From Chloroflexota bacterium (GTDB lineage Bacteria > Chloroflexota > Anaerolineae > JAAYZQ01): a stretch of DNA of 64,000 bases. The stretch lies in assembly GCA_018606645.1 (NCBI GenBank), contig JAGVRI010000010.1, positions 1-64,000 on the forward strand, read 5' to 3'. How positions within the stretch are numbered: the first letter of the stretch is position 1; each line of letters opens with the position of its first letter. Position numbers and translations under genes: made by a program. Below, piece by piece: positions 1 to 64,000 of this stretch. The notes beneath the pieces are model-generated. The model did no database searches, was not told the DNA's origin, and saw nothing but the letters and a program-made list of their open reading frames with translations.

Positions 1-159
1 CACCCCCAGCGCCAGGTCCAGCGCCAACGAACCGGTGGGAATGACCTCCACCTGCAAATGGTCCGCCTGCCCCAGGCGCATGATCGTCCCTTCCCCATAC
101 CGCTTCTGGATGCTGGCCAAGGTGGTCTCCAACGCCCGAAGCCGTCCGTTTTCCTTCAT
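1..159 (-). CDS. recA: RecA recombinase, N-terminal fragment (cut by window edge)
   Basis: The first 53 codons of a RecA protein run off the left edge. The visible residues include GEGTIMRLG and VIPTGSLALDLALGV, the conserved N-terminal segment just before the ATP-binding core, which lies outside the window. RecA forms filaments on single-stranded DNA, drives strand exchange and triggers LexA cleavage. The ATG at 157-159 is preceded by an AGGAGG ribosome site at good spacing. The gene has its own promoter between rlmD and its start, with an SOS box in the spacer, so it is probably damage-induced. Family assignment is secure despite the truncation. Confidence 0.93.
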   Translation of the reverse strand, partial: MKENGRLRALETTLASIQKRYGEGTIMRLGQADHLQVEVIPTGSLALDLALGV

Positions 160-189
160 CGCATATCCTCCTCGTTGGGTTTTGAGTAT

Positions 190-218
190 AGGATAGCACA
201 AATGTTCTACTTTGTCAA
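190..218 (-). promoter_or_regulatory. recA promoter with LexA/SOS box in the spacer
   Basis: On the minus strand TTGACA (213-218) is separated by 17 bases from TATCCT (190-195). Between and partly overlapping them lies AGAACATTTGTGCT (195-208), which matches the Bacillus-type SOS box GAAC-N4-GTTC with one mismatch. LexA bound here would block both promoter elements. The -35 box lies 5 bases beyond the rlmD stop codon, so recA can be transcribed alone. Confidence 0.75.
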
Positions 219-222
219 GACC

Positions 223-1464
223 CTATTCTCTCGCAAACAGCGCCACCGATTCGATATGATAGGTTTGCGGGAAAAGGTCCACCGGCTGGACTTTGCGGAG
301 TTGATATCCTGACCCGACCAGATGACGGGCGTCGCGGGCCAGGGTGGCCGGATCACACGACACATAGACCACCCGTCGCGGGGACAGCCGGACGATCTCC
401 TCGATTACGGCCGGACCTGCGCCGGAGCGAGGGGGATCCAGGACTACCAGGTCCACCGTTCCTTCCACATGGCGCAGGGCCGTCTCGGCCCTCTCCTCCA
501 GCAGTTCGACGTGGTCAAACTCCTGTGCGTTGACCCGAAAATCGGCGGCAGCGCCGGGATCGGCTTCGACGCCCACTACCCGGGCCACGTCCCCGGCCAG
601 GGCCAGGCCAAAGAGCCCGACTCCACAGTACAGGTCCACCAGGGTTTCATCCTTGGCCGGGGCCAGGTACTCCCGCACCAGAGCCACCAACGCCTCGGCC
701 CCGGCGGTGTTCACCTGGAAGAAACTTCCGGCGGAGATGCGGTAGTCGCGTCCGGCCACATGTTCAGTCAAATAGGAATTGCCGATCAGCACCACCGGTT
801 CGCCGTCCGCCAGGAGAAGGACGCAAGAGACCGGCAGGTCCACCTCGATATCAAAGTCCTCATACCGCTCCAACTCGAACACGACCATGAGATCGCCGGT
901 CGCCGAGCCACAGCGCAGGCTCACCCGATGAAGCTGGGGCCAGACGATGTCCAAGGCCGCCCACAGCTCATCGAGCAGAGGGTCGAGGATCAGACACTCC
1001 TGCACCGGGATCACGTCATGGCTGTTGGCGGCCAGGAACCCCAGCCGGCCCTCCGGGGTGATTCTAAACTGAGCATGGTTGCGATAGCCCCACGGTTCGG
1101 CGGCCCCGATCGCTTCCTGCACATGGACCTCACGCAAGCCGCCGACGCGGGCCAGTTGATCCACGACCACCTGACGCTTGAATTCCACCTGAGCCTCGTA
1201 GGCGATGTGCTGGAATTGACACCCGCCGCACCCCTCCGGACCAAAATAGGGACAGGGGGGTGCGACCCGGTGCGGGGAAGGCTCCAAGACCTTCACCAGA
1301 CGCGCCTGAGCCCAATGGCGACTGCTCTCGACCACCTCTACCTCGACCACCTCACCCGGGATGGCATAGGGGACAAAGATGACCTGCCCGTGGTGGCGGC
1401 CCAGCGCCCTTCCCCCATGGGCCATGGCGGTCAGTTCCAGGACAATGGACTCGGGCTTGCTCAC
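223..1464 (-). CDS. rlmD: 23S rRNA (uracil-C5)-methyltransferase, RlmD/TrmA family
   Basis: This 413-residue protein transfers a methyl group from S-adenosylmethionine to C5 of a uridine, probably U1939 of 23S rRNA. An N-terminal TRAM domain (about residues 5-60) is followed by a cysteine cluster ending CGGCQFQH that should bind a 4Fe-4S centre. The SAM-binding motif DLYCGVGLFG and the catalytic-cysteine motif VSCDPATLARD are both present. The length is normal for the family. Its start overlaps the stop of the upstream M20 peptidase by four bases (ATGA), so the two are translationally coupled. TrmA-type tRNA methylation is a less likely alternative. Confidence 0.88.
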   Translation of the reverse strand: MSKPESIVLELTAMAHGGRALGRHHGQVIFVPYAIPGEVVEVEVVESSRHWAQARLVKVLEPSPHRVAPPCPYFGPEGCGGCQFQHIAYEAQVEFKRQVVVDQLARVGGLREVHVQEAIGAAEPWGYRNHAQFRITPEGRLGFLAANSHDVIPVQECLILDPLLDELWAALDIVWPQLHRVSLRCGSATGDLMVVFELERYEDFDIEVDLPVSCVLLLADGEPVVLIGNSYLTEHVAGRDYRISAGSFFQVNTAGAEALVALVREYLAPAKDETLVDLYCGVGLFGLALAGDVARVVGVEADPGAAADFRVNAQEFDHVELLEERAETALRHVEGTVDLVVLDPPRSGAGPAVIEEIVRLSPRRVVYVSCDPATLARDARHLVGSGYQLRKVQPVDLFPQTYHIESVALFARE

Positions 1465-2609
1465 TGGCCCAGATCCAGGATCAATTCAGCCAACAGAGCT
1501 GCCCGCCGGGGGAGAGAGGCAGGATCGATCCATTCGGTCAGAGCGTGAGCATCGCCCCCCACCACTCCCAGCCCATCCAGGGTGGGGATGCCCAAGGCGG
1601 CGGTAAAATTCCCATCGGAACCGCCCCCGGTACCACCGGCCCACAACTCCATCCCCAACCTGGCTCCCACGCGCCGCGCCCGTTCAAACAGGGCCTCACC
1701 TTGGGGAGAGATCTCCCACGGCGGACGGTTGAGACCGCCAGAGACGATCAGCGTGGCCTTGGGATTCACCGGCTGCAGTCCAAGAATGGCCTGGACCATC
1801 CGCTCCCCCTCCTCGGCGGTCATGACGCGCAGGTCAATTTCGGCCCAGGCCGAGGCGGGGCGGACATTGGATTTGGACCCTCCCCGCACCACGCCCACAT
1901 TGACCGTGGTGCCCCGACCATAGTCGGTCATTGCCTCCAATCGCAGGACCTGGTGAGCCAGCTCCTCAATGGCGCTGACGCCACGGTCATGGGCTGCACC
2001 CGCATGAGAGGCGACGCCCTGAATCTCCAGCTCGAAACGGCCGACCCCTTTGCGCCACAGGAACAGGACATTCTCGCTCGAAGGCTCCAGGACCAGCACG
2101 GCGTCGCTTCGCACCGCTTCCTCTTCGATCAGGGTTCTCGAGGTGGGGCTGCCCACCTCTTCGTCCGAGTTGAACAGGAAAACCAGCCGGTGGGCCGGCC
2201 TCAGGCCCAGGTCCCGCAGAGCGGACACTGCATACAGGCCAATGACCAGCCCCCCTTTCATATCAAAGACGCCCGGCCCCGTTGCTTTTTGCAGACCGAT
2301 ATCCGGGTCTTTACTGATCTGAAAGGGACGACGGGCTAGCTCGCCCACCGGCCAGACGGTGTCCATGTGCCCCAGAAGTAACACCTGACGATCGCCCTGT
2401 CCCCAGGTGACGCGGAGATGATCGCCAAAGGCGACCTGGGGCAGTCGCTCCACGCCGGCACCAAGGGCAGCAAAGGCATCCGCCAGAAACCCCACCACTG
2501 CATTGACTGCACTTCGGTCGGCGCTGGGCGACTCTAACCGCACCAGTTGCTCGACCATCTGGATCATCGCCGGTTGCCGGTCAAGGAGATAGTCCAAAAT
2601 CTGGCTCAT
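1461..2609 (-). CDS. M20 family metallopeptidase (carboxypeptidase G2-like)
   Basis: This 382-residue zinc peptidase belongs to the ArgE/DapE/CPG2 superfamily and would release a C-terminal amino acid, often glutamate, from a small peptide or acylated amino acid. Metal-ligand motifs are visible: GHMDTVW, FDMKGG, DEEVGS with the catalytic glutamate, and GGDAHALTEW near the C terminus. A dimerisation domain interrupts the catalytic fold in the middle. I chose the ATG at 2607-2609, which has GGAGG eight bases upstream, rather than the in-frame start 19 codons earlier. It is the first gene of the M20-rlmD pair. The substrate is not determined by sequence. Confidence 0.85.
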   Translation of the reverse strand: MSQILDYLLDRQPAMIQMVEQLVRLESPSADRSAVNAVVGFLADAFAALGAGVERLPQVAFGDHLRVTWGQGDRQVLLLGHMDTVWPVGELARRPFQISKDPDIGLQKATGPGVFDMKGGLVIGLYAVSALRDLGLRPAHRLVFLFNSDEEVGSPTSRTLIEEEAVRSDAVLVLEPSSENVLFLWRKGVGRFELEIQGVASHAGAAHDRGVSAIEELAHQVLRLEAMTDYGRGTTVNVGVVRGGSKSNVRPASAWAEIDLRVMTAEEGERMVQAILGLQPVNPKATLIVSGGLNRPPWEISPQGEALFERARRVGARLGMELWAGGTGGGSDGNFTAALGIPTLDGLGVVGGDAHALTEWIDPASLPRRAALLAELILDLGQ

Positions 2610-2796
2610 TCTCCAGTCCTCCAACGCAGAATGGCCGTAGACGGACTCGCTTCCACGGCCAGCCACGATCGTTCTACTTCCGTCCCTGATGGGATCGGTC
2701 AGTCAAAGCACCTCCAGGCGAAAAAGCCCGTCACCGCATAGGGGGAGGGGCTGGCACAAGGACCTTTCCCAACGGGGCCGAGGCCCCCAACCGTGT

Positions 2797-3006
2797 CTAG
2801 GGCATGGGGGTGGCGGTCAGAATCTCCTCGATGATCGTGGAAAAGGTATTGCCGATGGCAGGGCCAGCCAGCAACACCACCACACAAACGCACACAAAGC
2901 AGATGGCGATCAGCGCCAGAATGATGATGAGCGCAATCAGCCAGCCGCTGATCCCTTTCTTGGGTTGCGGTGCAGGATAATAGCTCTCTGGATATGGTTC
3001 TTGCAT
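2797..3006 (-). CDS. Small single-pass membrane protein
   Basis: This 69-residue protein has a short proline- and tyrosine-rich N terminus (MQEPYPESYYPAPQPKK), then one long hydrophobic segment from about residue 20 to 45. The soluble tail ends TATPMP. The ATG at 3004-3006 has GAGGAG upstream. The architecture, a proline-rich head before a membrane helix, resembles small DUF4190-neighbour proteins, and it sits directly downstream of such a gene in the same direction. No function can be assigned. Confidence 0.65.
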   Translation of the reverse strand: MQEPYPESYYPAPQPKKGISGWLIALIIILALIAICFVCVCVVVLLAGPAIGNTFSTIIEEILTATPMP

Positions 3007-3022
3007 GTGGGGTCTCCTCGAA

Positions 3023-3508
3023 TCAATACACTCTGGCCCAGGATGCACAGAGACTGCACAGCATAAACCCGCCAAAGGCCAGAATGCCCAGCACGGCGAC
3101 CGCCACCGAGATCCAACCCAACACGATCCCGGCTACGGCCAATCCGTCCCCTGATACGCGGTCCGGGTGCTCACGGATCTCCTTGCGGGCTGTGTACCCG
3201 AAGATGATGGCCAGGATGCTGCCCAGAAGAGGGAGGACGGTCAAGCCGCTGATCCCCAGAACCAGGGAGGCGATGGCCATCCCGCTGGTCGGGATGACGA
3301 CGGGACCGGGAGGGGGCATGGGCAGAGGAGGCGGCGCTGCTCCGGTCGGCGGCTCGTCCAGCGCCGGGAATTCCAGGCCTTCCTCACGCTCCGCCTCAAG
3401 TGCCTCCTCGACGGCGGAGGCCTCCGCATCAGGGCTCAACGCCTCTCCACAATTGCCACAGAACACTGCATCGTCTTGATTGGGCGCGCCACAATGGGGG
3501 CAAAACAT
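3023..3508 (-). CDS. Zinc-ribbon and DUF4190-like membrane protein
   Basis: The 161-residue protein begins with a zinc ribbon, MFCPHCGAPNQDDAVFCGNC, whose two CxxC pairs should bind zinc. A proline-rich linker of about 30 residues follows, then two hydrophobic segments with the pattern ASLVLGISGL and AVAGIVLGWISVAV that marks DUF4190. Such proteins are membrane-anchored with unknown roles. An AAGGAGG ribosome site precedes the ATG. It sits between the small membrane gene and the DUF4013 gene, all facing the same way, suggesting one group of membrane accessory proteins. Confidence 0.8.
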   Translation of the reverse strand: MFCPHCGAPNQDDAVFCGNCGEALSPDAEASAVEEALEAEREEGLEFPALDEPPTGAAPPPLPMPPPGPVVIPTSGMAIASLVLGISGLTVLPLLGSILAIIFGYTARKEIREHPDRVSGDGLAVAGIVLGWISVAVAVLGILAFGGFMLCSLCASWARVY

Positions 3509-3533
3509 GGCAGACCTCCTTTCATTGGTGCGA

Positions 3534-3565
3534 CGGGCTGGTGAGCGGTCCGGCCCACCAGCCCG
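3534..3565. repeat. Intergenic hairpin
   Basis: Ten-base arms CGGGCTGGTG and CACCAGCCCG enclose a 12-base loop between the DUF4013 and zinc-ribbon genes. No T-tract follows on either strand, so it is more likely an mRNA processing or attenuation hairpin than a complete intrinsic terminator. Confidence 0.45.
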
Positions 3566-3593
3566 GTTTCATCATGACCAAAGAGCAATCCCG

Positions 3594-4283
3594 CTACCAG
3601 GACTCTGGGACTGCAGCGGGGACCTGGCCGGTCGCCTTGCGATAGGCCTGACCATAGAGATGGCCGATCACCATGTACGAATACGGATAGGTCGCAAGCA
3701 ATCCGATGAGGCAGATGATGACCCCCAATCCCCCAAGCAGCTCAGCAATCCAACTCATGACCAGGACGATCAGGTAGGTCGAAAAGTTGTTGCGAACCAG
3801 GGAGAATACCCGGCCAAAACGAAAAGCCGCCCCCAGGTCATTTTCGGCCGCAAAGGCGCCAACCGCCGCCGGTACGAAAAGGGAGAGGACGATCGCCCAC
3901 AGGATGTTTATACAGCTCAGGACCAGGCTCAGCGCTGTACTCAGGTCCGGGCTATCTTCGGACAAAAGTCCGGCGGGGATGCCCAGACAGATGCTGGCCA
4001 GGATCATCGGCGCCGCATAGACAATGCTGATCACAATGAATTTAAGGCCGTCCGTGATCAGTGCCCCCCAATTGTCCCACTCGGGCAGGACTTGAGGGTC
4101 GTCGTGGATCACCCGACGGGCGATCTCCACCGTATAGCCACTCAGCAGGGCCACTGCCAGGATGCCGGGGATGATCAGAATCCCGAACAGCATTCCGACC
4201 AGGGAGATTGCGGCGGCAATCAGGATTTTGGAAACCCAATCTTTGTCTTCAAATACGAAACTGAACGCTTTGCCAATGTCCAT
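3594..4283 (-). CDS. DUF4013 multi-pass membrane protein
   Basis: This 229-residue protein starts MDIGKAFSFVFEDKDW, the typical opening of DUF4013 membrane proteins, and has five or six hydrophobic segments spread over its length. I chose the ATG at 4281-4283 because GGGAGGG lies just upstream and the family signature begins there; an in-frame ATG ten codons earlier lacks this support. Family members are uncharacterised integral membrane proteins. A clear promoter lies about 30 bases upstream, so it probably leads the three-gene membrane group running to 2797. Confidence 0.8.
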   Translation of the reverse strand: MDIGKAFSFVFEDKDWVSKILIAAAISLVGMLFGILIIPGILAVALLSGYTVEIARRVIHDDPQVLPEWDNWGALITDGLKFIVISIVYAAPMILASICLGIPAGLLSEDSPDLSTALSLVLSCINILWAIVLSLFVPAAVGAFAAENDLGAAFRFGRVFSLVRNNFSTYLIVLVMSWIAELLGGLGVIICLIGLLATYPYSYMVIGHLYGQAYRKATGQVPAAVPESW

Positions 4284-4311
4284 TTTTCCCTCCCAGGTTC
4301 TATCGAATTTC

Positions 4312-4340
4312 ATTATAACAGAGTTTGGATTCTACCGCAA
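4312..4340 (-). promoter_or_regulatory. Promoter of DUF4013 gene
   Basis: On the minus strand TTGCGG (4335-4340) is separated by 17 bases from a perfect TATAAT (4312-4317). The start codon lies about 30 bases further on, so the leader is short. Confidence 0.7.
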
Positions 4341-4435
4341 CCACTCTCTTTACGCAGAATCGGCTCCCAGGTTGCAGTGACAAAACGATCGACTTACAAA
4401 CCCGATTCCGAAAACGACGTCACCGCCATCGCCGG

Positions 4436-5980
4436 CTACACCCGCAGTTGAGGAACAATGAACAGGAACAGACTGACCACGTCGAGTCCGATGAGGAGCA
4501 GATATGGGACGGCCTGGACGGCAGGATCGAACCAGGCCGGCAGAACCCGGCGGAACCCAAAGGCGATGGCCGTCGCCGCCAGCATGAGCAACGGCCAGTT
4601 GGGGAGCATCCCCCCGGCTCGCAAGGCCATGGCACTGACAATCACGAGCAAGCCCATGAGCAAGGCTCGTTCACGCCGCAACGCCTCACGCCAGCCCACG
4701 GCCATCGCCAAGCCGATCGGCACCAGGGCGGGGAAGAGGTACCGACCCTGATGCTGGACAAAGGTGATGTTATACCAGAGATAGCTGGCCCCGGTGAACA
4801 GGGCAGAAAGCGCCAGCAGACCACCCGCCGCCCATTGCCATGCCGGAACGCGGAACCGGTTACGCCATCGCCCAATCGCCCAGACGATCCATCCGACACA
4901 GGCCAGGGCCGAAAGAATGACCAGGGCCTGATAGAGACGCTGGTCCAGGAGCACCCCCATCCAGCCGAACTGCCCCCAGAAGCTGCGGAACGAGGTCTGG
5001 AGGAAATCATGGACCAGTTGGAGTCTGCCATGCTCGGCCACAAACTCGGCGGTGCGGAGCTGACCGGCGACCACCTCCTCGTGGCGGCCAAGTCCCAGGA
5101 AATCGGCGTCCCCGTACAGGGCCAGGTTCCGCAACCACCAGGGCACTCCCAGCGCCATGGCAGGTAACAGAAAGATGCCAACGGCTTTGAGGCTGTGGAC
5201 CGCCGGCGGAGGCGGAGCATCCAGCCAGAGATGCCGGGCCGCAATGGCCGCCAGGACCAGAGGCAGGGTGACGTAGGCGGAAGATTTGGTCAGAAAGCCC
5301 AACCCGGTCACCAGCCCCAGGAGGAAGAGGAGACGGAACTCCTCCTTCCCTTCTGGCCGGCTATCCACCCGCACATACCGGATCACCAGCAAGAACTCGA
5401 TGGCGATCAGCAGCTCGGCCAAGGGATCGTTGTTGACTGCCGCGGTCATGGCCAGGTGCATGGGCAAAAAGGCAATGAACGCAGCAATCCCCACGGCCAG
5501 AAAGGGCCGGCCTGGGACCAGCGACCCCACGGTCCACCACACGACCACCAGCAGGAGAGCACCCACGGCCAGTGACAGGAACCGCAACGGCAAGAGAGCG
5601 CCGCCAAAGAGCCAGTAGACCGGCGTGGCCAGGAGGTAATACAGAGGCGGCTGATGGAACTCGTAACGAATCGGGGCGATGCTCATCTCCGGGGGAAAGT
5701 GAGCGGCCTTGATCTCCTCCAGGTACGCAGCCGGATAATCCCCCAGCTTGAGAACGGGAAAATGATGGGTTTCGGCCAGATATCGGATATAATTGTAATG
5801 GGCCGGTTCATCCGGGGCCTGCCAGTCAGGGGTATAGACTGCATACAGACTGCCGGCAATCAGGTAGACCAGAACCACGGTCATGAACAAGCGAGCGGGT
5901 CGTGGCTGAAACGCATCCAGGATAGGCCCCATACACCCCATTTTACCGAACTTTTGCAGAAAGGACAAATTCCGATTCAT
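4436..5980 (-). CDS. DUF2142/GT39-like integral membrane glycosyltransferase
   Basis: About 514 residues with ten or more hydrophobic segments. After the first membrane helix comes TPDWQAPDEPAHYNYIRY, whose acidic PDE motif in the first extracytoplasmic loop is typical of DUF2142 and GT-C glycosyltransferases that use polyprenyl-phosphate sugars. EFHQPPLYYLLATPVYW follows, also typical. It probably transfers a sugar to a surface polymer on the outer membrane face. The start is uncertain: in-frame ATGs at 5980, 5941 and 5932 all lack a clear ribosome site. It is divergent from the small gene at 6038 and near the glycan operon. Confidence 0.75.
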   Translation of the reverse strand: MNRNLSFLQKFGKMGCMGPILDAFQPRPARLFMTVVLVYLIAGSLYAVYTPDWQAPDEPAHYNYIRYLAETHHFPVLKLGDYPAAYLEEIKAAHFPPEMSIAPIRYEFHQPPLYYLLATPVYWLFGGALLPLRFLSLAVGALLLVVVWWTVGSLVPGRPFLAVGIAAFIAFLPMHLAMTAAVNNDPLAELLIAIEFLLVIRYVRVDSRPEGKEEFRLLFLLGLVTGLGFLTKSSAYVTLPLVLAAIAARHLWLDAPPPPAVHSLKAVGIFLLPAMALGVPWWLRNLALYGDADFLGLGRHEEVVAGQLRTAEFVAEHGRLQLVHDFLQTSFRSFWGQFGWMGVLLDQRLYQALVILSALACVGWIVWAIGRWRNRFRVPAWQWAAGGLLALSALFTGASYLWYNITFVQHQGRYLFPALVPIGLAMAVGWREALRRERALLMGLLVIVSAMALRAGGMLPNWPLLMLAATAIAFGFRRVLPAWFDPAVQAVPYLLLIGLDVVSLFLFIVPQLRV

Positions 5981-5981
5981 T

Positions 5982-6010
5982 TTGCCAGCACCCAACCACT
6001 GAGGTATAAT
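5982..6010 (+). promoter_or_regulatory. Promoter of the 71-residue small gene
   Basis: TTGCCA (5982-5987), 17 bases, then perfect TATAAT (6005-6010) on the plus strand. Transcription would begin near 6017, just upstream of an AGGAGGG ribosome site and the ATG at 6038. Confidence 0.7.
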
Positions 6011-6037
6011 TCAGGGAAGCGCAGTTCAGGAGGGAAG

Positions 6038-6253
6038 ATGGACCTGTTCCACAAGGTGCACACCCTGATCGCGGCATTGCTCCACAAGCCGTTCATGCCC
6101 CGACCCGAGAAGGTCGAAGGGAACGATACCCCACGTCCGCCTCAATCATCAGCCACGCAGCCAGATCGCTCGACGTTGGAAGCCTCGGAGTCCGAGGTGG
6201 TTGACACTGGACGGGTTGCCGATCTGATCCAGCAGCAAAAAGCGGCCGATTAG
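6038..6253 (+). CDS. Small hypothetical protein (71 residues)
   Basis: I do not recognise this protein. It begins MDLFHKVHTLIAALLHKPF, a short amphipathic or hydrophobic stretch, and continues as a polar, probably disordered tail rich in Glu, Ser and Pro. A near-consensus promoter (5982-6010) and AGGAGGG six bases before the ATG argue strongly for real expression. Its TAG stop overlaps the TAA stop of the convergent GT4 gene by two bases. There is no cysteine or recognisable motif. A membrane-associated small protein is possible. Confidence 0.6.
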   Translation: MDLFHKVHTLIAALLHKPFMPRPEKVEGNDTPRPPQSSATQPDRSTLEASESEVVDTGRVADLIQQQKAAD

Positions 6254-7422
6254 CTAGGCAGGCTGAGGGTACGATAGAGCTTGAGCGTATCGGCGGCGAT
6301 CTGGTCCCAGCGGAACTGCTGCGACAGCGCCCTGGCGCCCATGCCAAGCCGAGAGCGCAGTTCGGGTGCGCCGGCCAGGTGGAGGATGGCCTCGGCCAGG
6401 GCGTGCGGCTGATCGGGCGGGACCAAAAAGATATTCTCGCCGGGCACCAGTTCGGGCAGGTGGACCCGGGGCCGGGTAGTGAGGATCGGCATGCCGTGGG
6501 CCAGCGCGGCGTGCAACGTCCCGTGCAGAAACGAAACCCCGTCACGGAAAGGTAGAACGCACAGGTCCGAGGCCCAAAAGCTGGCCGATACTTCTTCCTC
6601 CGGGATGTATCCGGTCCAGCAGACGTACGGTTCCAACCCCAGTTCGGAGATCAGCGCCTGGATGCGGCCCAGGAAGGCGATGTTCGTCGGATCGCTAGTC
6701 CCGGTCTGACCGCCGATAAAGAGCACCCGGGGATGGACCGGACACGAGGGATCGGTCACCAGACGGTGCACCGCGTGGAGCAGAGTGTCCACCCCCTTTC
6801 GCTCGTTGATGAATCCGAAAAAGCAGAGGAGGAAATCCTCAGGACCGGCCCCCCAGCGAGCGCGCCACGCTCCCCGGTCATAGTCGGCCGGCGGTCGGGG
6901 TTGGATGTTGGACCCAATGGGGATGAGAAAGGGAGCGGATGGAGATAGCTCCCGTCCCAGGTTCTCAAAATCCTCGTGGTTGGTGGTGATGGCCGCATCG
7001 CTCCCACGGGCCAGCTGGTTCACCACCCAGCGCCGCAGGGGGCCGGCTTTGGGAAACAGATACGGCACTCTCAGGTCGTGGAAGGTGGCCACCAGGCGCG
7101 GTCGGCGCTTCCCCAGCCGCCGCACGCGCCACGGCAGGAAATTGATGGCGGGATGCAGCCCATAGGCAGCCGCCTGATATTGGATATGGACGATCTCAGG
7201 CTGTATCTCTCTGATTATTCGTAGGGTCGGGCGCCAGCATCCCCAGTTCCAACGCCGGACCACGGGGTAAACGGTCAAGCGGTCCACCGGACCGGCCTGA
7301 TCCGAAGTGATGACATGGACCTGGCAGCCCAGATCGGCCAGAGCCAGGCCAAGCTGTCGGGTATAGTCGCCCATGCCCCCCTGCATGGGCGGGAACTCGC
7401 CGGTGATGAACAAGACCTTCAT
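6250..7422 (-). CDS. GT4 family glycosyltransferase
   Basis: The 390-residue protein has the GT-B fold order. The N-terminal domain begins MKVLFITGEFPPMQGGMGDYTRQL, with the glycine-rich acceptor loop, and the C-terminal nucleotide-sugar domain contains FFGFINERKGVDTLLHAV and VSASFWASDLCVLPFRDGVS. It would add a sugar from a nucleotide donor to a lipid-linked or surface glycan in the cytoplasm. I used the ATG at 7420-7422, which overlaps the stop of the upstream GT2 gene by four bases. It is the last gene of the rhamnose/glycan operon. Donor and acceptor are unknown; GDP-mannose or GDP-rhamnose would fit. Confidence 0.87.
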   Translation of the reverse strand: MKVLFITGEFPPMQGGMGDYTRQLGLALADLGCQVHVITSDQAGPVDRLTVYPVVRRWNWGCWRPTLRIIREIQPEIVHIQYQAAAYGLHPAINFLPWRVRRLGKRRPRLVATFHDLRVPYLFPKAGPLRRWVVNQLARGSDAAITTNHEDFENLGRELSPSAPFLIPIGSNIQPRPPADYDRGAWRARWGAGPEDFLLCFFGFINERKGVDTLLHAVHRLVTDPSCPVHPRVLFIGGQTGTSDPTNIAFLGRIQALISELGLEPYVCWTGYIPEEEVSASFWASDLCVLPFRDGVSFLHGTLHAALAHGMPILTTRPRVHLPELVPGENIFLVPPDQPHALAEAILHLAGAPELRSRLGMGARALSQQFRWDQIAADTLKLYRTLSLPS

Positions 7423-8360
7423 CGCGAGCCACGGAGCCCCGAACGGAGTACCTGCTGATACGCCTGGAGCCGCTCCCTCCGCAGCGGGCGTTTGTGGCCG
7501 ACCAGCCACTTGAGTCCTTCCCGGCCCCACTGGTAGACATAGGTCATGAGCAGGAACCAGCGGAGGGCTTCCCCTGCAAGGCGACCGTGATGCTTGGTAA
7601 AGTAGCGCACCTTGCTACTGTGGAAATGGATGTGACGCGCCGCCACCGCCTGTTCGCTGCTTTTGCCCTCGTGGTGAACCACCACTGCATCCGGCAGATA
7701 GACCACCGTCCACCCGGCGTTCTTGATGCGTCGGCACCAGTCCAGTTCCTCCGAATACATAAAGAACCCCTCGTCCAGACCGCCAACCTGCTCAACCACC
7801 TCACGGCGGACCATCAGGCACGCCCCCACCAGCCAGTCCACCGGCTGAACGGCATCGTCAGAGGTATCGGCCATATAATAGCGGCGCAGGATGCGGTTGT
7901 CGGTCCACCATTCCTGGATGACGGTGCTTTCTACCAGGGCGGTGGCGAATGTCGGGAAGCGTCGGCGCGACGATTGGAGGCTGCCGTCGGGATAGCGCAG
8001 TTGCGGTCCCACCGCGCCAACTTCGGGATGGGTCTCCATATACCGGACCATGGCCGACAAGGCATCGCCCACGACCTCGGTATCCGGGTTGAGCAGCAAC
8101 AGGAAACGGCCCCGGCTCAGGGCCAGGCCCTGGTTATTGGCTGCGGTAAAGCCCCGGTTCTCGGCGTTGACCACCAGATGCACGTCGGGGAATTCGGCGA
8201 CGACCATCTCTGGGCTGCCATCGGAACTGGCGTTATCCACGACAATGATTTCCACCTGGAGATTGCCGGTCGCGAGGGCGCTGTCCTGAATCGAACGGAG
8301 GCAGCGGCGGAGCAGGTCTCGCACATTCCAACTGACGATGATGATAGTCAGGTCGATCAA
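7419..8360 (-). CDS. GT2 family glycosyltransferase (rhamnosyltransferase-like)
   Basis: The 313-residue protein has a GT-A fold: LTIIIVSWNVRDLLRRCL at the N terminus, the nucleotide-binding IIVVDNASSDGS, and LLLLNPDTEV containing the metal-binding acidic motif. YMYSEELDW-type residues around position 200 match WbbL-like rhamnosyltransferases. The start codon is TTG with AAGGGG upstream. It overlaps the next gene (GT4) by four bases and follows the polyprenyl synthase by 12. Together with gmd and rmd it suggests deoxyhexose transfer, but the actual donor is inferred only from context. Confidence 0.86.
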   Translation of the reverse strand: MIDLTIIIVSWNVRDLLRRCLRSIQDSALATGNLQVEIIVVDNASSDGSPEMVVAEFPDVHLVVNAENRGFTAANNQGLALSRGRFLLLLNPDTEVVGDALSAMVRYMETHPEVGAVGPQLRYPDGSLQSSRRRFPTFATALVESTVIQEWWTDNRILRRYYMADTSDDAVQPVDWLVGACLMVRREVVEQVGGLDEGFFMYSEELDWCRRIKNAGWTVVYLPDAVVVHHEGKSSEQAVAARHIHFHSSKVRYFTKHHGRLAGEALRWFLLMTYVYQWGREGLKWLVGHKRPLRRERLQAYQQVLRSGLRGSR

Positions 8361-8372
8361 GCGCCGCGCCCC

Positions 8373-9365
8373 TTAGCGGTCTCGGGCAATGGTATAGTCC
8401 GCCAGGGCATGCATCAGGTCGCGGGCCTGGCCCTCCGGCAGGACGGCCAGTGCTGCCTGGCTCTGAGCGATGAACTCCCGTGCCCGGTCCATGGCCCGGG
8501 CCACGGCCCCTGATTCGCGGACGGCGGTCACCACTTCCTGAACCACCGCATCCTGCCCTCCGTCGCGCACGACGGAAGCGATCCGTTCATCGTCGGGATG
8601 TTCCCGCAGGAAATACAACACCGGCAGGGTGACAATGCCCTCTCGCAGATCGCTGCCGACCGGCTTACCCAGGACTTGTTCATCCCCCTGGAAGTCCAGC
8701 ACATCATCCATAATCTGAAAGCCGGTTCCCAGCAGCCGCCCATACTCCCGCAGGGCCACCACGTGGGCTTCCGGGGCTTGACTGAGCACGGCGGCTGCTT
8801 CGGTGGCGGCGGCGAACAGAGAGGCAGTCTTGGCATAGATCCGCTGATCATAGCGATCCAGGGCGCTTTGCCAGGCCTGTTCATCATCCAACCGGGGCAA
8901 CTCGCGGCGGTCAAAGATCTGGCGCAGTTCTCCGCCGCAGATCGTCATCAACGTTTCGGCGAAAATGGTCATGACCCGGACATTTCCGGTGGCGGCGGCC
9001 AACGCCGCTGCCCGGGCAAAGAGATAGTCGCCCGCCAGCACGGTGGCTCCTGCATTCCAGCGGGCGTTGAGGGTGGTCCGGCCCCGCCGCACCAGGGCGC
9101 CGTCGATCAGATCATCGTGGACCAAGGTCGCCGTGTGGAGCATCTCGACCGACGCGGCCAGGGACACCAACTTTTCCCGATCGGTGGGGTAAAAGCTGCC
9201 GGCCAACAGGACCAAAGCGGGACGCAAGCGTTTTCCACCGCTGAGCAACAGACTCTCCAGGACAGCCGTCAACTGCGGGTAATCCGGATGGGTCGGTTCC
9301 AACAGCTTGCGTTCCACCTGTTCCAGTTCGGCTGCCAGCGGCTCGAGCAAAGGGATGGTCTTCAA
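8373..9365 (-). CDS. Polyprenyl diphosphate synthase (trans-isoprenyl type)
   Basis: This 330-residue enzyme adds isopentenyl diphosphate units to an allylic diphosphate to make a long isoprenoid chain, probably for a quinone side chain. The substrate-binding motif GGKRLRPAL, first aspartate-rich motif HDDLIDGALVRRG and second motif QIMDDVLDFQGD are all present in order. Length and motifs fit hepta- or octaprenyl synthases. The start is a TTG at 9363-9365 with GAGGAAACAGA upstream. Its place among glycan genes could also mean a lipid carrier role, though carriers are normally made by cis-type enzymes. Confidence 0.88.
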   Translation of the reverse strand: MKTIPLLEPLAAELEQVERKLLEPTHPDYPQLTAVLESLLLSGGKRLRPALVLLAGSFYPTDREKLVSLAASVEMLHTATLVHDDLIDGALVRRGRTTLNARWNAGATVLAGDYLFARAAALAAATGNVRVMTIFAETLMTICGGELRQIFDRRELPRLDDEQAWQSALDRYDQRIYAKTASLFAAATEAAAVLSQAPEAHVVALREYGRLLGTGFQIMDDVLDFQGDEQVLGKPVGSDLREGIVTLPVLYFLREHPDDERIASVVRDGGQDAVVQEVVTAVRESGAVARAMDRAREFIAQSQAALAVLPEGQARDLMHALADYTIARDR

Positions 9366-9383
9366 TCTGTTTCCTCTTCCAAT

Positions 9384-10259
9384 CTATGGCTCAAGGTTTG
9401 ATTCATCCAGGGCCAGGCGATCGGGGCCCGGCATCGGCGGCCCCTCCTCTTCCACGCCCAGGCCGGTCGTGCGGATCCCCAACAGGCGCCTGGCATTGGC
9501 CGTGGTCGCCTGGGCCAATTCCTCCACCGAAATCCCGCACAGTTCAGCCACCCGCTCCGCCACCAGACGGACATACGCCGGCTCATTCCGCCGGCCGCGG
9601 TACGGATGTGGGGTGAGAAAGGGGCAATCGGTCTCGACCAATAGGCGATGCAGGGGCAGGGCCTTGACGATTTCAGCCAGTCGGCGGGCGTTGGGATAGG
9701 TCACCGGCCCTGAAATCGAAATGTAAAACCCCAGCTCGATCGCCCGCTCGGCCATCGCCTGATCGCCAGAAAAGGTGTGCAACACGCCCAGCCGCCCGGC
9801 CAGGGGAGAATCCTGGAGGCCCACTGCCCAATCGGTCAGCATCGCCAGGACCTCCCGATGCGCCTCGCGGTCGTGAATGATGACCGGCTTGCCCAATTGA
9901 GCCGCCCAGGCCAACTGAGCCTGGAAGGCCCGACGTTGCACCTCGGGCGGCGACAGGTTCCGGTAAAAGTCCAACCCGATCTCGCCCACAGCCACCACCT
10001 TGGGGTGGCGGGCCAGGTCCCGGAATTCGGCCAAGGTCGCCCCATCCAGTTTCTTGGCGTCGTGCGGATGCATCCCCACCGCCGCGTACACCAGCTCGTA
10101 TTGATCGGCCAGGGCAACCGCCTGGCGGCTGGACGGGAGGTCGGCTCCCACATTCAGAATGGCCGCCACCCCTGCCGCCCGCGCCCGCTGGACGACCGCC
10201 GGTCGGTCAGCGTCGAACTCGGGAAAATCGAGATGCGCATGCGCGTCGAAGAACATCAA
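9384..10259 (-). CDS. tatD: TatD family metal-dependent hydrolase
   Basis: The 291-residue protein is a TIM-barrel hydrolase of the TatD/YcfH family, thought to act as a metal-dependent deoxyribonuclease or D-aminoacyl-tRNA deacylase. The metal ligands are visible in [35 protein letters not shown] and [15 protein letters not shown]. The residues around it are standard and the protein is about 30 residues longer than usual at its acidic C-terminal tail. Its ATG overlaps the stop of the phosphohexomutase gene by four bases, so it is translated from the glycan operon message although no functional tie is evident. Confidence 0.9.
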
Positions 10260-11674
10260 TCCTTTAACCCCGCAATCCGCAATCCATCCTCCAGGATCGC
10301 CGGCACTCGATCCTTTTGTGTGGTCTCACAATAGACGCGCAGGATCGGCTCGGTGCCGGAAAACCGGATCAGCATCCAACCCCCGTCGGCCAGGCTGAAC
10401 TTGAAGCCATCGGTCGTATCCAGGCCGGTGACGGTCAGCCCTCCGATGGTGGACGGGCGAGCGTCCAGGATGCGTTGTCGGGTGGCAGCGCGCTGGCTTT
10501 CATCGAACCGTTTATCCACCCGGTCGTAGTAATGAGGCCCCACCTCGGCGTAGAGAAGTTCAATGAGCTGGGAGGGGCTTTTGCCGGTGCGCACCATCAG
10601 GTCCAGGAGATAGAGGCCGGCCAGAATCCCATCGCGCTCCGGCACGTGACCGCGAAAGGCATAGCCGCCGCTTTCCTCCCCCCCGATCAGGGCGTTCGTC
10701 TCCAGCATCTTGGGGGCTACATACTTGAACCCGACGCCGGTCTGGTAGACCGGGACGCCATAGATCTGGCCCAGCTTCTCCAACATAGAGGTGGTGGAGA
10801 GGGTCTTGACGATCGGCCCGCGTTCGCCGCGGATCTTGAGAAAATACAACGCCAGCAACGCATAGACCTGGAGCTGATTGATAAAACGGCCCTGCTCATC
10901 CCCCAGCCCTACCCGGTCAGCATCTCCGTCGTTAAAGATAGCGACATCCGCGCCGACCTCGGTCACCCGCGCCAGGCCGGCGTCCACATTGGGCGGGATC
11001 GGTTCCGGGCGGATCATCTCCGGGAAGAGCGGGTTACGTTCGGCATGGATCTCGATGATCCTCGTTTTGCCGCCGCCCAGGATGCGGGGGAACCAGCCGG
11101 CGCCATTGCCCCACATGGCATCCACCAGGATGGTGAGACCCGCCTCCTGAATCGGCCGAACGTCTATCAGCCGAGCCAACTGCTCGAGATAGGCCGGCGC
11201 CGGATCAAAGTACACCACCGCTCCCTGCGCCAGGGCGTCGTCCAGCGGAATCCTCTTGACCCCCTGCACCTCCGGGATACAGCGTTCGATCTCCAGCAGA
11301 CCGTCGGGAGGGATGGCGCCCCCATGCTCATCGCGCACTTTGAAGCCGTTATCGGTAGGGGGATTATGGCTGGCGGTAATATTCACCGCGCCCACCGCCT
11401 TGTGAAACACGACCGCGTACGAGATCACCGGCGTCGGCGTGGCTTCCTGGGTGAGCAATACCTGGAAGCCGTTGGCCGCGAGTACCTCGGCCGCCGCTGC
11501 GGCAAAGTATTCCCCGCCAAAGCGCCGGTCGTAGCCGACTACGACTTGGCCTCGTTTGCCCTGGTTCAGCAGATAGGTGGCAAAGCCCTGCGCACAGCGG
11601 CGCACATTGGCAAAGGTATAGTCATCGGCAATCCTGCCGCGCCAACCATCCGTACCAAATTTGATGTCGCCCAT
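10256..11674 (-). CDS. Phosphoglucomutase/phosphomannomutase
   Basis: This 472-residue alpha-D-phosphohexomutase interconverts hexose 6-phosphate and hexose 1-phosphate. The four signature sites are present: the active serine loop [14 protein letters not shown], the metal-binding [13 protein letters not shown], the sugar-binding [13 protein letters not shown] and the C-terminal phosphate-binding RFSGTEP. I prefer the ATG at 11674, because it lies beside the family opening [12 protein letters not shown]; a GTG four codons earlier is possible but sits directly on the ribosome site. In this operon it probably makes mannose 1-phosphate for GDP-mannose, the substrate of Gmd. The mannose-1-phosphate guanylyltransferase itself is not in the window. 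Confidence 0.88.
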
Positions 11675-11690
11675 TGGATCCTGCACCCCC

Positions 11691-12698
<1,008 letters not shown>

Positions 12699-13697
12699 CT
12701 ACATGGTCCTCGAAACAGGGTCATCAACATCGGCGGCCCGCAACTTTTCGGACATCTCCGCACGCCAATACTCCAGGACATCTTCCAAACTTTGTCGAAA
12801 CGGAATCGTGGTTCGCCAGCCGGTCCGCTCCCGGATGCGGGTGGCATCACAGACCACTTCCGGGACCTCCGATGGGCGCATCCGCCCAGGGTCCTGACGA
12901 ACCTCGATCTGCACCCGGCTCATCGACAGGAGGATATCCAGCATCTCCTGGATAGAATGGGACTCTCCCGAGCCTACATTATAGACCTGACCCGGCTCCC
13001 CGGCTGTAATGAGCAATACGTAGGCCCGCACCACATCCCGAACATCGCTGAAATCGCGCCGGGCGGCCAGGTTGCCGACCTCGATCAGCGGCGGTTGTAG
13101 CCCCAGCTCGGCGGCGGCGATCTGGCTGGCGAAATCAGAAGCGACAAACCCCACCCGTTGCCGGGGACCGATGTGGTTAAAAGGGCGCACCCGAACGACC
13201 GGCAACCGGTGGGTCAGGTAGTATTGCAGCCCTAGCAGGTCTTGAGCGACCTTGCTGACGGCATAGGCACTCAAGGGGCGCAACGGGGTTTCCTCATCAA
13301 TGGGCAGGTCTTGGGGCGAGACCAGGCCATATTCCTCACTCGACCCCACCACCAGCACGCGGCAGGCGGGATTCACCCGCAGCACCCCCTCCAGGATGTT
13401 GAGCTGGGTGTGGATGTTGGTCTCGAGAGTCCCCCACGGGTCCTGGCGGGAAGCGGCGACGAGCGGCTGCCCGGCCAGGTGAAAGATCACGTCCGGCTGG
13501 GTCAGCTCCAGGACAAAGGTCACGACATCGAGGCGAGAGAGTTCGGCCGGATACAACTCCAGACGATCGCACAGGCCGGCGATGTTCTTGTATGGGCCAA
13601 AGACGGTACCTGCGACCTTCCAGTCGGTGGTCTCTAACAGATACTCGGCCAGGTGGCTGCCGACGAAACCAGAAATGCCAGTGATGAGTGCTTTCAA
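12699..13697 (-). CDS. rmd: GDP-6-deoxy-D-mannose reductase (extended SDR)
   Basis: The 332-residue protein is an NAD(P)-dependent epimerase/dehydratase family member with the Rossmann start LKALITGISGFVGSHLAEYL and the catalytic YAVSKVAQDLL (Tyr-x3-Lys). Next to gmd, it most likely reduces GDP-4-keto-6-deoxymannose to GDP-D-rhamnose. RPFNHIGPRQ is typical of RMD proteins. The start is a TTG (13695-13697) with GGAGGG five bases upstream; the longer open frame before it has no family match. It leads the seven-gene glycan operon. A GDP-fucose-type product is less likely, since Fcl proteins carry an epimerase signature I do not see. Confidence 0.85.
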   Translation of the reverse strand: MKALITGISGFVGSHLAEYLLETTDWKVAGTVFGPYKNIAGLCDRLELYPAELSRLDVVTFVLELTQPDVIFHLAGQPLVAASRQDPWGTLETNIHTQLNILEGVLRVNPACRVLVVGSSEEYGLVSPQDLPIDEETPLRPLSAYAVSKVAQDLLGLQYYLTHRLPVVRVRPFNHIGPRQRVGFVASDFASQIAAAELGLQPPLIEVGNLAARRDFSDVRDVVRAYVLLITAGEPGQVYNVGSGESHSIQEMLDILLSMSRVQIEVRQDPGRMRPSEVPEVVCDATRIRERTGWRTTIPFRQSLEDVLEYWRAEMSEKLRAADVDDPVSRTM

Positions 13698-13742
13698 TAT
13701 GCCCTCCACCTCGGAGCCTGATGAATCCCCAACTTGCGACCT

Positions 13743-13771
13743 ATTATACCCTACTTTGAGAGCCACCGCAA
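13743..13771 (-). promoter_or_regulatory. Promoter of the rmd-gmd glycan operon
   Basis: TTGCGG (13766-13771), 17 bases, then TATAAT (13743-13748) on the minus strand. The leader to the TTG start of rmd is about 40 bases. The two hexamers are identical to those of the DUF4013 promoter at 4312. Confidence 0.72.
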
Positions 13772-13890
13772 AGACACATGGATTGGTGATTGCCCGCAGC
13801 TCGTTTGATCTGATGTCCAGGAGTCGAGGATTCAGCCGGATTGCCTGCTCCGCCTGAACACCCCGAACATACACCCTCTGAGATAACCGC

Positions 13891-14022
13891 CGCTGCGACT
13901 ACGACTGCTGCAAAGTAGGTGGACCAGCCCGCTGTGGCTTTGCGGAATGACCCGGGAGGCGGGAGCTTTGGCCGGGATCTGCGCGATTCCGTTCCGGCGG
14001 AAGCCTCCACTCCCTCTGGGTG
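13891..14022. repeat. Dispersed intergenic repeat, long form, copy A
   Basis: This stretch closely matches 57567-57684. Shared blocks include CGCTGTGGCTTTGC, GCGCGATTCCGTTCCGGC and AAGCCTCCACTCCC. It lies between the divergent rmd operon and the SRPBCC fusion gene. Its end carries the reverse of the GGGAGTGGAG core found in the short repeats at 22083, 28402 and 43380. It encodes no convincing protein. Confidence 0.65.
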
Positions 14023-14046
14023 CCGGACTTAGCCGTGGACTGTTGC

Positions 14047-14084
14047 CTGACTGGCTTGCCAGTCAGCAGGGTCTGCAGTATAAT
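14047..14084 (+). promoter_or_regulatory. Promoter with 20-bp palindrome over the -35 box
   Basis: TTGCCA (14056-14061), 17 bases, TATAAT (14079-14084). A perfect inverted repeat with nine-base arms CTGACTGGC and GCCAGTCAG around TT spans 14047-14066 and covers the -35 hexamer. This is the expected layout for a dimeric repressor operator. Transcription would start near 14091, giving a leader of about 170 bases to the fusion gene. Confidence 0.65.
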
Positions 14085-14257
14085 GGCAATTGCTCAGGCG
14101 GACACGGATCTGGTGCGAATTCTTACTTCTATTCAGCATCCCAACCGGCATCCAGAACAATGGAGAGAAGCCTGCAGGGATTCGGTCGGTGCGTTCCTTC
14201 CAGGGGATTTGGCTTCTGGCAAGGCAACGCAAGTTTCAACTGAGAGGAGGGACGGAC

Positions 14258-15475
14258 ATGTCGGAAATGCGCAAAACGGAACATCGAGTTCGGGTGGAAA
14301 CGACCCCGGAGCTGGCTTTTGAGGCAATGACCAAGGCCAGTGAACTGCGGGAATGGTTCTGCGATGAAGCCTGGACCGAGGTGCGGCCCGGTGGGCGGTA
14401 TGAGGTGCGGTGGAGCCAGGGCTATCGGGCCGAAGGCAAGTTCACGATGGTTGAACCTCCCCGCCGCGCCGCCTTTACCTGGCGGGGAACAGGAGAACCG
14501 GGGGAAACGCTCGTCGAGTTCACCGTCAAACCCGGCGATGGGGCGGTGGAGCTATCGCTGCTCCACAGCGGATTCGGGCAGGGGGACGCCTGGGACCGCG
14601 CCCTGGAAGAGGCGAAAAAGGGCTGGGCCCTTGGCCTGGAGAACCTGAAATCAACCCTCGAAACCGGGATAGATCTCCGCCTGGCCCGCCAAGCGTTCCT
14701 GGGCATCCACTTTGAGACCCTCGATCCGGAGCGAGCGGCCAACGAAGGGATCGCCTCCGAGCGAGGCATCTACATCACCGACACGGTGGCAGACAGCGGC
14801 GCCCGGGCGGCGGGGTTAGGCAAAGGAGATGTGATCGTGGCCCTGGGCGGCATCGAAACGCCCGGCTCCACGGAATTGACCGCCGCTCTCCGAGCCCATC
14901 GGGCCGGCGATACGGTGGCGGTCGAGGTGGTACGGGGTCAAAAGCGAGAGACGGTGTCGGTTACTTTGGGCAAGCGTCCAGGGGAAGACCTGCCCGGCAC
15001 GGCGGAGGGGCTGGCCCAATGGCTGGCCAAGCACTATGCCGAGACCGACGCTGAACTCAAGGCCGCTCTCGATGGGGTCAGCGAAGAGGAAGCGGGACGC
15101 GCTCCTGCCGAAGGGGAGTGGTCGGTCAAAGAGGTCCTGGCCCATCTGTCCATCGTCGAGCGAGATACGCAGAACTATCTGGCCAGCGTCGCCCTGGACG
15201 GCTGGGTGGATAGCGGTCCGGGTAACCCGACGGTCATCCCCGGCCGGCTGGCTGCTGTCCTGGCCGTCACCCCCACCCTGGCCGGCCTGCTGGAGCGCTA
15301 TCTGACCGATGAGGCAGAGACGGTCGCCTTTCTGCGCGGGCTGCCGGAAGAGACGCTGCGCCACAAGGCCCGCTTCCGTCGCATGGGTCAGATGATCTCC
15401 TATCAGCCCGGGCATACCCGGGAGCACATCGAGCAGATCCGCAAGACGGTAGCGGCGGTTCGGGGCGGAGGGTAG
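14258..15475 (+). CDS. SRPBCC (AHSA1)-PDZ-DinB three-domain fusion protein
   Basis: This 405-residue protein joins three families. Residues 1-145 are an AHSA1-type START-like domain (HRVRVETTPELAFEAMTKASELREWF, then FTWRGTGEPGETLVEFTV) that binds hydrophobic ligands or chaperone clients. Residues about 155-245 form a PDZ domain with AGLGKGDVIVALGGIETPG. Residues about 255-405 are DinB_2-like, a four-helix bundle with LAHLSIVERD and a C-terminal HTREHIEQIRK histidine motif that can bind metal. No signal peptide is present, so the PDZ domain is cytoplasmic. The ATG at 14258 has GAGAGGAGGG upstream. The role is unknown; a palindromic operator lies at its promoter. Confidence 0.82.
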   Translation: MSEMRKTEHRVRVETTPELAFEAMTKASELREWFCDEAWTEVRPGGRYEVRWSQGYRAEGKFTMVEPPRRAAFTWRGTGEPGETLVEFTVKPGDGAVELSLLHSGFGQGDAWDRALEEAKKGWALGLENLKSTLETGIDLRLARQAFLGIHFETLDPERAANEGIASERGIYITDTVADSGARAAGLGKGDVIVALGGIETPGSTELTAALRAHRAGDTVAVEVVRGQKRETVSVTLGKRPGEDLPGTAEGLAQWLAKHYAETDAELKAALDGVSEEEAGRAPAEGEWSVKEVLAHLSIVERDTQNYLASVALDGWVDSGPGNPTVIPGRLAAVLAVTPTLAGLLERYLTDEAETVAFLRGLPEETLRHKARFRRMGQMISYQPGHTREHIEQIRKTVAAVRGGG

Positions 15476-15492
15476 CCCGCTGGAAACACGGT

Positions 15493-15525
15493 CCGGGGTC
15501 ATGCCCCTCACAGGCATGGCCCCGG
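15493..15525 (+). terminator. Hairpin after the SRPBCC-PDZ-DinB gene
   Basis: Thirteen-base arms (15493-15505 and 15513-15525) pair with one G-T wobble around a seven-base loop, 17 bases after the stop codon. No T-tract follows, so termination may need Rho or be partial. Confidence 0.5.
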
Positions 15526-15604
15526 GGCGGAACTCTATCTGGATGGCCCGCCGTTGCCAGTGGCGAACAGGGATGACCGGGTGTCGGATAGGTTCACTGC
15601 CTAT

Positions 15605-15633
15605 TTGACTTTGCCCATCTCCTGGGTTACAAT
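15605..15633 (+). promoter_or_regulatory. Promoter of the LysM lipoprotein gene
   Basis: TTGACT (15605-15610), 17 bases, TACAAT (15628-15633). The start codon lies 55 bases downstream. Confidence 0.65.
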
Positions 15634-15687
15634 AGGGCCCGCTCCAGCAGACTGTGAGAAGCCATCGGATCGTCAAAGGGAGGAGGA

Positions 15688-16758
15688 TTGAGGACCACGC
15701 AGGGTCCTGGCCCAGCTACTGCGTTGCGCAAGCTCATGGGACGGGTAGGACTGACGGTATCTCTCGTTTTGGCTCTCGGGGGGTGCGGTCGGTTGTTGGA
15801 CGTGCCGACCCCAACGGTAGATAACCGTACTGCTGGACCGTTCCCCACCCACACAGCCCGACCTACGGCTACTCGAAGAGCCACCTTCACACCCGTGCCG
15901 GCTACCCCCTCGGATACGCCGACCCCCACCGCTACCCCGACGCCGATCATCTACACCATCCGAAAAGGGGATACCCTGCTGGCGGTTGCCCGCCAGTTCG
16001 GCGTCAGCGTCCAGGCTATCCAGGACGTGAACGGGATCATCGATCCCCGTCGCCTGCAGATCGGCCAGGAGATCATCATCCCCCCCAGGGAGGGGCCGGG
16101 GGAACCAACTGCCGTTCCCACACCAACGCCGGTCGCATTGATGATTCAGGGGCTGGCCTTTTACCGCACGCCCGTCGACAGTTTGTGGTGCCTGGGGGAA
16201 GTGGTGAACCTGTCGGGTCAGCCGGCCGAAGAGGTCCAGGTGCAGGTTTCGTTGCACGACGAGCAGGGCCAATTGCTGGCTCTGGGGGCGGCTTTTGTCC
16301 AGCTTGACATCCTGGCTCCCGGAATGCGTGCCCCCTTTGCCATCCTTTTTCCTGCCCCGCCGTCCAGCTTTGCCCAATATCAAACACGGGTCCTGAGTGG
16401 AGTACGGAGCACGCATCTGGGCCCCCGCTACCTCGATCTGACGCTGGTCGAGGACCATGGGGAGTGGCTGGATGAGAATACCTATCGGGTGCGGGGGCAG
16501 GTGCAGAACATCGGTCAGGTGGACGCCGAACGGGTTGCGGTGGTGATCACGCTATACGATGCAGAAGGACACGTGGTGGGCTCACGCACGGTCGGCATCC
16601 CGGCCGAGCGATTCCTGGCCGGAGCAGTCGCTCCTTTCGAAGAGACCATCATCCCTCTCGGCCCGGTGGCTCGCTATGAAATCCAGGTCCAGGGGTGGTG
16701 GATCGGGTATCAGATCCCCCAGACGCCGGGCATCGTCCAGGCTACGGCGGTCCCATGA
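15688..16758 (+). CDS. LysM-domain lipoprotein
   Basis: The 356-residue protein has an N-terminal lipoprotein signal with the lipobox LALGGC, so it is probably lipid-anchored outside the membrane. A Thr/Pro-rich linker (TPTATPTP repeats) leads to one LysM domain at about residues 90-135 (YTIRKGDTLLAVARQFGVSV), which binds peptidoglycan or chitin-type glycans. The C-terminal 200 residues look like two beta-sandwich repeats of FxLYD type (VVNLSGQPAEEVQVQVSLHD and VQNIGQVDAERVAVVITLYD). The start is a TTG next to GGGAGGAGGA; an ATG at 15736 would also keep the signal peptide. It probably anchors at the cell wall. Confidence 0.82.
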   Translation: MRTTQGPGPATALRKLMGRVGLTVSLVLALGGCGRLLDVPTPTVDNRTAGPFPTHTARPTATRRATFTPVPATPSDTPTPTATPTPIIYTIRKGDTLLAVARQFGVSVQAIQDVNGIIDPRRLQIGQEIIIPPREGPGEPTAVPTPTPVALMIQGLAFYRTPVDSLWCLGEVVNLSGQPAEEVQVQVSLHDEQGQLLALGAAFVQLDILAPGMRAPFAILFPAPPSSFAQYQTRVLSGVRSTHLGPRYLDLTLVEDHGEWLDENTYRVRGQVQNIGQVDAERVAVVITLYDAEGHVVGSRTVGIPAERFLAGAVAPFEETIIPLGPVARYEIQVQGWWIGYQIPQTPGIVQATAVP

Positions 16759-16829
16759 GAGTCGGCGCATCCTCTCGCGAGCGACGGTGTTTTGGCAAGT
16801 GGAAGATTTTGGATTGGGGTGGAGACGAG

Positions 16830-17567
16830 ATGAGGCCAGATACAGTCAGGGTCATGGAGGCGCCAACCTATTCCCTGAAAAAGAGAGGGTGGTATCGTTT
16901 CCTGAGTGGGTTGGTCCATTTCTTGATCCGGCTTTTTGCCCGCCTGGAGGTGGAAGGATTGGAGCATGTGCCGGCGGAAGGCCCCTACCTCCTGATCGCG
17001 AACCATTTGCATTGGCTCGATCCGCCGGTGCTGATGGCGGTTTTTCCCTATCGAGCCTACGTGTTTGCGGCGGAAAAGTGGCAGAAACACTGGTTCCTGG
17101 GGCCGTTGTTCCGATCGGTGGATGCGATCTTTGTCCATCGAGGCGAGGTGGACCGTAAAGCGCTGCGGCAGGCGTTGGGTGTACTGAAAGGGGGAGGGGT
17201 ACTGGGCCTGGCTCCGGAAGGGACCCGGAGCCGGACGGGCGTCATGCAGCGCGGACGTAGCGGGGCGGCGTACCTTGCCTATCAAGCCCGCGCCAGGCTG
17301 GTGCCCGTCGTGGCTACAGGCCAGGAGAAGGTGTTCTCCGAACTGCGACGGTTTCGGCGGGCCACGATCCGGGTGGTCTTTGGATTGCCCTTTGAACCGC
17401 CGCCGGTAGAAGGCCAAGTCAGCGCCGCCCAGGTCCATGCCTTTGCCGAAGAGATCATGTACCGCCTGGCTGCCTTGCTGCCACCGGAATATCGGGGCGT
17501 ATATCGGGACGTGGCCGAAAAGCGGCCTGATTTGATCGCATTGGTTTCGACGGCGGGTCGGTCCTGA
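16830..17567 (+). CDS. plsC: 1-acyl-sn-glycerol-3-phosphate acyltransferase (PlsC family)
   Basis: This 245-residue membrane-associated enzyme adds a fatty acyl chain to lysophosphatidic acid to form phosphatidic acid. The catalytic block is NHLHWLDPP (a variant of NHxxxxD) and the glycerol-phosphate block is LAPEGTRSRTG. VHRGEVDRKALRQAL also matches the family. I used the ATG at 16830 with GGAGACGAG upstream; an ATG at 16854 is possible. It follows the LysM lipoprotein gene by 71 bases in the same direction and may be co-transcribed with it. The acyl acceptor could differ from lysophosphatidate. Confidence 0.86.
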   Translation: MRPDTVRVMEAPTYSLKKRGWYRFLSGLVHFLIRLFARLEVEGLEHVPAEGPYLLIANHLHWLDPPVLMAVFPYRAYVFAAEKWQKHWFLGPLFRSVDAIFVHRGEVDRKALRQALGVLKGGGVLGLAPEGTRSRTGVMQRGRSGAAYLAYQARARLVPVVATGQEKVFSELRRFRRATIRVVFGLPFEPPPVEGQVSAAQVHAFAEEIMYRLAALLPPEYRGVYRDVAEKRPDLIALVSTAGRS

Positions 17568-17632
17568 TTTCGGCTTGCCGTTCAGGCCCTGCCGACGGCG
17601 GGGCTCGCAGATTCTCGATGAGGAGTGAAACG

Positions 17633-17977
17633 ATGGAACGCCGTGGATGGGGCCTTGGATGTGTGATTGCCTGGCTGGGGTTGATTCTGGGCTGTTGCCT
17701 CCTGCCATATCTGGTCAGCAGCGTCTATTCGATCATCACTGCGGTGCTCCAGGTACCGTCTGCCGCCGAGTGGCTGTGGGGGGATTGGCTCAGCACCGTC
17801 GTGGAGGTTGATTCTCCTGCGTACATGGTCCTGGCCGAAGGGCCGATTTGCTGTGTCGGAACTGTCGCACTGCTCATCATCGTTCTGGGGTTGGTGTTGA
17901 TGATCGGGGGTATCGGCCCCAGCGGGCCCTCCTACGAAGGAGAGTTGCCTGAAACCGAGGAAAACCTGGGAGGCTGA
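17633..17977 (+). CDS. Small membrane protein, function unknown
   Basis: I do not recognise this 114-residue protein. It has a hydrophobic segment near the N terminus (about residues 7-38, with GLILGCCLLPYLVSS), a polar central loop containing tryptophans, and a second hydrophobic segment (about 73-95, TVALLIIVLGLVLMI). The tail is acidic. The ATG at 17633 has GAGGAG nine bases upstream. It follows plsC by 65 bases and could be part of the same transcript. A two-pass membrane topology with both ends inside is the simplest reading. Confidence 0.65.
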   Translation: MERRGWGLGCVIAWLGLILGCCLLPYLVSSVYSIITAVLQVPSAAEWLWGDWLSTVVEVDSPAYMVLAEGPICCVGTVALLIIVLGLVLMIGGIGPSGPSYEGELPETEENLGG

Positions 17978-18025
17978 ACCTTCAGCCGTCACTGAGCCTT
18001 GTTTTCCATCGCTTTATATTCGGAT

Positions 18026-18054
18026 TTGCAAAATTCTCCATTTTCACATACAAT
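18026..18054 (+). promoter_or_regulatory. Promoter of glmS ribozyme and glmS
   Basis: TTGCAA (18026-18031), 17 bases, TACAAT (18049-18054). The start of transcription near 18061 places the whole ribozyme in a leader of about 365 bases. Confidence 0.7.
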
Positions 18055-18125
18055 GCTTCGTGCTCGCAGAAGGAGGTGTTTTCGGCCTATCATCTAACAT
18101 TCGTGTGGACTATCCGGGGAAGGGA

Positions 18126-18356
18126 GCGCACGGACCTTGTCCATCCGGGTTGGGCGAGGTTGACGAGGAGGAGGTTCCCTGCTTCGCGGCAGGGCTAACC
18201 ATGGCCGGGCAGGCAGTCTGTGGGGCACGGCCATGGGAAAATCGAGAGATCAGCGGATGCCTCCTGGGAATGACCCTGGTCCCAGTCTTCCCCTCCTGAG
18301 AAGCGCACCGCACAAAACCGTTGGGTAACCAACGGGACAAAGGGCAAGCGCAAGGG
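18126..18356 (+). ncRNA. glmS ribozyme (glucosamine-6-phosphate-activated)
   Basis: The leader of glmS contains the conserved ribozyme core in the correct order: GCGC at the cleavage site (cut predicted between 18125 and 18126), GTTGACGAGG at about 18159-18168, ATCGAGAGATCAGCGGATG at about 18241-18259 followed by CCTCC, and a GNRA-capped P4-type hairpin CCGTTGG-GTAA-CCAACGG followed by GACAAAGG. Ribozymes of this class self-cleave using glucosamine 6-phosphate as cofactor and thereby shut down glmS when product is plentiful. A hairpin insertion of about 70 bases lies between the first two core blocks. The downstream gene confirms the assignment. Confidence 0.92.
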
Positions 18357-18426
18357 TCTCTGCAGCGAGCCAGACCTCGCCTGCCGATTGTCGTCTACCA
18401 ATGCAGATATCAGGAGGGATCGATCC

Positions 18427-20268
<1,842 letters not shown>

Positions 20269-20279
20269 CGGCATGGATC

Positions 20280-20308
20280 GAGGGGGAGGTTCGGCCCGTC
20301 TCCCCCTC
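20280..20308 (+). terminator. Hairpin between glmS and murJ
   Basis: Nine-base arms GAGGGGGAG and CTCCCCCTC enclose an 11-base loop 11 bases after the glmS stop. There is no T-tract, so this may be a partial terminator ahead of murJ. Confidence 0.5.
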
Positions 20309-20333
20309 CCTGCCCAACTGCTCCGATGGTTCG

Positions 20334-21917
20334 ATGATCGAAGCGAAACGGATTATCCAGGCCACCACGGTGGTGACCCTGATCAGCCTGGTGGTAAAAG
20401 GCCTGGGGTTCCTCGAAAAGGTGCTGTTGGCCTACTTTTTCGGTACGGGCATCCAGGTCGACGCCTACCTGGTGGCGTTTAGCATCCCCTTCAGCGCCTT
20501 TATTGTCCTCCGCGAGGTGGTCAAGCCGTCCTTCCTGCCCACCTTTCTGCGCCTCCGACAAAGCTCCGAAGCGGATGGGTGGCGGTTATTCAGCGCCATT
20601 GGGGTGGTGCTGGTCATCTTCCTGGGCCTGGCCACGGTCGGGGGCATCTTCCTGGCCGACTCGATCATCTCGCTGGCTGCGCCCGGCTTTGGTCAGGAAC
20701 AGCGCCTCCTGACCGTACGCCTGGCGCGCATCGTCATGCCCGCCCTGTTCTTGCTGGGACTCTCGACCCTGACCACTGCCGCGCTCCACGCTCAGAAGCG
20801 ATTTGCCCTGCCCGCCCTGGGAGAAGCCAGCTTCCGCGCCGGACCGCTGGTTCTCCTGGGGCTGCTGGGGAGCGTGCCGGCGATGGCGTTCGGGGTGGTC
20901 CTAGGCACCATGGGCAAATTGGGCCTGGAGATGGCCGGCTTGCGCCGCTCTCTGCGGTCCATCCGTCCGGTCCTGGACCTGACCTTTGAGCCGGTGCGGA
21001 CGGTAGGCCGTCTGGCCGCGCCCCTGTTGGCTGGACTGTCCCTGTCGCTGTTTGTCGGCCCGCTGGTAGAGAATGCCTTTGCCAGCCGGGTGGGGGTGGG
21101 CGGGGTGTCGGCTCTGGCCTACGCCCGCAAGATCGCCGAGACCCTGACCACCCTCCTGCCCTACACCTTGGGATTGGTGCTGTTGCCCTTTTCCGCCGAG
21201 ATGGCGGCCAGCAGGGATTCAGAGTCGTTGGCGACGATGTTGAGGAATACGGTAAGGGCGTTGCTCCTCCTCTTCCTGCCCGTCACCATCGGTCTGATGG
21301 TCCTCCGCAAGCCGTTTATCCAGCTTCTCTTTGAACGAGGGGCCTTTGACGCCGCTTCGACCGAATTGACGATCGGGCCGCTCCTTTTCTACGCCCTGGC
21401 CCTGTTGCCGTTCGCTTTGGAAGTTGTCATCGTCCAGTTCTTTTACGCTCGCCAAGACACCCTCACCCCGGTGATCGCCGACATGGTCACCTTTGCCCTG
21501 AACGTGGCCTTGATCCCACCCCTCATGGCCGTCTGCGGCCTGGGAGGGATTGCCCTGGCGGCGACGATAGCGAAAACGGTAAAGGTCCTCTCCCTGTTGC
21601 TTCTCTTTCGGCGGCGAATCCCGGCCTTCCGACTGAAACCCCTGGCCCCCTTTACCGGACAAATGGTTCTGGCTTCCCTGTCCGCGGCCGGGGTGTTCCT
21701 CGCTCTGGGGCAGGCTCAGGACCAATTCCTCCTTGCCGGCGACCCGGGCTTGACCGGCCACCCGGTGATCCTGGCCGCGCACCTGGTGGTCAGCGGCCTA
21801 TTGGGCGGTGGGGTCTTTTACGCGGTGGCGTACTGGCTCCGGGTCGATGAGATGCATCTCCTCCAGCAACGGGCTGCCGCGTGGTGCCGGGCTGTGCTTC
21901 GGTCGGATCGCCGATAA
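20334..21917 (+). CDS. murJ: MurJ/MviN-family lipid II flippase
   Basis: This 527-residue protein has about fourteen hydrophobic segments and belongs to the MOP exporter superfamily. The opening ATTVVTLISLVVKGLGFLEKVLLAYFFGTG and REVVKPSFLPTF match MurJ, where the conserved arginines line the flippase cavity; LFERGAFD is another family motif. It would move lipid-linked peptidoglycan precursor to the outer face. It follows glmS by 65 bases, which pairs precursor supply with export. The ribosome site before the ATG at 20334 is weak. A flippase for another lipid-linked glycan is the main alternative. Confidence 0.83.
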   Translation: MIEAKRIIQATTVVTLISLVVKGLGFLEKVLLAYFFGTGIQVDAYLVAFSIPFSAFIVLREVVKPSFLPTFLRLRQSSEADGWRLFSAIGVVLVIFLGLATVGGIFLADSIISLAAPGFGQEQRLLTVRLARIVMPALFLLGLSTLTTAALHAQKRFALPALGEASFRAGPLVLLGLLGSVPAMAFGVVLGTMGKLGLEMAGLRRSLRSIRPVLDLTFEPVRTVGRLAAPLLAGLSLSLFVGPLVENAFASRVGVGGVSALAYARKIAETLTTLLPYTLGLVLLPFSAEMAASRDSESLATMLRNTVRALLLLFLPVTIGLMVLRKPFIQLLFERGAFDAASTELTIGPLLFYALALLPFALEVVIVQFFYARQDTLTPVIADMVTFALNVALIPPLMAVCGLGGIALAATIAKTVKVLSLLLLFRRRIPAFRLKPLAPFTGQMVLASLSAAGVFLALGQAQDQFLLAGDPGLTGHPVILAAHLVVSGLLGGGVFYAVAYWLRVDEMHLLQQRAAAWCRAVLRSDRR

Positions 21918-21995
21918 TTGCCATGCCTGGCAGGGCGCCACGAGGATGAGAATATGCAGGAACTGAGGGCTGAAGCCGCGCCTGGGGGGCGGCGG

Positions 21996-22147
21996 CCGGG
22001 CGTCCCCCGGCGGGGACGCGCGACGCAGCCTCCCGCAGGTTTGCAACCTGCGGGAGGCCATGAGCGGCTACTTTCGAAGGCCGGTGGGAGTGGAGCCTTC
22101 AGGCGGTTGACCGGGTAAAGCCTCGACTCCCGCACGCGGGGAGCGGT
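21996..22147. repeat. Back-to-back hairpins and short dispersed repeat copy C
   Basis: The 348-base gap between murJ and dtd holds three structures. A GCGTCCCC/GGGGACGC hairpin lies at about 22000-22019. A perfect 14-base-arm hairpin with loop TGC spans 22028-22058. Then comes copy C of the dispersed repeat (22083-22147), whose ends GGGAGTGGAG and CTCGACTCCC form an imperfect stem. Copy C matches 43380-43443 almost base for base. Nothing here looks coding. Confidence 0.65.
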
Positions 22148-22199
22148 CGATATTCATGGGATGAAATTTGTCCGCACGCCCCACTTTTGAGGGTCGGGT

Positions 22200-22228
22200 T
22201 TGACTTTTCGCCAGTCAACGGCTAGAAT
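22200..22228 (+). promoter_or_regulatory. Promoter of dtd
   Basis: TTGACT (22200-22205), 17 bases, TAGAAT (22223-22228), 37 bases before the dtd start codon. Confidence 0.65.
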
Positions 22229-22265
22229 GAGTGCTCGAATCCACGGGTCAGGAAGATGAGCTGCC

Positions 22266-22721
22266 ATGCGAGCCGTGATCCAGCGCGTACAGAAAGGTCA
22301 GGTCTCGGTAGAGGGTCAGGTTTTGGGCCGGATCGGACCCGGTCTGGTCATTCTCCTGGGAGTAGGGCATGGCGACGGTCGAACGGAGGCGGACCGCCTG
22401 GCGGCCAAGATCGCCAATCTGCGCATCTTTGCCGATGCGGAAGGGAAAACCAACCTCTCTTTGCTGGATGTAGGGGGAGAGGCGTTGGTGATCTCGCAGT
22501 TTACTCTGTATGCAGACTGTCGCAAGGGGCGCCGGCCGGGCTTTACCGACGCCGCCCTGCCGGATGTCGCCGCTCCTCTGGTGGACTATTTCGCCGAACG
22601 GTTGCGGCAAGAAGGCGTGCGCCGCGTGGAGACCGGCCGATTCGGGGCGGTCATGCTCGTCGAGATCCATAACGACGGGCCGTTTACCCTCTTTTTGGAC
22701 AGCGAGGACCTGACCCGATGA
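22266..22721 (+). CDS. dtd: D-aminoacyl-tRNA deacylase
   Basis: This 151-residue cytoplasmic enzyme hydrolyses D-amino acids wrongly attached to tRNA. It starts [17 protein letters not shown], carries the [17 protein letters not shown] block that contains the active-site threonine, and ends with [14 protein letters not shown], the cross-subunit Gly-cis-Pro motif (NxGP) that excludes L-amino acids. Length is exactly that of the family. It is followed after 82 bases by the pyrimidine genes in the same direction. No deviation from the family is seen. Confidence 0.95.
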
Positions 22722-22803
22722 GCAGCGCCCGATCCTGTTCAGACCGACAGGTTGGACACTTGCGAAATGGCCAGAGCCAGGCCACGTTGAAACAAGGAGG
22801 ACC

Positions 22804-24204
22804 ATGGGATTCTATCAATGGTTAACCGAGACCGCGATCCGGAATGACAGCCTGCTGTGCGTGGGATTGGACCCCCGGCCCGACCGGTTGCCTCCCGGCG
22901 AGACCCTGCTCGACCTGAACCGCCGCATTGTGGATGCCACCCGCGATCTGGTGTGCGCCTACAAGCCCAACGCCGCCTTTTACGAAGCGGCGGGGACCGC
23001 GGGCCTGGAAGCATTGCGCCAAACGGTGGCCTATATTCACGACACGGCAGCGGTCCCGGTCATTTTGGATGCAAAGCGGGGCGATATCGGTTCGACGGCT
23101 GAAGCGTATGCCCGCGCTGTGTTTGACGTGTGGGGAGGGGACGCGGTCACGGTCAACCCCTACCTGGGCGGGGATTCGATCGCGCCCTTTACCGCCTACC
23201 GGGACCGGGGGGTCTTTGTCCTGTGTCACACCTCCAACGCAGGGGCAACCGATCTACAGACCCTTCCCTGCCCGGATCGGCCTCTGTACGAAGTGGTCGC
23301 CGAGAAAGCCGTCTCCTGGGGCGTGGGGCTGGTTGTCGGCGCCACCTACCCGCAGGCCCTGGCCCGGGTCCGGTCCCTGGCCCCGGAAGCGTGGATCTTG
23401 CTGCCCGGGGTGGGCGCCCAGGGCGGGGACCTGGAGGCAGCCCTGGAGGCCGGGCTGCGAGCCGACGGACTGGGCCTTATCGTCAATTCATCGCGCGAGA
23501 TCCTCTACGCCAGCGACCCCCGGCAGGCGGCATGGAATCTGCGAGAACGGATCAATGCTGTCCGCTCCCGTTTCTCGCCGCCCCGACCCGATCCTCGCGC
23601 CCAATTGATCCTCGCCTTGGCCGATATTGGGGCGATCCAGTTCGGTGATTTCGTCCTGGCCTCCGGCAAGAAATCGCCCATCTATATCGATCTGCGCCTC
23701 CTGGCCTCCTACCCGGAGGTACTGCGCCAGGTGGCTCATGCCTACGTGGCCCTGATCCGCCGCCAGGTGGATCTTGGCGACCGGCCTTCATCGGCCCGTC
23801 TGGCGGCTATTCCCTATGCGGCGCTGCCCATCGGCACCGCCGTGGCGCTGGAGCTGGGCATGCCTCTCATCTATCCGCGCAAAGAGGTCAAGAGCCATGG
23901 GACGGCGCGGCAGATCGAGGGCGCATACCAACCCGGCGACCGGGCGATCGTCCTGGACGATCTGATCACCACCGGCGGCAGCAAGTTGGCGGCGATTGAG
24001 CCGTTGCAGGCGGCCGGGCTGGAGGTCCGGGATGTTGTCGTGTTGATCGACCGGGAGCAGGGCGGGCGCGAGGAATTGGAGATGGCCGGCTACCGACTCC
24101 ATGCCGTGTTGCGGCTGAGTGAAATGCTGGATGTGCTGGTCGAGGCGGGGCGGATCGACCATCAGCTTCGGGAGCAGGTCCTTACATTCCTCCGGGAAGG
24201 GTGA
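22804..24204 (+). CDS. PyrF-PyrE fusion: OMP decarboxylase and orotate phosphoribosyltransferase
   Basis: The 466-residue protein carries the last two enzymes of UMP synthesis in one chain. Residues 1-265 are a type-2 orotidine-5'-phosphate decarboxylase ([13 protein letters not shown], catalytic [15 protein letters not shown]). Residues about 275-466 are an orotate phosphoribosyltransferase, with the PRPP-binding loop [12 protein letters not shown] and the [10 protein letters not shown] segment. This order is the reverse of animal UMP synthase. The ATG has AAGGAGGACC upstream. Its TGA overlaps the GTG start of pyrD, beginning a coupled pyrimidine group. Confidence 0.92.
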
Positions 24205-25136
24205 CCTTGGCCGATTTGGGCGTCTCACTGTGCGGCATCCACCTGCCCAACCCCCTCATCCTGGCCAGTGGCATCCTGGGGACCGAGGCGAAGCTGATGG
24301 CCCGCGTGGCCCGAGCCGGGGCGGGCGCGGTGACGGCCAAATCGTGTAGCCTGCTGCCCCGGCGCGGCCATCCCAATCCCACCGTGCTGGCCTGGGAGCA
24401 TGGCCTGATCAACGCGGTCGGATTGGCCAATCCGGGGGTCGAGGCCGAAGTGAAAGAACTGCGGCAGGCGCGGGCGCTGCTCCAGCCGCTGGGAACGGCG
24501 CTGATCGCCAGCATCTTTGCCGACACGGTCGAGCACTTTGCCCAGGTGGCCGCCCTGGTGATCGAGGCCGGGCCGGACCTTCTCGAAGTGAACATTTCCT
24601 GCCCGAACGTGCACGATGAATTTGGAACCCCCTTTGCCGCCGATCGCGGAGCAGCCGCCGAGGTGACCGCAGCCGTCAAAGAGGCCGCGGCCGGCAGGGT
24701 GCCGGTCTTGATCAAGCTCTCCCCCAACGTGTCCGATATTGCGGCCATTGCCCGGGCGGTGGAAGCGGCCGAGGCCGATGGGATCAGCGCCATCAACACC
24801 GTAACCGGGATGGTGATCGACCTCCACGCGCGACGGCCAATTCTGGCGAACCGCAGCGGCGGTCTATCCGGGCCGGCCATTCATCCTCTGGCGGTGCGCT
24901 GCGTCTATGACATCTATGAGGCCGTCCGCCTGCCGATTGTCGGCATCGGTGGGGTGAGCAGTGGACGGGACGCCATCGAGATGATCATGGCCGGCGCTAC
25001 CGCGGTGGGCATCGGGTCGGCGGTATATGAGGAAGGGCCGGAGGTGTTCGGTCGGATTCTCCGCGAAATGGCCGACCTCATGGCTGAACTGGGGTACGAG
25101 CGCGTGGAGCAGATGCGAGGAGTGGCCCATTGGTGA
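24201..25136 (+). CDS. pyrD: Dihydroorotate dehydrogenase, class 1B catalytic subunit
   Basis: The 311-residue FMN enzyme oxidises dihydroorotate to orotate. It has the class-1 opening [51 protein letters not shown] with the catalytic cysteine region, [13 protein letters not shown], and the FMN phosphate site [20 protein letters not shown]. The GTG start overlaps the stop of the PyrF-PyrE fusion by four bases. The next gene encodes the PyrK electron-transfer subunit, so this is the NAD-dependent 1B type rather than the fumarate type. Confidence 0.93.
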
Positions 25137-25906
25137 AACCCAGCCTGCCTCAGGTAGCCCGGATTGTGCAGATCGTGGACGAAAGTCCCAGAGTGCGCAC
25201 TCTGGTCTTTGACCTCTCGATGGCGGCCGATCCGGGCCAATTTGTCATGGCCTGGCTCCCCGGCGTGGATGAGAAACCGTTCAGCCTGATGAGGGCTCAG
25301 CCAGTGACCCTGACCATTGCCCGGGTCGGGCCGTTCAGTTCCGCCGTCCACCGTTTGGGCGTCGGCGACCGCCTTTGGTTGCGTGGCCCTCTCGGCCAGC
25401 CTTTCATCTTGCCCCCCATCGAGGCAGGCCAGCCGCCAGCCGGAGGGACGAACGGCGAAGCCCTTCTGTTGGTGGCGGGAGGCTGTGGAGTCGCACCTCT
25501 TCATTTCCTGGCCGAGCGCGCCCGCGCGCAGGGCTGGGAGGTGTGGGTGGTCATCGGCGCGCAGACCGCAGCCGATGTGATCCTGGCCAACCGATTCGCT
25601 GCGCTGGGGGCGCAGGTGCGGATCGCCACCGAAGATGGTTCACGGGGAGAGCAAGGGCTCGCCACCGATGCGGCAGAGCGGTTGCTGCATTCCACCCGCT
25701 TCCGGATGGTGTACGCCTGCGGTCCAGAGCCGATGCTGGAAGCAGTCGAAGGATTGGCGCAGCGTTATCGCCTTCCCGCCCAACTGAGCTATGAGCGGTA
25801 CATGCGCTGTGGGTTTGGCGTGTGCGGCTCCTGCAGCCGAGACGGGTGGTTAGTATGCCGGGACGGACCGGTCCGGCAGGTAGAGATTCAGCGAGAGGAA
25901 AGATGA
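25133..25906 (+). CDS. pyrK: Dihydroorotate dehydrogenase electron-transfer subunit
   Basis: This subunit of about 257 residues passes electrons from PyrD to NAD through FAD and a 2Fe-2S cluster. A ferredoxin-reductase-like FAD domain (FSLMRA, VGPFSSAVHRL) is followed by an NAD domain (LLVAGGCGVAPLHFLAERA). A C-terminal cysteine cluster, MRCGFGVCGSC then VC, is typical of PyrK. The start is a GTG at 25133 overlapping the pyrD stop; a TTG one codon earlier is nearly as good. Its stop overlaps the ATG of malQ. Confidence 0.92.
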   Translation: MKPSLPQVARIVQIVDESPRVRTLVFDLSMAADPGQFVMAWLPGVDEKPFSLMRAQPVTLTIARVGPFSSAVHRLGVGDRLWLRGPLGQPFILPPIEAGQPPAGGTNGEALLLVAGGCGVAPLHFLAERARAQGWEVWVVIGAQTAADVILANRFAALGAQVRIATEDGSRGEQGLATDAAERLLHSTRFRMVYACGPEPMLEAVEGLAQRYRLPAQLSYERYMRCGFGVCGSCSRDGWLVCRDGPVRQVEIQREER

Positions 25907-27435
25907 TGAAGTTTCCCCGATGCAGTGGAATCGTGATGCATGTCACCTCACTCCCCGGCCGATTTGGCATCGGCGATTTGGGTGAGGAAGCCTACCGTTT
26001 CGTGGATTTTTTGGCCGAGGCCGGCCAATCCTATTGGCAGGTGCTTCCCCTGAGTCCGACCGGCTACGGGGATTCGCCCTACCAGGGTTTGTCCGCCTTT
26101 GCCGGGAACCCGTTGCTCATCAGCCCAGAGAAGTTGGTGGAGATCGGTCATCTGGCGGCCTCGGACCTCGACCCGGCGCTGGTTCCGCCCTTTCCCGCCG
26201 ATCGGGTGGACTTTGGGCCAGTCATCCGCTACAAGACCGGGTTGCTGGAGCGGGCGTATGCTCGCTTTTGCGCCCAGGCGCCGGCCGACCAGAAAGAAGC
26301 GTTCGACCGTTTTTGTGTCGAGCAGGCTTCCTGGCTGGATGACCTGGCGCTGTTCATGGCTCTGAAAGAAGCCCACGGTCTGCGGCCCTGGCACGAATGG
26401 GAGCCTGAACTGGTCACCCGCCAGCCGCAAGCCCTGGCCCGCTGGCACGACAGGCTGGCCGACGCCATTCAGGCCCAGAAGTATCGCCAGTGGCAGTTCT
26501 TTGAACAGTGGTTGGCGCTGAAGCGCTACGCCAACGAGAAGGGCATTCGCCTCATCGGGGACATCCCGATCTTTGTCGCCCTGGATAGCACCGACGTCTG
26601 GGCCAACGCCCATCTCTTTCATCTGGACGAACACCGCCAACCCACGGTCGTCTCGGGAGTGCCGCCCGATTACTATAGCGAGACCGGGCAGTTGTGGGGA
26701 CACCCGCTCTACCGGTGGGAGGTGATGGCCGACGACGGCTATCGCTGGTGGATCGACCGCTTTCGCATGGCGTTCACCCAGGCCGATGTGGTGCGCATCG
26801 ATCATTTTCGGGGATTCTACAACTATTGGGAGGTCCCCGCCGGCGAGAAAACGGCGGTCAAGGGGCGCTGGTTGTACGGTCCCGGCGCCGATCTCTTTGA
26901 TGCCGTCACCCGGGCGCTGGGCGAAGTCGCCATCATCGCCGAAGACCTGGGCGATTTCGATCGCGAATCGCGGGCCGGGGTGGATGCGTTGCAGGCCCGC
27001 TTCGGTTACCCGGGCATGAAGGTGCTCACCTTTGCCTTCGGCTCTGGCCCGACCCATCCGTTCCTGCCCCATAATTATACCCGCGACTATGTGGTATACA
27101 CCAGCTCTCACGACAGCGATACGGTCGTGGGCTGGTACCGCAATGGCTCCACCGAATCGGAGCGCGACTATGTGCGGCGGTATCTGGGCCGGGATGGCTC
27201 CGATATTGCCTGGGACCTGATCCGCCTAGCCTGGGCTTCAGTAGCCAATACGGCCATGGCCCCGGTTCAGGACCTGCTTAGCCTGGGCTCGGAGGCCCGT
27301 ATGAACACGCCGAGCACCCTGGGCCCACCCAATTGGTGCTGGCGGCTGCGGCCAGGCGAACTCACGCCGGCGGTGGCCGAGCGGCTCCTGGAACTGACCA
27401 CGATCTACGGTCGGGCGATTCGGACCGGTGTCTAG
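25903..27435 (+). CDS. malQ: 4-alpha-glucanotransferase (amylomaltase)
   Basis: This 510-residue GH77 enzyme transfers alpha-1,4-glucan segments between maltodextrins. The opening SGIVMHVTSLPGRFGIGDLG and LPLSPTGYGDSPYQ are typical. The catalytic nucleophile lies in VRIDHFRGF, the acid/base in IIAEDLGD, and the third carboxylate in SSHDSDTVVGWY. Length is that of bacterial MalQ. Two ATGs in tandem (25903, 25906) follow GAGAGG; the first overlaps the pyrK stop. No starch-related neighbour is present, so its place after the pyr genes is probably only shared transcription. Confidence 0.93.
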   Translation: MMKFPRCSGIVMHVTSLPGRFGIGDLGEEAYRFVDFLAEAGQSYWQVLPLSPTGYGDSPYQGLSAFAGNPLLISPEKLVEIGHLAASDLDPALVPPFPADRVDFGPVIRYKTGLLERAYARFCAQAPADQKEAFDRFCVEQASWLDDLALFMALKEAHGLRPWHEWEPELVTRQPQALARWHDRLADAIQAQKYRQWQFFEQWLALKRYANEKGIRLIGDIPIFVALDSTDVWANAHLFHLDEHRQPTVVSGVPPDYYSETGQLWGHPLYRWEVMADDGYRWWIDRFRMAFTQADVVRIDHFRGFYNYWEVPAGEKTAVKGRWLYGPGADLFDAVTRALGEVAIIAEDLGDFDRESRAGVDALQARFGYPGMKVLTFAFGSGPTHPFLPHNYTRDYVVYTSSHDSDTVVGWYRNGSTESERDYVRRYLGRDGSDIAWDLIRLAWASVANTAMAPVQDLLSLGSEARMNTPSTLGPPNWCWRLRPGELTPAVAERLLELTTIYGRAIRTGV

Positions 27436-27436
27436 A

Positions 27437-28327
27437 ATGTCCCTGGGCCCGCTCCTGGTCGTCAGCGCTGCCGTTCTGTGGTCCACTTCCGGCCTGTTCA
27501 TCCGCTGGACGGTGGCCGGCAGCGGGTTTTCGGCGTTGAGCCTGGCCTTCGGTCGAGACCTGACAACCGCCCTTTGCCTGCTGGGCGGTCTGGCGCTCTT
27601 CCGTCCGGCCTGGCTTCGCGTCGAACGGCAGCACCTGCCCTGGCTGGCCGCATTGGGGGTGGTCGGGATCGGCACGTTCCATGTCCTGTGGAACCTGTCG
27701 ATGCTCCACCTGGGCTACCCGGTGGCGACGGTGATGCTCTGTTCCTCTCCGGCCTTTGTCAGTGTGATGGCCCGGCTCCTGTATGGCGAGCCGTTAACCC
27801 GCACCAAAATCGTGGCCATCCTTCTGGCGCTTACCGGCTGCGTACTGGTCGCCGGCAAAGAAGAACTGGCGGGCGTGGAATGGACGGCCGGGGCGCTGAT
27901 CCTGGGCCTGGGCACGGCGCTGGCCTACGGCGGGTTCAGTTTGTTTGGACGGAAGGTCGCCCGTCGCTACTCGCCGTGGACGGTGCTGACCTATGGATTT
28001 AGCTTTGGCGCCCTGGTGCTGTTTCCCATCCAGTTTTTCATCGCTCCTCCCTGGCCGGTGCCGCCCCAAAACTGGCTCTGGTTTGGAGGGTTGGTGTTGC
28101 CCGCGACCATTGTGCCCTTTGCCCTGTACGTGGCCGGGTTGCGGCGCCTGCCGGCCAGTGTCGCCAGCATTTTGGTCACCTCCGAGGTCGCCTTTGGCGC
28201 CCTGGTCGGCTACCTGTTCTTTGGCGAACAACTGCGGGAATGGCAGATCGCCGGAGCGGGGCTGGTGATCGCCGGGGTGATCCTGATCGCCGTCACCACC
28301 AGGGAGAACCAGGCCCCGGCCTCATGA
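27437..28327 (+). CDS. EamA/DMT family transporter
   Basis: The 296-residue protein has ten hydrophobic segments in two repeats of five, the layout of EamA transporters. Each half ends with a helix followed by a short cytoplasmic loop (YGEPLTRTKIVAILLALTGC and FFGEQLREWQIAGAGLVIAGV), the usual family pattern. It probably moves an amino acid or other small metabolite across the inner membrane. I used the ATG one base after the malQ stop; a GTG three codons earlier overlaps malQ. The substrate cannot be read from the sequence. Confidence 0.85.
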   Translation: MSLGPLLVVSAAVLWSTSGLFIRWTVAGSGFSALSLAFGRDLTTALCLLGGLALFRPAWLRVERQHLPWLAALGVVGIGTFHVLWNLSMLHLGYPVATVMLCSSPAFVSVMARLLYGEPLTRTKIVAILLALTGCVLVAGKEELAGVEWTAGALILGLGTALAYGGFSLFGRKVARRYSPWTVLTYGFSFGALVLFPIQFFIAPPWPVPPQNWLWFGGLVLPATIVPFALYVAGLRRLPASVASILVTSEVAFGALVGYLFFGEQLREWQIAGAGLVIAGVILIAVTTRENQAPAS

Positions 28328-28401
28328 ACCGGTCTGCAAGGCCCGTAGGCGTCAAATGGAACGGGTGCCTTTCTGGATGGCAATAAGGGTCGCTGAAGAC
28401 C

Positions 28402-28448
28402 CCGCCTGAAGGCTCCACTCCCTGTGCCCGGGAGTGGAGCTTCAGCGG
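28402..28448. repeat. Dispersed repeat as a near-perfect hairpin, copy E
   Basis: CTGAAGGCTCCACTCCC (28406-28422) and GGGAGTGGAGCTTCAG (28430-28445) form a long stem with one unpaired base. It lies between the EamA gene and tRNA-Arg. It shares the GGGAGTGGAG core with the other four copies and could also act as a terminator for the pyr-malQ transcript. The rest of 28328-28569 shows nothing else. Confidence 0.6.
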
Positions 28449-28569
28449 GATGGCTGGCTCCGCCTTAACGCTGCGCAAATGAGGGTGGGCGGGCGGGTGC
28501 ATTACCTTTGCGTGCCTGCCTTCACACTCCCGAAGTTACGAGACATCAAAACTCTTGACGCCGGCATTT

Positions 28570-28598
28570 TTGCCAAATCGGTGGGGTTGTGCTACACT
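28570..28598 (+). promoter_or_regulatory. Promoter of tRNA-Arg
   Basis: TTGCCA (28570-28575), 17 bases, TACACT (28593-28598), 14 bases before the first tRNA base. Confidence 0.65.
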
Positions 28599-28612
28599 AT
28601 GGCAAGATGCAG

Positions 28613-28684
28613 GCCCCCGTAGCTCAGAGGATAGAGCAGCGGCCTCCGGAGCCGTGTGCGGGCGTTCGAGTCGCCCCGGGGGTA
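28613..28684 (+). tRNA. tRNA-Arg(CCG)
   Basis: A complete 72-base cloverleaf can be drawn: acceptor GCCCCCG/CGGGGGT (one G-T end pair), D stem GCTC/GAGC, anticodon stem GCGGC/GCCGT around CTCCGGA with anticodon CCG, and T stem GGGCG/CGCCC around TTCGAGT. The CCA end is not encoded. It reads CGG codons. Bases 28649-28686 are repeated perfectly at 45018-45055, so the gene has served as an integration site and still reads as intact. Confidence 0.93.
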
Positions 28685-28686
28685 TT
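28649..28686 (+). other. attL-like site: 3' half of tRNA-Arg
   Basis: This 38-base segment covers the tRNA from just 3' of the anticodon to two bases past the discriminator. It is identical to 45018-45055 in the same orientation. The intact tRNA at this end and the orphan 3' half at the other is the standard product of integrase-mediated insertion at a tRNA 3' end. Confidence 0.8.
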
Positions 28687-28794
28687 GTACTTTGCTGTAG
28701 GCACGGTTCTCCCTTCGGTAGCGCTTCCGAGGCCAGTGTCGGCGGCGCTGTGGGCCGTCTCGGTCGCTTTGCGGTCCCCCACCTTGAGGCAATC

Positions 28795-29004
28795 TCACCA
28801 GCCGAGGCCAAGGAGGGCGTAGGTCAGAAAGGCGCCCAGAGCAAACGCCGCCAATGCCAGCAGAACCAACAGCGCGCTATCGAGAGAGGCAGCTTGGGCC
28901 TCATCCTGGTACCGCCGGAGCCGCAGGAGGCCCCATGTTACCAGGCCCAGCACAAGTCCAACCAGCAGGCTGAGCAGCAACGGGATCGGAACCGTGGGCG
29001 TCAT
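28795..29004 (-). CDS. Two-pass small membrane protein of the island
   Basis: I do not recognise this 69-residue protein. It has two hydrophobic helices (about residues 7-26 and 44-66) joined by a short charged cytoplasmic-type loop RLRRYQDEAQ. The ATG is preceded by AAAGGA at suitable spacing. Its promoter at 29120-29186 carries the same 11-base-spaced boxes as the P-type ATPase and M50 operon promoters, which ties it to the island regulon. A small regulatory or accessory membrane peptide is a reasonable guess. Confidence 0.65.
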   Translation of the reverse strand: MTPTVPIPLLLSLLVGLVLGLVTWGLLRLRRYQDEAQAASLDSALLVLLALAAFALGAFLTYALLGLGW

Positions 29005-29119
29005 TGTCGATCCTTTCTATCGGTATTTCGCCCCCGGTACAGCCCACTGGTCTCTCTCTACGTGTGCCTCAAGCATTGTCATTACCATATCCCCACCCTC
29101 CTGGGTATTTGGTCCCATG

Positions 29120-29186
29120 AGTATAGCACGCATGAGGCCGGCGCGTCCTTGCGCCGGCCGATCGACCACCTTACGTTCGCCTTAAG
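29120..29186 (-). promoter_or_regulatory. Island regulon promoter 1 (small membrane gene)
   Basis: Read on the minus strand, boxes start at 29186 (CTTAAGG), 29175 (CGTAAGG) and 29164 (CGATCGG), 11 bases apart; the third is degenerate. Sixteen bases after the third box start comes GGACGC (29148 to 29143, preceded by AA), then 17 bases, then TATACT (29125 to 29120). These distances equal those at 31792 and 34747. The leader to the start codon is about 110 bases. Confidence 0.65.
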
Positions 29187-29208
29187 GCGGGGAGTTATGG
29201 TATGTGTG

Positions 29209-30648
29209 CTATGGAAGAGGGAGCCAGATGGTGAAGTGGCTGCCCTTTCCCGGGGTGCTCTGTAGCTCCAGCCAACCGCCGTGGGCAGCCACCAGACTGC
29301 GGGCAATGCTCAGGCCGAGTCCCATGCCCTGGGGGAAGCGTTGGTCTGCCTGACTCCGGTAGAACGGGGTGAACACGCGCTCTTGTTCTTCGGGCGCGAT
29401 GCCCGGACCGGTGTCGCTGACCCGGATCCATACTGCGTTCTTGTCAACTCCGGCGGCTACCGACACGGTGCCTTTGGCTGGCGTGTACTTGACGGCGTTG
29501 CTGAGAAGATTGCCCAGGGCCTGGCCTAGCCGGTCGGGATCCACCTGCAGGTTGGGAAGACCGTCTGGCACGTTGTCTTGCCAGTGCAGCTCTTTCGCCC
29601 GGGCGGCCTCTCTCCAAGAGGGCAGGCTGCTGGTCAGCCACTGGCCGATGTCGGTGGGTTGGCGATGCAACTCCAACGTGCCCAAGGTCTGCCCTTGTAG
29701 ACCCACCAAGTCGTCCAGGAGGCGGCGCATGTGGCCAACCTGCCCGTGCATCCCCTCCAGCAATTCCTTCCGGAGAGCCTCATCCCGGCCCGATCGCCCT
29801 AGTAGGGCATGAATCGCCGATTCCAGCGCTCCCAGCGGCCGCCCCAACTCGTGCACCAGGTTGGACAGCAGTTGGCGACGCATCTGCTCCTGGGACTGCA
29901 GCCTCTCGACAAGCGTGTTGACAGAGTGCTTCAGTTGCGCCAACTCCTGGGGTCCATCTTCTGGTAACGGCAGCGCCTGTTTGCTTCTGACGAGCTGTGA
30001 GATGGCCTCATTCACCTGCTGTAGAGGGCGCTCCAAGTTCAATGCCAGAAAAAGGCCGGCAACGACACCTAGCAGCAGGCCCGCCACCATAACCCCGGCA
30101 ATGAGATAGCGGAGGCGCAGGAATCGTTCATAGACAGTGCTCAGGCGGTGGCTGAGGCGGACGACTCCTACCACCTGCCGGTCCTGGCCCCGCACGGGGA
30201 CAAACGCATCCACGATCTCTCGACGAATTCTCTGGCTGTAGGTCGTCCGCACGCTGGTCTCGCCTGCCGCGATGGAGGCCCAATTGGCAATTTGGAGCTG
30301 ATGACCCAGGCGGTCGGCATCGGCTGCATCACTCGAAGCCAGCAGGCGCCCCAGCGGGTCGAGCAGCATGACCCGCGCGTCCACCGACTGCGCGATCTCG
30401 GCGACAAACACCTGGGCCTGAGAGGCATCGCTCCAGATGTCAGGCTTCTGCTGAGCGCTCTGAGCAGCCAGCAGTGCCTGGCCTCGCAGGTCGGCGGTGA
30501 GGTTGTCCAGAAGGACATGCCTCTCCACCATGTAGATGAGCGCCATACCCATGAGGGGCACAATGATGGCAACGGGCAGGACGTGACTGAGGACAAGCCG
30601 CTGTCGCAGGGTCCGAAGCATCACTCCTTTTGGTCGCAGGCTGGGCAT
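29209..30648 (-). CDS. Sensor histidine kinase
   Basis: This 479-residue kinase has one membrane helix at about 21-41, an extracytoplasmic sensor of about 140 residues, a second helix at about 182-204, then a HAMP-like linker. The phosphorylated histidine is His266 in [13 protein letters not shown]. The ATP-binding domain shows the N box [14 protein letters not shown]1 [13 protein letters not shown] box TPFYRS and G2 GMGLGLSIA. The start overlaps the regulator stop by one base (TGATG), so the pair is coupled. The sensor has an acidic cluster (DAADAD) but too little similarity to name a ligand. Confidence 0.9.
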
Positions 30649-31355
30649 CAGGCCTCCCCCTGAGGCTCCAATTTGTACCCCACTCCCCGCACCGTGACGA
30701 TCCGACGCGGGTTGTCTGGATCATCACCCAGTTTCAGGCGGAGCCAGTGGATGTGCACATACACGACCTGGGGCTCGCCCACGTACTCCGCTCCCCACAC
30801 ACGAGCCAAAAGGTCATCCACAGAAAGTACATGTCCCGGCTCCCTGGCCAGGGCCTGCAGCAGGCCAAACTCCAAAGGGGTGAGCTCAACAGGCCGTCCG
30901 GACACTGTAACCAGATGAGCAGCGGAGTCAATCGTCAAATCACCGATTTGTAAGAGGCCCACTTTCGCCTCCGGAGGGGAAGCGAGCTTCTCCGCACGGC
31001 GCAATACAGTCCGGATTCGGGCCAGCAGCACATCGACAGAAAACGGCTTGGTGATATAGTCTTCGGCACCCAGTTCCAGGCCCAACACTTCGTCGAGCTC
31101 GCGTCGCCGGGCAGTCACAAAGATAACAGGCACACCCACGCGTGACTGGAATTGACGCAAGGCGGCCAGGCCGTCGATGCCTGGCAGACCGATGTCCAGG
31201 AGGATCAGATCGGGCCGGTCACGGGCGGCGAGGGCCAGGGCGTCTTCGGCGCTTGCCACGGCGCTGGCGCGGTAGCCGGCTTCCTCCAGATTGAGTGCCA
31301 GGCTGCGGCGCAGAAGCGGATCGTCATCCACCAGCAGGATATGGGCAGGAGCCAT
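30648..31355 (-). CDS. OmpR-family response regulator
   Basis: The 235-residue protein has a receiver domain ([15 protein letters not shown], phosphoacceptor Asp54 in [13 protein letters not shown], conserved Lys in YITKPFS) and a C-terminal winged helix from about 135 ([45 protein letters not shown]). Regulators of this type bind tandem direct repeats 11 bases apart. Exactly such repeats occur at three promoters of the island, which makes them its probable targets. It has its own promoter and leads the regulator-kinase operon. Confidence 0.93.
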
Positions 31356-31385
31356 CTGCTGTCTCCTTCGCTACCATTTGCTGTC

Positions 31386-31414
31386 ATTATATCACCTCGT
31401 CCCTACCCGGTCAA
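31386..31414 (-). promoter_or_regulatory. Promoter of the response regulator-kinase operon
   Basis: TTGACC (31409-31414), 17 bases, TATAAT (31386-31391) on the minus strand, about 30 bases before the ATG. No CTTAAG-type boxes are seen here, so the pair seems constitutively transcribed rather than autoregulated by the same boxes. Confidence 0.7.
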
Positions 31415-31459
31415 ACGGACGTGCCCAATCCAAGTGTTACTGACCGAACGATGTTGTCA

Positions 31460-31743
31460 ATCTGACCTGTCTTCCCCGTCCACGAAATCCACCCCGACAA
31501 CGACAGTAAGTTCTTCAATCATCATCCTCTCCATCTCAACGGCAACGAGTGGAGGCCCTGCGGGGCCGGACTAACCCTAACTCCCGCACGAGGCTTGATC
31601 GACTCCGTCTCGTCCTTTCCCGGCGCTGTCCCTCACGCGACCGAGGATGTTCGACTCACCCTGATGTCCACTCCCAGCTTGCTCCACGGCGATGACCGCC
31701 TGCCATCTGCGGTTGTTGCCAATTCGAACGACACGCCCGGTAC
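31460..31743 (+). pseudogene. Transposase (DDE integrase-core) relic
   Basis: An open frame without a start contains VHEIHPDNDSKFFNHHPL at about 31478-31531, which resembles the DNGSEFINHH motif of IS integrase cores. The frame runs on to a TGA at about 31753 without further recognisable motif. No terminal inverted repeats are evident. It lies between the regulator promoter and the P-type ATPase promoter, and is most likely a decayed insertion sequence. Confidence 0.45.
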
Positions 31744-31791
31744 CATCGTTATTTGACTTGAGACGACAGGCAGGTTCGAGGACGAGGCACG

Positions 31792-31858
31792 CTTAACCCC
31801 CTCTTAAGACATTCTTCACAGGGCCACAAGGACAAGAGAGAAGATGCCGTGTTATGAT
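31792..31858 (+). promoter_or_regulatory. Island regulon promoter 2 (P-type ATPase)
   Basis: Three direct repeats start at 31792 (CTTAAC), 31803 (CTTAAG) and 31814 (CTTCAC), each 11 bases apart. GGACAA (31830-31835, preceded by AA) takes the -35 position and TATGAT (31853-31858) the -10, 17 bases apart. The poor -35 and the helical phasing of the boxes indicate an activator-dependent promoter for an OmpR-type regulator. Confidence 0.75.
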
Positions 31859-31882
31859 CGTGCGGCAGAGGAGGGAACGGCG

Positions 31883-34513
31883 TTGAAAACGGTCGGGAAT
31901 TGGCATGCCCTGACGATCGAGGATACGTTGCAGCAACTGGGCAGCAGCGTACGCGGATTGACATCGGCAGAGGCTGCCGAGCGCCTGGCGCGCTTCGGGC
32001 GCAATGAGATCGTGCGCCGCAAGCCTGTGTCGCCGCTGCGTCTGCTTGCGCGGCAGTTCGCCAGCTTCTTTGTCATCGTCCTGCTCTTTGCCGCTGCCTT
32101 GGCGTTCGTGGTCAGTTTCATGCCTGGAGAGAGCGAGCGAAGGCTGACCGCGTTCTTTATCCTGGCTATTGTCATCCTCAGCGTGGCCCTGAGCTTCTTC
32201 CAGGAGTACCGCGCCCAGAAGGAGCTGGAGTCGCTGGACAGGCTGCTGCTGTTCAGGGCGGTCGTCATCCGCGACGGCATCCACCGGCAGGTGGACGCGG
32301 CGGAGGTGGTGCCAGGCGATCTCCTGGTGCTCTCCCAGGGACAGAAGGTCCCAGCCGACGCGCGCGTGCTCGAGTCCCACGGCATGCGGGCCGACGAATC
32401 CGCTCTCACCGGTGAAAGCGTGGGGGCGGACAAGGCCCCCGAGCCTGTTGCGCCCGAGGCGCCGCTCGCTGAGCGGAGCAGCATGGTCTTTGGCTCCACG
32501 TTCATCACCCACGGCAGTGGCCTGGCCATAGCCGTCCGCACCGGCATGACCACAGAGGTCGGGCAGATTGCTTCCTCAATGCAGCAGATGGCGGACCGGC
32601 CCACGCCATTTCAGGTAGAAGTCCATAAGATGGCCCGCCAGATGACCATTATCGTTGGCACTTTGGCGGTAGTCGTGGGCCTGATTCTGCTGTTTGCCTT
32701 GCACCAGCCGCCCGTCGAGGTGGCGGTGAACACGCTCAGCCTGGCCGTAGCCACCATCCCAGAGAGCCTGCCTATCGTGCTGACCTTCGCCCTGGCCCTG
32801 GGGGCGCGCCGTATGGCGGCGCGTCGGGCAGTGGTGCGGCGCCTATCCGTGGTCGAGTCGCTGGGCTCGGTGGACACCATCTGTACCGACAAGACCGGGA
32901 CGCTCACGCAGAACAGGATGGCGGTGCAGCGCCTGTTCTCGGGTGGGAGGCTGGTGCCGATGTCGGAGGGTTCGGTGAGTGAGGACGGGATCGAGGAGTT
33001 GCTGCGGGCCGGCATGCTGTGCAGTGAGGCGACCAACGGCGAAGGCGGGAAGGATGACATCCTTGGCGATCCTGTCGACAAGGCATTGCTCCGGGCGGCT
33101 CAGTCAGCCGGCCTCAACACGTCGCGTGAGAGGGCTGCCTATCCGAAGGTGAGCGAAATCCCGTTCAGCCCCGAGCGGAAGATGATGACGACGATTCATC
33201 GGCACAATGGGGGCATGGTGGCCTATGCCAAGGGCGCGCCAGGCGCGATCCTGGCCCACTGCACCTCCTGCTGGTACGAGGGGCAACGCCTGCCCCTGGA
33301 AGACGACCGCTGCCGGTCTGTGTACGAGGTCATCAGGCGCCTGCAGGGGGAGGGGATGTACACGCTGGCCCTCGCCCGGAAGGAGGTGGTACTGAACCAG
33401 GCGGCCGAGGACCCGGAGCAGAGCATGACCTTCCTTGGTTTGCAGGCACTCGTCGACCCGCCACGGCCCGAAGCGGCGCAGGCAGTAGCCCAGGCGCAGG
33501 GCGCAGGCATCCGCGTAGTCATGATCACCGGCGACAATGCCCTGACTGCCCAGTCCGTCGCCGGCCAGCTTGGCATCGGGCACCGCGCCATCTCTGCCGA
33601 GGAATTGGAGGCACTGACCCTCTCGCAACTCGTGGAACGCATGAAAGAGGTAGACGTGGTAGCTCGCGCTACCCCCCAGGTCAAGCAACGAGTGCTCCAG
33701 GCGTTGCAGAGTGAAGGTCACTTTGTGGCGATGACCGGCGATGGCGTGAACGATGCCATGGCGCTCAAGCAATCGGACGTCAGCGTGGCGATGGGCCAGC
33801 GCGGCACCGACATTGCCAAAGAGTCGGCAGCCATGGTCCTGACCGACGATAACTTTGCCAGCATTGTCGCCGCCGTCGAAGAAGGCCGGCGTATCTTTGA
33901 CAACATCCGCAAGTTCACTAACTACCTGCTCAGTACCAGCCTGGGCGAAGTGTTGGTCGTCCTGGTGCTGTCGGCCTTTGGCTACTTTCCCCTGTCGGCC
34001 ACAATGCTGCTATGGGTGAACGTCGTAACGGACCTGGTGCCGGCGAGCGCGTTGGCGGCTGATCCAGCAGTGCCAGGCATTATGCAGCGCCGTCTGCGTC
34101 GTCACGACGAACCGATTCTGAACAAGGCGATCTATGCCACCATCGCCGGCAGTGCCCTGCGTACCCTGGTCGCTTACAGCCTGGTTTTCTGGGCCGGGCT
34201 GCACCTGGGGGGTACCCCTTATGCACGGACCATGCTCTTCACTGCCATCGTCCTGCACGCCTTCACCCGGGTGATGGTGGTACGCCAGTTGGACAAGCTC
34301 TCCATTTGGTCGAACCCGGCGCTTCTGTGGAGCTACGCTGTAGCGGTGGGCCTGCAGTTGCTGGCGCTGTACACCCCGCTGCGTGCCCTCTTTGGCGTTG
34401 TGTCGCTGGATTGGCGGGCGTGGGCGGTCATGCTGCCGGTAGTTGCCGGCTCGTCGGTCGCCGGCGTGTACATGACGCGCTGGATCTTGAAGCTTGTTCC
34501 GCTCTGGGAATGA
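31883..34513 (+). CDS. Type-II P-type cation ATPase (Ca2+-ATPase-like)
   Basis: This 876-residue pump has an N-terminal cation-ATPase domain, the actuator motif LTGES, the helix-4 motif ATIPESLPIV, the phosphorylation site CTDKTGTLTQNRM (Asp336) and the hinge TGDGVNDAMALKQSDVSVAM. It has about ten membrane helices. The pattern is closest to SERCA/PMR1-type calcium or manganese pumps, but the ion is uncertain. I chose the TTG at 31883, which has GAGGAGGG upstream; the ATG at 31844 would lie upstream of the predicted transcription start. It is the first gene to the right of the regulator pair. Confidence 0.88.
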   Translation: MKTVGNWHALTIEDTLQQLGSSVRGLTSAEAAERLARFGRNEIVRRKPVSPLRLLARQFASFFVIVLLFAAALAFVVSFMPGESERRLTAFFILAIVILSVALSFFQEYRAQKELESLDRLLLFRAVVIRDGIHRQVDAAEVVPGDLLVLSQGQKVPADARVLESHGMRADESALTGESVGADKAPEPVAPEAPLAERSSMVFGSTFITHGSGLAIAVRTGMTTEVGQIASSMQQMADRPTPFQVEVHKMARQMTIIVGTLAVVVGLILLFALHQPPVEVAVNTLSLAVATIPESLPIVLTFALALGARRMAARRAVVRRLSVVESLGSVDTICTDKTGTLTQNRMAVQRLFSGGRLVPMSEGSVSEDGIEELLRAGMLCSEATNGEGGKDDILGDPVDKALLRAAQSAGLNTSRERAAYPKVSEIPFSPERKMMTTIHRHNGGMVAYAKGAPGAILAHCTSCWYEGQRLPLEDDRCRSVYEVIRRLQGEGMYTLALARKEVVLNQAAEDPEQSMTFLGLQALVDPPRPEAAQAVAQAQGAGIRVVMITGDNALTAQSVAGQLGIGHRAISAEELEALTLSQLVERMKEVDVVARATPQVKQRVLQALQSEGHFVAMTGDGVNDAMALKQSDVSVAMGQRGTDIAKESAAMVLTDDNFASIVAAVEEGRRIFDNIRKFTNYLLSTSLGEVLVVLVLSAFGYFPLSATMLLWVNVVTDLVPASALAADPAVPGIMQRRLRRHDEPILNKAIYATIAGSALRTLVAYSLVFWAGLHLGGTPYARTMLFTAIVLHAFTRVMVVRQLDKLSIWSNPALLWSYAVAVGLQLLALYTPLRALFGVVSLDWRAWAVMLPVVAGSSVAGVYMTRWILKLVPLWE

Positions 34514-34746
34514 ATGCAGAGTAGGGAAGATTATGTCACCAGAAAGAAGCCTAACACATGCGGGTCAGGCGTGCAGACGGTGGCGCCCCTTACCGCCGAG
34601 GCTCTGGAAGCCGCGTTAGCTCGGGCTGGTGATCAGCCGCCGCTGGTGATCCCGCGCGCGGGGCGAGGCTGACTACTGGATCCGGCTGAGTCGCCGATCG
34701 CAGAGCCTTGCCCGGCCACGGCGCTCGCAACCTGTGCGGGTCATGG
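34514..34746 (+). pseudogene. Decayed reading frame between ATPase and M50 operon
   Basis: Two short overlapping frames read APLTAEALEAALARAGDQPP and then, one frame over, ADYWIRLSRRSQSLARPRR. They look like one broken gene with a frameshift, perhaps a transposase, but the match is too weak to name. No start or ribosome site supports expression. The rest of the gap up to 34858 is the regulon promoter. Confidence 0.25.
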
Positions 34747-34813
34747 CTTCAGTCTGGCTTAAGGCAGACTTCAGCGAGAGGTAAGGACGAACTGGCTATG
34801 TCGGTGGTATAGT
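34747..34813 (+). promoter_or_regulatory. Island regulon promoter 3 (M50-HtrA-MprF-MgtA operon)
   Basis: Direct repeats CTTCAG (34747), CTTAAG (34758) and CTTCAG (34769) are exactly 11 bases apart. GGACGA (34785-34790, preceded by AA) and TATAGT (34808-34813) follow at the same distances as in the ATPase promoter. Transcription would start near 34820, about 40 bases before the M50 gene. Confidence 0.75.
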
Positions 34814-34858
34814 CGGTGAAGCTGAGAGGAGTGCGATAATGTTAAGGAGGTATGTACG

Positions 34859-35977
34859 ATGAATCAGCGAGGGATATCGTTGGGACGCGTTTTTGGCATC
34901 CCTATCCGATTGGACTATTCCTGGTTCCTGGTCTTTGCCCTGGTGGTCTGGACGCTCGCCGCAGGCTATTTCCCGGACGAGTTCAAGAATTGGCCGACTG
35001 CCCAATACTGGGCAGTAGGCATCGTCACCGCCATCATGTTCTTCGCCAGCGTCATCCTTCATGAGCTAGGACATTCGGTGGTGGCGATGCACTACAAGAT
35101 CCCGGTGAGCAGCATCAGTCTCTTTGTCTTTGGCGGTGTGTCGCAGATCGAGGCAGAACCCGCCAGCGCCAAGGTCGAGTTCTTGATGGCCGTGGCAGGC
35201 CCGTTGGTGAGTTTCGCGCTGGCGGGTGTCTTCGGGCTGCTGCAATTGGCTTTCGCGGCGTCTACACCGGCGCTGGCCTTGGTCAGGTATTTGGCCTACA
35301 TCAACGTCGCGCTGGGTGTTTTCAACCTGATCCCGGGATTCCCCCTGGACGGCGGTCGTGTTTTCCGATCCATCGTCTGGGGTATGACCGGTAGCCTGCG
35401 CCGTGCGACGACCGTTGCCGGCAATTTGGGACGCTTCATCGGCTTTCTATTCATCCTGTTTGGCGTATACCAGGCGATCGGCGGCAACTTTGTCAACGGC
35501 TTGTGGATCGGCTTCATTGGCTGGTTCCTGGAAGGCGCCGCCCTGTCGCAGGTACAACAGCAAAGGATCCACGACCTGCTGGCCGGCCGTAAGGTGTCGC
35601 AGGCGATGAGTACCGCCTATACACCCATCCCGCCCGACATCAGCGTCCAGGAACTGGTGGACAGGCACATCTTGGGCAGCGCTCAACGCAGCTTTGTGGT
35701 CGAGGACGGCGATCGCGTCGCCGGACTGCTGACCATGCACTGCATCAAGGAGGTGCCCCGCGAACAGTGGCCGACGACCTCGGCGGGCCGCGTCATGATC
35801 CCGCTGGCCAAGGTGAAGCGGACCACCCCTGACACCGAATTGTGGGCTGCCATGGAGGAAATGAACCGTGACGGCGTAAACCAGCTACCGGTAATGACGG
35901 ATGGCCGGATTCTCGGCATGCTGCGCCGGGAAGATGTCATTGCCTACCTTCGCAATCTGCGTGAGGTCGGTCTGTAA
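34859..35977 (+). CDS. Site-2-protease-like M50 metalloprotease with CBS domains
   Basis: The 372-residue membrane protease has the zinc motif ILHELGHSVVAMHYK (HExxH, first His at 68) and the third ligand region NLIPGFPLDGGRVFRS. Five or six hydrophobic segments make up residues 1-220. A cytoplasmic pair of CBS domains follows from about 235 (VSQAMSTAYTPIP, QLPVMTDGRILGMLRREDV), which may sense adenine nucleotides. Such proteases cut regulatory membrane proteins. AAGGAGG precedes the ATG. It is the first gene of the large island operon, directly before the HtrA-like protease. Confidence 0.92.
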   Translation: MNQRGISLGRVFGIPIRLDYSWFLVFALVVWTLAAGYFPDEFKNWPTAQYWAVGIVTAIMFFASVILHELGHSVVAMHYKIPVSSISLFVFGGVSQIEAEPASAKVEFLMAVAGPLVSFALAGVFGLLQLAFAASTPALALVRYLAYINVALGVFNLIPGFPLDGGRVFRSIVWGMTGSLRRATTVAGNLGRFIGFLFILFGVYQAIGGNFVNGLWIGFIGWFLEGAALSQVQQQRIHDLLAGRKVSQAMSTAYTPIPPDISVQELVDRHILGSAQRSFVVEDGDRVAGLLTMHCIKEVPREQWPTTSAGRVMIPLAKVKRTTPDTELWAAMEEMNRDGVNQLPVMTDGRILGMLRREDVIAYLRNLREVGL

Positions 35978-36068
35978 AAGGTGAGAGGAACAACACCTCA
36001 GGAGAATCTTGACAGCTATGGGGGCTCCTATGAGAACGAAAACGAAAAGGGTGAAAGGGAGATCTGAA

Positions 36069-37664
36069 ATGGTTTTCAATGTAAAGCGTCAGCCCTGGTT
36101 CATTGTCACGCTGCTCCTGTCGGCGCTCGCGCTGTCGAGCTGCAGCGTTCCGGCTGTCGACTTGAGGGGAAATGCCTTGGCTACGGCTACGGTGACAGCG
36201 CCGATGCAGACAAGCGCGCTGCCGGCAGTAGATGCCGGGATGCTCGACGCCCTCCAGGGTACCTTGGAGCAGGTGTATAAGCAGGTCAACCCTTCTGTGG
36301 TGAGCGTCCTGGTGCTCGAGAATGCCCCGGTATTCAGTCTATTTGGGGGTTCGCCGGCAGTGCAGACCGTCCTTGGCTCAGGCTTTGTCTGGGACAAAGA
36401 GGGGCATATTGTCACCAACAACCATGTGGTGGACGGGGCCAGCCGGATCAGCCTGCGCTTTGCCGATGGAAGGGTCGCCTCTGCCAAGGTGATCGGCACT
36501 GACGTGAACAGCGATCTGGCCGTTCTGAAGGCGGACGTGCCGGCCGCATCCTTGCAACCGGTGCAGCTTGCCGACTCGACGCAGGTTCAGGTCGGCCAAT
36601 TGGCCATTGCGATTGGCAACCCTTTTGGCGAGGAAGGTACCATGACCTTGGGCATCGTCAGTGCCGTAGGCCGCACGTTGCCTGTGCAGTCCGGCACGGC
36701 AGATAATCTGAACTACAGCATCCCCGATGTCATCCAGACCGACGCGCCCATCAACCCCGGGAATTCGGGCGGCGTGCTGGTCAACTCCCAAGGACAGGTC
36801 ATTGGCGTGACGGCAGCTATCGAGTCGGCGGTGCAGTCCAGCGCCGGGATCGGGTTTGCCATCCCGTCGCTCATCGTGCAGAAGGTGGTGCCGGCCCTGA
36901 TCAAGACCGGCCACTACGACCACCCATACCTGGGGATCAGCGGCATCGACCTGACGCCTGACCTCGCTACAGCCATGGACCTCAACGCGGATCAGCGCGG
37001 TGCCCTGGTAGTGACCGTGACGGCGGGCGGGCCTGCCGACAAAGCCGGGCTGCGCGGCAGCGATCGTCAGACCCAGATCAACGGCGTGTCGGTGCCAATA
37101 GGCGGAGATGTGATCGTGGCGATCGACAGCCAGGCCGTGCGGCAGTTCGACGACCTGCTCTCCTACCTGGCGCGGAGCACCGAGGTCGGCCAGAAAGTTA
37201 CACTCACCATACTGCGTGATGGCAAGGAGATGATCCTGGATGTTACCTTGGCAGCGCGCCCTTCGCCCGGGGCAGCAGAGTCTGCCAGGACAACCAGCAC
37301 TTCGGAGGGAGCCTATCTGGGCATCGATGGGGTGACTTTGACTCCCGAGATTGCCCGCGCGATGGACCTGCCCGCCAATCTGACAGGGGTGCTGGTGCAG
37401 GCAGTGCAGCCGGGCAGCCCGGCGGACCAAGCGGGTCTGCGCGCTGGCAACGAGGCGGTGACCCTAAACGGCCAGCAAGTAAAGATCGGAGGCGACCTCA
37501 TCTTGGGTGTTGACGGCTTACCTGTGCCATCGATGGACGACCTGACCGCATTGCTTCAGCAGGCACAGCCGGGCCTGACGGTCACGTTGCAAGTCCTGCG
37601 CGACGGCCAGTTGGGAACCATCGATGTGACGTTGGGCGAACCGAGGGCCTCCACCACTGGCTAG
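36069..37664 (+). CDS. HtrA/DegP-like serine protease lipoprotein with two PDZ domains
   Basis: The 531-residue protein has a lipoprotein signal with lipobox ALSSC near residue 25. The trypsin-like domain carries the full triad: His119 (NNHVVDGA), Asp149 (NSDLAVLK) and Ser233 (NPGNSGGVL). Two PDZ domains follow (about 305-405 and 425-525). It would degrade or refold damaged proteins on the outer face of the membrane. I chose the ATG at 36069, which has GGGAGA seven bases upstream and gives a normal signal peptide; a TTG at 36009 is possible. It may act in sequence with the M50 protease upstream. Confidence 0.92.
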   Translation: MVFNVKRQPWFIVTLLLSALALSSCSVPAVDLRGNALATATVTAPMQTSALPAVDAGMLDALQGTLEQVYKQVNPSVVSVLVLENAPVFSLFGGSPAVQTVLGSGFVWDKEGHIVTNNHVVDGASRISLRFADGRVASAKVIGTDVNSDLAVLKADVPAASLQPVQLADSTQVQVGQLAIAIGNPFGEEGTMTLGIVSAVGRTLPVQSGTADNLNYSIPDVIQTDAPINPGNSGGVLVNSQGQVIGVTAAIESAVQSSAGIGFAIPSLIVQKVVPALIKTGHYDHPYLGISGIDLTPDLATAMDLNADQRGALVVTVTAGGPADKAGLRGSDRQTQINGVSVPIGGDVIVAIDSQAVRQFDDLLSYLARSTEVGQKVTLTILRDGKEMILDVTLAARPSPGAAESARTTSTSEGAYLGIDGVTLTPEIARAMDLPANLTGVLVQAVQPGSPADQAGLRAGNEAVTLNGQQVKIGGDLILGVDGLPVPSMDDLTALLQQAQPGLTVTLQVLRDGQLGTIDVTLGEPRASTTG

Positions 37665-37793
37665 GTCAGACGGACACAGCTCGACTGTGGCGCGTTTGCT
37701 ACCCTACACTCGGTGGTCAGGACGCCCTGCTCTGGGCAGGCTCCGCGAGATACAGACCGACCCACCGGAGCATGTCTAGATCAAAGGTGGCTG

Positions 37794-39557
37794 ATGGACG
37801 ACACCGATTATCCGAGTAGCGAAGCCCAACCGGGCACAGAGCAACCGCGAGCGGTTGTTCTGCCTGGTCCGTCGGCCGGCCGTTGGCAACGATTCTCGAC
37901 CGCCTTCCGGCGGGATTGGCCTACCTGGCTGGTGGCGGGGGCGACCCTCGCCAATGGCCTGCTGGGCATTATATCCGTGCTGGGGGTGCGTTTCCGTGAC
38001 CGGCCTGCCCTGTTCAATGTGCCGCTGCCCTTCGGCCTCTATCACTGGAGCCGCTCCCTGTCCCTGGTGTTCGGCTTTGCCCTGGTCTACCTGTCGTTCC
38101 ATCTTTTCCAGCGCCAGCGGGCAGCCTGGGGGCTCGCCCTCGGTGGTGCGATCATGGCTGCGGCAGCTCATCTCGGGCGGGGATATCTGTGGTATGTCGC
38201 TCTGGGGCCGATGACGGCTGCTGTGTTGCTGCTCGTCTTTCGTCAGCGTTTCACAGTCCGCAGCGAACCGCGCAGCATTGCCCAAGGGGTGGGCATGATG
38301 CTGCTCAGCCTGCTCCTGGCCTTGGCCTACGGGACGTTCGGCTTCTGGCTACTGGACACGGCAGACTTTGGCCTGCAGTTCAACCTCGCCGACGCGCTAC
38401 TACGAACCTTGCGCGAGTTCAGCCTGGTGGGCAACACCGACCTCGTGGCGCACACCCGCCACGCCCGCTGGTTCCTGGACTCGCTGGATCTGCTGGGCCT
38501 GGTCGCCGGAGGGGTTGCCTTCTACAGTCTCTTCCGGCCGGTGGCGTACCGTCAGCGGGCCTTGCCTCAGCAGCGAGAGCTGATGAAGCGCATCCTGGAG
38601 CAGTATGGCGGCACGTCACTCGACTACTTCAAGCTCTGGCCGGACAAGTCCTACTTCTTCTCGGCGGATCAAACGTGCGGCATCGCCTATAGGACGGTGG
38701 GCGGTGTGGCCCTGGCCCTCGGCGACCCCGTTGGCGCACCCGAGCAATTAGAGGAGACCATGCACGCCTTCCTGGGCTACTGCAGAGATAACGGCTGGGC
38801 AGTCGCCGTGCACCAGGCACTGCCGGACCTGCTGCCCATGTATCATCGGCTCGGTTTGCAGTCCCTCAAGATCGGGGAGGAGGCAGTCGTCTGCCTGGAG
38901 CGCTTGGCCAACACCGTTGAGCACAGCAAGCACTTGCGCCATGTTCGCAACAGATTCGAAAAGGAGGGGTACACTCTCGTCCGCTACGTTCCCCCCCACA
39001 GCCGAGCGTTGTTGAGCGAGGTCAAAGAAGTCTCTGACGAATGGCTCCAGATCCCAGGGAGACATGAGCGCAGCTTCTCTCTCGGCTACTTCGACCCGGG
39101 CTACCTGAATCAGTTCCCGCTAGCCGTGCTCCGGGAACCATCGGGGCGAATCGTCGCCTTTGCTAACGAGGTCCGCTCCTATCGCCCCGGCGAAGCCACT
39201 ATCGATCTAATGCGCCACCGGCTGATGGTGCCGAACGGCACGATGGACTATCTGTTTATCACCCTGATGCTGAGTCTGAAGCAACTGGGCTACCGCACGT
39301 TCAACCTGGGCATGGCGCCCTACGCCGGCGTCGGCGACGAGCCGGGCGCTCCCTTGGAGGAGCACGCCGCTCACGAACTGGCCGAGCACCTGACCCGCTT
39401 TGGTTCCTACAAGGGGATCCGGGAGTACAAGGCCAAGTTCGAACCGGAGTGGGAGGACCGCTTCCTGATCTACCAGGGCGGGCCGCTGGGCCTGGCCCGG
39501 ACCGCCGTCGCTTTGGTGCAGGCCACCGATCGTCAGGTCAGGAGTGAAAGACAATGA
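37794..39557 (+). CDS. MprF-like lysyl/alanyl-phosphatidylglycerol synthase (DUF2156)
   Basis: The 587-residue protein has a disordered N terminus, six hydrophobic segments (about residues 45-260), then a soluble DUF2156 domain with two GNAT-like halves (YGGTSLDYFKLWPDKSYFFS, then RFGSYKGIREYKAKFEPEW). Family members transfer an amino acid from aminoacyl-tRNA to phosphatidylglycerol, reducing surface negative charge. The flippase half of canonical MprF is absent here and is encoded by the next gene, which overlaps by four bases. The amino acid is unknown. The ATG at 37794 has AGGTGG upstream. Confidence 0.85.
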   Translation: MDDTDYPSSEAQPGTEQPRAVVLPGPSAGRWQRFSTAFRRDWPTWLVAGATLANGLLGIISVLGVRFRDRPALFNVPLPFGLYHWSRSLSLVFGFALVYLSFHLFQRQRAAWGLALGGAIMAAAAHLGRGYLWYVALGPMTAAVLLLVFRQRFTVRSEPRSIAQGVGMMLLSLLLALAYGTFGFWLLDTADFGLQFNLADALLRTLREFSLVGNTDLVAHTRHARWFLDSLDLLGLVAGGVAFYSLFRPVAYRQRALPQQRELMKRILEQYGGTSLDYFKLWPDKSYFFSADQTCGIAYRTVGGVALALGDPVGAPEQLEETMHAFLGYCRDNGWAVAVHQALPDLLPMYHRLGLQSLKIGEEAVVCLERLANTVEHSKHLRHVRNRFEKEGYTLVRYVPPHSRALLSEVKEVSDEWLQIPGRHERSFSLGYFDPGYLNQFPLAVLREPSGRIVAFANEVRSYRPGEATIDLMRHRLMVPNGTMDYLFITLMLSLKQLGYRTFNLGMAPYAGVGDEPGAPLEEHAAHELAEHLTRFGSYKGIREYKAKFEPEWEDRFLIYQGGPLGLARTAVALVQATDRQVRSERQ

Positions 39558-40594
39558 CAGAACAACCGAAACCCGGTCGCCAACGCCTGGTCATCGGCAT
39601 CGTCGTCGCTCTGGTGATCATCGGCCTATTGGTGCTCGTACTCGACTGGCGCGACGCGCGGAAGGTGCTCGGCGAAGCAGACTGGAGGCTGGTGCCGGCG
39701 GCCCTGTTGTTCACGGCCATCTCTTATGCTTGCCTGAGCTTCGGCTTTGCCACAGCCAACCACATCTTCGGCGTCCACATGAGCTGGCTCGATCTGTCTG
39801 AGATCGGCTTTGTGTCCAGTGTCCTGAATCACCTGCTATCGGCGGGGGGTGCGGCCGGCTATTCCGTGCGCCTCTTGCTGATGCGCGAACAGGGGGCAGT
39901 GCTGCAAGACATCGTGGCTGCGTCGCTGTTCAACTCCTATCTGGACAGCCTCGGGATGCTGGCTCTGCTGCCCATCGGTCTCGGATACCTCCTTGCCAGG
40001 CACCCGCTCTCGCCGGGGACAACCGTTGCTGTCGGGATCGCCGCCTTGTTGCTGATTATCCTCTTTTTCCTCGCCACGGCCATGGTCCTGGTGCATCCGC
40101 TACGCAGTAGCGTGCTCCGGAATCTGGAGAAGGTCGCGCGCCGGCTGACGCACCACGACCTGACTCATGCCCTTGACGAGTTTGACGCGACCATGTCGCG
40201 GGGCGTGGGCGTGGCGCGGACCCGGCCCCTCCTGCCGGCGCTCATGATCGCTCTAGTACTGACCGACTGGAGCGCCTGCGTAGCGGCATTGTGGGTTTGC
40301 TTCCACGCCCTTGGCAACCCCATCTCCCTCGGCGTGTTGCTGACTGGCTTCACCCTGGGCGTCACCGCTGGCGTGCTTTCGATGTTGCCGGGCGGCCTGG
40401 GCGTGCAGGAGAGTTCGATGGCTGGCCTCTATTCCCTGCTAGGCGTCCCGTTCCATCGTGCCGTGCTGGCTTCCATCTTATTCCGGGTGGTTTACTACCT
40501 GATCCCCTACCTGGTCAGTCTCGGCTTCTACTGGTGGCTGCTGCGGCGACTGGGACACGCCACAGCGGAAACCAGCGCCTTGACGGAATCATGA
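39554..40594 (+). CDS. Aminoacyl-phospholipid flippase-like protein (UPF0104)
   Basis: This 346-residue integral membrane protein has about eight hydrophobic segments and belongs to the UPF0104 (LPG_synthase_TM) family, equivalent to the N-terminal flippase half of MprF. AGGAAGYSVRLLLMREQG and MLPGGLGVQESSMAGLYSLLG are typical. It would move the aminoacylated lipid made by the upstream enzyme to the outer leaflet. The ATGA overlap with the synthase gene gives translational coupling, and the MgtA-type gene starts 10 bases after its stop. Confidence 0.87.
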   Translation: MTEQPKPGRQRLVIGIVVALVIIGLLVLVLDWRDARKVLGEADWRLVPAALLFTAISYACLSFGFATANHIFGVHMSWLDLSEIGFVSSVLNHLLSAGGAAGYSVRLLLMREQGAVLQDIVAASLFNSYLDSLGMLALLPIGLGYLLARHPLSPGTTVAVGIAALLLIILFFLATAMVLVHPLRSSVLRNLEKVARRLTHHDLTHALDEFDATMSRGVGVARTRPLLPALMIALVLTDWSACVAALWVCFHALGNPISLGVLLTGFTLGVTAGVLSMLPGGLGVQESSMAGLYSLLGVPFHRAVLASILFRVVYYLIPYLVSLGFYWWLLRRLGHATAETSALTES

Positions 40595-40604
40595 AAGGAC
40601 CTCC

Positions 40605-43202
<2,598 letters not shown>

Positions 43203-43519
43203 ACCCGCGCCGAGGCTCGATTTCGTATGACCCAACATTTGTGTGTGGATAACAATCCGATGCTATGCCGTCGACTTTGGCTAGCGGAGTCACGGGCAGG
43301 TTTGGCGAAGACCCGTGCGGGAGTAGCGATGCCCGGATGGGCACCACGATGAATGAAAATCTCCAGGGGCCGGTCCGGGTGGGGGAGTGGAGCCTTCAGG
43401 CGGTTGACCGGCTAAAGCCTCGACTCCCGAGTGCGGGGAACGGTCTACTTCCGATGGAGTTGGCCGCTACGCAAGCCAGGTAGGAATTTCGGCGCAGAGA
43501 GTCAACGAAAGGAGAAACC
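43203..43519. repeat. Gap with dispersed repeat copy D
   Basis: The 317-base gap before the MFS gene contains copy D of the dispersed repeat (43380-43443), almost identical to copy C at 22083: both read GGGAGTGGAGCCTTCAGGCG and continue alike for 60 bases. I see no good promoter for the MFS gene and none of the CTTAAG-type boxes. The remainder shows nothing else. Confidence 0.6.
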
Positions 43520-44767
43520 ATGAACGAAACACCGGCCTCACATCCGTCGGTGTTGACGATACAAGAACGGCAACGGAGCCGTTGGCTCAATCGCAGTGTG
43601 GTTGGGATGGGCTTCGCCAGCTTTTTCAGCGACGCCGGCCACGAAATGGCCACCTCGATCCTGCCCCTGTTCCTGTTGTCCATCGGCGCGCCTGCGGCAG
43701 CCTTGGGCACCATTGAGGGCGTGGCCGATGCCGTGTCGTCTTTTGTCAAGCTTGGCGCCGGCTGGCTCAGCGACCGCGTTGCCCACCGCAAACCGATCGC
43801 GGTCGCTGGCTACTTGCTAACCGGCTTGACGACCGGCCTTTTCGCGCTGGCTACTACCTGGCCGCACGTCTTGGCTGCCCGGGCGGCAGGTTGGCTGGGG
43901 CGTGGCATCCGCGGACCGGTGCGCGATGCCATGTTGGCCGAATCGGTCGCGCCCGAGGCGCGGGGGCGGGCGTTTGGCTTTCACCGGGCCGCAGACACTC
44001 TGGGGGCGATTGCCGGTCCCCTCCTGGGGTTGGCGCTGATCCGCCTGCTGGGCAAGCACGAAGTGACGACGCTTGTCTACCGCCAGATCTTCTGGATTAC
44101 GCTCGTCCCCGGCCTTCTGGCAGCGCTTGCGTTTGCCCTTTTGGTCGGCGAGCGCCGGCGGGCAGGCCAGAACGCGGCGGGCCTGTTCAAGATGCTAAGC
44201 CAATTGCCAACGCGATTCAGATGGTTTCTCCTCGGGGTGGGGTTGTTTGGCGCAGGCGATTTCGCCCACAGCCTGCTCACGCTGCGGGCTGCCGAGATGC
44301 TCACCCCGGTCATGGGAGCCGCTCAAGCCGGTCAGACGGCCATTGCGCTCTATGTGGTGCACAATATCGTGTACGCGAGCATGTCGTACCCGATCGGCGC
44401 CCTTGCCGACCGCATCGGAAAGCGGCGGCTGCTGGCCATGGGCTATACTGTTGCGGCGCTGATGGGCATCGGCTGGATGATGGCCGTACCGTCGGCGTGG
44501 CTTCTGGGCGTGTTGTTTGCGTTAGGTGGGCTGTTCATCGCGGCCGAAGATGCTTTGGAGGGAGCACTGGCCGCTGACCTGCTGCCCGAGGATGTGCGGG
44601 GCACCGGCTATGGCGTGCTGGCCACGGTAAATGGAGTGGGCGATTTCGTGTCCAGCCTGGTGGTCGGCACTCTGTGGACGGTAACCGCTCCTGCAGCCGG
44701 CTTTGCTTACGCCACCATTCTATTCCTGGTCGGCGCGGTGGTCATCTATCGACTGAGAGGGCGCTGA
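43520..44767 (+). CDS. MFS transporter
   Basis: The 415-residue protein has twelve hydrophobic segments and belongs to the major facilitator superfamily. GFASFFSDAGHEMATSILPLFLLS at the N terminus contains charged residues typical of one bacterial MFS subfamily, and GWLSDRVAHRKP is the cytoplasmic loop 2-3 motif. RGIRGPVRDAMLAESV is also characteristic. AAAGGAG precedes the ATG. It is the last intact gene of the island and is separated from the operon by a repeat-bearing gap. Substrate is unknown; drug or metabolite export is possible. Confidence 0.85.
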   Translation: MNETPASHPSVLTIQERQRSRWLNRSVVGMGFASFFSDAGHEMATSILPLFLLSIGAPAAALGTIEGVADAVSSFVKLGAGWLSDRVAHRKPIAVAGYLLTGLTTGLFALATTWPHVLAARAAGWLGRGIRGPVRDAMLAESVAPEARGRAFGFHRAADTLGAIAGPLLGLALIRLLGKHEVTTLVYRQIFWITLVPGLLAALAFALLVGERRRAGQNAAGLFKMLSQLPTRFRWFLLGVGLFGAGDFAHSLLTLRAAEMLTPVMGAAQAGQTAIALYVVHNIVYASMSYPIGALADRIGKRRLLAMGYTVAALMGIGWMMAVPSAWLLGVLFALGGLFIAAEDALEGALAADLLPEDVRGTGYGVLATVNGVGDFVSSLVVGTLWTVTAPAAGFAYATILFLVGAVVIYRLRGR

Positions 44768-44952
44768 GGCAGGGCCGTGATCTGGTCGCCCGCATCTGGC
44801 AACGTGGGCCGGCACGGAGTCCCTTCGAAGCAGGTCGTTCCCCGGTACTGTGTGTCGTCATCCCGGTCGTGGCTGATCGGCGCGGGCGGCCGGCCGGGCC
44901 TGCCACTCATCCACCCACAGGTTGACCGCCGCAGTTACCAACAGGATCATCA

Positions 44953-45021
44953 GCCGTGCCGGCCGCCACCATCCGGCGGCAGAACCTTAGTGCCCATGAC
45001 ATAGTGTGGCGCTGCCTGAGC
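44953..45021 (-). pseudogene. GatZ/KbaZ gene fragment abutting the att repeat
   Basis: Read on the minus strand, 23 codons give AQAAPHYVMGTKVLPPDGGG, which matches GQAAPHYVIGTEVPPPGGIQ of the intact gatZ-like gene at 58801-60093. The similarity stops at the tRNA-derived repeat on one side and at stop codons on the other. It is a remnant of a second tagatose-bisphosphate aldolase subunit gene, trapped at the island boundary. The rest of 44768-44952 shows nothing I can support. Confidence 0.55.
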
Positions 45022-45055
45022 CGTGTGCGGGCGTTCGAGTCGCCCCGGGGGTATT
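45018..45055 (+). other. attR-like site: orphan 3' half of tRNA-Arg
   Basis: These 38 bases are identical to 28649-28686, including the whole T arm and the acceptor 3' strand. The 5' half of a tRNA is missing, so it cannot form a tRNA. It marks the right end of the island. A small hairpin AACACC/GGTGTT (45074-45092) follows and could be the original tRNA terminator. Confidence 0.8.
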
Positions 45056-45234
45056 CAAGAAGATTGCCCGGCAAACACCGGCGTGGGGTGTTCCTCCTTG
45101 GTCACAGTATCCGTCCAGGCCGCGCCTGCGTATGGCTGCCGTCGCAGATCACCTCACGACTCACGACCCAGGCGTTCTGAAAAGGCCAAGCACTGAATTC
45201 TCTGGCATAGAATGCTGCCCTCCCTGTCCGGCGC

Positions 45235-46260
45235 TCACGGCACGCGGTGGCAGGCGACCCAGTGGCCCGGCTGCACCTCGCGGTACTCGGGCGCTGCCTC
45301 AAAGCATGGGGCATCGGCGAGGGGGCAGCGGGGGTGAAAGCCGCAGCCTGGCGGCGGATGCACTGGACTCGGCGTCTCGCCTGGCAGGATGATGCGCTCG
45401 CGATTTCGCTCGATGGCCGGGTCTGGGATCGGTACCGCCGACAGCAGGGCCTGGGTGTAGGGGTGAAGCGGACTGGTATATAGGCTGTCGCGGTCGGTCA
45501 GCTCCACGATCTTGCCCAGGTACATCACCGCCACCCGGTCACTGATATGCCGCACCATGCTCAGATCATGCGCGATGAACAGGTAGGTGAGCGCGAACTG
45601 CTCTTGGAGCGACTGAAGCAGGTTGACCACCTGCGCCTGGATCGATACGTCCAGCGCGGCGATCGGCTCGTCGCACACGACGAACTCGGGACTCAGCGCC
45701 AGGGCCCGGGCGATGGCGATGCGCTGTCGCTGCCCGCTCGAGAACTCGTGCGGATAGCAGTTGGCCAGTCCAGGGTTCAGCCCCACCAGTTGCAGCAACT
45801 CTGCCACCCGCTCCTGCACCTCGCGGCCCCGCGCCACCCGGTGGATGATCAGGGGCGCAGCCACGATGGCACCGGCAGTCATCCGCGGGTTGAGCGAGGC
45901 ATAGGGGTCTTGAAAGATCATCTGCATACGGCGGCGTGCCCGACGCAGCGCCTTGCCGCTTAGCGTCTGTAGGTCGATCCCCTCGAACAGGACCCGCCCG
46001 GCCGTAGGCGGGTACAGGCGCAGGATCGTCCGGCCGACCGTCGTCTTGCCCGACCCACTCTCACCCACCAGCCCCAGCGTCTCGCCGCGGTACACGTCGA
46101 ACGTGATGCCGTCCACGGCGCGCACGTCGCCCACGTGGCGCCGGAACAGGCCACGGTGAACAGGAAAGTACTTTTTCAGATCCTCAACCTGGAGCAGGAT
46201 GTCACCCGGCGGTCCATTGCGGGGCTGGTGTCCGAGCCGTGAAGTCGGTATTGTGCTCAT
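45235..46260 (-). CDS. Peptide ABC transporter ATP-binding protein (DppF/OppF-like)
   Basis: This 341-residue ATPase powers the peptide importer encoded upstream. Walker [10 protein letters not shown], the Opp-type signature [15 protein letters not shown] and Walker [13 protein letters not shown] are intact. The C-terminal oligopeptide extension has the [16 protein letters not shown] cysteine motif. I chose the ATG at 46260, which overlaps the stop of the upstream permease by four bases. Opp and Dpp systems normally have two different ATPases; only this one is present, so it may act as a homodimer or with a partner encoded elsewhere. It lies 180 bases from the island edge. Confidence 0.92.
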
Positions 46261-47156
46261 TGTCGTAGCTTTGGGTCCAGCGCGTCCCGCAAGCCGTCGC
46301 TCAACAGATTGACAAACAGGACGGCCAGAAAGATCGCCAGGCCGGGGAAGACCGAAATCCACCACGCGTCCCGCAGGTGCGTCCGCCCCGCGTTGAGCAT
46401 CGCTCCCCACTCTGGAGAGGGTGGCTGAGCGCCCAGCCCGATGTAGCTGAGGCCGGCAGTGATCAGGATCGCGTTCCCCAGGCCGACCGTAGCATAGATG
46501 ATCAACGGAGGCATGATGTTGGGCAGGATCTGGGTGAACATGATATATGCATCGCTGGCCCCCAGCACCCGGGCCGCCGTGACATATTCATAGTTCTTGG
46601 CCGCCAGCACCGAGCCGCGCACCAGGCGTGAGAAGCCCGGGATGGCCGAGACGCCCAGGGCGATGAGCACGGTCCCCAGGTTCGGGCCCAAGGCCGCAAC
46701 GATGCTGAGTAAGAGGAGGATGCTGGGAAAGGCCAGTAGCACGTCGACGATGCGCATGATGAGGGCATCCACCCACCCGCCAAAGTAGCCAGATACCAGT
46801 CCGACGACGGTCCCTCCACTGATGGCCACGGCGATCGCCATCACAGCCACCCGCAGCGACTCGCGGCCGCCCCACAGCACGCGGCTCAAGATGTCGCGGC
46901 CGAGGTCATCCGTCCCAAAGGGGTGGGCCCAGGTGGGCGGCTCCAGCAGATGGTCATAGTCGTGGGCATTCGGCGGGATCGGAGTGATAAGGGGGGCCAG
47001 GATCACGGCCAAGATCAGCAGCACAAAGCCGACCAGCGCCGCCATGGCGATCGGGTTGCGGCGCAACGTCCGCCACGCACTGCGCCGCTGCCTGGCCCTT
47101 TTGGCGGCTGGCTGCACCTGGGAGCCGGCGACACCTGCTTGGCGGGCGTTAGTCAT
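46257..47156 (-). CDS. Peptide ABC transporter permease (DppC-like)
   Basis: The 299-residue inner-membrane subunit has six hydrophobic segments. The N-terminal OppC segment ([16 protein letters not shown]) and [19 protein letters not shown] are typical. The ATPase-coupling EAA-type loop appears as [21 protein letters not shown]. It overlaps the dppB-like gene by eight bases and the ATPase gene by four, so translation of the three is tightly linked. Substrate is probably di- or oligopeptides. Confidence 0.92.
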
Positions 47157-48069
47157 AGCGAATTCGCGGATCCAGAAAGCCGTACAACACGTCCACGGCC
47201 AGATTCAAGAGCGCATACACCACGGCGGTAAAGAGCACGATGCCCTGGATCAGCGGATAATCGCGCGCCGCGATGGCGTTGACGGCCAGGCGGCCGATCC
47301 CCGGCCGGGCAAACACATTCTCGATAAACACCGTGCCTCCCAGCAAGCCGGCCAATTGCAAGCCCAACACCGTCACCACCGGAATGAGCGCATTGCGCAG
47401 CACATGGCTCACGATCACGTCCCGCCCAGCCAGCCCTTTGGCCCACGCCGTCCGGACATAATCCTCGCGGATCACCTCCAAGACGCTCGATCGGGTCAGC
47501 CGGGCCAGGACCGCTGCCGGTGCAAGGGCAAGAGTAAGAGCGGGCAAGATCAGCGCCTTCAGGCCGGTGCCGCCTGTGATCGATACCATCTTGAGCTTGA
47601 TGCCGAACACGATCAACAGCACGATCCCGAGCCAGAACTCTGGAATCGACAGGCCCACCAACGCCCCAGCCATGATTCCGCCATCCACCCAGCGGTTCCG
47701 CACCGTGGCGGCGATGACCCCGGTGGCAACCCCGGCTACCGTAGATAAGAGGAGGGCGGCGAGGGTCAGTTCCAGCGTGCTGGGAAAACGGTCCAGGATC
47801 TCCTCGATGACCGGTCTCTGGCTGCGGAAAGAGCGCCCCAGGTCGCCGTGGAGCGCCCGCCACACATAGCGGCCATACTGCACAGGCAGCGGGTCATTCA
47901 GACCCAGCTCTTCGCGGAGGTTGGCGATGCGCTGCGGCGTAGCGTATTGGCCCAGCATCAACACCGCCGGGTCGCCGGGCGTCACCTGGAGGATCGCAAA
48001 AGTCAGCAGCGATATCCCCACCAGCATCGGAACCAGCATCAGCAGCCTTCTCACCACATACAGCGCCAT
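47149..48069 (-). CDS. Peptide ABC transporter permease (DppB-like)
   Basis: This 306-residue inner-membrane subunit starts MALYVVRRLLMLVPMLVGISLLTFAI, the standard DppB opening, followed by an extracytoplasmic loop LGLNDPLPVQYGRYVWRALHGDLGRSF. The coupling loop is YVRTAWAKGLAGRDVIVSHVLRNAL. Six hydrophobic segments fit the family. It pairs with the DppC-like subunit. It is separated from the upstream serine hydrolase gene by a 166-base gap containing a strong hairpin. Confidence 0.93.
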   Translation of the reverse strand: MALYVVRRLLMLVPMLVGISLLTFAILQVTPGDPAVLMLGQYATPQRIANLREELGLNDPLPVQYGRYVWRALHGDLGRSFRSQRPVIEEILDRFPSTLELTLAALLLSTVAGVATGVIAATVRNRWVDGGIMAGALVGLSIPEFWLGIVLLIVFGIKLKMVSITGGTGLKALILPALTLALAPAAVLARLTRSSVLEVIREDYVRTAWAKGLAGRDVIVSHVLRNALIPVVTVLGLQLAGLLGGTVFIENVFARPGIGRLAVNAIAARDYPLIQGIVLFTAVVYALLNLAVDVLYGFLDPRIRYD

Positions 48070-48140
48070 CTCTCTTACCCTCTACCGGGGGCACAACCGG
48101 CTGGGAAGGCTCATTCCCAGTGCCCGGTACCCAAACGCTC

Positions 48141-48182
48141 AAGCGCGTACCACAAACCCACGGCTGCTTGTGGTACGCGCTT
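48141..48182. repeat. Strong 15-base-arm hairpin in the peptide operon
   Basis: Perfect arms at 48141-48155 and 48168-48182 flank a 12-base loop. On the plus strand the stem is followed by TT, giving a terminator-like TTTT at its end; on the minus strand, the operon direction, there is no T-tract. It may protect or process the mRNA between the hydrolase and permease genes. Confidence 0.5.
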
Positions 48183-48235
48183 TTGGTACTTCAAGGCAGC
48201 TACGGTACGGACCCGGCACCCCCTCCAGCAGGCGT

Positions 48236-49603
48236 CTACCGCACCCGTTTCTGCAGTCGGTAGCCCACGCGCAGCCAGCCCACGGCCCCATCTGCGTCGC
48301 GCACCACGTCAATCGGCAGGCCCTTCAGCGCGCCATTCAGGATCAGCAGCCGGTCTGGCTCGCACAGTCCAATAGACATGGGTGGCGGGCAGGGTGGCGG
48401 CGGCGAGTCCTTGGTCGGGAAGCCGGCCGTGTATCGGACTTGGCCCACCAGTTGCCCAGCCAACATGCCCAGCTCCAGATCCACCATATATCGCGTGTAG
48501 AGTCCGGCATAGGCCGCCAGCGCTTCCGGGGAGGCCTCGATCGCCTCCGGCTCGCGCACGTTCACGCCGGCGTACTCGCGCAGCGCGCAGTGGGTCACCT
48601 CCCGGTTCAGCGCCAGGCCCTCGTCGGCGTTCGTCATCACGCCGATGGCCAGGCCGTGCTGCGGCACCAGCGTCAGCTCCGCCTGCTGGCCGATCGTGCT
48701 CCCGCCGTGCGACACCCGGCACACCCCGTCGGTCACGTTCAGGAACCAGCTCAGGCCGATCGCTTCATCCTTCCAAATCGTTGCTTGCGCCGTCTGCATC
48801 TGGGACATCGTTTCGGCCGACAGCAGCCGGGTGCCGTCCTCCGTTGTCCCGTCACCCAGGTGAAAGCGGGCATAGCGCAGCAGATCGCCGATATCGCACA
48901 CCAGTCCGCCGCACGGATTTTCCGCGCGGGGAATGGGCCATGGCTTGGCCACCTGGGGGCCTTTGGGCCCGTGGCTGTGCCCCACCACAAAGCGGTGGAC
49001 CATTACGTCAATGGGGTTAAAAAACGACCGCTTCAGGCCCAGCGGGTCCAGCACCAACTCCTGCATGGCCGCTTCGTACGTCTTGCCGGTCACCGTCGCC
49101 ACGACGTAGCCCGCCAGCGTGACGGCCGAGTTGTTGTAGGAGACGAACGCTCCCAAGGGAGTCTCCTGTTGCAGCTCGGCCATGGCGGCCACGTAGCGGG
49201 CCAGTGCGTCGTCGCCAAAACTCATGTCGGTGAAAAGGTCACCGCTCCAGCCCGCCGTGTGCGTGAGGAGGTGCCGCAGCGTGACCTTGGCTGACGTGTC
49301 TTCGTCGGCCACCCGAAAGTCCGGCACGTACGTCCGCACCGGCTCGTCCAGCGACAGCATACCTTGTTCCACCAGCCGCATCACGGCCGTGGCCGTGTAC
49401 GTCTTGGTAATCGATCCGATCTGGAACAACGTGTCGGGGGTGACGGGCAGCGGGTGGTCGACGTTGGTCACTCCAAACCCAGCGGTTCTCGTCTCTCCCC
49501 CATGGAGGATGCCGACGACGGCCCCGGGCACGTGGTGGGCCTTCATGGCGGCCTCTGTGCAGGCAACGACCTGCTCCCAGGCTGTTTCATGTTTGTTGCT
49601 CAC
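48236..49603 (-). CDS. Class C beta-lactamase-like serine hydrolase A
   Basis: The 455-residue protein belongs to the beta-lactamase/penicillin-binding hydrolase family (PF00144-type). The active serine lies in GSITKTY (SxxK), the second motif is YNNS (YxN) and the third HGGS (HxG). The C-terminal 100 residues form a beta-rich lipocalin-like tail. No signal peptide is visible, so it seems cytoplasmic. In this operon it may cleave D-amino acid peptides, amides or esters taken up by the transporter. Its start is 11 bases after the stop of hydrolase B. Confidence 0.88.
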   Translation of the reverse strand: MSNKHETAWEQVVACTEAAMKAHHVPGAVVGILHGGETRTAGFGVTNVDHPLPVTPDTLFQIGSITKTYTATAVMRLVEQGMLSLDEPVRTYVPDFRVADEDTSAKVTLRHLLTHTAGWSGDLFTDMSFGDDALARYVAAMAELQQETPLGAFVSYNNSAVTLAGYVVATVTGKTYEAAMQELVLDPLGLKRSFFNPIDVMVHRFVVGHSHGPKGPQVAKPWPIPRAENPCGGLVCDIGDLLRYARFHLGDGTTEDGTRLLSAETMSQMQTAQATIWKDEAIGLSWFLNVTDGVCRVSHGGSTIGQQAELTLVPQHGLAIGVMTNADEGLALNREVTHCALREYAGVNVREPEAIEASPEALAAYAGLYTRYMVDLELGMLAGQLVGQVRYTAGFPTKDSPPPPCPPPMSIGLCEPDRLLILNGALKGLPIDVVRDADGAVGWLRVGYRLQKRVR

Positions 49604-49614
49604 GATCGATCCTC

Positions 49615-51342
49615 CTAGACTCGCCTGGCGCTCAAGACGGCGCCCTGCTGGGTGACGAGTGCCTCGGTCACAGCGCCGGACTCGTCGCGCTTGAACTCGA
49701 TCCGCAGGCCGGGCTGGCCCTTGACGGTGAACTCGGTGCCCTCGACCGGCTCCAGCTCATATTCGGGCTGGCCGGGGATGGCCAGGACGAGCGTGTGGTC
49801 GCCCTGGAGCGCGATGTGGACCTGCATCCCCATCAGCTCATAGGTGCCGGCAAGCGGCTCCAGAAAGCTGCGCTCGCGCATCGCCTCGGGCGCCACACGG
49901 ACAAACACGATCTCTTTGACGCTGCTTTCCATGGGCAGCGACACGCTGGCAATCCGCCCCTGCGCATCGGTCGCAAATGTCGCCTTCAGCTCCATGTCCT
50001 CCAGCTCCAGCGTCACGCTAAAGGTATCGTAGTGGTAGTGGGTCATGGGCAGGTCGAACTGGTTGTAGTGGGCGATGAGCCGATCGCCGTCCAGCGTGAC
50101 GGTGAGCGGGCCATAGCCGGGGTGTTCGTAGTTGCCGGCATAGTCGGCCAGAGGGTGAGAGGGAGGGGCATCCGGCCGGCGCTCGGCCTCCGACTTTTCC
50201 TTGGCCTTGTCCGCTGCCGCCCGCATCTCGTCCATGTCGCCCTTCAGGCGCGGCCCCCAGTCGACGAGGCCCAGGCCGAGCAGCCGGTCGTACAGGTCAA
50301 AGGTCAACACATAGGGCAGCAGCGTGCTGTTCAGGTTGGTCAGCACCACCGCTCCTACCCTCTCGCCGGGCATGAACGATACCAGGCTCGAGAAGCCGTC
50401 GATGTTCCCCCCGTGGTGGACCAGGGTGTGACCCCGGTAGTTGTTGATGAACCAGCCCAAGCCGTAACTAAGCAGCGAGATCTCCTTGTACTTGGTGAGG
50501 ATATCCAGGCCGGGCATGCCCTGGATGACCATCTGAGGGGTGTGCATCTGCGACAGGTTGCCCGGCGAGATGACCTGGCGACCTTTGAACTGTCCGTTGT
50601 TGACATGGAGCAGGACCCAATTGGCCATGTCCACCAGGTTTGAGTTGATCGAACCGGCCGGCCCGATGGTGTCGATGTTGCGAAATGGGATGCGGCAAAC
50701 CTCTCCCTTCTTCTCGTCGTAGGGCAGAGCAAAGTCTGCCGCTCGCTGCGACTCTTCGACGGAAAAGTTACTGTGCCGCATCTCGAGCGGGCGAAAGATC
50801 CGTTCTTCGACCACCTGCTCCCAGGTGCTGCCGGCGATCTGGCCGACCAGGTAGCCGGCGGCCATGTACATCAGGTTCTGGTACTGGAAGTAGGTGCGAA
50901 AGTCCTTGTTGGGCTCCAGGTAGCGCAGGCGGTCAAAGAGCTCCTGGCGCGAGAAGGGGCTGTTGTACCACATTAGGTCGTGGCGCGGCAGCCCCGAGCG
51001 ATGGGTGACCAGGTCGCGGGGGGTCATGCGCTCCGTGGCGAATGGGTCCCACAGCCGGAAAGTGGGCAGGTAATCCCGCACCGGCTTGTCCCAGGCCAGC
51101 CGGCCATCGTCAACGAGGATGCCCATCGCCATGGTCGTAAATGCCTTGCTGGCCGAGCCGATGGCAAAGATCGTGTCGGGTGTGACCGGCAGCCCGGCTT
51201 CGACGTTACGCAAGCCAAAGCCCTCGGCCAAGACCACCTCGCCGTTTTTGATAACGGCAATAGCCACGCCCGGTACCTTCCAGATGGCCATCTGCTCGGC
51301 TACAAACTCGCGATATCCTTCCAATTCAGGTTCCATTTCCAT
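49615..51342 (-). CDS. Class C beta-lactamase-like serine hydrolase B
   Basis: The 575-residue protein has the same family motifs as its neighbour: GSASKAF (SxxK), YQN (YxN) and HHGGNIDG (HxG). It adds a long charged insert near residue 375 (AAADKAKEKSEAERRP) and a beta-rich C-terminal region, like DUF3471-containing members. No export signal is seen. I chose the ATG at 51342 (MEMEPELEG), which has AAGGGG upstream. The two hydrolases share the operon but are only distantly alike, so they probably act on different substrates. D-aminopeptidase activity is one possibility. Confidence 0.87.
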   Translation of the reverse strand: MEMEPELEGYREFVAEQMAIWKVPGVAIAVIKNGEVVLAEGFGLRNVEAGLPVTPDTIFAIGSASKAFTTMAMGILVDDGRLAWDKPVRDYLPTFRLWDPFATERMTPRDLVTHRSGLPRHDLMWYNSPFSRQELFDRLRYLEPNKDFRTYFQYQNLMYMAAGYLVGQIAGSTWEQVVEERIFRPLEMRHSNFSVEESQRAADFALPYDEKKGEVCRIPFRNIDTIGPAGSINSNLVDMANWVLLHVNNGQFKGRQVISPGNLSQMHTPQMVIQGMPGLDILTKYKEISLLSYGLGWFINNYRGHTLVHHGGNIDGFSSLVSFMPGERVGAVVLTNLNSTLLPYVLTFDLYDRLLGLGLVDWGPRLKGDMDEMRAAADKAKEKSEAERRPDAPPSHPLADYAGNYEHPGYGPLTVTLDGDRLIAHYNQFDLPMTHYHYDTFSVTLELEDMELKATFATDAQGRIASVSLPMESSVKEIVFVRVAPEAMRERSFLEPLAGTYELMGMQVHIALQGDHTLVLAIPGQPEYELEPVEGTEFTVKGQPGLRIEFKRDESGAVTEALVTQQGAVLSARRV

Positions 51343-51361
51343 GCTATCCCCTTGATACGCG

Positions 51362-51400
51362 CACACCTGTCAGACCCGGTGGCCGGGCCTGACAGGTGTG
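51362..51400 (-). repeat. Intercistronic hairpin after the binding-protein gene
   Basis: Arms of 12 bases (51362-51373 and 51389-51400) plus an inner CCCGG/CCGGG stem lie between the substrate-binding protein and hydrolase B genes. Such stems behind binding-protein genes usually stabilise the upstream message and lower expression of the following genes. Confidence 0.6.
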
Positions 51401-51412
51401 GAGTTCGCAAAG

Positions 51413-53128
51413 CTACTTCACCAGGTAGGCGTCATCGAGGAACAACTGATAGATCTTGGTTGAGAACAGCTCTCCCTCGACACGGTTGTTCACTGCCCAG
51501 TAACTCACCATGGACAGCAGCGGGGCCATGAGGGCCTGCTCGGTGATGTACCGCTGCGCGTCGTCCACCCATTGCTGGCGCAGCTTCGGATCGAGCGTGG
51601 TGCGGGTCTTGGTCAGGATTTCGTCGAGCTTCGGGTCTTTGACCTGGCCCAGGTTGAGCGCCCCGATCATGCTAGAGTGATACATCTGGTACAGAATGTC
51701 CGCATCGGTCCAGCCGACCTGCATCATGCCCATCTCATAGTTGCCGCTGATCTCGTCAGCGACGAGCGCACCCGCTTCCTGCTGCTCCAACTGGACCTCG
51801 ACCCCCAGCGCCTTGAACTGCTCCTGCAGGATCTCGGCGATCTTGAGCCAGGTTTCCTCCCCAGCCATCGTCTTTAACGTGAATTTGAGCGGCTGGCCGT
51901 CCTTTTCGAGCATGCCTGCGGCGTTGACCGTGTAGCCGGCCTCCTGCATCAGCGCTCTGGCCTTGTCCAGGTTATACTTGTAGCCGACATACTCCACACC
52001 AGGCCAGTAGCCGATGGTGGATGCGGAGAGCGGGCCGTACTGCGCCGTAGCCTGACCTTGCATCACGACCTTGACGAGCACGTCCCGGTCGATGGCCATA
52101 TTGAGGGCCTGGCGCACGCGCACATCGTCAAGCGGCGGCTTGCTGTTGTTGAACTGGAGATGGGGACCCGTACCCGGGTAGACGATGGGGTACAGGGTGA
52201 AGAGGCCCGTCTGTCGGATGGTTTCCTCATCGCTCGGCGCGACAGCGCCAAAGTCGACCTCGCCCGCCTCCATGCTGACCACCTGGGTGGTTGTTTCGGG
52301 GATGATGCGATACTCGATCTGATCAAAGTACCAGGGCCCCTGGTGGGCATAGGGCGGCCCCCAGTTAAAGTCGGGGTTTCGCTCCAGCACAATTTTTTCG
52401 CCGGTGACCCACTCTTTGAACTTGTAGGGGCCGCAGCCCACCGGCTGACGGCCATAGTCGTCGCCGGCCGCCTCCACCGCCTTCTGCGACAGGATGCCAA
52501 AAAAGGCGGGGTCGGACAGGCTGGTGAGCAGCGGGAAGAATGGTTGCGGCAGGTGCATGACCACCGTCGAGTCGTCCGTTGCCTCGATCGAGTCGACGGC
52601 AGCCAGAGAGGCGCCTGCGGCACCGGGATTGGCCGGGTCTTTGGCCCGGGTGTAGGTCCAGGCGACATCCTGGGCAGTCAGGGGTGTGCCGTCATGGAAG
52701 GTGACGCCCTTTCTCAGGTGAAAGGTCCACGTCAGCCCGTCCTCCGACATCTCCCAGCTCTCGGCCAGGTAGGGCACATAGTTGCCTTCCGGATCCTGGA
52801 CCAACAGCGAACAGTGGAGATATCTCATCACATTGTAGGCATCGGTCCTCGCCGTTTTGTGGGGGTCCAGGCTGTCCGGCTCGCCAGGCAGGACATAGAT
52901 GAACGTCCCGCCCATGACCGGTCCCGCGGTGGGCTCGGGGGTGGCCGTGATCACTTTTTCTACGACCTGGGGTGTGCCCGCGACGATGACCGTCTCCACG
53001 ACCTTTTCGGGGACCACGCGGGTCACCTCTTTCTCGACGACCTGTGGGGTAGGGGTAGGGCCGCACGCAGCCGCGAGTAGGCTGAGAACAACCAGCGCCG
53101 ACAGCAAACCTATAGACCTTGGTTTCAT
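51413..53128 (-). CDS. Peptide ABC transporter substrate-binding lipoprotein
   Basis: This 571-residue protein has a lipoprotein signal (SALVVLSLLAAACGPTPTP) followed by a low-complexity spacer rich in VVEKEV repeats, then a family-5 extracellular binding domain (PDSLDPHKTARTDAYNVMRYLH, LRKGVTFHDGTPLTAQDVAWTY, DVRVRQALNMAIDRDVLV). It would capture peptides outside the membrane for the DppBC-type permease. I chose the ATG at 53128, which has GGAGGAG upstream. It follows the two-component genes, which may control it. Confidence 0.93.
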   Translation of the reverse strand: MKPRSIGLLSALVVLSLLAAACGPTPTPQVVEKEVTRVVPEKVVETVIVAGTPQVVEKVITATPEPTAGPVMGGTFIYVLPGEPDSLDPHKTARTDAYNVMRYLHCSLLVQDPEGNYVPYLAESWEMSEDGLTWTFHLRKGVTFHDGTPLTAQDVAWTYTRAKDPANPGAAGASLAAVDSIEATDDSTVVMHLPQPFFPLLTSLSDPAFFGILSQKAVEAAGDDYGRQPVGCGPYKFKEWVTGEKIVLERNPDFNWGPPYAHQGPWYFDQIEYRIIPETTTQVVSMEAGEVDFGAVAPSDEETIRQTGLFTLYPIVYPGTGPHLQFNNSKPPLDDVRVRQALNMAIDRDVLVKVVMQGQATAQYGPLSASTIGYWPGVEYVGYKYNLDKARALMQEAGYTVNAAGMLEKDGQPLKFTLKTMAGEETWLKIAEILQEQFKALGVEVQLEQQEAGALVADEISGNYEMGMMQVGWTDADILYQMYHSSMIGALNLGQVKDPKLDEILTKTRTTLDPKLRQQWVDDAQRYITEQALMAPLLSMVSYWAVNNRVEGELFSTKIYQLFLDDAYLVK

Positions 53129-53253
53129 TGTTCGCTCCTCCTTCTTCCGCCAATGCAAAAATTCCGGCTCAATGCCGGATGGGCGTGATCCGATCATACC
53201 ACGAGAATGCCGGTCACGCATCGGCACCGTTACGTATTCGAGGCTCGTAAAAA

Positions 53254-53916
53254 TTACGTAGGCGAATTGCCGGCCAGCCCTTCGTGTATCGCGTAGAGTG
53301 CCGCCTGGGTCCGGTTCGCGAGGTGCAGCTTGCCCAGGATGCTGCTGACATGGGTGGTTACGGTACGCTCGCTGATCCCCAGGCTCTGCGCGATCTCCTG
53401 ATTCGACAGGCCCTGGGCAATCAGCCTCAGCACTTCCCGTTCGCGCCCGGTGAGTGTGGCTGCGGCCTGGGGGGGCTCGGGTGGGCGACGAAGGGCACGG
53501 ATGACTTTCAAGGCAGCCGATGGCTGCAGCGAAAGTTCGCCCCGGTACACCTCATGAATTGCCCGGAGGAGGTCGCGGGAGGATGAATCTTTGAGTAGAT
53601 AGCCGATGGCCCCGGCCTTGATTGCCTCAAATGCCAGTTGATCCTCGGCAAAGCTGGTCAACACCAGGATACGGGCCTCGGGCTGCTCGGCCCTGATCTC
53701 GGCAATGGCCTCGACCCCGCCCTTGCGCGGCATGACCAGGTCCATCAGGATAACGTCGGGCTGCAGGGCGCGGGCCAGGAGGACCGCCTCGACTCCATCC
53801 GATGCCTGACCTACTACCTCCATCTCCGGCCGGGCCTCGATCAGGGCGCACAGCCCTTCCCGCACCACGGTATGGTCCTCTGCAATCAGAACGCGGATCC
53901 GCCTTGCCTCTGCCAT
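53254..53916 (-). CDS. NarL/LuxR-family response regulator
   Basis: The 220-residue regulator has a receiver domain ([14 protein letters not shown], phosphoacceptor in [13 protein letters not shown], conserved Lys in YLLKDSS) and a LuxR-type helix-turn-helix ([40 protein letters not shown]). It is the partner of the kinase directly upstream; TGATG overlap links their translation. The sequence before the binding-protein gene carries TTACGTA at 53230-53236 and 53254-53260, which could be its site. A GTG one codon earlier is an alternative start. Confidence 0.93.
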
Positions 53917-56204
53917 CACCGCCCCTCCCTTTGTACTACCCGTACCTTCACCGTCGTACCCGCCCCTGGCTGCGACCGGACGTCAAGCTGGCTACCAAGG
54001 GCCTGAGCACGCTCGCGCATGCTCGCCAGGCCCAAGCCGCCTCTGTCGGCCGCAGCCGCGACGTCAAAGCCAACGCCATCATCTTCTACTTCGAGTTCCA
54101 GCCCTTCTGCGTCTCTCTGGAGGCGGACGGTGACAGAGGTGGCGGCAGCGTGCTGTAGGGCGTTGTTGAGCGCCTCCTGGGCAATCCGGTACAGCCCATC
54201 CTCGACTGACGCGGGCAGATCGATCTCACCATCGACCACCAGGCGGACCTGCAAGCCGGCGCGACTCTCCACGGCGTTCAGGCGCTGCTGGAGCGCTCCC
54301 ACCAGCCCTTCCTTCTCCAGCATCGGTGGGCGCAACTCGTATAGCAGCAGCCGCATCTCCTTGAGTGCCTTTTGGGCAGCGTCCTCGATGCGGGTCAGGT
54401 ACTCCCTGGCTCGCTTCCCATCGCCTGCCCCGATAACCTCCTGTCCTGCCCCGGCAAATGCGACCAGGCCATACAGTGACTGCGTCACAGAATCGTGCAG
54501 CTCGCGCGCCAACCGGTTCCTCTCCTCGACCACCGCCAGGGCCCGGCTGCGCTCGTACAGCCGCGCGTTCTCGATGGCCACCGCGATCTGGTCCCCCAGG
54601 CTTTGCAGGACGAGCACCTCTTCAGGAGTGAACGCATCCTTCTCGGCGCGCTGGAGGTCGAGGGTGCCGATGAGATTGTCCCCGGCGCGCAGGGGGATCA
54701 CCAGCTCCGACCGCGTTTCGGGCAATTGCTCGTCGGCCAGAAACCTCGGGTCCTGCGACACATCGTTCACCAGCACCGCCTCGTTCGCCCTCGCAGCCCA
54801 GGCGTTCAGGCTGTTCCCGTCGAGGGGCAAACGCCGGCTCTGCGGCGCCAGCGGCCCACTGGCCGCCCGCTGTACGAGCGTACCGTTCTCCCGGTCGACG
54901 AGAAAGATCTGGATGTAGTAGTAGCCGAACGCGTCCTGGATGAGCGCCGTCACCCTCGCCAGCAGGTCGTCAATATCCAGGATGGCGGTGATCTCGCGGC
55001 TTACCCGGGCGCTGGTCTCCAACTCCAGGGCGCGGCGCCGGAGCGCCTGCGTGCGTTCCTCTACCCGGGCTTCTAGCCCGTCGATCAGCTCGCGAAGCCG
55101 GGCCGTCATGCTGTTGAACGCGCCCGCCAGCACCCCGATTTCATCGGCCCGGTCCACTGCGACCGTATGTTCGAGGTCGCCCGTCGCAATCCGGGCCGCG
55201 GTTCGTGCCAGGCCAACGATCGGCTCTGCGATCTGGCGTGTAATCAAGAGCGAGGCACCGACGGCCAGCACCACAGCCGCGAACGCCACGGCCAGGTTGA
55301 CGGCAAGGCCGGTGATGATGCCGCGAAACGCTTCGGCCATGTCCTGCTCTACCAGGAGTGCCGCCTGAAGCTCCGGCAGCCAGCGATACACACCGACGAC
55401 CGAGACGCCTCGGGGGTCCTTGTACACCCCCGCACCGCTGCTCTGAGACGCGATAGCGTGCTGGATTCCGTCCAAGGTCATCGTGGGGGCAAGCGCAGCG
55501 GTCTCGGGCGAACGGCACACGGCGTCGGCCGTGAGCAGGATGCCAGTCGAATCGGCCAGGTAGGCCTTGCCCGTCGTGCCCAGACCTGTCCGCCCACGCA
55601 GGATCTGAGCCAACCGCTCCAGGCCGGCCTGACCAGCCAGCACGCCCAGGAGTTCGCCGTCCCTGTTCCGGATCGGCACCGCCACCGTCACCGAGGGCCT
55701 GGTGATGGGCGCTGTGCAGAACCGGGGCTGCAGGGTTGGACCCTCCAGGCCGCGGGCAAAGTAGGCTTCCTGGCGGCGGCTCTCTCCTTCGTGATCGGGA
55801 TTGGTAGATAGAGCCACCCTCCCCTCAAGATCGACCAGGAATAGCTCATCATAATATGGCGCGCGGGCGATGAGGCGGCGCAGCCAATTGCGCGTCACCT
55901 TGTTGTAGGAGTCTAGGTACTTGTGGTCGCGCGCTAGGTCGAGCACCACCTGGACACGCTCCAGGCCATATTCCTCGTTCGAGGCCACGGTCAATTCGGC
56001 CAACATGTCCTGCATCCAGGTGTTGATCTCCAGCTCTTGCAGGACCGCCACCGACTCCAGCCGGTCGAGCGCCTGCTGGCGCCCGTTGTAGTAGCCGACC
56101 ACGATCGAGCCCGCGGCAATGGCGATGGCGGGCAGGAGAGCCATGCTCACAAAGCCGATCAACAAGCGTGCCCGGATGCTGGTGCTTCGCCGCTTCCCGG
56201 TCAT
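53916..56204 (-). CDS. Sensor histidine kinase with Cache, HAMP and GAF domains
   Basis: The 762-residue kinase has an N-terminal membrane helix (about 13-38), a double-Cache-like extracytoplasmic sensor (about 40-295, ending [14 protein letters not shown] and [14 protein letters not shown] segments), a second helix near 300-325, HAMP (about 327-380), a GAF domain (about 410-550) and a HisKA_3 block with the phosphorylated His in [15 protein letters not shown]. The ATPase domain ends in [16 protein letters not shown]. Cache sensors bind amino acids or small acids, which would fit a peptide operon. It is the partner of the NarL-type regulator. Confidence 0.92.
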
Positions 56205-56210
56205 GCTCTC

Positions 56211-57320
56211 TTATTTGACGGTAATGCTTTCCAGCCCGGCCAGGAAACCGGGATCGATGTCGGCCCCGTGACCGGGTGCATCGGGCAAGTGCACCAGGCC
56301 ACCTTCGTAGGTGATTCCGCCCACGACCGGGTCTTCTGCCTGAAAGAAGGCTGAATCGAGATCGACAAGCCGGACGTTCGGGTGAGCTGACACGAAATGG
56401 GCCGCCGCGCTGAGCGCCAGGCGCGTCTCGATCATACAGCCCACCATACACCGAATCCCCGCCGCCTGGGCGATCGCATCAATCTTGGCCGCCCCTGCGA
56501 TCCCACCGGACTTGGCCAGCTTGATGTTCAGCAGATCGCAAGCCCCCATGCTGGCCAACTTGAAGGCATCATGGGGATCGAACACCGACTCGTCGGCCAT
56601 AATGGGAATCGGGCTGTGCTCGCGAACGTGCTTCAGGCCGGCATAGTTCCAGTGAGCCACCGGCTGTTCGCAGACCTGGATGTCAAAGCGGGCCAGGTCA
56701 CGAAGGGCAAGCACGGCTTCCGGCGGATCCCACCCCTGGTTGGCATCAATGCGGATCGGAAAGCCATCGCCGACGGCCTCACGTATCGCCTGGATACGCC
56801 GGATGTCCTCGGCCCGCCCTAGGCCGACTTTGACCTTCACGGCATGAAAGCCACTGTTCTTGATCTCTGCGGCCTGGCGGGCCATGATTTCGGGCTCGCC
56901 TATCCCAATCGTCCTGCACGTATAGATCGGCCTCTTCTCCCCGGCCAGGAGCGCATACAGCGGCAACCCGGCGGATTTGGCCAGCAGGTCATACAGTGCC
57001 ATATCGAAGGCGCACTTGAGGGACGGATTGCCGACCAGGAACGCATCGATCTCGTTCATGCGCTCCTGGACTGCCAAAGGATTCTTGCCGATCAGAAGGC
57101 GGGCCAGTGACTTGGCGGCCTCGAAATCACTCGCCTGGCTTTCCCCCACAATGAACTCGGTCGGCGATCCTTCCCCGACGCCGGTGAGCCCGTGGCTGGT
57201 GTGCACCTTGACCAGGATGTTGGTCGCCTGACGAATGGTACCGATTGCCACCCGGAACGGCTCCAGGAGTCCGATGTTCAGCTTAAAGATCTCGACATGG
57301 GTCACAACCGAATCAGCCAA
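56211..57320 (-). CDS. Dipeptide epimerase-like enolase superfamily enzyme
   Basis: The 369-residue protein is a muconate-lactonizing-subgroup enolase with the catalytic pair KVKVG, metal ligands in RIDANQGW, CEQPV and MADES, and the distal lysine in NIKLAKSGG. This layout fits L-Ala-D/L-Glu or related dipeptide epimerases. The neighbours, a peptide transporter and possible D-peptide hydrolases, support that role in murein-peptide or D-dipeptide use. The start is a TTG at 57320 with AGGAGG seven bases upstream. o-Succinylbenzoate synthase is less likely in this context. Confidence 0.85.
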   Translation of the reverse strand: MADSVVTHVEIFKLNIGLLEPFRVAIGTIRQATNILVKVHTSHGLTGVGEGSPTEFIVGESQASDFEAAKSLARLLIGKNPLAVQERMNEIDAFLVGNPSLKCAFDMALYDLLAKSAGLPLYALLAGEKRPIYTCRTIGIGEPEIMARQAAEIKNSGFHAVKVKVGLGRAEDIRRIQAIREAVGDGFPIRIDANQGWDPPEAVLALRDLARFDIQVCEQPVAHWNYAGLKHVREHSPIPIMADESVFDPHDAFKLASMGACDLLNIKLAKSGGIAGAAKIDAIAQAAGIRCMVGCMIETRLALSAAAHFVSAHPNVRLVDLDSAFFQAEDPVVGGITYEGGLVHLPDAPGHGADIDPGFLAGLESITVK

Positions 57321-57435
57321 CCTTGCACCTCCTTTATGATGATGAGCACCCAACGATCCCTGTGACGGCTGGTCCAGATCTGGAACCGGCCATCGCCGTG
57401 TGGAAACAGATCGCCGGCCCATATTTCATCCCCGC

Positions 57436-57464
57436 ATTTTATCATTACCCGCCGGAAAGGGCAA
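57436..57464 (-). promoter_or_regulatory. Promoter of the peptide-use operon
   Basis: TTGCCC (57459-57464), 17 bases, TAAAAT (57436-57441) on the minus strand, about 115 bases before the epimerase start. It probably drives the whole run down to 45235. Confidence 0.6.
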
Positions 57465-57566
57465 ACGGTGTGTATCCAGGTAGGATTATACTCAGGCTGT
57501 TTGGGCCCCTTGGCAGGACATCGGTATGCTGATGGTCCATATATAGAAACGAAAGAGCGATTATGG

Positions 57567-57684
57567 CTGTTGCGAAGCAGCAAGTCCGCTGTGGCTTTGC
57601 CGAACGGTCCAGGAGGGGAAGCTCTAGCTGGGTTCTGCGCGATTCCGTTCCGGCTGAAGCCTCCACTCCCACTGGGTGCTGGAG
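57567..57684. repeat. Dispersed intergenic repeat, long form, copy B
   Basis: This stretch aligns with 13891-14022 over its length, with GCGCGATTCCGTTCCGGC intact. It fills most of the gap between the pfkB and epimerase genes. The remaining gap to 57861 shows no gene I can support. Confidence 0.65.
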
Positions 57685-57861
57685 TTGGCAACAGCCCTGA
57701 CGGTTTGCCAAGAGACATTCGCTCACTCTGGTTCGAGTATACAACTGGCGAGTCGGGAAGGGAGGGGGCTATAGCACTATTTGGCACAGCGAAACAGGCG
57801 TACGTTCCTGGCAGTGGCGTTGCAGGCGCTGAGAGGATGGTCGTGGCCGGCCAAGGTAGCC

Positions 57862-58785
57862 TCACTTCAGCAGGTCCAGCACCTGGCTCAGGGTCGGCTG
57901 GGCCGCGGTGCCACCATAGCCGGTGGTGGACAGCGCCCCGCACGCGTTGGCAAAGCGCAGCGCTTCGGCCAGAGGCTGGCCCTGGATGACGTGGGCAAAG
58001 ATGAAACCTGCGTTGAACGAGTCGCCGGCACCAGTCGTATCAACGACGCTCACCTGAAAGCCGGGAGCGCGGACAATGTCTCGCCCTTGAAACGCCATCG
58101 ATCCTTGCGACCCCTGCTTGACGACAACCAACCCGGCACGCTTCCCCAGCTCGCGCATGGCCCGCTCGACGTCTTGCACACGGGCAATGGCGCACGCCTC
58201 AGCGTCGTTGGGGAGGAACAGATCCACTTGCTCCAGCAGGGTTAGCAGGTCAGAGTCGCCCCACTTCCCCTCCGGATCCCAGCCTGTGTCGAGCGACACG
58301 GTCAGCCCGGCGCGGTGAGCGTGGCCGAACAGGTCCGGCAGGCCAGGCTGCAGCCCTTTCTGGAGGAAATAGGAGCCGACGTGCAAATGGCAGTACTCAG
58401 GCAGGATCGACATCTTGATGTGAGGCAAGCTCAAGTGCGGAATGCAGCCCAGATAGGTCACCAGGGCGCGATCCTGCGGGTAGGCCAGCGCGATGGTGAC
58501 CCCGGTAGGCACGGCGTTGTCGCGGATCAGGTAAGCGGTGCCGACCCCTAGGCGGCGCAGCTCGGCGACGATGAAATCGCCGTAATAGTCGGTGCCGACC
58601 TTGCCTACAAAGTCTACCCTGGCTCCCAGGCGGGCCAGACCTGCGGCGCAGATGGCCGAAGAGCTGCCCATGACGGTCGTCAAGACATCCGCCACGATCT
58701 CCTGCCCCAGGGCCGGGAAGGCATTCAGGCCACTGACAATCAGGTCTACGTTCAGCTCGCCGATGACGAGGATCCTCTTGTCCAT
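57862..58785 (-). CDS. PfkB-family sugar kinase
   Basis: The 307-residue kinase has the ribokinase-family opening LVIGELNVDLIVSGL, the GSSSAICAAGLARLGARVDFVGKVG signature and the catalytic C-terminal motif VVDTTGAGDSFNAGFIF, whose aspartate is the general base. It would phosphorylate a sugar or sugar phosphate with ATP. Next to a tagatose-bisphosphate aldolase subunit, tagatose-6-phosphate is a plausible substrate, but this is inference. It is the last gene of the sugar operon. Confidence 0.88.
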   Translation of the reverse strand: MDKRILVIGELNVDLIVSGLNAFPALGQEIVADVLTTVMGSSSAICAAGLARLGARVDFVGKVGTDYYGDFIVAELRRLGVGTAYLIRDNAVPTGVTIALAYPQDRALVTYLGCIPHLSLPHIKMSILPEYCHLHVGSYFLQKGLQPGLPDLFGHAHRAGLTVSLDTGWDPEGKWGDSDLLTLLEQVDLFLPNDAEACAIARVQDVERAMRELGKRAGLVVVKQGSQGSMAFQGRDIVRAPGFQVSVVDTTGAGDSFNAGFIFAHVIQGQPLAEALRFANACGALSTTGYGGTAAQPTLSQVLDLLK

Positions 58786-58800
58786 CCTATCCGCTCCTCT

Positions 58801-60093
58801 TTAATGATACCCGCAGGCATAGGCATAGTCGGCCAGCACGGACCTGATCTTGTCGCAGATGAGCTCCCTGGGCGCATTTGCCACGACGCCGCGCCGAACC
58901 CGCTCATATTGCACCGGCAGGAACTGGCTCAGCAAGGTCAGTGGGATGGGATGCTCTTCCAGGTTGCCAAGCAAGCGGGCCAGCGATTCCTGGACACCCG
59001 GATCGGTCCAGTAGTAACGGGAGCGATCGCCAAAGCTGTAGCGACGAGCGAATTGAACGTGTCGTTCAGAGCCGGCATAGTAGCTCTGCCAGTACGCCGG
59101 CCTGGCCAGCATCGCGTTGTCGACGGCCTGCTGAATGCGAGACAGCTCGATCCCGTCCTGCCTTGAGAGCAATTCGGTCTCGATCATGGCCAGGGCAAAG
59201 ACGGCCTCGCGGAAGGCAAAGGTCAAGGCCGGACCAACTTTCAGAATGGCGAAATGATCCTCGACCAGTCTTCTCAAGGCGTCACGGGTCTGATAGTCGG
59301 TGGAATGAGCCTCAAAGACGAGTTGGTCGCACGCCTCAACGAACCGGGAGAGCGGGGCTGCTGCCTGAGGGTCATACTCAAACAGCACGTCGTCGCCAAA
59401 CTCGACGCCCGGCTGGACCACCAGGGCGATGACCCGCTGCCAGGCAGCCTCCAGTCCGCGCCGTTGAAACGCCTGGCGTGTCAGCTCGATCGTTTCCTGG
59501 ACATCTTTGACCGGCGTCACCGCCGGCCGGTGTCCCGGTTGCTGGATACCACCCGGGGGCGGGACCTCGGTGCCGATGACATAGTGCGGGGCTGCCTGAC
59601 CTGAGCCACGCGCCGAATAGGCCTCCTCTGCGGCCAGGCACAGGTCGGCCGTCCGCTCGGCTATGACAGTTTCATCCAGGGGCACATGGGGCGGATCGTC
59701 GGCGCACCTCATACTCGCATCGAGGTGGATCTTGTCATATCCGGCCAGCACGCAGTCGCGGACCAGGGCCCGCGCCTTGCCCATCGCTTCTTGGGCTGGC
59801 CGGCTGCGCCAAGGGTTGGGGCCGAGGTGATCGCCGCCCAGGATGACGCGCTTACGGGGCAAACCAAGCCTGTCAGCCAGGTCGTACACCAGGGCGCGAA
59901 AAGCGGCCGGGGTCATGCCGGTGTAGCCGCCATCCTGGTTGACCTGGTTGGAGGTCGACTCGATGAGCAGCGGCGAGCCATCGTCGAGCGCCTGCCGAAC
60001 GGCGGCCTCTAGAACAAAGGGATGCGCTGAGCAGACGCTATAGATGCCAACCCGATTGTTGCGCTTGTGGGCAGCCACAATTTCGGCCAACAT
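58801..60093 (-). CDS. Tagatose-bisphosphate aldolase non-catalytic subunit (GatZ/KbaZ)
   Basis: This 430-residue TIM-barrel protein stabilises the class-II aldolase that splits tagatose 1,6-bisphosphate. GIYSVCSAHPFVLEAA near the N terminus, GGDHLGPNPW and HLDASMRCADDP are family signatures, and it has full length. The catalytic partner GatY/KbaY is not in the window. It lies between pfkB and the GH4 gene with short gaps, so these form one operon. A second, decayed copy of this gene lies at 44953-45021. Confidence 0.9.
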   Translation of the reverse strand: MLAEIVAAHKRNNRVGIYSVCSAHPFVLEAAVRQALDDGSPLLIESTSNQVNQDGGYTGMTPAAFRALVYDLADRLGLPRKRVILGGDHLGPNPWRSRPAQEAMGKARALVRDCVLAGYDKIHLDASMRCADDPPHVPLDETVIAERTADLCLAAEEAYSARGSGQAAPHYVIGTEVPPPGGIQQPGHRPAVTPVKDVQETIELTRQAFQRRGLEAAWQRVIALVVQPGVEFGDDVLFEYDPQAAAPLSRFVEACDQLVFEAHSTDYQTRDALRRLVEDHFAILKVGPALTFAFREAVFALAMIETELLSRQDGIELSRIQQAVDNAMLARPAYWQSYYAGSERHVQFARRYSFGDRSRYYWTDPGVQESLARLLGNLEEHPIPLTLLSQFLPVQYERVRRGVVANAPRELICDKIRSVLADYAYACGYH

Positions 60094-60102
60094 GACGGCC
60101 GT

Positions 60103-61431
60103 CTACACCTTCAGATGCTTGAATTGCGGCAGGTAATCCCTGTTCTGCTGGAACATCTCCTCGACCATCTCCTTGATCTCGGCCAGCGAGAGCACAGCAG
60201 CGGTCAGCGGGTCGTGGGCAACGGCCTGGAACACCAGACGAGGATTGCCGGTCAGCGCCGCCTCGACAGCCATCTCTTCAACCATGACGTTGACGTGGGT
60301 GAGCGTCACGCACTGCGGCGGCAGCGCTCCGACATGCACCGGATGAAATCCTGCCTTGTCCACAAAGACAGGAACTTCGACGCAGGCGTCCGGCGGTAGA
60401 TTGGTGATCAGCCCAGTATTGGGCACATTGCCGTTGAAAGAAAAGATCTCGCCGCCCCGCCAGGCATTGATGATGTGGGCCGCGTACTCGTGCCCTCGTT
60501 CCAGGCTGATCGGTGTCTCCCGGGCAAACCATTGCCTGGCCTCGTCCTTCCAGGTCTTCTCGGCTCGCTGGTACTCCTTCAAGATGTAGGCGTAGACGCC
60601 CGGATTCCAGCCGGTGCCGTGGGTGCAGTACTTCTCGATGAGATCGGGCCGCTTGCGGAACCACCAGTTATACTCGGAATTGTGCCCGCTGGACTCGGTG
60701 ACATAGTAGTCGAGGTGCAGGAACATTTCGTTGCGGACGATCTCTTGTTGATAGATCTCAGGCCTGGTGGTGATGGCCTCGCGGATCAGGGGATAGGCAT
60801 CCTTGCCGTTCCACTCGAATTTCAGGTACCATGCCTGGTGGTTGATGCCGGCGCAGGTGTAGGTGACCTGGTCGTAGGGTGCGCCGATCCAATCGGCCAG
60901 CATCATGGCCGTTCCCTGCACACTATGGCACAGGCCGGTCAGGCGGATAGACGATTCGCGCTGCAGTGCCCGGCATAGCATGGCCATCGGGTTAGTATAG
61001 TTGAGCAGGATTGCGTCGGGGCAATAGCGCTCCATGTCGCGAGCGATGCTAAGCATGACCGGGATGGTGCGCAGGGCGCGGAAGATACCCGACGGCCCAC
61101 GGGTGTCGCCAATGTTGACGTCGACGCCGTACTTTTTGGGGATCTCGATGTCATGCCGCCATACCTCGGTGCCGCCGACCAGGATGGTGCACAGGACGGC
61201 GTCGGCACCGGTCAGCGCCTCGACACGGTCCAGCGTTGCCTCGACCTTGGCCGGGTAGCGGCCCATGTCCACAATGCGCTGGACCGATTTCTGTGCGAAC
61301 TCCAGACGCTCGGCGTCGATGTCCATGAGGGCCAAGGTAGCATCTTGAAGCAGGGGGAAGGTCAGAATGTCGCGCGCCAGGCCGCGGGTGAATTCCAGGC
61401 TGCCGGCGCCGATGAAAGCGATTTTTGTCAT
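60103..61431 (-). CDS. GH4 family glycosidase (alpha-galactosidase/glucosidase-like)
   Basis: The 442-residue enzyme uses NAD and Mn for an oxidation-elimination mechanism. It starts [21 protein letters not shown] with the NAD-binding glycine pattern and [10 protein letters not shown]; the metal-binding region is [10 protein letters not shown] with Cys and His. [15 protein letters not shown] is another family motif. The start at 61431 has GGAG upstream. It likely hydrolyses alpha-linked galactosides, possibly galactosamine-containing oligosaccharides from the transporter. Alpha-glucosidase specificity is also possible. Confidence 0.9.
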
Positions 61432-61442
61432 AAGTCGTCTCC

Positions 61443-62360
61443 TTAATCTGGCTCGTGCCCTTTGTTGATGATGAGCTGCCCCAGAGAGCGGACGGTCACA
61501 TACTCGACATAGCCACGGGCCTGGCTCCGAGCGTAGGCATCGTCGATCTGCTCGGGGACACGGGTGTAGTCGATCACCAACACCAGCTTGCCGGCCTCGA
61601 CCCACTGGTCCAGGATCGCCTCACGTTGGGCGGTCCAGTCGGGGGGCGAGGCCTCGTGATCACGGGGATAGCCGTAGTAGAGATCTTCAACGCCAATACC
61701 GGTGACCGTCTCCAGATAGTCGGGGAAGCGGATGCCCAACTCTTCGGCGTTCTGGGGAAAGACGCCAAAGCCGGGATGCCGCTCGCGCGCATAGCCGGCG
61801 AGGGCGATGACCAGGTCGGCCATCTCGCGGGCGGCCGTATCGCGCCCCTTTTCCTCGTAGTATCGGTAGGCGTCTACTCGGTCCAGGTAGACGCCGTCGA
61901 ACCCCAGGGCGATGATCTGGTCGAGATAGCTTTCGGCTGTGCCAAAGAGGATGCGCTGCCATTCGGGGTCCCAGTAGTGTACCCAGTAATCGCCGGACCA
62001 CACCGGATCCGGCTCGTCCAGCCAGGAGGGAGGGTTCTTGGGCCAGTCAGGATTCCAGTAGAAGCGATAGTTCTCGGTCTGGCCAATGCTCATGTAGCAC
62101 AGGACGAGCTTTTCGCCGCCGGGGCTGCTCTTGAGTGCAGGGATGACAGCCTTTGAGTTGCCGGCGGCCGCAATGCTGACCACGACCAGGTCGAAGGCCG
62201 TTTCGCCAATGCGATCAGGCCGGGCGCGCTGCAACTGATAGACAAAGTCGTCGACGGCCAGCCAATCGGGGCCCGGCAGCGCCGTGGGCGTCAGGGTGCC
62301 GCCGCAGCCAGCGACCACACAGACGGCAATCCACAGGAGAAGCTGAAGCCGCTTGTCCAT
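61443..62360 (-). CDS. GH114-like polygalactosaminidase lipoprotein
   Basis: The 305-residue protein has a lipoprotein signal with lipobox VVAGC, then a TIM-barrel domain of the TM1410/GH114 type. Visible motifs are [13 protein letters not shown]-like residues, [22 protein letters not shown], and [20 protein letters not shown] with acidic residues placed for catalysis. Family members cut alpha-1,4-linked polygalactosamine. It is probably displayed outside the membrane. Its ATG overlaps the upstream permease stop (TGATG). Other members of this family are uncharacterised, so substrate is an inference. Confidence 0.8.
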
Positions 62361-63238
62361 CAGCACTTGAGCCCGCTCATCGTAAAGCCGCGCACGACCC
62401 ACCGTTGGAAGAAGAAGTAGACGATCAGGATAGGCATGACGATCATCACTGTGGCGGCCATGGTGAGGTTAGGTTGGGTGCTGTGCTGCGAGTTGTACCA
62501 GGTCAGGATGATAGGCAGCGTCCGGCGCTCGATCTTGGTGATGACCACCATCGGCCACAGGTAGGCATTCCAGTTGTGCATGAAGGTCAGAATGCCCAAC
62601 GTAGCCAGCGGCGGCCCGAGCTGGGGCAGAACGATGCGCCAGTAAAGCTGCCACTCCGAGGCGCCGTCGATGCGGGCGGCATCCAGCAGCTCGTTGGGCA
62701 ACGACTCAATGAACTGTCGCATCAAAAAGATGCCAAAGGCGTCAAGCGCGCTGAACACGATCAGTCCCCACAGGCTGTTGAGCAAGCCGACCTTGGCCAG
62801 GATCAGGTAGCCGGGGATCATGGTCATCTGCCCCGGGATCATCATCGTCAGCAGGAACCAGCCAAACAGGACCCGTTTGCCGTGGAACTGGTACTTGGCA
62901 AAGAGGAATCCGATGAGCGAGCTGGTGAATAGGGTGATAAGGACGTTGGTCACGGCGACAAACAGGCTGTTGCCGTAGAAGCGCAACAACGGCAGCTTCG
63001 GGTCGTTCAGGATCGTCAGGTAGTTGGCCAAGGTCGGATTGTCCGGCCAGAAGGTGGGCGGGACACGCAGGATCTCGGTCGCTGTCTTTAGGGAAGAGAG
63101 GATCATCCACAGGAAGGGCATCAGCGTCATTGACAGGCCGACAATCAACAGGACATAGACCATGAGATGACCAAGGCCGCACCTGAGCCGGTCAAATGCC
63201 GGCCTGGACCGGGCACGAGCAGCAGCAATCGTCGCCAT
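62360..63238 (-). CDS. Sugar ABC transporter permease (MalG type)
   Basis: The 292-residue membrane subunit has six hydrophobic segments and the CUT1-family coupling loop [36 protein letters not shown] and [10 protein letters not shown] are typical of MalG-like permeases. It pairs with the MalF-type permease one base upstream and is followed by the GH114-like lipoprotein. The binding protein and ATPase must lie outside the window. Confidence 0.93.
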
Positions 63239-63239
63239 G

Positions 63240-64000
63240 TCAGTACTCCCATTCGGTGCGCAGCAGGCGCATCTGGACGATGGTGACGAGCATCACGATT
63301 ACGACCAACACGAGCGAGACGGCTGCCGCCCAGCCCATCCGCTGGTAGCGGAAGGCGTTGTCGTAGATATCGAGCACCAGAACACGCGTCTGATTGTTGG
63401 GGTTGCCGTTGGTCATGACCTGGATGATGTCAAAGACCTGGAAGGAGCTGAGCATGGTCATCACACACACGAAGAGCAGAGTGGGACGCAGGAGTGGTAT
63501 CGTGATCTTGCGGAATACCTGCCGGGGGTTGGCGCCGTCGATCAGCGCTGCATCTTTGAATTCCTGAGGAATCCCCTGCAAGGCGGCGATAAAGATGACC
63601 AGGTTGTAGCCAAAGTCCTGCCACAGGTAGGCGCCGATGACTGCCCACATGGCCACCGAGACACCAAGGAATTGGGCGCGCGGGTCGGAAAGCCAGGCAA
63701 CGGGGGTACCGCCGAACAGCCGGATGACGGCGTTGAATAGACCTCGCTGAGGATCGTACAGGTAACCCCACATCATGGCCACGCCCACCGACGAGGTGAT
63801 GACCGGCAGGAAGTAGATGGCGCGGAAGGCGGTCTTGAGCCGCCGGTCCACCGACTCGATAAGGGCGGCCAGGGGCAGGGTGATGGCCAGATTCAGGGGC
63901 AATACGGCCAGGGCAAAGATCAGGGTATTTCGCAGGCTGATGCGGAACTGGGTAGCCTCGCGGGAGACGCCGTCGATCATGTTGGCAAAGTGCTTGAGGC
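63240..64000 (-). CDS. Sugar ABC transporter permease (MalF type), cut by window edge
   Basis: The visible 252 residues include [35 protein letters not shown] and the coupling loop [23 protein letters not shown] of CUT1 permeases. The frame stays open past the right edge (reading [10 protein letters not shown] before the first internal Met), so the N terminus lies outside. It heads the visible part of the sugar operon and pairs with the MalG-type permease. Confidence 0.92.

Follow-up and report, generated by a model that had tools for sequence, protein, structure and literature searches.

A CTTAAG-box array as the candidate operator of an OmpR/PhoB-family envelope-stress regulon in Chloroflexota

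The window considered here comprises 64,000 nucleotides of a Chloroflexota genome (assembly GCA_018606645.1, contig JAGVRI010000010.1, positions 1 to 64,000), and near its middle lies a two-component system in the company of genes for membrane and envelope proteins. The response regulator (30648-31355, minus strand) is of the OmpR/PhoB family, combining a receiver domain with a Trans_reg_C domain (PF00072, 97 bits, and PF00486, 94 bits, both above the Pfam gathering thresholds), and it has orthologues of 54-73% identity in the class. It scores below the cut-offs of the NCBIfam equivalogs MtrA (220 of 300 bits), CseB (209 of 350), and RpaB (190 of 330), and likewise below those of the WalR(YycF) and PhoB models; no CiaR model occurs among its best 25 NCBIfam matches. 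The adjoining gene (29209-30648, minus strand) encodes a sensor histidine kinase with sCache_3_2, HAMP, HisKA, and HATPase_c domains in Pfam, the sCache-like domain being extracytoplasmic. Beyond the kinase lies the gene for a 69-aa two-helix membrane protein (28795-29004, minus strand) that is conserved in relatives, and just past it is a tRNA-Arg (CCG) gene (28613-28684).

On the plus strand, a P-type ATPase of the Ca2+-transporting type (31883-34513; nearest model TIGR01522, below its cut-off) probably starts at TTG 31883, behind the Shine-Dalgarno sequence GGAGG, since the longest open reading frame (31844) begins upstream of the -10 hexamer described below. It is followed by genes for an M50 metalloprotease with a CBS domain identified by Pfam (34859-35977), an HtrA/Do serine protease with two PDZ domains (36009-37664, or possibly from ATG 36069), an MprF-type lysylphosphatidylglycerol synthase domain protein (37713-39557), an MprF-type flippase-like membrane protein (39554-40594), and an MgtA-type magnesium-translocating P-type ATPase (40605-43202; above the TIGR01524 cut-off), all on the plus strand. 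From M50 to MgtA, the genes follow one another without interruption in the same direction, two of them overlapping at 39554-39557, an arrangement consistent with one operon that begins with the M50 gene, has HtrA as its second gene, and ends with MgtA. The GC content of the window is flat (0.60-0.65), giving no compositional sign of an island.

Three stretches of similar design lie in front of these genes. Site A (plus strand, array at 31792-31833) precedes the P-type ATPase, site B (plus strand, 34747-34788) precedes the M50 gene, and site C (minus strand, 29145-29186) lies directly after the kinase gene and before the small membrane gene; the P-type ATPase, the M50-to-MgtA operon, and the small membrane protein are their respective predicted targets. 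Direct reading of site A gives the boxes CTTAAC at 31792, CTTAAG at 31803, and CTTCAC at 31814, followed by GGACAA at 31830 and TATGAT at 31853. The corresponding elements of site B are CTTCAG (34747), CTTAAG (34758), CTTCAG (34769), GGACGA (34785), and TATAGT (34808), and those of site C are CTTAAG (29186), CGTAAG (29175), CGATCG (29164), GGACGC (29148), and TATACT (29125). Counted from box 1, all three sites show the same distances (+11, +22, +38, and +61). AAGGAC at +36 and TATnnT at +61 are common to them as well, and so is an extended -10, with TGn directly before TAT: TGTTATGAT in site A (31850-31858, plus strand; at +58/+61 relative to box 1, the position seen in relatives) and, again by direct reading, TGGTATAGT in site B (34805-34813, plus strand) and TGCTATACT in site C (29120-29128, minus strand). 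For the two plus-strand sites, every base given by the first-pass annotation agrees, including the boxes repeated every 11 bases and the fixed distances to GGACRA and to the -10. Its placement of the minus-strand stretch 29186-29120 in the same frame also holds, with identical distances and a third box, described as weak, that agrees with CTTAAG at only 2/6 bases. Site C is accordingly the weakest of the three, with 17/24 box matches versus 19 and 20 for the other two; it is accepted despite its poor box 3 because its place behind the kinase gene is kept in relatives, which is the best argument in its favor.

The GGACRA element, preceded by AA, had been described as a non-standard -35, and its position is exact. 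It is not a free-standing -35, however: the AAGGAC element, spanning +33 to +41, falls one further 11-bp step along the array and forms a fourth box (CACAAGGAC at 31825-31833 in site A, GGTAAGGAC at 34780-34788 in site B, and CGCAAGGAC at 29153-29145 in site C). In relatives, this box reads NTTAARGAC, and the GAC behind it matches the same three bases in TTGACA, with a spacing of 17 when the -10 lies at +60 and of 18 when it lies at +61. Judged from the bases, the supposed -35 is thus best described as box 4 fused with the GAC remnant of TTGACA. In site C, exactly this box 4/-35 segment is the loop of a perfect 9-bp inverted repeat (GGCCGGCGC-AAGGAC-GCGCCGGCC, 29136-29159 on the minus strand; fold z -2.7). 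No run of T follows the repeat, and it is not obviously common to relatives; it could be a terminator of the kinase gene that overlaps promoter C.

A 21-base pattern matches the 4.27-Mb genome at exactly A, B, and C when up to 3 mismatches are allowed, and its reversed control matches nowhere, although the pattern was written from the sites themselves and is therefore circular as a test of chance. A foreign sample was assembled from the DNA around approximately 65 orthologous regulators (54-73% identity) of Anaerolineae, 896 kb in all, in which an array was defined by at least 17/24 matches to four CTTAAG boxes at period 11. Such arrays occurred 40 times, compared with none at period 10 and two at period 12, and other six-base palindromes and periods yielded almost no arrays. 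A control sample, 879 kb of DNA flanking 78 unrelated OmpR-family regulators drawn from other bacteria, contained three arrays at a score of at least 17 and none at 18 or above. A profile search of genome contigs with the regulator alignment returned mainly non-orthologous OmpR-family regulators, which were used as controls, and added two Chloroflexota orthologue loci (L180 and L223). About half of the 67 regulator loci (36 at the threshold of at least 17) lack an array in the DNA examined, many of the contigs being short. In a few of the foreign loci, L153, L156, and L158 among them, the array is near-palindromic and its orientation relative to the gene is ambiguous.

The spacing of the promoter elements provides a further line of evidence. 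The 40 foreign arrays were picked by their boxes alone, without regard to the -10 spacing or the GAC extension, and a -10-like hexamer is nevertheless found at +60 or +61 in 33 of them, compared with no more than two at any other offset from +39 to +93. The first-pass annotation had proposed to ask whether such sites fall in coding DNA as often as in promoters, and this comparison proves weak. Whichever strand is read, CTTAAG gives TAA, and steps of 11 bp bring it into all three frames, so a full array (at least three full CTTAAG boxes at 11-bp spacing) cannot lie within a gene. An exclusively intergenic location is consequently no independent proof, and a better test, passed by 33/40, is the fixed distance to the -10. 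The same property shields the operator from false sites in coding DNA. In one genome without the regulator (G222, locus L265), a CTTAAG array composed of repeated CTTAAGGACAA units has no -10; this is probably a tandem repeat, scored falsely as an array.

A scan of the window by weight matrix bore out all three sites. The matrix was trained on 38 foreign sites, with C/T-T-T-A-A-G over the first steps and, at box 4, NTTAA[G/A]GAC, and over approximately 128,000 window positions it placed B (31.5 bits), A (24.2), and C (16.9) at ranks 1, 2, and 3, against a best score of 13.8 bits in 2 Mb of Markov-random sequence; the CTTAAG unit itself came from the window, so that the matrix resembles the window sites by design. 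That three intergenic stretches merely resemble one another by chance is hardly conceivable in light of these results. The frame was found by eye, and site C has just two good upstream boxes, but a matrix holding no sequence of this genome puts A, B, and C at the top of the window and the controls are near zero, which refutes chance for A and B. For site C, the score above the best of 2 Mb of random sequence, the identical frame, and the conserved place behind the kinase gene speak against it.

The array is also tied to the regulator across genomes. Among 396 genomes of the class, whose mutual dependence means that P-values indicate strength only, the array (at up to 2 mismatches) is present in 53/75 genomes with the regulator versus 14/321 without it; at the genus level, the figures are 33/46 and 7/176. 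Several of the 14 array-only genomes are congeners of regulator-bearing ones. The reversed-pattern control was found in seven genomes, one with and six without the regulator, and in the one relative of the same family (G001) the regulator is absent at E <= 1e-78. An array directly behind the kinase gene, as in site C, recurs in L059, L086, L087, L089, L116, L119, L131, and L138. Likewise, the small membrane protein stands behind the same arrays in L055, L085, L086, and L089, where it was aligned, and in L087; its homologue in L100 has no adjacent array.

The genes behind the arrays are of a consistent kind, and the expectation that the same boxes would precede orthologues of the window's genes was borne out by arrays beside orthologous regulators and before the same gene types. 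For example, all foreign regulator loci that hold HtrA (10/10) have a correctly oriented array ahead of this gene, in some cases with the small membrane gene between the two. An orthologue of the M50 protease in L111 also has an array, and in L055 the array is followed by a PRC-barrel gene and then a P-type ATPase. Elsewhere, FtsH, TerC, MoxR-type ATPases, HEAT proteins, GroES, HtpG, NEW3-domain proteins, and ABC ATPases or ABC exporters are found downstream. Outside the window, the same genome carries one array (C6:260120) before a NEW3-domain protein and beside a regulator paralogue, and another (C4:212420) before an ABC ATPase, and genes like these two targets have the array in other genomes as well. 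This range of targets supports the reading of an envelope and proteostasis regulon of an OmpR/PhoB-family system. Arrays of ambiguous orientation near the GroES/GroEL and HtpG genes of L153 and L156 hint that it extends to cytoplasmic chaperones.

The nature of the downstream genes also bears on a second interpretation, namely that the arrays are Pho boxes of a phosphate-starvation regulator of the PhoB or SphR type. The architecture is Pho-box-like, and in cyanobacteria three copies of the SphR box CTTAACCT, separated by 3-bp linkers and so repeating at 11 bp, precede phosphate genes (PMC1906773). The arrays described here share with them the CTTAA core and the head-to-tail arrangement of at least three copies at 11 bp, but the box ends in AACCT there and in AAG here. 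Moreover, inspection of the downstream genes brought no gene for phosphate uptake or a phosphatase to notice; the genes examined encode envelope and proteostasis functions (proteases, chaperones, membrane transporters, and ABC exporters), and the scores of the regulator against the PhoB family models fall well short of the cut-offs. A phosphate-starvation role is, as such, very improbable. The pho box of E. coli PhoB consists of 8-bp repeats with a 3-bp linker, ending 10 bp before the -10 (PMC1906773). It is alike in its tandem 11-bp repeats within a promoter, where the activator substitutes for a poor -35, and differs in half-site, signal, and targets and in that the end of the array lies one turn further from the -10 here.

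Among described operators, those of cyanobacterial SphR and of streptococcal CiaR come closest. The CiaR box reads NTTAAG-N5-TTTAAG, with its last box 10 bp before the -10 (PMC3091779), and CiaR targets include htrA and dlt (PMC8317062). Both systems use a TTAAG core in 11-bp direct repeats upstream of the -10, the class consensus here being YTTAAG-N5-CTTAAG; htrA, a main target of CiaRH, is represented by the 10/10 foreign HtrA loci and the site B operon; and a surface-charge operon belongs to each, dlt in streptococci and the MprF-like genes here. The differences are that the base before TTAAG is C here and T in the second CiaR repeat, that two boxes are present there and up to four here, and that the phyla are distinct. 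In addition, the core of box 4 ends at +38 and the -10 starts at +60/61, so that the last box stands 21-22 bp from the -10 rather than the ten of CiaRH, one helical turn further upstream. The system works like CiaRH but is not classed as a member, given this displacement of one turn and a likeness that lies in half-site and targets. A further thought, speculative and on balance unlikely, is that a class-wide Chloroflexota regulon and CiaRH share TTAAG and htrA through descent from, or repeated convergence on, a single ancient circuit controlling htrA, the duplicated regulators of the window genome now drifting apart in their recognition helices (His against Arg at 203) and boxes.

That duplication raises the question of which regulator binds. 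The paralogue in the same genome (G000:C6:259381-260160) is 71% identical to the window regulator and has its own strong array and no adjoining kinase; it may be served by a second related kinase (51%; G000:C1:133713-135110) or by the window kinase. Codon 203 of the window regulator (30747-30749), within the recognition helix (VHIHWLR), specifies histidine; the C6 paralogue and almost every orthologue carry arginine at this position, two others having His or Ser, and close by the window regulator reads RLKLG in place of REKLE. The fourth boxes of the window also differ from the consensus TT: at +35, two of the three window sites have C, whereas 90% of relatives have T. Given these deviations, the exact specificity of the window regulator may have shifted, and the changes in helix and box may be a sign that two paralogous systems are drifting apart, although so small a sample cannot carry the claim. 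It is possible, though doubtful, that the window boxes are operators of the C6 paralogue, or of both proteins, and that the window regulator is not the main controller. The paralogue retains the class-typical helix VHIRWLREKL, a strong array (C6:260120) belongs to its own locus, and the genome has another at C4:212420. However, it is the window that keeps the class-typical order of regulator, kinase, array, and small protein, while the C6 regulator is without an adjoining kinase, and the fourth boxes of the window differ from those of C6 and C4, as would be expected for diverged paralogues. With such a paralogue present, binding by the window's own regulator in particular is no more than likely. 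Of the initial proposal, which put the P-type ATPase, together with the M50-to-MgtA genes and the small membrane gene, under this regulator as one regulon, the regulon itself gains support from cross-genome synteny and co-occurrence, and the identity of the binder stands as likely.

Taken as a whole, it is highly probable that sites A, B, and C are operators of the regulator encoded at 30648-31355, acting alone or with its C6 paralogue, and that they would control an activator-dependent envelope regulon. A degenerate -35, an extended -10, and in-phase upstream boxes together make up the layout of activator-dependent promoters, as known from PhoB and CiaR. In the proposed mechanism, the kinase would sense an extracytoplasmic stress signal and phosphorylate the regulator, whose subunits would then align head to tail on four CTTAAG half-sites, 11 bp apart and on one face of the helix. 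Tandem head-to-tail binding of this kind has been described for the OmpR/PhoB family (PMC4832192). The last subunit would occupy box 4, fused to a degenerate -35 of which only the GAC of TTGACA is left, and the array would in this way set the activator against RNA polymerase at dependent promoters with an extended -10. The envelope would be restored by the HtrA and M50 proteases, by MprF-type lipid modification, and by the magnesium and Ca-type P-type ATPases, and the small membrane protein encoded beside the kinase may tune the sensor. Since box 4 overlaps the -35 position, repression or mixed control might also be imagined, with the bound regulator blocking polymerase at box 4 and stress relieving the block, but the activator-dependent layout makes this improbable.

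CpxRA, CssRS, and MprAB are familiar two-component systems that govern HtrA/DegP-type proteases and the upkeep of the envelope. The candidate system resembles these in the envelope-stress control of HtrA-type proteases and differs in half-sites and lineages. A limited literature search found no described envelope-stress operator or regulon in Chloroflexota; the regulon and its operator appear to be new, and their kind, an OmpR/PhoB-family envelope-stress system, is known. The arrays are very probably a real and previously undescribed stress-response switch of this familiar general kind. Chloroflexota is a phylum with few genetic tools, and the four-box operator, together with its promoter grammar (a -10 at +60/61, the extended -10, and the GAC remnant) and its targets, can be used to annotate many genomes. 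The likeness to the CiaR circuit poses a testable evolutionary question. Finally, the proposed regulon would link uncharacterised genes, including those for the 70-aa membrane protein, PRC-barrel and HEAT proteins, and NEW3/ABC exporters, to cell-surface proteostasis.
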